29,666 nucleotides of DNA, taken from a virus. The notes below the pieces were generated by a model. It was given only the letters and a program-made list of their open reading frames with translations, had not been told where the DNA came from and did no database searches. This document shows, piece after piece, positions 1 to 29,666 of the stretch. The stretch lies in IMG/VR virus record IMGVR_UViG_3300042914_003470, positions 1 to 29,666 of that record. The stretch is one strand, 5' to 3'. The translations under genes were made by a program, and so were the position numbers. How positions within the stretch are numbered: the stretch's first letter is position 1; the number at the start of each line of letters is the position of its first letter.

Positions 1-31
1 CAATATTATTGCTTTTTGGAATAAAAGTCAA
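1..31 (-). promoter_or_regulatory. Leftward Bacteroidota-type promoter leaving the window
   Basis: Read on the minus strand, TTG (29-31) is followed after 20 nt by TAATATTG (1-8), one base from the TAnnTTTG -7 consensus of Bacteroidota. The -33 box sits in the string CTTGACTTTTATT, which is repeated exactly at the promoter near 9,347. It lies just beyond a terminator-like hairpin, so it probably starts a new operon to the left of the window. Confidence 0.45.
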
Positions 32-32
32 G

Positions 33-54
33 AAAAAAGTAAATTATTTTACTT
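33..54 (-). terminator. AT-rich hairpin terminator of the leftward cluster
   Basis: A 7-bp stem (37-43 with 48-54, AAGTAAA/TTTACTT) closes a 4-nt loop and is followed on the minus strand by a run of T residues (A33-A38 on the given strand). It overlaps the stop codon of the last gene of the leftward operon. The stem has little GC, so it is probably a weak terminator. Confidence 0.4.
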
Positions 55-297
55 GTTGTTTTTTTTTACAAAAGTTTTGTTGTAGTAGATAGCCCCTGCA
101 TCAACTGGAATGATAGCGTCGAACATTCCGTGCCTTTGACCGTCATTAAAAGCCTTGATTATGGTTTGTTTCTCGTCAAGTTGCAGATCAATGGCAAGAT
201 CGATCAAAGAATTAAGAAATTCTTTTTCGTTTGCGCTTTTTGATTTGTCCTGAGTCAAGGCCAAGTTGAGTATCAATTCTTGAATCGGAGTTTTCAT
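49..297 (-). CDS. Small protein, paralogue 1 of a tandem triplet
   Basis: 82 aa, function unknown. It begins MKTPIQELI, has a central helix-rich part with 'DEKQTIIKAFNDGQRHGM' and ends with an aromatic motif (IYYNKTF). The same plan (MKTPL/I start, E-K/R-Q-x-I-x-x-A-F-x-x-G-x-R, terminal YF/YYN motif) appears in the next two genes upstream, so the three are paralogues. The start is taken at 297 because it aligns with the MKTP starts of the paralogues; a longer reading from 336 is possible. The start lies 86 nt inside the preceding gene. Similar short proteins are frequent in Bacteroidota phages as far as I recall, without a known role. Confidence 0.75.
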   Translation of the reverse strand: MKTPIQELILNLALTQDKSKSANEKEFLNSLIDLAIDLQLDEKQTIIKAFNDGQRHGMFDAIIPVDAGAIYYNKTFVKKNNK

Positions 298-499
298 TTT
301 CTGAGTAAAATCTATTAAAGTAGTCCATAGCATCAATTTTCAAATCTTTAGCTGCTGTAATTCTACCTGCTTCATAAGCTCCTACCACACATTGCCTTTC
401 CATACTAAGCAGTTCTTGAATCTTCTCAAACACCTGACAATCAAGGTGATGAATTTTGTCGCCCGCTGCGTCCAAAAAAGTTTGCAAAGCCGTTTTCAT
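212..499 (-). CDS. Small protein, paralogue 2, with basic C-terminal tail
   Basis: 95 aa, function unknown. Residues 1-68 match the paralogues (MKTALQTFL start, MERQCVVGAYEAGR core, YFNRFY motif). Beyond that motif it carries an extra tail of about 27 residues ending in KKRKRKRIS. The tail is encoded by DNA that is also the start of the next gene in another frame, an 86-nt overlap. The start codon overlaps the stop of the upstream gene by one base (TAATG), suggesting translational coupling. Confidence 0.72.
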   Translation of the reverse strand: MKTALQTFLDAAGDKIHHLDCQVFEKIQELLSMERQCVVGAYEAGRITAAKDLKIDAMDYFNRFYSENENSDSRIDTQLGLDSGQIKKRKRKRIS

Positions 500-711
500 T
501 AATGATATTTTGAATTAAAAAAAGTTTCAGGTTTCTGATGTACGTTCAATAATCCGTCTCTCTTGCCGTGCAAAAAAGCATCTTCAATTTGTTTCCTTTC
601 CTCAACAAGTAGCTCCTCAATTGTGTTTTTGATTGCCCTCAATTGAAATAGACATCCGCTTTCTTTATTCTCTTCCATTTCCTGAAGCAAAAGTTTTAGC
701 GGAGTTTTCAT
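499..711 (-). CDS. Small protein, paralogue 3
   Basis: 70 aa, function unknown; the shortest copy of the triplet. It begins MKTPLKLLLQEM, continues with a charged helical core (VEERKQIEDAFLHGKRDG) and ends with the aromatic motif ETFFNSKYH. TAATG overlaps join it both to the upstream membrane protein gene and to the downstream paralogue, so all four are likely translated from one messenger. Best read as an acidic/helical accessory protein that was duplicated in place. Confidence 0.75.
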   Translation of the reverse strand: MKTPLKLLLQEMEENKESGCLFQLRAIKNTIEELLVEERKQIEDAFLHGKRDGLLNVHQKPETFFNSKYH

Positions 712-971
712 TACTTATTTTGTTTCTCAGAACCAAATTTATATAATTCCTCGTCATCTTTGATAAGTTTTTTCATTCTCCTGTCAATCAGGATCATCTT
801 TATCTTGTCAAAAAGGTAAATACAAGCTCCAAATGTGCCGGTTATATTTAGCAGTTGAAGCAAAAAGTATAAAAAGACAACTACAATAGATATAGCCGCA
901 GATACAACAAGGGTTATTGGAAAAGTCCAGATCATTGCGACCTTTTCCATCAAGGAAAGTGGTTTTTTCAT
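711..971 (-). CDS. Small membrane protein
   Basis: 86 aa, not recognised. A hydrophobic stretch at about residues 12-60 is long enough for two membrane-spanning helices (WTFPITLVVSAAISIVVVF and a following segment through LLNITGTFGACIYLF), then comes a basic cytoplasmic-type tail (DRRMKKLIKDDEELYKF). Its stop codon overlaps the start of the first small paralogue by one base. It sits directly downstream of the tRNA-like gene. It could act at the host envelope, but nothing in the sequence names a function. Confidence 0.65.
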   Translation of the reverse strand: MKKPLSLMEKVAMIWTFPITLVVSAAISIVVVFLYFLLQLLNITGTFGACIYLFDKIKMILIDRRMKKLIKDDEELYKFGSEKQNK

Positions 972-984
972 AATTAAAATTTAG

Positions 985-1049
985 AAGCACATGCGGGATT
1001 CGAACCCGCAGCAGCCATAAGGCCGTTTTTCCATTTAAACTAATGTGCT
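985..1049 (-). tRNA. tRNA-like gene with a shortened anticodon arm
   Basis: Minus strand, about 65 nt. Visible parts: a perfect 7-bp acceptor (AGCACAT / ATGTGCT, extendable by one pair), T8-A9, a D arm GTTT / AAAC with GG in an 8-nt loop, and an ideal T arm GCGGG-TTCGAAT-CCCGC. Between the D and T arms only 15 nt remain where a normal tRNA has about 22; the best fold is a 4-bp stem GGCC/GGCT with a 4-nt TTAT loop, so no normal 7-nt anticodon loop exists. No CCA is encoded. It lies between a lipoprotein and a membrane protein gene and would be co-transcribed with them. It may be a degenerate tRNA, a processing element or a tRNA mimic. Confidence 0.6.
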
Positions 1050-1068
1050 TGCCAGAGAAAGGTAAACC

Positions 1069-1467
1069 TTAATTTTCGTAGACGTAAGTGACAACTTGCT
1101 GCGCGTCAATAACGAATCCGTCTCTCTTCAATTGCCATGAAACAGCGATTGGATTCTGCTGAGGAGGTTGACCTGCACCAGGGTAAGTTGTTAAACCTGC
1201 CTGCGCTCTAACTGAGAATGGCTTGCTGAAATCTACATTTTCAACTGTCTTGTCCATTTGATAGGAGTTCTCGTGAACCACTCCATCTACGTCAGTGTAA
1301 TCAAAAATGCAGTAGAATGTTTGATACATAAACTCCGTAAAGTAGAGCTGAACTGTTGATGGAATTGGCTCTTGTTCAACTGGTGGATTTTGAATCAAAT
1401 CTTCTTTCGTTTCTTTCTTACAAGAAACAAGGGCTAAAAGGCCGAGGATAAAAATTGCTTTTTTCAT
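1069..1467 (-). CDS. Lipoprotein
   Basis: 132 aa. A lipoprotein signal is clear: KK, a hydrophobic core, and the lipobox LALVSC with Cys16 as the lipidated residue, followed by KKETKED, a charged stretch typical of exported Bacteroidota lipoproteins. A proline-rich linker (28-38) leads to a folded, probably beta-rich part (STVQLYFTEFMYQTFYCIFDYTD). No family is recognised. The leader is CAACAACAA directly before ATG. It sits downstream of ssb in the leftward operon; phage lipoproteins are often superinfection-exclusion factors, but that is only an inference here. Confidence 0.75.
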   Translation of the reverse strand: MKKAIFILGLLALVSCKKETKEDLIQNPPVEQEPIPSTVQLYFTEFMYQTFYCIFDYTDVDGVVHENSYQMDKTVENVDFSKPFSVRAQAGLTTYPGAGQPPQQNPIAVSWQLKRDGFVIDAQQVVTYVYEN

Positions 1468-1484
1468 TGTTGTTGTTTTTTAAA

Positions 1485-1862
1485 TTAGAATGGAGAATCG
1501 TCTGAGTTGTTTCCTGCCGGAGAGTCCAAAAGGTCGTTTTTAGCAGTTTGTGCTGATTTGTCTGATGACAATATCTCAATGTTGTCGCTGATGATAGACA
1601 CAAATAGCTTTTTCTGATTGTCTTTATCAGTGTATTCCTCCATTTGGATTTTGCCTTCTACAAGAACCTTTGTTCCTTTTTTGATGTAGCTGTTTACAAA
1701 GTCAGCAGACTTGCCGAATGTTGTGATTGTGAACCATTGTGGTGGTGCATCCTTCTTGAACTTGTCATTTACAGCGATTCTGAAATTGCAGATGTTAGTC
1801 TTTTCAGTTGACTTGAATTGTGGATCTGCACCCACGTTGCCGGATAAAATTGCTCTGTTCAT
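1485..1862 (-). CDS. ssb: Single-stranded DNA-binding protein
   Basis: 125 aa. The OB-fold of SSB proteins is visible from MNRAILSGNVGADPQFK through WFTITTFGKSADFVNSYIKKGTKVLVEGKIQMEEYTDKDNQ and LFVSIISDNIEIL (about 1-100). A short linker leads to the acidic tip DDSPF, the conserved tail that recruits SSB-interacting replication and repair proteins. It would coat single-stranded DNA during phage replication and work with the Bet annealing protein encoded upstream. Its start is one base after the stop of a 34-codon membrane ORF, so translation is probably coupled. Confidence 0.95.
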   Translation of the reverse strand: MNRAILSGNVGADPQFKSTEKTNICNFRIAVNDKFKKDAPPQWFTITTFGKSADFVNSYIKKGTKVLVEGKIQMEEYTDKDNQKKLFVSIISDNIEILSSDKSAQTAKNDLLDSPAGNNSDDSPF

Positions 1863-1863
1863 A

Positions 1864-1968
1864 TTACTTTTTGTTATTTACTTGTTTAATTACATCTCTG
1901 ATGCCATCAATTACTAAAATTAGCAGCACTATGCTGATTAACAGCAGGGTATATTGATATCTTTCCAT
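1864..1968 (-). CDS. Tiny single-span membrane protein
   Basis: 34 aa, starting MERYQYTLLLISIVLL and ending DVIKQVNNKK. One hydrophobic helix (about residues 7-20) is followed by a short basic tail. Support that it is real: its ATG overlaps the stop of the upstream lipoprotein gene (TAATG), and its stop is one base before the ssb start, so it fills the gap exactly. Function unknown. Confidence 0.55.
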   Translation of the reverse strand: MERYQYTLLLISIVLLILVIDGIRDVIKQVNNKK

Positions 1969-2237
1969 TACCAAGGACTTTCATCATTAACGCAAATTCT
2001 GTCTCCTGGATAGTATGCGCTGTATACAAGCGGATCAACGATAAACGTCTTGCTCTCGCCTGAACATTCATTCTCAACTATAAAAAGATAGGTTTGGGAT
2101 GCTGTGTGAATGCTATCCTGTAAAATCACACCACAATTACAGAAATCTTCCTTACCATAGCCTTGTGGCTTGTCTTTATTGCATGCATAGATGAAAAAAA
2201 GCACCCATACCGAAAGTACGATTAAAAATGTTTTCAT
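1968..2237 (-). CDS. Small lipoprotein
   Basis: 89 aa. An N-terminal signal (MKTFLIVLSVWVLFFIYAC) ends in a lipobox-like IYAC with Cys19, followed by NKDKPQGYGKED. The mature part has further cysteines (FCNCGV, ECSG, ICVN), suggesting a disulfide-stabilised fold outside the cytoplasm. The leader is AACAACAACAACA before ATG. It overlaps the tiny membrane protein gene by one base. No family recognised; a role at the envelope, perhaps in blocking other phages, is only an inference. Confidence 0.72.
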   Translation of the reverse strand: MKTFLIVLSVWVLFFIYACNKDKPQGYGKEDFCNCGVILQDSIHTASQTYLFIVENECSGESKTFIVDPLVYSAYYPGDRICVNDESPW

Positions 2238-2255
2238 TGTTGTTGTTGTTAAAAT

Positions 2256-3083
2256 TTAGTCTGTGCAAAAGCCTGCTTGACATCCGGATCCTGTACCAAA
2301 AAAGAAATCTGTTTGCAATCCAATTCTTTTAATTTTGTCATAAGAAGCTTCCTTTTTCCATTGTAATTTCTTCTTTCCACTCTTTGTTAGCTTCTCCTGC
2401 TCCATGAACCAGTTCATCTTTTCAGGCTCATCTTCAAAATTGCGCCTGAGTTGTTGCATAGGCTTGTGGAAGCATCCAACACAGTTGCTGTCGGCAGGGA
2501 AAATCAAATCTGTTGTTTGTACCCACTTAATGACGTCAGGATGAATTACTTTATCTTCGATCATTGGATAAGCACATTCTCTCCACTCGATTTCTCCCCA
2601 TCTATTTCTGCCATCTGATAATTTGCCAATAACAGTTTTGAAGTGAGTGTTTTGATTATTGGCTCGTTCCATTTCGTCCCATCTAAAGCCAATATTCATT
2701 TTTACCTTACCAAAATTGTTGTGGCAATAATCAAATATTGGACGCATTTTCATCTCCTGAGTGCAAAAACGAAGCATCATATTTGGCAAGATACCGCCTT
2801 TTTTTTTGATTACTTGCTCAAAAGTATCTCCGGTAACCCAGGTTATTGCAGATCCTTTCATTTGTTCAAGTTCCAAGATCACTCTCAAAGTCCAATCGCT
2901 TTCAGCAGTTGCAATAAAATCCTTTCCAATTTTATCACTGACAAGTTGAACAAGTTTTTTGTCTTTTGGAGTACATCTGCCGTCTTCAATCAAAACAAGA
3001 GCAAAAATATCCACATCTGCTTTGTAATGCATCGACATATAACTTGATGTCTTGCCACCGCTAATTGAGTTTACTGTAATCAT
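2256..3083 (-). CDS. PAPS-reductase-like PP-loop protein
   Basis: 275 aa. The N-terminus MITVNSISGGKTSSYM carries the SGGKTS PP-loop of the adenine nucleotide alpha-hydrolase superfamily (PAPS reductase / DndC / tRNA thiolation enzymes). Downstream are RFCTQEMKMRP (Cys107), GFRWDE (132-137), NCVGCFHK (Cys201, Cys204) and a terminal GCQAGFC (Cys268, Cys273). The Cys set could hold an iron-sulfur cluster, as in DndC/CysH relatives. PP-loop proteins adenylate a substrate; the substrate here is unknown. No DndB/D/E or sulfur-assimilation partner lies nearby, so DNA phosphorothioation is not supported. CAA-repeat leader. Confidence 0.8.
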   Translation of the reverse strand: MITVNSISGGKTSSYMSMHYKADVDIFALVLIEDGRCTPKDKKLVQLVSDKIGKDFIATAESDWTLRVILELEQMKGSAITWVTGDTFEQVIKKKGGILPNMMLRFCTQEMKMRPIFDYCHNNFGKVKMNIGFRWDEMERANNQNTHFKTVIGKLSDGRNRWGEIEWRECAYPMIEDKVIHPDVIKWVQTTDLIFPADSNCVGCFHKPMQQLRRNFEDEPEKMNWFMEQEKLTKSGKKKLQWKKEASYDKIKRIGLQTDFFFGTGSGCQAGFCTD

Positions 3084-3104
3084 TGTTGTTGTTGTTATTT
3101 ATGA

Positions 3105-3368
3105 TTACTTCCCTCCAGGTCGCACGATCTTAAGCGGCTGCGCACTTGGATTGATGATGGTGCTTTCGCTGACGATCAACTGATGATGTTCACACCACTG
3201 CTTGAAAGTTTTGCCGCTCTCATGCTTAGCTTTTTGGATCCCACGACCTTTATCGTCTTTGGCTTGATCTCCATTCTCGTCCAATTCGGGTTCAAAAGTG
3301 CATTCATTGAAGTACATGTTCTTTAGGATGAACATAACTGCTGCCGGGTAATTTACCATTTCATTCAT
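3105..3368 (-). CDS. Hypothetical protein
   Basis: 87 aa, not recognised. It begins MNEMVNYPAAVMFILKNMYF, has an acidic middle (ELDENGDQAKDDKGRG) and ends with KIVRPGGK. ATG at 3,368 is chosen because it overlaps the stop of the upstream 291-aa gene in an ATGAATGA arrangement, a common coupling layout; an upstream TTG reading is possible but less likely. It stands between the replication block and the PP-loop protein. Confidence 0.65.
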   Translation of the reverse strand: MNEMVNYPAAVMFILKNMYFNECTFEPELDENGDQAKDDKGRGIQKAKHESGKTFKQWCEHHQLIVSESTIINPSAQPLKIVRPGGK

Positions 3369-4236
3369 ACTGTTCTTGTTTAAATTGTTCAATAATTTGG
3401 CGTAAATCTCGTTTATTTTTAATCAAATCGTCATAAAAAGTTTTGACACACATCTCGTAGCACATCTTTTTGATGTCTGATTCAAATACATTGTCGTAGC
3501 CCTCTTTTAGCACCTTTTCAGCGAGCAATCGAATTGACCTTGCGTCATCCTTGCTATTGGCTTTGCGATTCTCATTCTTGTGCTTATGGATCGTCTTTGC
3601 AGTCTCGTAAATCTCTTTCTTCTCATCAAGTGTCATCTGAATTAGATTCAGGTTATTCTCCAGGGTGGAAAATACTGCACCAAAACCACTTAGCGTTCCT
3701 TGCAAGTTTCCAGTGTCACGATACTGCTCAAACTTTTGTACAATGTAAGTTTCCACAAATTCGTAGAAAATTAGACTCTTCTCCTGCTCAGTCATCTCTG
3801 AGTCAATCGGTTTCTGCTCAAGTTGTGATTTGAATTCTCTCATTGCACTTGCTTTGTAGGTGTTGTAACTATCCATGATCCTGCCGACATATGCCGCGCT
3901 AAAATTTTGGAAATGTTCCACATCACAATTTAGCTTTTTTGCCGCTGCAAGTTTAAATGCAATTCTGAACTCTTCAGGTGAAAAATATGCAAGTTCACTC
4001 TTGACGAAATCAAACAATACCATTTTTTGCGATTCTGAGGGCATATTTTCGGCTTTAATCCCGATTAAGGTCATAACATACCGCAGTGCCTGTTTGAGTG
4101 GCTCTAAATCGCTTAAATCGCATATTCGGTTTTGATGGGATGCAAGGACGATTTCTCGACCGTTAAAAGTTCCGAAGCGCATTTTCGAAATCTGCTCCTC
4201 GATTGTTTGGTTTGTTGTTGTTGGAAGTTGATTCAT
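3361..4236 (-). CDS. Replication-block protein of unknown function
   Basis: 291 aa, soluble and mostly helical. No Walker motif is visible, so it is not a DnaC-type ATPase. The C-terminal third is rich in K/E/D helices (KKIYETAK-like and DLIKNKRDLRQIIEQFKQ). Its gene directly follows the replisome organiser and overlaps it by 74 nt if the 4,236 start is right; the internal ATG at 4,182 (MRFGTFNGREIV) would cut the overlap to 20 nt. The position next to a DnaD/DUF1376-like protein suggests a replication partner, for example a helicase-recruiting factor, but this is inference from context. Confidence 0.65.
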   Translation of the reverse strand: MNQLPTTTNQTIEEQISKMRFGTFNGREIVLASHQNRICDLSDLEPLKQALRYVMTLIGIKAENMPSESQKMVLFDFVKSELAYFSPEEFRIAFKLAAAKKLNCDVEHFQNFSAAYVGRIMDSYNTYKASAMREFKSQLEQKPIDSEMTEQEKSLIFYEFVETYIVQKFEQYRDTGNLQGTLSGFGAVFSTLENNLNLIQMTLDEKKEIYETAKTIHKHKNENRKANSKDDARSIRLLAEKVLKEGYDNVFESDIKKMCYEMCVKTFYDDLIKNKRDLRQIIEQFKQEQYE

Positions 4237-5047
4237 TGCTTTGTCGGTTTAACCAATTGTTTAATGTGAGATAGACGCTCATGTACTTTGCTGCAAGTTG
4301 TTTGAAGTTCTCCATGCGCATCAGAGTCTGCTCAATTTGATCCTGAGAAAACTTTTCCAAAAGCTTCCGGCATTCATCCTCCGTCATCTGACTTTTCAGT
4401 TTGCAGACAAGTGGACAATTTTCTCTGATGAAGATCTGGATGGGGTGAAAAACCAAAACCTCGTTCAAACTTTCTTTTTCTTTCTTTTCTTCTTTTCTTT
4501 CTTTTTCTTTGAATAAAGGTATCTTAGTATTATTACCCTTATTATCTAAATATATATTATCTATATATATATTATTATTATGGGAAAAATCATCAGAAAA
4601 AAGCAAATTTTCAGAAGTGGTTTCATTTTGCTTTTGGTTTTGCTTAAGCAAATCACCTTGAATTTCTTGTGTTTTTGGTCTTCCTCCCAGGCTTCCTGCC
4701 GCACTTCTAACAAACCTAATATGCTCATCCTGAACGATTCTCTTGCAAAAGTACGCTCCGTCAGTATCAACTTTTATCAGATTATATTTCAATAATTCTG
4801 TCATCAAAAGTTGGATTTTTTTCTTAGAAATTCCGAAGATTTTCCGAAGATTTTCTTCATTTAAAATCTGATTTCCGATGATCAAATATCCTTTTTTGTC
4901 TGAAAGTTGCATCAGGCAGATGAGATCGATCCACAATCCACGAGCCTCAAGACTACACATTCTGATACCGGTATCGGTCATCCAATCAGAAGGGAAGAAC
5001 TCGAAACTCGTGGATTTTGACTTACTTATTTTTGTGGATTCATTCAT
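4163..5047 (-). CDS. DUF1376 / DnaD-like replisome organiser
   Basis: 294 aa. The N-terminal domain (about 14-115) has the pattern FFPSDWMTDTGIRMCSLEARG followed by GLWIDLICLMQ, the winged-helix region typical of phage replisome organisers and DUF1376 proteins, which bind origin DNA. An Arg/Gly hinge (SAAGSLGGRPKTQ) follows, then a low-complexity K/E linker (around 175-195). The C-terminal part (about 205-270) has helices like those that contact the host helicase machinery in such proteins. It likely binds the phage origin and recruits host DnaB. It overlaps the upstream double-HTH gene by ATGA. Confidence 0.72.
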   Translation of the reverse strand: MNESTKISKSKSTSFEFFPSDWMTDTGIRMCSLEARGLWIDLICLMQLSDKKGYLIIGNQILNEENLRKIFGISKKKIQLLMTELLKYNLIKVDTDGAYFCKRIVQDEHIRFVRSAAGSLGGRPKTQEIQGDLLKQNQKQNETTSENLLFSDDFSHNNNIYIDNIYLDNKGNNTKIPLFKEKERKEEKKEKESLNEVLVFHPIQIFIRENCPLVCKLKSQMTEDECRKLLEKFSQDQIEQTLMRMENFKQLAAKYMSVYLTLNNWLNRQSNESTSNNNKPNNRGADFENALRNF

Positions 5048-5448
5048 TTTTGGAGCGTTACAACAAAGGCGTTGTACTTAGCATCTTTCTTTGTTCTGAC
5101 TCCATTAAGCACATTGCTCACAAAAGTCATAGAGAACTCAGGAAAGTCTGCGCAGAAAGCACGAACGCTTTTGTAATTGGTGAAAATCATCCCTCTGATG
5201 GCCAGTCGCTCATCATTTGTCATAAATAGACCTTCAGCATCGATAGATTGAATCTTTGTATTGATTTCCTCCACAAGCTTATCCTCAGATGCTTTAGGCA
5301 TGCGATAGGCAAAAAGATTATTGATCTTAGTGTACCGGATACCACTGATTCGTGCAAACTCCTGGATGCTTCCATACTTATTTCGGATTTGCTGCTTAAG
5401 AGCATCGTAATTCTTCAATGTTACTGTTGTTTCTATACTTGTTTCCAT
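5044..5448 (-). CDS. Tandem helix-turn-helix DNA-binding protein
   Basis: 134 aa. Two segments look like Cro/C1-type helix-turn-helix units: about 20-50 (KYGSIQEFARISGIRYTKINNLF) split here as KYGSIQEFARIS and GIRYTKINNLF, and about 90-118 (NYKSVRAFCADFP then FSMTFVSNVLNG). Both have the helix-helix-'x-V/I-N-x-L' layout, suggesting an internal duplication. It could be a transcriptional regulator of the early genes or an origin-binding factor; its place between bet and the replisome organiser allows either. No dimerisation or protease domain is visible, so it is not a LexA/CI-type repressor. Confidence 0.6.
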   Translation of the reverse strand: METSIETTVTLKNYDALKQQIRNKYGSIQEFARISGIRYTKINNLFAYRMPKASEDKLVEEINTKIQSIDAEGLFMTNDERLAIRGMIFTNYKSVRAFCADFPEFSMTFVSNVLNGVRTKKDAKYNAFVVTLQK

Positions 5449-5455
5449 AAACTGA

Positions 5456-6313
5456 TTATTGATTTTGATTATTTAAAATTTGCACTTTGTTTTCGCCCGC
5501 TTCCAATAGCTCCTTATTTGTTTCATTCTCTAAAAGTTCATATACCTCATCTTCCGTTTTACAGGCATTGATTTTCTCAATCATATTATCATATCTATCA
5601 AATTCAGCGATAACTGCTTTGCGATCGGTGACAAGTTTCTTAAACTCTTCATTGGTATGCAGGTCCGGATTTGATTTCCAAATCTCAGCAAGGCAATCCA
5701 TTTCCACGCAAACAAGGATTTTGTCATAGACCTCCTGATTGGAAACCATTAAAGGGATTTTTTCCTCTTTAGGCTCGATAACGATTTGATTTTGGCCAAC
5801 CTGATCTGGTAATTCATCAGCCGTGTAAGGCATACCACCAAGTTCATCTGAGAAGCAAAGTCGGAATCCTTGTGCCATAGCTACCTTTTTAATCATCGTG
5901 TATGGCTTATCTGCCCAAAACTTAGTTGGCCTGCCTTCCTTTGTGCGCTGTACATATTCGCTGTAGAATACCTCATGCACAAATGGATGTGTAAAGTCAT
6001 TCCGGTGAATTGTGATGATCGCCTTAAGGCTTCCATCATCCAATTTGCCATCGGTCGTTACATTCCATCCCGATAAACGGCCGCTACGCTCTGCTCTTTT
6101 GATGTAGGTCTCATAGCCCACAATGACGCTAAAGTTGTTGCCATACTTACTTGCGTAGATTTCACGCTTGAAAGGATTAAGACCGAAGCCCTGGGCAATT
6201 TCAATGAATTGAGTTACCTCAGCCTGGGTTAGGTTAGAAGCAAGATTCATGCTTCTGAGGTAGTTTTTGACACGCTCGATGTCAAATGCTGCTGCTTTTT
6301 CTATGCTATTCAT
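5456..6313 (-). CDS. bet: Phage recombination protein Bet (RecT/Red-beta family)
   Basis: 285 aa. The family signature is clear: LTQAEVTQFIEIAQGFGLNP, FKREIYASKYG, then FSVIVGYETYIKRAERSGRL and PYTMIKKVAMAQGFRLCF. Such proteins anneal complementary single strands and promote strand invasion during phage replication and repair. A C-terminal extension (about 200-285) is acidic and helical. The leader is CAACAACAACATG. The usual partner, a 5'-3' exonuclease such as lambda Exo or a YqaJ nuclease, is not found next to it in the window; ssb lies in the same transcription unit. Confidence 0.93.
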   Translation of the reverse strand: MNSIEKAAAFDIERVKNYLRSMNLASNLTQAEVTQFIEIAQGFGLNPFKREIYASKYGNNFSVIVGYETYIKRAERSGRLSGWNVTTDGKLDDGSLKAIITIHRNDFTHPFVHEVFYSEYVQRTKEGRPTKFWADKPYTMIKKVAMAQGFRLCFSDELGGMPYTADELPDQVGQNQIVIEPKEEKIPLMVSNQEVYDKILVCVEMDCLAEIWKSNPDLHTNEEFKKLVTDRKAVIAEFDRYDNMIEKINACKTEDEVYELLENETNKELLEAGENKVQILNNQNQ

Positions 6314-6353
6314 GTTGTTGTTGATTTAGATGTAAAAATACAAAAATGTTTGG

Positions 6354-6830
6354 TTATTTTGATAAAGATATTTCAACTGTAGTCTTAGAACTTTTGATGG
6401 CCGGATAGAGTTCTTTGAGTTCTCCTGTGAATTCATCAAGCATAGTTTGCTTTGACTTTATCATCTTGAGTTGCTCCTCCAGTGCTTTGCGCTCCGATCC
6501 AATTACATCTTCGCGTTCTTTTATTTCTTTCCATGAGGGTGTATTTTCAAAATTGTAACGTACACCGGCCTCTTTATGCTTAAAGGTTACACCGTGCTTA
6601 ACGACTCCGGATTTGGCCTCAGGCCCATAGAGATCCAATTCTGCGACCGCTTTAGATCGTAACTCCTCTTTTGCCATTTCAATTACTTGGCTCATGAATT
6701 CGATATGCGCAAGTGTTGATAGGGTGTCGATGTTTCCTTGTGCGGCCTCATCAATTAAAGATTGGGCAGTTTGCTTAACAAGTGTTTTGCTGAAGGTTTC
6801 ATAACCTTTGGTTTGCTGTAATGTATTCAT
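6354..6830 (-). CDS. Hypothetical coiled-coil protein upstream of bet
   Basis: 158 aa, not recognised. A helical N-terminal half leads to a central part with KHGVTFKHKEAGVRYNFENTPSW and a long heptad-like helix (about 100-140: REDVIGSERKALEEQLKMIK then KQTMLDEF). The layout resembles proteins found beside phage annealing proteins, such as Gp157-type coiled-coil proteins, but the match is not strong enough to name it. A position directly upstream of bet suggests a role in recombination or replication. Confidence 0.6.
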   Translation of the reverse strand: MNTLQQTKGYETFSKTLVKQTAQSLIDEAAQGNIDTLSTLAHIEFMSQVIEMAKEELRSKAVAELDLYGPEAKSGVVKHGVTFKHKEAGVRYNFENTPSWKEIKEREDVIGSERKALEEQLKMIKSKQTMLDEFTGELKELYPAIKSSKTTVEISLSK

Positions 6831-6831
6831 C

Positions 6832-7164
6832 TTAGATTTGATTTATGAGTTTGATTTGAATGATATTTTTAAGAAGACCACCATATTCTGCTACCGGGGC
6901 GCAGCTAACTACCTTTAGGACGAAAGCCTGTTCTATGTCAGCTAACTCTGATCTGGAGACTTTTCTGCCCATCATATTGCCTGTATTTAGCTGTAGAAGT
7001 ATGAATTTGATTTCAATGTCACTAAATTTTTCCATCACTTCACTAAAGAGTGGCATATCTTTGCGAGCGTTGTTGTTGTGACCCGATTCTTCAGGTTCAA
7101 TGCTCAGGGTAGGATTTTTAGTCCTACCCTTTGTTTTATTTTTAGAATCCTTCATATTGGTCAT
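6832..7164 (-). CDS. Hypothetical protein
   Basis: About 110 aa, not recognised. A basic, polar N-terminal tail (KDSKNKTKGRTKNP) is followed by a compact helical domain (about 50-105) containing KFSDIEIKFILLQL and LADIEQAFVLKVV. The start is uncertain: ATG at 7,164 or 7,155 would overlap the end of the upstream gene by 23 or 14 nt; a longer version from 7,218 would overlap much more and is less likely. The stop lies two bases before the next gene's ATG. Confidence 0.5.
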   Translation of the reverse strand: MTNMKDSKNKTKGRTKNPTLSIEPEESGHNNNARKDMPLFSEVMEKFSDIEIKFILLQLNTGNMMGRKVSRSELADIEQAFVLKVVSCAPVAEYGGLLKNIIQIKLINQI

Positions 7165-7696
7165 TTTCATAGTGGTAAGGATTTTCATATGTATACAATA
7201 CTTCATCGATAGACTCATTCCACGTTGATAGCGGTTTTGATACTTTGATCATACCCATATCATCTACAGCAAGCATGTGGTCAGCGATTACAAAAAAGGT
7301 TTGGCAGGTATGCTCATTGCGGCCAATTTCACGCGCACCGGCTATTTTCAGACCGATTATAGCTTGCTGAGCGGATTCATCTTGCTTGAGTGCATATTTG
7401 CCGAAATCCACTTCAGATACCGGTATAACACCGTCCAATGTGCCAATTTCGCCATCGCTGTTTTCGAGCTTAAGATTTCCGACAAAGTATTCATTCACAA
7501 AAGTTCCATTGAATGAGATCACCTTTGGAGGGAAGAAATCATTGAATTCAATGTCATTTGGAATCAAATTGATGTGGCTCTGTTGTGCCGGATTCATTTT
7601 TGTGAGATAATAAAATTTCACGGCCTCCATAGGGTTAGAAAATTCGTGAATTTTGATCTCTTGATTAGAGAAGATAAAAACTGTGTGCTTATTCAT
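7142..7696 (-). CDS. Hypothetical protein
   Basis: 184 aa, not recognised. It mixes beta-like and acidic segments (GIKIHEFSNPMEAVKFYY-type start, then NGTFVNEYFVGNLKLENSDG, and a C-terminal ENPYHYENDQYEGF rich in Tyr/Asn/Glu). No membrane segment, signal peptide or catalytic motif is evident. It is the largest gene of the small-gene array and has the array's start context (TTTAATCCTATG). It ends the array just before the recombination genes. Confidence 0.6.
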   Translation of the reverse strand: MNKHTVFIFSNQEIKIHEFSNPMEAVKFYYLTKMNPAQQSHINLIPNDIEFNDFFPPKVISFNGTFVNEYFVGNLKLENSDGEIGTLDGVIPVSEVDFGKYALKQDESAQQAIIGLKIAGAREIGRNEHTCQTFFVIADHMLAVDDMGMIKVSKPLSTWNESIDEVLYTYENPYHYENDQYEGF

Positions 7697-7715
7697 AGGA
7701 TTAAATTTTGATGTA

Positions 7716-8060
7716 TTAATATTCGTAATTCATAGTAGATAGACCGATTCCGTTGAATTCATAATTCTCCATGTCGGGCCTCATTTCATTCCGGCTGTAG
7801 ATTTCCTCAGCCTCATCATAGGAGTCGAATTTTATTTCACCCTCATCTATTTTTGTGGCAATGTATTGGACTCTTGTCTTGTGGCTCTTTATGATCTGGA
7901 CTCCGTTAAGTAAAGCGATGTAGGCAAATTTGGTATCCGGATTATAACCGAATTCGAAAATAGGTTCATCCGGTGCATGCATCGCATATGCTGAGAAGCA
8001 TTCGGATAGACACCACGCTTGATTGGTGGTGAGTTTTTTGTTGATTGTATTGGGTACCAT
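7716..8060 (-). CDS. Hypothetical protein
   Basis: 114 aa, not recognised. Visible parts: TNQAWCLSECFSAYAMHAPDEP, split as a helical start and then FEFGYNPDTKFAYIALLNG, followed by a 'FDSYDEAEEIYSRNE' helix and a Tyr/Asn-rich end. The phrase FDSYDEAEEIY resembles FDSYIDALKYSN in the next gene upstream, so the two may share a short helix motif. Start context ATTAATTCCTATGG. No function can be assigned. Confidence 0.6.
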   Translation of the reverse strand: MVPNTINKKLTTNQAWCLSECFSAYAMHAPDEPIFEFGYNPDTKFAYIALLNGVQIIKSHKTRVQYIATKIDEGEIKFDSYDEAEEIYSRNEMRPDMENYEFNGIGLSTMNYEY

Positions 8061-8065
8061 AGGAA

Positions 8066-8227
8066 TTAATTTACTGATTTAAGTTCGTTGATTTTTGGAT
8101 CATTATTTCCTCTGCGCAGAAGGTTTGAGTACTTGAGTGCATCGATATAGGAATCGAACGTTTTTGTGCGCTTAGAAGATGGCTGCCACCGGCAAGCGAA
8201 GTAGGATACTTCAAATTGAGAATGCAT
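8066..8227 (-). CDS. Hypothetical small basic protein
   Basis: 53 aa, not recognised. It starts MHSQFEVSYFACRWQPSSKR and contains KTFDSYIDALKYSNLLRRG, the kind of helix seen in short phage proteins that display a beta-hairpin plus one helix. The ATG at 8,227 is preferred to an upstream one because it places the start behind the promoter at 8,253-8,282. Its stop is five bases from the next start. Confidence 0.5.
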   Translation of the reverse strand: MHSQFEVSYFACRWQPSSKRTKTFDSYIDALKYSNLLRRGNNDPKINELKSVN

Positions 8228-8252
8228 AGTAATAGGGTTTTTTTTGTTGGTG

Positions 8253-8282
8253 TAAAGATACAATTTTCGCAAATAAAGTCAA
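8253..8282 (-). promoter_or_regulatory. Leftward promoter with operator-like overlap
   Basis: On the minus strand TTGACTTTATT (TTG at 8,280-8,282) is followed after 19 nt by TATCTTTA (8,253-8,260), one base off the TAnnTTTG consensus. The spacer and -33 region also contain, on the plus strand, TTTTCG at 8,264 and AATAG at 8,281, the two ends of the iterated motif found at 9,374-9,529. It would start transcription of the genes from 8,227 leftward. Confidence 0.5.
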
Positions 8283-8320
8283 TAGAAAGTTTTGAACAAT
8301 TTTGTTTTAATTCTATAGGC

Positions 8321-8545
8321 TTATTTTACTTTTTTGCCGTCCCAGATACCGTAAGCTTTCGCGTATGGGTTTCCATTGATCAGCTTTTCATAGACTTTTA
8401 TGACGGTCCCTACAGGCAACTTTTCATCGAGTTCGAAATAATGACCACCGCCTAAAATTGACCAGTGATAGCCGGAAACGATCTCATTGTTGGCCAACTT
8501 TTCATTGATCGCCTTTTTGCTTTTAGATTGTACGTAGATGTCCAT
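8321..8545 (-). CDS. Hypothetical small protein
   Basis: 74 aa, not recognised. It begins MDIYVQSKSKKAINEKLANN, has a beta-rich middle with GYHWSILGGGHYFELDEKLPVG, split by GGG, and ends YGIWDGKKVK. The ATG at 8,545 is chosen because it carries the ACTATGG context like its neighbours; an in-frame start 10 codons upstream exists. No TM segment or catalytic motif. Confidence 0.5.
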   Translation of the reverse strand: MDIYVQSKSKKAINEKLANNEIVSGYHWSILGGGHYFELDEKLPVGTVIKVYEKLINGNPYAKAYGIWDGKKVK

Positions 8546-8606
8546 AGTATTTTTTGTAATTATTAAAGTTTGCATTTTTGATTATTTTTTTTTATTTATT
8601 GATTTT

Positions 8607-8798
8607 TTAGCGTTTGCACATAGATGCGTATTGAGACCGGATCCGACTATCTTTTTTATATTCGGCCTCTGTGACCTCCATATATTTTTTGCGGCTCATA
8701 GAAGCCAGAAAATTCATCCTGTGTTGATCGTTATTGATCGTGACATCCATAGAGAAGGGCCAGCCTCCCAAATGTTTGAAATAAAAGGTTTGTTTCAT
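8607..8798 (-). CDS. Hypothetical small basic protein
   Basis: 63 aa, not recognised. It begins MKQTFYFKHLGGWPFSMDV, continues with INNDQHRMNFLASMSRKKYM and ends with a basic RIRSQYASMCKR. The ATG at 8,798 shows the array motif TTAATCCTATG, which includes the stop codon TAA of the upstream gene; the two genes are separated by only four bases. Confidence 0.5.
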   Translation of the reverse strand: MKQTFYFKHLGGWPFSMDVTINNDQHRMNFLASMSRKKYMEVTEAEYKKDSRIRSQYASMCKR

Positions 8799-8802
8799 AG
8801 GA

Positions 8803-9087
8803 TTAATTAAAGTTTGGATTTGGTACATTTAACAGAATTCTGGTGACGTTAGAACCGAGATTATTGATGTCGTTAATATGCGAAAACCAGGACTCACATT
8901 CAGAATATATAAAACCGGCATGACCGTATTTTTTCGCTACGCTATTAATAAAGGATCGAATTTCGATCTCTTCATCATTAGTCAACCCGGAGTAATCACC
9001 GAGCATAATAGCGCACAGATAGAATTCCGGGATAGTAAATTCGTAAGTGGTAAAGCGATTTTTTGAAAGATTCAATTTTGTTTTCAT
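8803..9087 (-). CDS. Small protein with GDYSGLTxEE motif
   Basis: 94 aa. After MKTKLNLSKNRF it has FYLCAIMLGDYSGLTNDEEI followed by EIRSFINSVAKKYG and a short beta-like end. The 'Y-x-x-G-D-x-S-G-L-T-x-E-E-x-x-x-I-x-x-F' pattern resembles a family of short Bacteroidota and phage/plasmid proteins (DUF6926-like, from memory) with no known function. The neighbouring gene at 9,102-9,299 has a related pattern, so they are probably paralogues. Start at 9,087 from the CCCTATG context. Confidence 0.55.
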   Translation of the reverse strand: MKTKLNLSKNRFTTYEFTIPEFYLCAIMLGDYSGLTNDEEIEIRSFINSVAKKYGHAGFIYSECESWFSHINDINNLGSNVTRILLNVPNPNFN

Positions 9088-9101
9088 AGGGTTTTTTTGT
9101 A

Positions 9102-9299
9102 TTAAATTTTCACTGTGCATACATAGGTAATTTCCGATCCTGTCATCTCGCTATAGTCGATCGATTTAAATTTCACAATTTTGTGAAGATCCATAAAAGA
9201 CTGAATTTCGCTAATTTGCTCTGGTGACATATTCGATCCGTCATTGAATACGAGGTAATCATAATACCAGAGAGGTGCATTGATTTTTTTTGTTTTCAT
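9102..9299 (-). CDS. Small protein, likely paralogue of its neighbour
   Basis: 65 aa. MKTKKINAPLWYYDYLVFND is followed by GSNMSPEQISEIQSFMDLHK and a beta-type end (SEITYVCTVKI). The aromatic start, the G-S/D-x-S/N region, E-x-x-x-I-x-x-F helix and the acidic 'SEMTG' match the layout of the 8,803-9,087 product. Start at 9,299: it has the leader TTAATCCTCCTATG and lies 19 nt downstream of the -7 box of a good promoter. A longer reading to 9,398 would run through that promoter. Confidence 0.6.
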   Translation of the reverse strand: MKTKKINAPLWYYDYLVFNDGSNMSPEQISEIQSFMDLHKIVKFKSIDYSEMTGSEITYVCTVKI

Positions 9300-9317
9300 A
9301 GGAGGATTAATTTTCGA

Positions 9318-9349
9318 CAAATATACAACAGGCCAACAATAAAAGTCAA
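9318..9349 (-). promoter_or_regulatory. Leftward promoter of the small-gene array
   Basis: On the minus strand CTTGACTTTTATT (TTG at 9,347-9,349) is followed after 21 nt by TATATTTG (9,318-9,325), an exact TAnnTTTG match. A copy of the iterated TTTTCGACA motif starts at 9,311 and covers the -7 box, so a repressor could block it. Five further motif copies lie upstream at 9,374-9,529. Confidence 0.6.
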
Positions 9350-9373
9350 GTTTTTTTTTAAATATTTTTTGTA

Positions 9374-9529
9374 TTTTCGATAGATGGCTAATAGCCAACT
9401 TTTTATGTATTATTTTTTTTGTGTGAGTTTTCGATCACACGCTAAAGAAGTATTTTCGACAGACCTATAATAGAGTTTTCGACAGATCGATAATAGGCTG
9501 AAGTTATGTTTTCGACAGATCGATAATAG
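9374..9529. repeat. Iterated 21-bp motif TTTTCGACA...AATAG (operators or iterons)
   Basis: The two best copies, at 9,476-9,496 and 9,509-9,529, are identical over 21 bp (TTTTCGACA, GATCGAT, AATAG in order). Copies at 9,453-9,473 and 9,374-9,394 differ at a few positions, 9,428 keeps TTTTCGATC, and a further copy at 9,311 overlaps the promoter. Spacing is irregular (23, 33, 25, 54 nt), which fits binding sites for a regulator or an initiator better than a CRISPR array. The sites lie upstream of the promoter at 9,318-9,349. Confidence 0.6.
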
Positions 9530-9852
9530 CATTTTTTTGCCGGTCCTAAAAGCTCGAAATTTTACCGGATCAACAGAAGATCAACGGAAGATCAAAAAAG
9601 AGATCAACAGCAAAAAAAAAGAATTTAAAACCGACCGGATCCAAAAAAAAATATCTCCATGCGGCCGCGCGAAATCTCCATGCGGCCTATAAAAACCGGT
9701 TTAAACTGATTTTTAACGGATCAACACCGGATCAACAGAGCACCGGCAAAGGATCAACAGAAGACAAATAAACGGCCGGCAAAGATCAACACCGGATCAA
9801 AAAAGAACCTGTTTAAATCTATGTCGGTAAAACAGCAAGCAAGAATGCATGC

Positions 9853-9878
9853 AAAAAAAAACGGCCGCAATACGGCCG
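9853..9878 (-). terminator. Second terminator-like hairpin
   Basis: On the minus strand CGGCCG (9,873-9,878) and CGGCCG (9,862-9,867) pair around a 5-nt loop and are followed by nine T residues. It backs up the stronger hairpin at 9,959-9,987. A third one of similar kind is at 9,926-9,948. Confidence 0.4.
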
Positions 9879-9958
9879 CAAAGGATCAACAGAAAGAACG
9901 CGCAAAGGATCAACAGCAGACAAAAAAGAAACGGCCGAAAATAGGCCGGCAAATAAGC

Positions 9959-9987
9959 AAAAAAAAACGGCCGCAATAAGCGACCGT
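9959..9987 (-). terminator. Rho-independent terminator after the GP88-like gene
   Basis: On the minus strand ACGGTCGC and GCGGCCGT form an 8-bp GC-rich stem (one G-T pair) around a 5-nt loop, followed by nine T residues. It lies 24 nt beyond the stop codon of the GP88-like gene, so the lipoprotein/GP88 pair forms a separate transcription unit from the small-gene array. Confidence 0.75.
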
Positions 9988-10010
9988 TTAAACCTGTGAT
10001 GCGTTAGAAT

Positions 10011-10739
10011 TTAAGACGCAGCATAAATTGCGGTCTCATCATTTATCAGGTCGTTATTTGTCACTACAAATCCGGAACGGTCCTTTTTTGCTTTGCCTTT
10101 CGCGCGTAGGCCTAAAATAGTCCCTCCTTTGACATCTAACATAAGATCGTCGCGCGTATCGCCATCAATAACCGGAAAGCCTAAATAGAAATCCGGCAAA
10201 GTCTCAAAAACGACCGCAGCAACCCCGCCCGCATAAAGATGCGTTAATACTTCGCTCTGGTTATTTTCAGAACGTGAGAACGTCACTACGTAACGATGAC
10301 CGGTTGAAAGAACGCGTTCACCAGCTTTCTTCAAAATTTTGGTATAATCGTAGAAAACGACGTTAGAAGCGATCGCCAAACCAGAGGCCGCGCACATTTC
10401 AACCAGCTTAACATCAGACGTTCCGTTAAGACGGACGGCCAATTCGCCGGAAATCTTCGAAGCTTTTTTGTTGATCTCAGCAACAACACGCGCAACAAAT
10501 GCGCGGCGATCCGCTAAAAAAAGCTCTGTCTTATTGATGCGGGCCTGGTTTACTGACTGATATACACCAGCGAAACCGGCCGTGAATAAACAGCCAAAAA
10601 TGCAACCGGGCGAGGCCTTAGGGCACATATTGACACCTTGTGAATTTTGGGTAAAGGGTGCAAGATAAAGGATCACAGATTCACGCGTATTTTTAGCTGT
10701 TTTAGCGTTCGAAGATCCGGGAGAAAGTAGATTTTTCAT
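10011..10739 (-). CDS. GP88-family phage protein
   Basis: 242 aa. The N-terminal pattern ESVILYLAPFTQNSQGVNMCP, KASPGCIFGCLFTAG and NQARINKTELF (Cys39, Cys46, Cys50) matches the 'gene product 88' family first named in mycobacteriophages: N-x-K start, L-A-P, C-P-x-A-S-x-G-C-x-x-x-C, R-x-x-K-T. The three cysteines suggest a metal or Fe-S site, but the function of the family is unknown. The gene is richer in CG dinucleotides and GC than the genes around it, compatible with separate acquisition. Its start has the TTTACTCCTATG context. Confidence 0.75.
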   Translation of the reverse strand: MKNLLSPGSSNAKTAKNTRESVILYLAPFTQNSQGVNMCPKASPGCIFGCLFTAGFAGVYQSVNQARINKTELFLADRRAFVARVVAEINKKASKISGELAVRLNGTSDVKLVEMCAASGLAIASNVVFYDYTKILKKAGERVLSTGHRYVVTFSRSENNQSEVLTHLYAGGVAAVVFETLPDFYLGFPVIDGDTRDDLMLDVKGGTILGLRAKGKAKKDRSGFVVTNNDLINDETAIYAAS

Positions 10740-10772
10740 AGGAGTAAATTTTAGGGGTTTAATCTGTTGTTA

Positions 10773-10961
10773 TTACTTTGACCAACCACAACCGGCGTTG
10801 TCGTTTGTAAGGTGGTGAAATCCGCTCTTTTTAGCTTTCAAGTGGCTATTGTATTGCATGCCTTTCGACGTAGAGCAAGATGTTAACAGCATGCAAGCCC
10901 AAACGATAGCAAGTGAAGTGATAATGAATTGAGCTACTTTGTGTGAAGTCTGATTTTTCAT
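10773..10961 (-). CDS. Small lipoprotein
   Basis: 62 aa. A hydrophobic signal (FIITSLAIVWACMLLTSC) ends in the lipobox LTSC, Cys29, leaving a mature peptide of 34 residues: STSKGMQYNSHLKAKK, then GFHHLTNDNAGCGWSK. Short lipoproteins with a His/Lys-rich body and GCGW end are frequent in Bacteroidota genomes and phages, without a known role. It is the first gene after the leftward promoter at 11,003-11,033, so it would be made early and abundantly. Start context TTTTACTCCTATG. Confidence 0.65.
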   Translation of the reverse strand: MKNQTSHKVAQFIITSLAIVWACMLLTSCSTSKGMQYNSHLKAKKSGFHHLTNDNAGCGWSK

Positions 10962-11002
10962 AGGAGTAAAATTTAAAATATTTCTTGTTGTTTATTGTGG
11001 TA

Positions 11003-11033
11003 CAAATGTAATACAAACAAACAAAGAAAGCAA
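11003..11033 (-). promoter_or_regulatory. Leftward promoter of the lipoprotein/GP88 unit
   Basis: On the minus strand TTG (11,031-11,033, in TTTCTTG) is followed after 20 nt by TACATTTG (11,003-11,010), an exact TAnnTTTG match. It predicts a leader of roughly 35 nt before the lipoprotein ATG at 10,961. A 4-bp GC hairpin with a T run (11,080-11,101) lies just upstream and may insulate it. Confidence 0.55.
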
Positions 11034-11510
11034 GAAAAAAATAAAAAAAATAAAAATATTTTTTGTTGTTTATCTCTGCAAAAAAAACGGTCGCCGGCCG
11101 TCGCTCCATTGGCTGCTCCATTGGACCGGATCCGGTAAAATTGAAACGCTCAACACCAGGTCGAAAGAAAGGAAGCAAGCGAAAAAACCAGAGCTAAACA
11201 AGATCAAAACAAGATCAAAAAAAAATCAAGTTGATCAGCTGTAGAAAAAAACGCGATAGACATTTGCCCCCTCATTTTTTAAATTCATTTTTTTCTGATT
11301 TTTTGTAGCGTGAAAATCTGCAGACGATCACCGGTTGAAAATCTGCAGAGCGTGAAAAGTTTTTTTTTTGCCGGGACGGATCACAAAAAAAAGAAACGGG
11401 AAACGACCGGAAGAAGAACACCCCCCCCACCAGGGAAAAACTCTTCGAGGAGAGTGCTTCTCCTTACCCCGGTATTTTTTTGAAATTTGGCTTTAGGCTT
11501 CTGACCCAAA
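11034..11510. other. Divergence region with palindromes and direct repeats; possible packaging site
   Basis: No gene seen. Contents: GCTCCATTGG twice (11,103 and 11,115); the perfect palindrome ACCGGATCCGGT (11,125-11,136); TGAAAATCTGCAGA twice, 25 nt apart (11,311 and 11,336); a run of eight C (11,421-11,428); and two overlapping hairpins, ACTCT/AGAGT (11,440-11,455) and AGGAGA/TCTCCT (11,448-11,464), which cannot form together. Being GC-rich, structured and immediately before the small terminase gene, 11,395-11,475 is a candidate cos or pac site. T-poor A-rich DNA with GATCAA words also recurs here (11,190-11,235). Confidence 0.4.
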
Positions 11511-11544
11511 CTTTTTGTGCAACAGAGATTGAATAGATTCGTAT

Positions 11545-11552
11545 TATCTTTG
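11545..11552 (+). promoter_or_regulatory. -7 box of a likely late rightward promoter
   Basis: TATCTTTG matches TAnnTTTG exactly, 19 nt before the ATG of the small terminase. The nearest TTTG (11,514-11,517) is 27 nt upstream, longer than the usual 19-21, so the -33 part is poor; a phage or host activator may be needed, which would suit a late promoter. Confidence 0.4.
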
Positions 11553-11571
11553 AATAACAAATCGAAAGAAC

Positions 11572-12075
11572 ATGAAAGACACTAATAAGAAAATAGACAA
11601 GGACGAGGAGAAGAAGTTGGAGGTGATTGAGTTTGTGACCAAGATCTGTGAGCACTACGCAAGCGGTAATTACACCATTGCTTCGTGCTGCGGCAAGGAA
11701 GGAATCAGTGTTAGAGCCTTCAATCAGTACTGTAATAAGTACGCCGAGTGCGCCGACTTATATAAAAAGGCCAAAAGAGACGCAATAGGCGCATATAAAG
11801 CAGAACTGGTAGAGAAGGCTGAGACGGCCTTAGTTAAGGCCATAGAAGGCTATTATATCGAAGAATCCGAGGTCGTTGAACGCTTCAATAAGATGGGTGA
11901 CCCGGCAGGAAGGGTTGAGAGTAAGAAGAGGATCTTTGTAAAGCCTAATGTGACTGCTATCATTTTTGCTTTAAAGAACTGTGACCCAATGAGTTGGAAC
12001 AATGAGGGAATGCATGAGGCTGTTGCTGACGAGCAGGTGTTTAAGATTGGTGATCAGGTTATTAAGTTTAGCTAA
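11572..12075 (+). CDS. terS: Terminase small subunit
   Basis: 167 aa. A charged start leads to a helix-turn-helix region (about 25-60: ASGNYTIASCCGKEGISVRA, FNQYCNKYAECADLYKKAK), the layout of phage small terminases that bind the packaging site. A central helix (AYKAELVEKAETALVKAIEG) suits oligomer formation, and the end contains TAIIFALKNCDPMSWNNE, a phrase typical of the family ('F-x-L-K-N-x-x-P-x-x-W'). It sits two small genes ahead of the large terminase and right after the candidate packaging site. First gene of the rightward operon. Confidence 0.85.
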   Translation: MKDTNKKIDKDEEKKLEVIEFVTKICEHYASGNYTIASCCGKEGISVRAFNQYCNKYAECADLYKKAKRDAIGAYKAELVEKAETALVKAIEGYYIEESEVVERFNKMGDPAGRVESKKRIFVKPNVTAIIFALKNCDPMSWNNEGMHEAVADEQVFKIGDQVIKFS

Positions 12076-12290
12076 TGATAGTGGCTGCTAACCCGATGAT
12101 ACGTGGTTATGCGTTAGGGTTGATAGATGCTCATGGTGGTATCTTAGAAGCTTACTCATTTGCTGAATATATTTTAACCAGGATGGAACAGAGGATATGC
12201 CTATTTGGAATGAATAAAAGGTTATTGGATGAGTATGAGTTCTATGCTGATGTTTTGGATTATATGGACGCGATGATTAGGATGAACTAA
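12075..12290 (+). CDS. Hypothetical small protein between terminase genes
   Basis: 71 aa, not recognised. Helical throughout (ALGLIDAHGGILEAYSFAEY, ILTRMEQRI, YEFYADVLDYMDAM). TAATG overlaps link it with terS and with the next gene, so the terminase genes and this pair are translated together. Could be a terminase accessory factor, from position only. Confidence 0.6.
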   Translation: MIVAANPMIRGYALGLIDAHGGILEAYSFAEYILTRMEQRICLFGMNKRLLDEYEFYADVLDYMDAMIRMN

Positions 12291-12562
12291 TGGAGTTACC
12301 AAGATACATACTTGATGGTATTCACTTTAGCATCGTTGAGACGGAGCTTTTGATTTCTTCAATCTGTAAGGATCATAAATCTATCCGGTATGCTGAGCGG
12401 TTTATTTATTCAAGGCTGACTGAGTATGAGATTGGGATTAGATCAAATAGCTTGAATGACATTGAGATGCAGGATTACTTAGATTGGAAGGATATGGCTA
12501 ATTACTTTAGCATCCATAAGCTTTCCTTTGAGCGTGAATTTTATAAAAAGACAATATGGTAG
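12290..12562 (+). CDS. Hypothetical small protein before terL
   Basis: 90 aa, not recognised. It starts MELPRYILDGIHFSIVETEL and contains IRYAERFIYSRLTEYEIGIR and MQDYLDWKDMANYFSIHKLS, all helix-prone; no catalytic or membrane motif. Its last seven bases overlap the terL start. Together with the preceding gene it is inserted between the two terminase subunits. Confidence 0.6.
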   Translation: MELPRYILDGIHFSIVETELLISSICKDHKSIRYAERFIYSRLTEYEIGIRSNSLNDIEMQDYLDWKDMANYFSIHKLSFEREFYKKTIW

Positions 12563-13830
12563 TATTTGAGCCTTTCCCAAAGCAGAAGGAGTTTATTGAA
12601 GCGGCACTAAGTGGTAATTACAGCTACTTGATGTACGGAGGAGCAGCAGGAGGTGGAAAGACCTATGTCACTATGGCTATTGCCATTATGCTTGCTAAGT
12701 TTTACCCAGGATCCAGATCATTTGTTGTGCGGGAAAGTTTACCACGTCTTAAAAAGACATCTATCAAGAGTTTTTTTAAGCTTTGTCCCAAGTCTTTTGT
12801 CAAGAAATACAATCAACAGGACAAGCTTGTGATATTTAAAAACGGCAGTGAGCTTCAGTTCATCTCAGAGAACTTTCAAAACGACAAAGATTTGACGCAG
12901 TTTGATGGATTGGAAGGTAACTTTTTCTTTCTCGAAGAGGGTCAAGAGCTGCAAGAAAGGACGTTTAACAAGGCAATCCTGCGCTGTGGTCGTAATATCA
13001 TCAGCCCAATGCCTCCCAAACTCATCTTTATTACTTGCAACCCAAGTCAGAATTGGACTAAGGAAAAGTTTTACAAGCCATACATAGAAAGGAGTATGCC
13101 AAATAAGCATTTTTACTTACCTGCTACGATGGCTGATAATACTTTGCTTCCTGAAGATTACATTGAGAGTTTGAACAATCTTGATGAGATTACACGGGCA
13201 ATCTTTGTTGATGGTAACTGGGATGCAGTGGATGTAGATAGACCATTTGCCTACGCCTTTGATAAGAACAAAACAGTTAAGCCAAATGTCAAGTACAACC
13301 CAAATGAGGACTTGTATTTGTCCTTTGACTTTAACGTAGACCCAATTACTTGCATCTCAGCGCAGCATTATGGCGGCAAGATTAGGATTTTAAAAGAGTT
13401 CAGGCTACGCAACTCAGACATCTTTGCCCTTTGTGATGCAATTAAAGCTGAATATGGAAGTACACCATTCATTGTTACAGGTGATGCCTCAGGTGCAAAC
13501 CGCTCAGCGATGACCAAAGGTGCGATGAACTACTACATGATTATCAAAGAACAACTGCAAATCACACGCAGCTCATTCCGCGTTCCATCATTCAATCCGT
13601 CTATCAAGAACTCAAGGGTGCTGCTCAACTCATTGCTTGAAAAACACCCCGACTTTTTGATTGATGCAAGCTGTCAGTTCTTGATTAGTGACCTTATGGC
13701 TGTGGAGAGTAATGAAAGTGGTGCAATTGACAAGGCAAGAGACGCAACTAAAACTCACTTGCTTGACTGTTTCCGCTATTATTTGTGGTCATTTCATAGT
13801 AACTTTGTGAAATATCTAAAGCAAGCATAA
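12556..13830 (+). CDS. terL: Terminase large subunit
   Basis: 424 aa. The packaging ATPase shows Walker A GGAAGGGKT (28-36), a Walker B-type FFFLEEG (123-129, acid plus catalytic Glu) and a coupling motif LIFITCNPS (156-164). The C-terminal RNase H-like nuclease shows acidic residues in LSFDFN (Asp258), VTGDASG (Asp310) and the ARDATKTHLLDCFRYYLW end segment. It pumps DNA into the prohead and cuts it. Length is normal for siphovirus TerL. The start lies within the preceding gene. Confidence 0.95.
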   Translation: MVVFEPFPKQKEFIEAALSGNYSYLMYGGAAGGGKTYVTMAIAIMLAKFYPGSRSFVVRESLPRLKKTSIKSFFKLCPKSFVKKYNQQDKLVIFKNGSELQFISENFQNDKDLTQFDGLEGNFFFLEEGQELQERTFNKAILRCGRNIISPMPPKLIFITCNPSQNWTKEKFYKPYIERSMPNKHFYLPATMADNTLLPEDYIESLNNLDEITRAIFVDGNWDAVDVDRPFAYAFDKNKTVKPNVKYNPNEDLYLSFDFNVDPITCISAQHYGGKIRILKEFRLRNSDIFALCDAIKAEYGSTPFIVTGDASGANRSAMTKGAMNYYMIIKEQLQITRSSFRVPSFNPSIKNSRVLLNSLLEKHPDFLIDASCQFLISDLMAVESNESGAIDKARDATKTHLLDCFRYYLWSFHSNFVKYLKQA

Positions 13831-13831
13831 A

Positions 13832-13951
13832 ATGCCAAAAAAATTAGAAAGATGTGTAAACGACATCACCAAAACAGGTAAAAGCAAATCAAGTGCTTAC
13901 GCTATTTGTACAGCATCACTAAATAAATCAAAGAAAAAAGGCAAAAAATGA
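13832..13951 (+). CDS. Tiny basic protein with SSAYAICTASL motif
   Basis: 39 aa: MPKKLERCVNDITKTGKSKS, then SAYAICTASL and a lysine tail. It fills the gap between terL and the next gene, starting one base after the terL stop and ending inside the next ATG (ATGA overlap). The 'C-V-x(n)-G-K-S-x-S-A-Y-A-I-C-T-A-S' pattern recurs, from memory, in short phage proteins or at the ends of phage structural proteins. Function unknown. Confidence 0.6.
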   Translation: MPKKLERCVNDITKTGKSKSSAYAICTASLNKSKKKGKK

Positions 13952-14532
13952 ACTGGTTCAAGCGGAAACAACAACAAAAAGAGAATATTAAGGTAGAAAC
14001 TGTTGTAAAAACAGGTTCACAGGTACCACTGCGTGAGATTTATATAGATAAGCAAGGCCGAAAGTGGTATGAGTTTGAAAATGCACTGATGATTCCGGCA
14101 AAACGGGCGATTGCAGCTGAGGTTGCTACCAAAATGCAAGAAATGAATCTTACAAAAGAATCACTCTTAGAGCTTATCGCCAAAATGAAGGAGCATGCTA
14201 ACAATGGAAAGATTGTGGACATGTTTTCTATCCTGCATGAGATTGAGTTTAGGCTCAACTTTATTGCTGAAGAAGAGACGCTGATCAACCTTGCTGCGTG
14301 TTACTTTGTAATTGATGGAGAAGATGAGACTGATTTCAGTGAGGTTGAAAAAAACAACAAGGTAAATTACATCAAATCAAATCCGGAGGCGTTCAATTTT
14401 TTTGTCCAAAGGGCGTTCATGTTCACAACGAAATATTCCGAACTATCAGAAGTAGATATACAAGAGTATTTGACACAGAACGCCCAAAACGTAGAAAGGA
14501 TAAAACAATATTTAGTCAAGCAGAGATTATAA
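13948..14532 (+). CDS. Putative tail assembly chaperone (G-like)
   Basis: 194 aa. No family is recognised from sequence alone; the call rests on position and frameshift. It lies directly before a -1 frame ORF and the tape measure gene, the place of lambda G/GT-type chaperones. Visible parts: a basic start (WFKRKQQQKE), a beta-like piece (REIYIDKQGRKWYEFENA), helices (AIAAEVATKMQEMNLTKESL) and an acidic domain containing INLAACYFVIDGEDETDF. In-phase slippery heptamers occur at codons 134-136 and 150-152. Such chaperones coat the tape measure during tail assembly. Confidence 0.6.
   Translation: MNWFKRKQQQKENIKVETVVKTGSQVPLREIYIDKQGRKWYEFENALMIPAKRAIAAEVATKMQEMNLTKESLLELIAKMKEHANNGKIVDMFSILHEIEFRLNFIAEEETLINLAACYFVIDGEDETDFSEVEKNNKVNYIKSNPEAFNFFVQRAFMFTTKYSELSEVDIQEYLTQNAQNVERIKQYLVKQRL
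14397..14485 (+). promoter_or_regulatory. Candidate -1 frameshift signal
   Basis: T TTT TTT (14,397-14,403) is in phase as X-XXY-YYZ within codons AAT TTT TTT. A 7-nt spacer is followed by GGGCGTTC (14,411-14,418), which pairs perfectly with GAACGCCC (14,478-14,485). A second in-phase heptamer A AAA AAC lies at 14,349-14,355. The -1 frame is open from 14,343 to 14,741, so either site would fuse the two ORFs into a 264-aa protein. Confidence 0.55.
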
Positions 14533-14555
14533 AGTACATTGACGATCTCAACCTT

Positions 14556-14741
14556 ATGAATCAGCTGATCTGCGATAATAAGGTTTCTGAGATGAAGGTG
14601 TTGGAATCTTTGAGTGTTGACGAGTATTATATGACTTTAAATACCTATATTCGAATTGGCGAAGAAAGAGCTGAAGCAACGGATAAGGCTACTTCAAGTG
14701 GTGACAACAACAACGCACGAAAAACATCACTAAGAAAATAA
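14556..14741 (+). CDS. Frameshift extension of the tail chaperone (T-like)
   Basis: 61 aa if read from its own ATG, but the frame is -1 to the previous gene and open back to 14,343. Read through, it gives KTIFSQAEIIKYIDDLNLMN ahead of that ATG, which looks like ordinary protein. The segment is helical (VSEMKVLESLSVDEYYMTLN) and ends in a polar tail (GDNNNARKTSLRK). Lambda GT-type products use such an extension to contact tail-tube subunits. It ends four bases before the tape measure start. An independent start at 14,556 remains possible. Confidence 0.6.
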   Translation: MNQLICDNKVSEMKVLESLSVDEYYMTLNTYIRIGEERAEATDKATSSGDNNNARKTSLRK

Positions 14742-14745
14742 GTCA

Positions 14746-17700
14746 ATGGCAGTTAAAAACGTCACTTTTGAGGTTATTGCGAATACCACTAAGGCAACTG
14801 CATCTTTAAATGCACTCCTCGTACAGCTTGCTGCAATACAGAAAAACGCTACTATTAAAGTAAGCGTCAATGCACAAGGTGCTATTCAACAAATCAATGC
14901 TATAAAGTCTGGTATAAACTCTATACCAACTCAAAAAAAGATACAGTTTCAGAGCAATTCACAAAAAACTTCTCAGGAAATTGGTGGAATCACGGGTGCT
15001 ATCAACTCAGTTTCACAGGCTGTTGCTAACTCAAGCACCAACTTCGTTCGTCTTCGAAACGTAATTGCTCGTACTGGTCTTGCTTTAAGTGGTGTTGCTA
15101 TTGGTGCTGCTATCACGTCTTTAGGTAGAGCAGCTATCAAGGCATCTTCAGATTATGAAGTATTGAAAGTTGCATTTACCACATTCATTGGAAATGCAGA
15201 ATTAGCTGAGGTAAAGATTAGAAGTTTGCGTGAATTTGCTGCGGAGACTCCTTTTACAGTTGACGAAGTATTTAAAGCCTCCAGGACACTTCTTGGTTAT
15301 GGTGTTGCAGCAGGTGAACTTATTCCGATCATCAAACGTCTTGGTGATGTTGCCGGAGGAACAGGTGCGCCACTTGAAAGGATTGCGCTTGTGTTTGGAC
15401 AGGTTAGAGCAGCAGGTCGTTTGTACGGTCAGGACTTACTTCAGCTCATTAACGCAGGTTTCAATCCGCTTCAGGAGATTTCAAGGACTACCGGAAAATC
15501 TTTTGGTCAGCTAAAGGATGAAATGCGTAAAGGTCTTGTGACTTTTGAAGACGTAAACCAAGCTTTCATCACAGCGACAAGTGAGGGTGGTAAATTCTTT
15601 AACCTCACAAACGCACTTGCCAATACTACTCAAGGTCGCTTAGCCCGTCTTAGTGAATCATGGACAGAACTTTTGCGTGTACTTGGAGACGGACTGCTTC
15701 CAACATTCAATTCTGTTGTAGTAGGATTCACAAAAGTCATAGTCGCTTTAAAAGAATTACCTGAAGTTATTGAGAGGAATAAAGTTTTAATTCTGTCTCT
15801 TACAGCAGCTACTGCACTTTTTGTAGGAGCGCGTAATAAAGCAAATCAGTCAATTATTTTGGCAACTGTTTTGGGTGCTGCTGAAAATGCAGTAGAAAGA
15901 GTTTCAAATGCTCTTTACAGAACAAAAAATGCACTGTTGCTCGGTACAACCAGGTTAACTGTTGGTATGACGGTGGCTCAAAGAGCGCAAACAGTCGCTA
16001 CAAATATTGGCGTAGTTGCACAAAACGCATTCAATGCAGCTGTTCGCGCAAATCCACTTGGACTTATATTGACCATTCTTGCCGCAGCAACAGCGGCATG
16101 GTATGCTTATGGTGATTCTGTTGGTGAAGCTGCTGATGAGTGGATTGATCTTAATGACGTTATAGCCAAATCAGAAGCAGAAACCATCAAAGGAACAGAT
16201 GAAAGACTTAAAAAAATAAAGCAAGAACTTGATATTATTGAGCAAACTAAAACAGGAACTAAAGAAAGGACAGATCTTTTAGCGGCATTTAATAAAGAAA
16301 ACAAAACTCAACTTAGGGATATACAAGATCAAACGCAATTTGTAAATAACCTCGAAGCTGCTTATGCGGGATTAAAGGTTAGTGTTGAACAACAAGAAAA
16401 AGCAAAATCATTAACTGCCGGACAAGAAGAATTGACAAATCAAAAAATTAAACAAATTGAAAATCTTCAAAAAGAGGCGGGTAAACTTGGCATTGATATA
16501 CCTATCACCTTATTGTCGGGAAGAGATAATATTGAAACTGAATTTAAAGCAGCTAAGGATTTTTTAATTAATGAACAAACAAAGCTACAAGAGGATATTA
16601 CTTTTATAGATGGTTTAGGTGGGGAAGAGCGTTTAAAAAGGGAAAAAGAATTGCTTGCTCAAGGCTTTAAACTTAGAAGAGCGCAATATACAGATGAGGA
16701 GGGAAGCCTTATCATGGAAACTGTTGACGCTGATACTGAGGCATATGAGGAACAGGCAAATGCAATTAAGAGCAAATTACTTCCTATTCTTGATGAAGTC
16801 AATGCAACTCAAACAGCAATTGCCGGAGTTCAGATTGAATTGAATGCATTGCCATCTATCATACCTTATGATCCAACAGCTGATGACGCTAAGGCAGAAG
16901 CGGACAAGAAACGACTTCAGCAATACAAAGATTATTTGAATGAGTATTTTTCTTTGCTTGATAGGATCAGAAAGAATAATGAAGACTTCAGAAAACAGTC
17001 TATTGAATTCCAATTCATTGATGCGGCTAACTTTGAAGAAGAAGTCGCTAAGCTTAGATTACTTGACAAAATAAATGAAGAAACTATCAACAGACAAATT
17101 GATAGAGAAATAGAATCTGTTCGATTTAAGGATTTGACTGAGCAACAAAAGAATGATTTGATTACTCAGCTTGAAATCATTCGTGGTCAAGAACAGCAAG
17201 CCAGGGCTTTTGATTTGCAAGAAAGAATCTATGAAATTGAAAGAGATGGTGTTGCAGCAAGACGTAAAGTTTACTTTGAACTTCAGGAGCTGGAAAGAGA
17301 GTACTACCGCGATAGTCTTAGATTCCAACTTGATAAACTTACCCAATTCTCACAGCAAGCAAATGATTTGATTCAGGAGGCTTTGACTCCTTCTAATGTT
17401 CCATTTGAAACTGCGACCATTGGTTTCCCATTGATCGCAAGACCTAATAACTTTGATTTTGAGGATATCGTTCAACCTCCTATTGAGGCTATTGAAGAAT
17501 TGAGAAGCCAGATCGAAGCTTTCAGGGCTGACCAAAATCTTTTTGATTCTACTCAACAATCTTTTGCTGAAGTTAGAATTGCCTTGATTGATGAGTTCAA
17601 TGCTAAATACGGTACTACAATTGGCAATGTTGAAAATGAACTTGAATTGCAGGATCAGTTGAGTGCTGAGTACAATAAACAAGTAGCAGCATTGCAAAAC

Positions 17701-18774
17701 TTGAATCAAGAACAAAAGCAGTTAAATATTTTCCGGTTCGCAAGAGGTGTTGCAAAGGGTGAAATAAGCTTAGTGCCATTTCTTGAAGAACGTAAAAATG
17801 AAACAAAGGATTACTTAGAGACGCTTTCTACGATATACGAAAGCGATAGACAAAGTATTATAGATCAAAGCAAGTTTGATACTGAACAATTTGGTGTTAG
17901 CGAAAGTGACAAGGTTAGAATTAAAGGTGAAGCAGATGACAAGTTGAAAAGATTGGATGATCAATTCTCTACAGATAAACAAAACAGATTAAACTCTGAT
18001 GCTGATTTTGAGAAAAACCTTCTCGCTCAACTTCGTGAGCTTTACATTCAAGATAAAATTGCCAGGATTGAGGCACTTGAGGAAATTAAAGATGCCTTCT
18101 TAGACTTCCAAAAAGTATTTATTGAAGGACAGATTCAGCAGACTGAGGCTGCAATATCTGCTCAGGAAAGAAGAGTTCAGGCAGCTCAGGAGATTGCAGA
18201 CAGAGGTAATGTTGTTTTGCTGAAGGCTGAACAAGAGCGTCTTGACAAACTCAACCGTCAACGAGCAAGCTTTGTACGCCAACAGCAAAATCTTGCGGCA
18301 GTTGAAATTGCAGTTAATTCTGCTGTTGCTGTTGCTAAAGCGGCAGGACAACCAGGTTCACCATTCACAATCTTTGCAATTCTTGCGGCTATGGCTGTTG
18401 GATTTGCACAAGCAAGAGCGCAAGCACAGTCAGCAGCTACTTTTGCAAAGGGTGGTTACACAGGTGATGGTCATCAGTTCCAAGAGGCGGGAACGGTACA
18501 CAAAGGTGAGTTCGTTATGAATGCTCAAAGAACTCGTCAATACCGTCCTTTGCTTGAAGCAATTCACGCAGGTCGCAATCCTAAAGCTTTGCAAAGTGTA
18601 CAAGACAGAATGCTTATTGTAAACTCAAAGTCTACCGATGAAAGACTTGAGCGAATTGAAAGAGCGATTATTGGACAAAAAGGAATGCAACTTTCAATTG
18701 ATGAAAATGGAATCAACGGCATTGTGTCACGCATTACCTACAAACAACAAAGAATAAACAATAGAGCGCGATGA
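14746..18774 (+). CDS. Tape measure protein
   Basis: 1342 aa, the longest gene. The N-terminal third carries the TP901-type tape measure core: LGRAAIKASSDYEVLKVAFT, FAAETPFTVDEVFKASRTLL and INAGFNPLQEISRTTG. Hydrophobic segments at about 109-125, 436-455 and 1200-1220 fit membrane insertion during DNA entry. Between them are long charged coiled-coil stretches (about 480-1180), typical of the part that sets tail length. By the rule of about 1.5 angstroms per residue, a tail near 200 nm is expected. It starts four bases after the chaperone extension and overlaps the next gene by four bases. Confidence 0.93.
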   Translation: MAVKNVTFEVIANTTKATASLNALLVQLAAIQKNATIKVSVNAQGAIQQINAIKSGINSIPTQKKIQFQSNSQKTSQEIGGITGAINSVSQAVANSSTNFVRLRNVIARTGLALSGVAIGAAITSLGRAAIKASSDYEVLKVAFTTFIGNAELAEVKIRSLREFAAETPFTVDEVFKASRTLLGYGVAAGELIPIIKRLGDVAGGTGAPLERIALVFGQVRAAGRLYGQDLLQLINAGFNPLQEISRTTGKSFGQLKDEMRKGLVTFEDVNQAFITATSEGGKFFNLTNALANTTQGRLARLSESWTELLRVLGDGLLPTFNSVVVGFTKVIVALKELPEVIERNKVLILSLTAATALFVGARNKANQSIILATVLGAAENAVERVSNALYRTKNALLLGTTRLTVGMTVAQRAQTVATNIGVVAQNAFNAAVRANPLGLILTILAAATAAWYAYGDSVGEAADEWIDLNDVIAKSEAETIKGTDERLKKIKQELDIIEQTKTGTKERTDLLAAFNKENKTQLRDIQDQTQFVNNLEAAYAGLKVSVEQQEKAKSLTAGQEELTNQKIKQIENLQKEAGKLGIDIPITLLSGRDNIETEFKAAKDFLINEQTKLQEDITFIDGLGGEERLKREKELLAQGFKLRRAQYTDEEGSLIMETVDADTEAYEEQANAIKSKLLPILDEVNATQTAIAGVQIELNALPSIIPYDPTADDAKAEADKKRLQQYKDYLNEYFSLLDRIRKNNEDFRKQSIEFQFIDAANFEEEVAKLRLLDKINEETINRQIDREIESVRFKDLTEQQKNDLITQLEIIRGQEQQARAFDLQERIYEIERDGVAARRKVYFELQELEREYYRDSLRFQLDKLTQFSQQANDLIQEALTPSNVPFETATIGFPLIARPNNFDFEDIVQPPIEAIEELRSQIEAFRADQNLFDSTQQSFAEVRIALIDEFNAKYGTTIGNVENELELQDQLSAEYNKQVAALQNLNQEQKQLNIFRFARGVAKGEISLVPFLEERKNETKDYLETLSTIYESDRQSIIDQSKFDTEQFGVSESDKVRIKGEADDKLKRLDDQFSTDKQNRLNSDADFEKNLLAQLRELYIQDKIARIEALEEIKDAFLDFQKVFIEGQIQQTEAAISAQERRVQAAQEIADRGNVVLLKAEQERLDKLNRQRASFVRQQQNLAAVEIAVNSAVAVAKAAGQPGSPFTIFAILAAMAVGFAQARAQAQSAATFAKGGYTGDGHQFQEAGTVHKGEFVMNAQRTRQYRPLLEAIHAGRNPKALQSVQDRMLIVNSKSTDERLERIERAIIGQKGMQLSIDENGINGIVSRITYKQQRINNRAR

Positions 18775-20564
18775 AAGCACCAGTAATAATAAAGCTCAAT
18801 GGGGTATTGATAGAGAGTGATATAGATGGGGTTGAAAGCTTTGAGGTCACTTATCGTGAAAGTGATGAGCAAGGTGTTTTAACCAAATCATACAGCACCG
18901 AACTTACTTTCTATGGAGTTGGATATAACTTACTAAGGGCAGCCTTGATTGATAATCCAAATGGATTTATTGCTGAGGTAAGAGCTGAAGTCTTTGACGA
19001 GTGCTGTGGCAGATTGGTTTTGGACGGTATTATTCGAGGTGATTCTATTGATTGGTGCGAACCTGAATGTTGGATAAAAGCTCAAATCATTGAAAAGACT
19101 CCTGAGCTTGACTGCATTAAGTCAACACTTATTACAGACAACAGTGCGCCTGATTTTTTCATGAATCGCCCACAAAAGAAACTAAGGTATTGCGTTGAGA
19201 TGCGTCCTCAGTTTATAACGGAGATTCTCCTTGCAATATATTCTATACTCAGTTCAGTAATTTTAGTTGTATTAATACCTATTGCAGCTGTTGTTGTTAT
19301 TATTCAAACCATTTCCCTTATTATTTGTTCAATTATTTGCGCTGTACCTGGTACTCCTTGCAATCAAGACACTTGCGAGGATGGAGATTGGACTAATCCT
19401 GAAAATGCATGGAGGGAAATAACGGGTTGGCTTGATGATTTTCAAAATAGACTTATTCAATGCCAATTTTATCACCCAACAGCACTTGTTAGAGATTACA
19501 TTGATAATGTTTGCCGTAAATGCGGCCTTACTTTTGAAAGTTCTATTCTTAATGACCCCGCTTCACCTTATTATAACCTGCTTTTGTTTTCAGCACCCGT
19601 AAGAAGAGGATATAACCCATCAGGAACAGAGCCAAGACTTATTGCTGATAACGCGCCTCTTGAAACGTTGGATACGCTATTTCAGCGTCATTTAAAACCT
19701 TTGTTTAATGCTCGCTATTGGATTATAGATGGGGTCTTGATATTTGAAAGAAGGGATTATTTCCAAAACTCAAATACTTGGATTGACGCAGAAAACTTGC
19801 TTAATAACGGTGAAATATTAGACAATCGCATTTGCCTTTCTTGGATTGATGATGAAAAGTATGCCTATGGTAAATACACTTATTTGCAAGATGGCGCTGA
19901 CTTACTTGCCTATGAAGCAGCTGATAGATTCAATACTGTTGTGGAATGGAATGACCCTCCATCTGCTGCTCAAAAGGGATTTATGGATAACCAATTTCAG
20001 TCGGGTATTGCAAGATTTAGGGACGATAGAGCAGGATGGGAGGCAACAGGCTTTGGTGGTTTAGCAAATGCAGCTCTTCAGAATGCAATCGCTAATTCGC
20101 GTGACACACTTTTGATGTCGCAGCATACAGCATTTAACTACAAGTTCCTTATTTGGGATGAGTTCTCAGGAGATGAAACAGCTCGAATAAAGCGTGACTA
20201 TTCCACAGGCTTTACGGGAGGCGATGTGATAGGTGATGTTTATTATAACGTTTCAAATTTTGAAGAATTATTTGAGAACGTGCCTCTTGACCCCACAAAG
20301 CTTTTTAACTACCCAATGTGGTTCAATGAGAATAACACAAATAATCTTTACACTTTATTTCACTATATCAACAATCCGAGAACACCAGGAAATAGGCTTT
20401 ACAATTTCAGCTTTGAGTTTGAGTTTGATTGCGCTCAATTTGATGCAATAAGTTTTTCAAAAAACATTAGACTAAAGGTTGGTTCGGTGATTAAATTTGG
20501 GGAGATTAAGGAGCTGAAGATTGATTTCATGAAAAGAACTATTGATGTTTCAGGCATTGTTTAA
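18771..20564 (+). CDS. Tail protein with internal hydrophobic segment
   Basis: 597 aa, no family named. It follows the tape measure, the place of distal-tail or baseplate hub proteins. The beginning (about 1-110) is beta-rich (IIKLNGVLIESDIDGVESFE). Residues 149-192 form an almost uninterrupted hydrophobic stretch of about 44 residues, enough for two membrane passes, bounded by cysteines (IICSIICAVPGTPCNQDTC). The rest is soluble, aromatic and acidic (WIIDGVLIFERRDYF, then WIDDEKYAYGKYTY). The segment may insert into the host membrane during DNA entry; that is inference. ATGA overlap with the tape measure gene. Confidence 0.65.
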   Translation: MKAPVIIKLNGVLIESDIDGVESFEVTYRESDEQGVLTKSYSTELTFYGVGYNLLRAALIDNPNGFIAEVRAEVFDECCGRLVLDGIIRGDSIDWCEPECWIKAQIIEKTPELDCIKSTLITDNSAPDFFMNRPQKKLRYCVEMRPQFITEILLAIYSILSSVILVVLIPIAAVVVIIQTISLIICSIICAVPGTPCNQDTCEDGDWTNPENAWREITGWLDDFQNRLIQCQFYHPTALVRDYIDNVCRKCGLTFESSILNDPASPYYNLLLFSAPVRRGYNPSGTEPRLIADNAPLETLDTLFQRHLKPLFNARYWIIDGVLIFERRDYFQNSNTWIDAENLLNNGEILDNRICLSWIDDEKYAYGKYTYLQDGADLLAYEAADRFNTVVEWNDPPSAAQKGFMDNQFQSGIARFRDDRAGWEATGFGGLANAALQNAIANSRDTLLMSQHTAFNYKFLIWDEFSGDETARIKRDYSTGFTGGDVIGDVYYNVSNFEELFENVPLDPTKLFNYPMWFNENNTNNLYTLFHYINNPRTPGNRLYNFSFEFEFDCAQFDAISFSKNIRLKVGSVIKFGEIKELKIDFMKRTIDVSGIV

Positions 20565-20579
20565 TAAAAAAGCAAGAAA

Positions 20580-23500
20580 ATGGCGATACATAGATTAGTA
20601 TTAACGGATGGGATGAACACCGTACAGTCAGGGCTTACAAATAACTTTTTGTTTGACTGTATGTACTGCGCCTATCCTGTTTTGACATTCACCAATCAGC
20701 ATAATTCAACACTTACGCTGACAAATATTATTTATGCGCCCGATTCAGGTAATCAGTCTCTTGTTACTATACAGGTAAATGGTGCGCCCGTCAGCTTTCC
20801 ATACACAATACTTCAAGGTGAATCCATAGATATTTTAGTTGAAATATGTGGTTATCCCGCCACTTGGGGAATGACTCTTGTAACTGTCGAGCATAATAAT
20901 GATGCTCAGTATCAATTCCCAATGACGGGAATTAATGGTTCTGACCTTTGGGATTCATTAAATATTGATTTTGGAAACGTACCTGTTGGAACAAGTGCGA
21001 CCGTAGTAAGAACTATTACAAATATTGCATGTGACACTCAGTATGTTCAGTTCACAACATATTTTTGTGCATCTCCTTCAGGTTTAATTCAAGTTGGTGC
21101 AGGAATAGGCATACCACCTCTCGCTGTTGCACCAGGAGCAACTGTTCCAATAACACTTCAGTGGACTCCAACTTCTGTTGGTCAAGTTTTAAACTGCAAC
21201 TTATTTGATAGCAGTGCATTATGCACTCCTTTCACCGCAACAGGATTGGCTACCGAAGCTCCTCCTGCAAGTTGGATTGTAAATGAGGGGCCATTAGAAA
21301 CGAATGGAAATCTAAATAAAATGTTTTGCTGTTATGGATGCGGATACAGTGAAAATACATTTCGGAACACTTATACGGAAAACTTAACAATAAGTGACTT
21401 TGTAATAGATGATGCGAGTTCAGGAGTTGTGGTTTCTATTTTATCAATAAACGGAAGTTCACCATCATATCCTTTTATAGTAGCCCCTGATGATACTTTT
21501 GTAATTGAATTTGAGGTTTGTTGGGATGAAGTTACTTCTCCGCTTAGTCCTTGGACTGGTCATTTTGTTACTCAGTTAGGGGCTGAGCTTGACCTTGTTT
21601 TTGAAATGATTTGTCTTACTCCAGGCACTTACGGGGGTTGGTCATCAACGAGTGTTAATTTTGCAGATGCGATTGTTGGTGTTCCTGTAACACAATCAAT
21701 TAGCTGCTTATCACAATATTTCTTTCATAGTTTTACTCCAACTCTATCAGGTTGCACGGGCGTTACTACAAATTCTCCCGTTAGTATTTTTCAAAATACA
21801 GGAGGTACAATAGACATCACTTGGACTCCAACAACTGAGGGTGAAGTTTTATCATGTACTCTTGATGATAACTGTGGAACTATAATAGATATTACAGGTA
21901 ATTCTGTCGCAGCTCCTTGTGAGGATTGTTTTTGCCTGCTTGATTTAACCATCAAAACTGAGAATGACTATATACCTCCTTTCAGCGGTGCGGAAGACCC
22001 GTCTGTAATTTACAACACTGCATCATTTCTTGAAAAGAAAACAGCAGTATTTTCATTCATATATCCCGCAGGAATAAATTCTCAGTGGAGATTTCAGTTC
22101 ACCCCTGCTTTATTCTTGACTGAGTGCTTCAATCCTTTTGAAGGGCCGACGATAAGTGTCCCTGTACATTATGCGGTAACTTATCTTCAGTCATTTATGC
22201 CTGATGGAACCGCTCAAACAATGAATTTGATTGGGGCGGGTGGTAATCAGCTTAATGTAAAGAACTGGGAATGCACTTTTACTCCAATTTCAGCTGCACT
22301 TGGCACATTCAAGATTGAGTTTACTTTCTATCAGTTACAGGACATAGGTCTGTGGATGGACAGTTTTCTTTACGATAATTTGCTCAAATTAAAGCGAAGT
22401 AGTCGTTTGTCTACAATTGATTGGTGGCAAAACACTTTTACATCAGTTTACAATACCAATAGTCAATTAGGTAGTGCCTTTATGGTAATTGACCCGACTA
22501 TATTGGATGAAAATTTTAATACCACCTATTGCCAAGTCGTAAACTGTGCTAATTATACAGCGAGATTTTATGATAAAGGATTATACAATGGATTTGCTGA
22601 ATTCTTAAATCCCACTTGGAATCTATCAAGGAGTTCGGGAAATGTAACAAACTTCTCAGTCTTAGAAAACACAAAGATTGAATTTTCAATTACTATTCCT
22701 GGTGCTTACTCAGGCTTTCCAATTTGCATCCTCCATCTTTTTGATATAACAAGCGTAGATAATAATGTAGATTTCTTGACCTCTTCTGATTCCTCAAGAG
22801 TAAGAGTTTTAACTTATATTGGAGTTGGTGTTTTAGATAATCATTTTATCCGTCCAGGTACTGTATCGCTTGTTGGCGGGGCGTGGAATTTTTCTCTTTA
22901 TGTAGACCAAAATCTAAACCCAAACAACCAATATCGAGTTGCTGCTATTGTTTATAGCGGTGATGGCACTATGGTAAATACTTTTTTATCAGACATATTT
23001 GATGTTACTCGCTATCCCGATATGAACTGTGAATGTCAGCCTGAAATTGAATCTAAATTCCTTCAGTATTGGCAACAGACTAATTCAGACTGTTTACGCC
23101 CAGTCGCTAAAGAACGTATTGGACATTCTTTAGTTGTAACTGATGGTGAGTTTACAGAGTGCATGGAAACTCTTGGGCTTGATGGATTTGATTGGAAAGA
23201 GCAAATACAAACCGTACAACTAAATATTTATAAAAAAATTGAAGGTTATCCAAATCCTTCTAAAACTACATTTTTTCAATATCAAACACATAAATCAATT
23301 AGAAATGATGCTTTTTTCGGAGGGTTTCAAAATCTAAATGACATGCTTGTTGGTGTTGGTGCTAATGAAATTTTTAGTAGAATCATTAATCTTCGTGTTC
23401 CTTGGGAAGATTTGCCTTTTGTCGGTCAAGTGTTCACTGCTGATACCGCTACATACCTAAATCGCACAAACATAGGCTCAGCGTCAAGTGTAGCCATATC

Positions 23501-24431
23501 CGCAAACAATGTTGTTCAAAGTTGGATTGATGAAACCGTTTATTTTGAATATGTATTTACTTTTCAATTGCGTGACCAAGTTGGTGAACCATTCTTTTGG
23601 AATATTGTAAAAGCATTCCCTGTAAGTGCTATTAATTTAGAACCTGACAATTCAGGCAGCGAAAACATTATTACAGAAGTAATCATTGAAGGTTTAGACC
23701 CGATTACAGGACTTTATGTTGAAATTGAAGAGCCAATTTGTTTTAAAGATTGGGATGCAATCAAGCTGACTTATCAGGCGGATAGAGAAGGTAATTTTAT
23801 CTTCTTTATGGAAAAAGAGCCATTTGGATTCAGCACAATCGTTGAGAATAATGAGTTGAACAGTCACTTTGGAATGACTCAGCTGAATAATCCACTTGTG
23901 CTTTCTATGGATACGTTCTACGACCCAGTTACATACCAAGCCTCTGTTGTTTTAGATGCTCCAAGATTTGATGATGCTACATACAGATTCTGCGGATATA
24001 TCAGTGAGCCACAAGCTCCTGAAGCATGCGCTTATTTCATGAAATTTGCAAGATTTTCAGGAGGTGGTGTAACATTTTCTCCTACAACTCAAACAGTAGG
24101 CACAGCAACAGTAGGATTCCCCACTATTGTATTTGGATACCTTGGATTGAGGGCATCTCTTGGAGATACAACATTTCCAGTAGACGGTAATACTTATGTG
24201 TTTGAGTGGAATTATGCTTCTCCAACAACATTAGTTACTGAAGTTTGGTTTGGTCGTCTTATTATATCAGGGCCGCCTAACTTAATAATACCAATCGGCT
24301 CAACATCAGGTTCTTACTCATTTATTTGGAACGAAATTGCGGGGGCTGGTTCTATTCTTTTTAGGTGGCAAACAGGAACGCCAATGACCAATACAGGAGT
24401 GTTCAAACTTGGAAATCAATTGTGCCCATAA
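20580..24431 (+). CDS. Large Cys-rich tail protein with Ig-like tandem domains
   Basis: 1283 aa, a probable tail-tip or fibre protein. The first 440 residues show an A-B-A-B plan: A at about 25-120 and 245-345 (paired CxxC, N-x-T-L-T-I, PFxVxPDDTFxIEFEVC type), B at about 121-225 and 350-442 (NFGNVPVGTSATVVRTITN; APGATVPITLQWTPTSVGQV versus GGTIDITWTPTTEGEVLSC). B resembles HYDIN/ASPM-type Ig repeats. There are 19 cysteines in the first 452 residues. The remaining two thirds are beta-type, ending with a Gly/Thr-rich domain (about 1170-1283). Likely contacts the host surface. Confidence 0.65.
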   Translation: MAIHRLVLTDGMNTVQSGLTNNFLFDCMYCAYPVLTFTNQHNSTLTLTNIIYAPDSGNQSLVTIQVNGAPVSFPYTILQGESIDILVEICGYPATWGMTLVTVEHNNDAQYQFPMTGINGSDLWDSLNIDFGNVPVGTSATVVRTITNIACDTQYVQFTTYFCASPSGLIQVGAGIGIPPLAVAPGATVPITLQWTPTSVGQVLNCNLFDSSALCTPFTATGLATEAPPASWIVNEGPLETNGNLNKMFCCYGCGYSENTFRNTYTENLTISDFVIDDASSGVVVSILSINGSSPSYPFIVAPDDTFVIEFEVCWDEVTSPLSPWTGHFVTQLGAELDLVFEMICLTPGTYGGWSSTSVNFADAIVGVPVTQSISCLSQYFFHSFTPTLSGCTGVTTNSPVSIFQNTGGTIDITWTPTTEGEVLSCTLDDNCGTIIDITGNSVAAPCEDCFCLLDLTIKTENDYIPPFSGAEDPSVIYNTASFLEKKTAVFSFIYPAGINSQWRFQFTPALFLTECFNPFEGPTISVPVHYAVTYLQSFMPDGTAQTMNLIGAGGNQLNVKNWECTFTPISAALGTFKIEFTFYQLQDIGLWMDSFLYDNLLKLKRSSRLSTIDWWQNTFTSVYNTNSQLGSAFMVIDPTILDENFNTTYCQVVNCANYTARFYDKGLYNGFAEFLNPTWNLSRSSGNVTNFSVLENTKIEFSITIPGAYSGFPICILHLFDITSVDNNVDFLTSSDSSRVRVLTYIGVGVLDNHFIRPGTVSLVGGAWNFSLYVDQNLNPNNQYRVAAIVYSGDGTMVNTFLSDIFDVTRYPDMNCECQPEIESKFLQYWQQTNSDCLRPVAKERIGHSLVVTDGEFTECMETLGLDGFDWKEQIQTVQLNIYKKIEGYPNPSKTTFFQYQTHKSIRNDAFFGGFQNLNDMLVGVGANEIFSRIINLRVPWEDLPFVGQVFTADTATYLNRTNIGSASSVAISANNVVQSWIDETVYFEYVFTFQLRDQVGEPFFWNIVKAFPVSAINLEPDNSGSENIITEVIIEGLDPITGLYVEIEEPICFKDWDAIKLTYQADREGNFIFFMEKEPFGFSTIVENNELNSHFGMTQLNNPLVLSMDTFYDPVTYQASVVLDAPRFDDATYRFCGYISEPQAPEACAYFMKFARFSGGGVTFSPTTQTVGTATVGFPTIVFGYLGLRASLGDTTFPVDGNTYVFEWNYASPTTLVTEVWFGRLIISGPPNLIIPIGSTSGSYSFIWNEIAGAGSILFRWQTGTPMTNTGVFKLGNQLCP

Positions 24432-24449
24432 ATGAATTATTTTTGAAGT

Positions 24450-25526
24450 ATGGAACTATTCGATAGTTATATATTAGGAAATTCATACTACTGTGACGCA
24501 ACAAGCACATGTGAATATCCTGCACCAAACTCAAGGGTCTTTTGCCACGATTTATCGACTATGTGCGGAATTTGCAACGGACTTATCACAACAAATGGAT
24601 TTGTTCTATGCGATTGTGATGATTCTTGGAACTGCAATCTTTGCGCAAATGACCAACCGTTTTGGATTCCTTTTGAATCAGCAGCTCCTTTAAATGGTGA
24701 TACTTTTGACTTTCAGTTTCAGCAAGTTGACGAAGTTACAGAGGTTGAGTGTATAAACGGATGGCTCCCGAGTAATCTGTTAAGCCCAACAAATACAGCG
24801 TTTGCAACTTTTGAGATAAGAACTTGCTGTGATGATGAGCCTCTTGATTTAACCGAGCAAATGTTTGATGCTATTGCCCCACTAAACTATGTCGGTAGCT
24901 ATAACACAACTGATTACTTAGGCAATGTAACTGCGAGTCCTATTCAAATGATTCGCTTTAACCTAAATGCTATCAGACAGTATTTAGAGGCTGAAGAACG
25001 CGAGACTTGTTTTTATTTCCTATTTACTTTTACTGCAACACGTTTTTGTTTAGGTCTGACCGAAAAAACAAATGAATACTGCTCAGAGCCATTTAAGCCT
25101 GTAATTTGCGACAAGAACAACACTCAAGTTATCGAGTCTATCTATCCTAAAAAAGATTGTTTCAGTTTTTATTACGGCAATAGCTATAACAGCGGAATTG
25201 GAACTCCTTTCCAATACTCAAACCGCCTGAGAGTTCCTGGTTTCTTTGAGCAAAGCAGCTTTTCAATAACTAAGGAAATAATAGGAGCTTCTTTAAGAAC
25301 AACCATGTCTCAATACAATGAGATTTGGCAGCTAAAGACAACTCACGTACCGCCTTCTTTTGCAAAGTATATTGTAAATGTTTTGTCGGGAAGAAATGTT
25401 TTTGTCAATGGAAAAGAATATCAAGTTCAAGGAGAAATAAACAGAAACAACGAGGGTGGTTCTCATTGGTATATGGAAATCAATTTTGAAACACTTGAAT
25501 GTAACAAATCACTTACTTGCGAATGA
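24450..25526 (+). CDS. Cys-rich tail protein
   Basis: 358 aa, not recognised. The first 65 residues hold nine cysteines (15, 21, 32, 39, 42, 54, 56, 62, 65), including MCGICNG and CDCDDSWNCNLC, so this end is probably a metal- or disulfide-stabilised module. The rest is beta-rich with aromatic segments (FYFLFTFTATRF; FSFYYGNSYNSG). The C-terminal part (NVLSGRNVFVNGKEYQVQGE) looks like a compact beta domain. It lies between the large tail protein and the portal gene and overlaps the latter by ATGA. Likely a virion component of the tail tip. Confidence 0.6.
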   Translation: MELFDSYILGNSYYCDATSTCEYPAPNSRVFCHDLSTMCGICNGLITTNGFVLCDCDDSWNCNLCANDQPFWIPFESAAPLNGDTFDFQFQQVDEVTEVECINGWLPSNLLSPTNTAFATFEIRTCCDDEPLDLTEQMFDAIAPLNYVGSYNTTDYLGNVTASPIQMIRFNLNAIRQYLEAEERETCFYFLFTFTATRFCLGLTEKTNEYCSEPFKPVICDKNNTQVIESIYPKKDCFSFYYGNSYNSGIGTPFQYSNRLRVPGFFEQSSFSITKEIIGASLRTTMSQYNEIWQLKTTHVPPSFAKYIVNVLSGRNVFVNGKEYQVQGEINRNNEGGSHWYMEINFETLECNKSLTCE

Positions 25527-27235
25527 TAACAATTGAAGATATAAATACAATCCTCACGGACACTAAATACAGACCTGATTACTATCTTGACTGGTCTAAT
25601 GTTCGTGAGACAATGTTTGTACATACACGCGGCAAAAAGCCTGGGCGTATCCTAACGGAGCGCAGACCAAATGAAGACCCTGAAATTAAAAGATACAGGG
25701 AGATGATTTATGAGCCAATCACCAAAGGCTCAATTCAAAAGGCAATAGACAAGCTTTACCGCATATTCCAAAACGCCAACTTCTCAATTCAGGTTAGCGA
25801 TGAACTGAATGCTTACTTGAGTACAGTTAAGTTCAGTGAGAACTTCTTTTACTCATATATCCAAAAGTTTGTCGTGCCTCGAATGATTGAAGACCCAAAT
25901 GGATGGATTGTTTGGATTCCAACAGGTGAGGGATTGACTAATCCATCTGTAAAGGTAGATGTAGAGCCTTTGATTGTCGGAACAGAACAAATTAAGTATG
26001 TTGACCGCTATTCAATCACTTGGCTTGACCAAAAGGAAAAGAGTAGAATCAAAAAGTCAAATAAGTATGTAGATGAAGGTCTTGTTTACTACACACTAAC
26101 GACTGAAGGTTTTTATCGCCATGAGCAGTTCGGTGATGACCGCAAGATTCAATTTAGCGTCACACCCGTATATATGCACAACATCGGCAAAGTGCCTGGT
26201 TGTGTTCTTGGTGGTGACTTGACTCCTGAGAAATACTTTGAAAGTTATTTTAGCGCATTTGTGCCTTTTGCAAATGAAGCTATTCGCCAATACTCTGATT
26301 GGCAAGGAGTAATGACTACGTCTGCTTTCCCATATCGGGAAGAAGTGGGTGAGACTTGTGACGCTAAAGGATGCCGTGACGGTATTATTTACGACTCAGA
26401 AAACGAGGAGCACGACACTTGCAGACGTTGCAATGGAACAGGTCGTATTGTTTCTCGCTCACCTTTTGGTGTGTTTATCCGTGAAAAAGGCAATTCAGCA
26501 TTCTCAGGTGAATCGGGAAGTGAGCCACTTGTAAGATTTATTAGTCCACCAGTTGACATCATTCAATATTCAGGAGATGCTTGGCAAACTTTGCTCAAGA
26601 AAGCTGAGGATGCTTTGCACTTGAACATGATTGATGAGGCACAGAGTGGCGTAGCTAAGATTATTGACAGAGAAGATTCATTTGCTCAGCTGACCAAAAT
26701 CAGCAACAATATCTTTGATGAGATAATTTATAAGTCGCTTGTTTACATTGAGTCTTATCGCAACGTAAGTAATCCACAGGCTCCAAATATCATCAAGCCT
26801 ATCTCATTCTCAATGAAGACTGAGTGGGATTTGATGCAGGAGATTATCAATCTTACAGACCGCAATGCACCTGTTTCTTTCCTTATTGAGACTACAAAAG
26901 ACTTGGCAAGGAAGCGTTTCAGCGGCAATAAGGCTGTTTCGCGTTTGGTTGAGGTGCTTGTAAGTTATGACCCTATTTATACCATCAGCGCAAAAGACAA
27001 GATTTCCATGATGCAGAGTGGTATCATTGAAAAGGAAGATGTTCTTAAATCACTTCATGCTTACAAGGCTTTGACTACCATAGTTGCTCAAAATGGAACT
27101 ACTATTTTAGAAGAGCCAATCAGTGACATCTTCGCAATGATTGATGACTATCTTGCACCAATGCTTAGGGATGAAATAGTCGAAGAAGAGGCTCCAAGCA
27201 TGCCCGAAGAGCCTTTGCAAGAAGATGAGAATTAA
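25523..27235 (+). CDS. Portal protein with zinc-finger-like insert
   Basis: 570 aa from the ATG at 25,523 (ATGA overlap with the previous gene). Length, acidic C-terminus (EEEAPSMPEEPLQEDEN) and central helical part (DALHLNMIDEAQSGVAKIID, SFAQLTKISNNIFDEIIYKS) suit a portal. It is placed directly before small head gene, scaffold and capsid genes. At residues 279-308 is an insert with Cys279, Cys284, Cys300 and Cys303, the second half reading CRRCNGTG, a perfect CxxCxGxG as in DnaJ zinc fingers. Portals form the 12-mer ring at the capsid vertex. Portal is inferred from order and character. Confidence 0.75.
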   Translation: MITIEDINTILTDTKYRPDYYLDWSNVRETMFVHTRGKKPGRILTERRPNEDPEIKRYREMIYEPITKGSIQKAIDKLYRIFQNANFSIQVSDELNAYLSTVKFSENFFYSYIQKFVVPRMIEDPNGWIVWIPTGEGLTNPSVKVDVEPLIVGTEQIKYVDRYSITWLDQKEKSRIKKSNKYVDEGLVYYTLTTEGFYRHEQFGDDRKIQFSVTPVYMHNIGKVPGCVLGGDLTPEKYFESYFSAFVPFANEAIRQYSDWQGVMTTSAFPYREEVGETCDAKGCRDGIIYDSENEEHDTCRRCNGTGRIVSRSPFGVFIREKGNSAFSGESGSEPLVRFISPPVDIIQYSGDAWQTLLKKAEDALHLNMIDEAQSGVAKIIDREDSFAQLTKISNNIFDEIIYKSLVYIESYRNVSNPQAPNIIKPISFSMKTEWDLMQEIINLTDRNAPVSFLIETTKDLARKRFSGNKAVSRLVEVLVSYDPIYTISAKDKISMMQSGIIEKEDVLKSLHAYKALTTIVAQNGTTILEEPISDIFAMIDDYLAPMLRDEIVEEEAPSMPEEPLQEDEN

Positions 27236-27258
27236 TTATATTTGTAAAAAATAAAGCA

Positions 27259-27504
27259 ATGAACAAGATAAAAGTTTTGAATGTGAAAACAGGCAAGGTT
27301 GTGGTTATGACCAAGTTTGCTGTTGACCAACTCAAGAAAGGTGGTCACTTTAAGAATTTTGAAGTTTTGAGTGACCTGCCTAAAGCCCCTGCCCAACCTA
27401 AGCCAGTTATAGCTGATGAAGTGGTTGAAGAAACTTATGTAGACGGTGAAGAAGCATCGGCTGAAGAAGGAGAGACCAAGCGTACATACCGTAAACGTAA
27501 ATAA
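27259..27504 (+). CDS. Small protein before the scaffold
   Basis: 81 aa, not recognised. A basic N-terminal half (KIKVLNVKTGKVVVMTKFAV; DQLKKGGHFKNFEVL) is followed by an Ala/Pro segment, an acidic stretch (EVVEETYVDGEEASAEEGE) and a short basic end (KRTYRKRK). The acid/base polarity and position between portal and scaffold suggest a head assembly or capsid-associated factor; this is an inference from context. Confidence 0.65.
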   Translation: MNKIKVLNVKTGKVVVMTKFAVDQLKKGGHFKNFEVLSDLPKAPAQPKPVIADEVVEETYVDGEEASAEEGETKRTYRKRK

Positions 27505-27512
27505 ACAACAAC

Positions 27513-28322
27513 ATGAAAAACATTGAATCATTTTTAAAGAAAATCGGAGTTCCTTCCGCTACAATTGCAAAATTGTCTGCTGAGGATGAAATAGACATTG
27601 AGCCTTTTGTAAATAACTACAAATCATCAATGCAAGATGTTTACTCTAATGACCCTTCTTTTATTCAGCCCATCAAGGATGAAGTTCGTGGAACGGAGCT
27701 TTCAAAGATGGAGCATAAGATTAAAAAGACTTTTTCACTCTCTAATGAAGAAGTAAAAGACAAGAAGTTTGATGAAATTATCAATCTTGCTTTTGATAAG
27801 ATGCGCAACACACCTTCAGAGGGGGCTGAGGAGCTTCAAAACAAGTTGATGGAAATCACTAAGGAGAACAAACGTCTTTTAGAAGAGGTCATCCCTGCAA
27901 AGGAAAGCGAGTCTCAAAATGCTATTAAACAGTATAAAAAGTCAAACCTTTTACGTTCAACGCTTGCTAAGCGTGATTTGATTGTAAAGGCAGATGCTAT
28001 TTTACCTGCTGTTGAGAGCTTTTTATCGTCAAAATACGATTATGATGTGCTTGATAATGGTGAAATTGAGGTAAAAACTAAAAATGGTTTAAAACCTTTG
28101 AACCAAGATGGCACAAAATCTATTACCTTTGACGAGTTGATTGATTCACACCTGTCTGAACTTCAGGTGATAAAGCAATCAAACGCAGGAGTTGCTGCTC
28201 AACAAGGTCAAGCACCAAAAGCGGCAAATCCTGAAGCACCAAAATTCAACCTGCCTCACTTGCAGAAAGCTCAAGCTAACGCTGAAAGTCTTGCCGCAAT
28301 GAAGGTATTTGGTAAAGAATAA
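27513..28322 (+). CDS. Putative scaffolding protein
   Basis: 269 aa, soluble, highly charged and helical. A helix near 60-150 (AEELQNKLMEITKENKRLLE is the clearest heptad piece) and a Gln/Ala/Pro-rich linker near 225-245 precede a short basic C-terminus (LPHLQKAQANAESLAAMKVF). Such a coiled-coil protein directly before the capsid gene is usually the scaffold that templates prohead assembly. No protease motif is visible. Leader AACAACAACATG, like several early genes. Its messenger would run into the attenuator-like region that follows. Confidence 0.75.
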   Translation: MKNIESFLKKIGVPSATIAKLSAEDEIDIEPFVNNYKSSMQDVYSNDPSFIQPIKDEVRGTELSKMEHKIKKTFSLSNEEVKDKKFDEIINLAFDKMRNTPSEGAEELQNKLMEITKENKRLLEEVIPAKESESQNAIKQYKKSNLLRSTLAKRDLIVKADAILPAVESFLSSKYDYDVLDNGEIEVKTKNGLKPLNQDGTKSITFDELIDSHLSELQVIKQSNAGVAAQQGQAPKAANPEAPKFNLPHLQKAQANAESLAAMKVFGKE

Positions 28323-28475
28323 ATCGGAGCGGAGGCTCATTCACTCACCTGGGTTCGCACACCATAGTGCAATTCGGGGCTAAAATTCAGCCCATTCAAT
28401 TGAATTCATATTCTTTTGATTGGGCTTTTTTTATTACCCCAAAAAAACAAATTCTAATTTTTTAAAAACAAAAAA
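28323..28475 (+). promoter_or_regulatory. Attenuator-like leader region before the capsid gene
   Basis: 153 nt without a gene. AGCCC (28,389-28,393) can pair either with GGGCT upstream (28,377-28,381, loop 7 nt) or, as part of AGCCCATTCAA, with TTGATTGGGCT downstream (28,416-28,426, one mismatch), and the second pairing is followed by seven T residues. Upstream are GAGC/GCTC and GCAC/GTGC hairpins. The layout is that of a terminator with an alternative hairpin and could set the ratio of scaffold to capsid transcripts. Confidence 0.5.
28389..28432 (+). terminator. Intrinsic terminator between scaffold and capsid genes
   Basis: An 11-position stem (AGCCCATTCAA with TTGATTGGGCT, one mismatch, top five pairs GC-rich) closes a 16-nt loop, followed by T28426-T28432. 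It stands 43 nt before the capsid start, so leaving capsid transcription to read-through or to a nearby start. Confidence 0.6.
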
Positions 28476-29498
28476 ATGGCTTTTACTCAAGGTTTATGTC
28501 AAAACCTGCAAGTCAATTTGAATGATGTTGCAGGAAACAATGCGCCACAGCTGAAGCGTGACCGCGTTGGTTATTTAGATGCGATTGTATCGCAAGAAAA
28601 CACTGCGGGAGTTGAATTACTTCCGATTCCTACAAATGGAAAGAAGCGTATGGTTCAAGTAAACTACGCTCAGCGTGGTGTTGAAGCCGATGTTGCTTTG
28701 ACTTGTACTAACAACTGTACTGCAACAAATGAAGTTTCTCCAAAAGAGACTATCGTTGATGTAGACAATTGCTTGGAAACAGCTCTTCTTTTCAATGAAG
28801 ATGAGATGCGTAAATTGTGCGAAGCAGATTCTTTGTGGGTATCACAAACTATCATGGGCCAAATGAACGCTATCAACGTAGCTCTTGACAAGCAAATGCT
28901 CGCACTTCAATCTACTAACTTCGGTAACTTCGCTGATGGTACCGCTTTGAAGAGTGTAAAGTTGTTCGAGGACACTACAAACGCTTCACGCGCTATTGCA
29001 ACTGCTCAAATCCGTCACCAGTACGATTTGGTTGGTTCATCAGGTTCTCCAATGATGATTGGTGGTGGTAACTTGGATTTGTTCGCTAAGGTGAATCAAA
29101 TCGCTTGTTGCAACTCAACCACAGGTACTGACCTTGCTCGTTGGACTGACTACATGTACTTCAATGACCGTTTCGCTGAATCTGTACTTGGCGCAGGAAA
29201 CTTCGCTGTACTTGCTCCAGGTGCTGTTCAATTGATTACTTGGAATCGTTATGTAGGTGACTACGCTAAGCGTAATGACGTGTTTGAACACGGTACTATC
29301 ACTGACCCATTCACAGGTTTGACTTACGATTTGAAAGTACACTACGATGACTGTGCTGACCGTTGGGCTATCAAGTTGCAGTTGCACTGGACTATGTTCT
29401 TCTTGCCAACTAATGCTTTCGCTGCGGGTGACGATAATTCAGGTGTAAACTACACGTTCAACTTCGAGGATTGCTCAACAATCGTAGGTTGCGACTAA
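28476..29498 (+). CDS. Major capsid protein
   Basis: 340 aa, called capsid from position (after portal and scaffold), size, and expression signs. Parts: MAFTQGLCQNLQVNLNDVAG, a segment FEHGTITDPFTGLTYDLKVHYDD, and an end rich in aromatic and acidic residues. It is unusually rich in Cys for a phage capsid (about a dozen). Its codons are strongly biased (TTC, AAC, GGT, GCT, CGT), unlike the neighbouring genes, consistent with very high expression. No maturation protease gene precedes it. An A-rich leader (AAAAACAAAAAA) precedes ATG. Confidence 0.75.
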   Translation: MAFTQGLCQNLQVNLNDVAGNNAPQLKRDRVGYLDAIVSQENTAGVELLPIPTNGKKRMVQVNYAQRGVEADVALTCTNNCTATNEVSPKETIVDVDNCLETALLFNEDEMRKLCEADSLWVSQTIMGQMNAINVALDKQMLALQSTNFGNFADGTALKSVKLFEDTTNASRAIATAQIRHQYDLVGSSGSPMMIGGGNLDLFAKVNQIACCNSTTGTDLARWTDYMYFNDRFAESVLGAGNFAVLAPGAVQLITWNRYVGDYAKRNDVFEHGTITDPFTGLTYDLKVHYDDCADRWAIKLQLHWTMFFLPTNAFAAGDDNSGVNYTFNFEDCSTIVGCD

Positions 29499-29534
29499 TA
29501 AAACCTTGTTAAACTCTAAAATAAATTAAATAAA

Positions 29535-29666
29535 ATGGCACTTTGTCCTTCTACTTGCTCCGTTGAACTTCCCGAATCAATCACGGGTGGTTGCGGTATT
29601 ACCATCCGTAATGGTGGTATCTCTAAGTTTGCTTTTATTAAGTGTGATTATGTATTTACCGACCTT
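29535..29666 (+). CDS. Hypothetical virion protein, cut off by the window end
   Basis: Only the first 44 codons are present: MALCPSTCSVELPESITGGC, then GITIRNGGISKFAFIKC. The Cys-rich start resembles the other virion proteins here. Starting 36 nt after the capsid stop, it is probably a second head or tail structural protein. Partial at the right end. Confidence 0.6.
   Translation, partial: MALCPSTCSVELPESITGGCGITIRNGGISKFAFIKCDYVFTDL

Follow-up and report, generated by a model that had tools for sequence, protein, structure and literature searches.

In Cluster K mycobacteriophages, many unrelated non-structural genes are preceded, a few nucleotides before their start codons, by a short asymmetric sequence in a single orientation, referred to as SAS, which is absent from the structural genes and may contain the stop codon of the preceding gene (PMC3203893). 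The element proper is a 13-bp sequence, GGGATAGGAGCCC, with a Shine-Dalgarno (SD) core, AGGAG, that can pair with 16S rRNA. It is nearly constant across the cluster, belongs to genes that mostly follow gaps of >50 bp, has 17-bp inverted repeats (ESAS) upstream of about half of its sites, and has been proposed to play a role in translation initiation (PMC3203893). In the open-access literature the term SAS was found only in actinobacteriophage papers.

The RegA operators of phages T4 and RB69 are unstructured, AU-rich sites that overlap the AUG of many early mRNAs, are shared by unrelated genes and diverge between related phages, with poor sequence conservation (PMC3014915). The stoperators of Cluster A mycobacteriophages, named in PMC3203893, are short asymmetric sites that are repeated along the genome and act in transcription. 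Ribosomes of Bacteroidota do not use SD pairing (PMC6847099) and sequester their anti-SD (PMC9976891), and the initiation regions are Kozak-like, i.e., free of SD, A-rich and unstructured; in F. johnsoniae, A at positions -3, -6, -12 and -13 favours initiation, while replacement of A by C at -3 costs only about 15% (PMC6847099).

Here, we analyzed a 29,666-nucleotide contig of an uncultured virus, referred to in full as the window, which encodes a terminase, a tape measure protein, a RecT-type annealing protein and a replisome organiser. The tape measure has relatives in phages that infect, among others, Riemerella, Bacteroides and Parabacteroides, and TTG/TAnnTTTG boxes occur in the window, so that the host of this tailed phage is most likely a bacterium of the phylum Bacteroidota; a search for the host with the terminase (single protein, then alignment) against bacterial genomes gave no match. 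A tRNA-like gene at 985-1049 on the minus strand, directly upstream of the gene at 971, matches Rfam family RF00005 with 44.6 bits and is not called by ARAGORN.

Results

Start codons in the 7.1-11 kb block. A sequence-only reading of the window had pointed to a series of small genes that begin with CCTATG or, in two cases, ACTATG, and had suggested a signal common to this block that the replication genes do not share. The starts are as described: CCT directly precedes those at 10961, 10739, 9299, 9087, 8798, 8060 and 7696 (minus strand), and ACT those at 8545 and 8227. With curated starts, CCTATG is found at 7 of 10 minus-strand starts of the block and at 0 of 26 elsewhere (Fisher, 1.4e-5), the latter including terminase, tape measure and recT, i.e., the signal is non-random, common to the block and absent from the structural as well as the replication genes. 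Leader composition predicts CCT at 1.2% of starts (binomial, 5e-12), and the minus strand of the block holds 10 occurrences of CCTATG against 1.0 expected. The block genes are probably expressed early.

The choice of start codons is a possible source of bias in these counts, and alternative in-frame ATGs are found at some starts (8798 or 8828; 9087 or 9120); the ones chosen, 8798 and 9087, come after the stop codon of the gene upstream. A first-ATG caller that works mechanically and takes no account of the motif still returned five CCT starts in the window, and protein alignment from residue 1 with the closest relative, L001 (its RecT is 98% identical to that of the window), supports six starts (10961, 10739, 8798, 8545, 8060 and 7696), the genes at 9087 and 9299 having no match there.

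The similarity extends beyond the triplet. The block leaders, which contain 4% G, have T at -1 (10/10), C at -2 (9/10), C at -3 (8/10), A at -6 (9/10) and A at -11 and -12 (7/10). Motif discovery run without knowledge of the motif recovered AattAaTCCT, adjoining the ATG, in 7 of 9 block leaders (z 6.8 relative to shuffled sequences), and the wider element CCTAT is found within -20..+2 at 8 of 9 block starts vs 0 of 27 other starts. Non-block leaders are plainly A-rich, with a subset that carries AACAACAAC; sequences similar to the one before recT (Table 1) are found at 1467, 2237, 3083, and 27513 (plus strand). The start regions of the block are mostly unpaired (mean 0.71, vs 0.49 for random ATGs).

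Table 1. Leaders, promoter-like boxes and a contrasting non-block leader in the window
Feature	Sequence	Position	Strand	Remark
Source: uncultured virus contig, IMG/VR record IMGVR_UViG_3300042914_003470		1-29,666
Leader and start codon	TTTACTCCTATG	10959..10973	-	62-aa predicted lipoprotein gene, 10773-10961
Leader and start codon	TTTACTCCTATG	10737..10751	-	GP88 (PF17338) gene, 10011-10739
Leader and start codon	TTAATCCTCCTATG	9297..9311	-	65-aa gene, 9102-9299, weak DUF6926
Leader and start codon	AAACCCTATG	9085..9099	-	94-aa gene, 8803-9087, weak DUF6926
Leader and start codon	TTAATCCTATG	8796..8810	-	63-aa gene, 8607-8798; 4 nt past upstream stop codon
Leader and start codon	AAATACTATG	8543..8557	-	74-aa gene, 8321-8545; exception, ACT
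Leader and start codon	AAACCCTATTACTATG	8225..8239	-	53-aa gene, 8066-8227; CCTAT displaced from ATG
Leader and start codon	TTAATTCCTATG	8058..8072	-	114-aa gene, 7716-8060; 5 nt past upstream stop codon
Leader and start codon	TTTAATCCTATG	7694..7708	-	184-aa gene, 7142-7696
-7 box, Bacteroidota-type, TTG upstream	TACATTTG	11003..11010	-	about 41 nt before 10961 ATG
-7 box, Bacteroidota-type, TTG upstream	TATATTTG	9318..9325	-	about 18 nt before 9299 ATG
-7 box, weaker	TATCTTTA	8253..8260	-	about 25 nt before 8227 ATG
Contrasting non-block leader class	AACAACAAC	6314..6330	-	before recT ATG at 6313

The leader is independent of gene homology. The block proteins are mutually unrelated, except for the weak DUF6926 pair (9299 and 9087). 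The leaders of 10961 and 10739 are near-identical over 24 nt (repeat family D9). The 62-aa product of the former gene, in which a signal sequence and a lipobox-like LTSC are seen by eye, is a possible phage lipoprotein.

Promoters and repeats. The leader is also independent of promoters. Only three promoter-like boxes, one of them weak, were found within the coding stretch of the block (Table 1), and no Bacteroidota promoter (-33 TTG / -7 TAnnTTTG) coincides with the motif itself. The leader is found downstream of these boxes, and the remaining motif genes have 4-33 nt between the preceding stop codon and the ATG and no promoter. Whether or not a promoter precedes it, the element stays at the start codon, which makes an action at the level of the transcript most likely. 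Upstream of gene 9299 (9310-9529), a 22-nt direct repeat, ATTTTCGACAGATCGATAATAG, occurs in five copies, one of which overlaps the promoter box; they look operator- or iteron-like. The non-coding stretches at 9557-9930 and 11187-11251 are rich in GATCAACA-type repeats in 11-nt steps and in AAAAAAAACGGCCGC repeats. A repeat search of 9000-11600, i.e., of part of the block, gave no inverted repeat that recurs at several leaders.

The SD question. The earlier description of the motif as anti-SD-like is correct insofar as the reverse complement contains AGGA or AGGAG, but that this is the meaningful property is not supported: the mRNA carries CCU, and the full anti-SD core, CCTCC, is found in only one of the seven leaders, that of 9299 (AATCCTCCTATG). 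In sense the leader corresponds to the 16S 3' end, with which it is unable to pair in the manner of an SD; judged from the leader bases and not from the 16S of the host, which read CCU rather than AGG, it shows no SD-type complementarity to the 3' tail of 16S. An anti-SD reading is further unsupported because the leaders of relatives at the same place have neither SD nor anti-SD character, and because the absence of SD is ordinary for Bacteroidota (PMC6847099, PMC9976891). No SD or anti-SD role is needed for the leader. A match of the word TAATCCT to the 790 loop of 16S rRNA was considered and rejected, since its CCT part would fall in a stem and a match this long is not significant.

Relatives. 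In L001, CCTAT is found in 9 of 13 block leaders vs 0 of 19 others; four of the nine read CCTATG and in five CCTAT is displaced, lying 8-18 nt upstream of the ATG, which defines the element as CCTAT rather than as CCT before ATG. The 8060 leader is conserved in L001 as TTAATCCCTATG, that of 7696 is present as the identical TTTAATCCTATG, and the 63-aa gene at 8798 has a homologue at 76%. The exact CCTATG series is limited to two contigs, the window and L001, and three of the sites that they share are orthologous and hence not independent; searching for more members of the CCT lineage with block proteins returned only L001 again and one distant locus without the motif.

In other relatives the matching small-gene block has a stereotyped leader of another sequence, AAACACTTAAAA, which lies near -20 and is almost absent from the remaining genes, i.e., the leader diverges between lineages. 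With at most two mismatches it is found in 3/9 block leaders of L082, 4/10 of L083, 7/13 of L084, 5/6 of L086 and 11/22 of L089, and 0-2 times among the 8-35 non-block genes that fall within the stretches analyzed in these phages; the gene calls are heuristic and the block boundaries were set by hand from synteny. Motif discovery in L089 returned caCTTAAAAa at about -20 (z 14), with similar elements in L083, L084, L086 and L010, and a block leader of the AAACACTTAAAA type was also seen in L348 and L353. The sequences TTTTAACCCTATAAATTCAATACTATG in L001 and TTAATAACCCTTAAAAAATCAATACTATG in L089 may be intermediates between the leader versions. L087 and L088, which belong to the same terminase family, have little of either leader.

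A trinucleotide scan over all loci revealed that other phages have an enriched start triplet of their own (ACT in L003/L007, ATC in L012-L014, GCT in L009/L010), and phages linked to the window solely through GP88 have other start words, ACT, ATC and GCT. These triplets generalise the finding beyond the window: phages of this kind commonly give their small-gene block a stereotyped start leader, of which CCTATG represents the version of the window lineage. Among uncultured phages, L400 and L419, like L003, L007, L009, L010 and L012-L014, have their own enriched word before ATG (ACT, GCT, ATC or AAC) in small-gene blocks.

Background frequency. The possibility that the motif is random background of the phage group, which would have undone the earlier proposal, is excluded by the comparison made, because CCT is rare at the starts of other phages, with none in three Bacteroidota phage isolates. 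In the bacteria sampled, CCT is no general feature of gene starts (2 of 246 in five Bacteroidota genera). Loci with TTAATCCTATGAAA have, among the matches listed, 38 CCT starts in 1678 genes vs 13 in 1541 in a permuted control; since the anchor sites are themselves counted in this excess, CCT as a general viral start signal was rejected. In several Bacteroidota plasmids and phages (L334-L339, L426-L428), TTAAA/TAAAA is enriched around -20 to -11 of start codons, in agreement with the A-rich region at -14 to -11 of PMC6847099.

Discussion

The closest described kind of element is the Cluster K SAS (PMC3203893). As there, a repeated short sequence lies in one orientation directly upstream of the starts of unrelated genes and is confined to a non-structural region, with 7/10 starts inside the block and 0/26 outside it. 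The sequence differs, however: the window leaders have CCT in place of an SD core and are nearly devoid of G, many gaps in the block are 4-25 nt, and the leader differs between lineages. Like Bacteroidota initiation regions, the leader lacks SD, is A-rich and unstructured, and has A at -6 and -11/-12; unlike these regions (PMC6847099), it has C in place of A at -3, an added CCUAU core and a distribution restricted to one gene block.

We consider the CCTATG starts to represent a lineage-specific, start-associated leader of the small-gene block that would serve SD-independent initiation (probability roughly 55%). The leader would act in the mRNA as a short, nearly G-free and unstructured entry site for ribosomes that operate without SD pairing, with A at -6, an A-rich -11/-12 region and U at -1; its core, CCUAU, is specific to the lineage and in most window genes runs into the AUG. 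The C at -3 is compatible with initiation because C is tolerated at this position in Flavobacterium (PMC6847099). Each phage lineage would keep one stereotyped version of the leader for its block. Uniformity within a phage combined with drift between phages implies either cassette exchange at the leader or a co-evolving regulator. The former is favoured as sufficient: the uniformity probably arose from small genes that were assembled and swapped as cassettes carrying the leader or recombining at it. Such exchange of starts fits the observation that gene 8058 of L001, the homologue of window gene 10961, opens with the same 15 nt as window gene 10739. Against the initiation leader speak the five L001 leaders with CCTAT at 8-18 nt from the ATG, which is unexpected for a pure start-codon context, the uniformity, which exceeds the needs of an unstructured initiation site, the near absence of either leader from L087 and L088, and the limitation of the exact CCTATG series to two contigs that have orthologous sites in common.

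A co-evolving regulator is the main rival. Here, the leader would be an RNA operator around the AUG for a trans-acting regulator, either a phage protein similar to RegA of T4 or a small RNA, that turns the entire early block on or off together. As at RegA-type sites, the leader is unstructured, overlaps the AUG, is shared by unrelated genes across the block and differs between related phages (PMC3014915), and both the excess uniformity and the shift of CCTAT relative to ATG in L001 would be accounted for. On the other hand, RegA sites are far less uniform than the window leader, family searches with the block proteins found neither RNA-binding families nor a RegA-like protein, and no trans-encoded complement of the leader (antisense RNA) was found on the phage strands; we regard an operator of this kind as rather unlikely. 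A broader version, in which Bacteroidota phages each have a private leader code for the early block, read by a co-evolving phage factor that switches translation, with CCUAU(G) as one such code, is a speculative proposal that we hold to be doubtful.

The leader could also be merely the usual initiation context of the host, adopted by the phage. The start context of the host may match, and the TTAAA/TAAAA enrichment in other Bacteroidota phages and plasmids indicates that such leaders are partly general. The absence of CCT from the 26 non-block starts of the same genome and its rarity in the Bacteroidota genera and phage isolates sampled make this explanation improbable. Even less probable is an action in DNA, as part of a promoter, as a repressor or stoperator site, or as a terminator at gene boundaries. 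Repeated intergenic sites in a single orientation are compatible with stoperators as well, and the iteron-like repeats upstream of gene 9299 would suit a DNA-level role, but the element lacks symmetry and is tied to start codons of genes that are often 4-20 nt apart, while the promoters lie elsewhere at varying distances. Gene duplication, for which the perhaps distantly paralogous genes 9299 and 9087 and the near-identical leaders of 10961 and 10739 could be cited, and chance or starts picked to fit, are largely refuted by the lack of similarity among the remaining block proteins, the binomial value and the recovery of the effect by the motif-blind caller, and are very improbable.

Little work has addressed the tuning of translation by phages whose host bacteria ignore SD signals. 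A leader that is specific to one block and one lineage provides a natural matched set for testing which of its features promote or control initiation in Bacteroidota, and it may serve to recognise cassettes of early genes in phages that have not been cultured.
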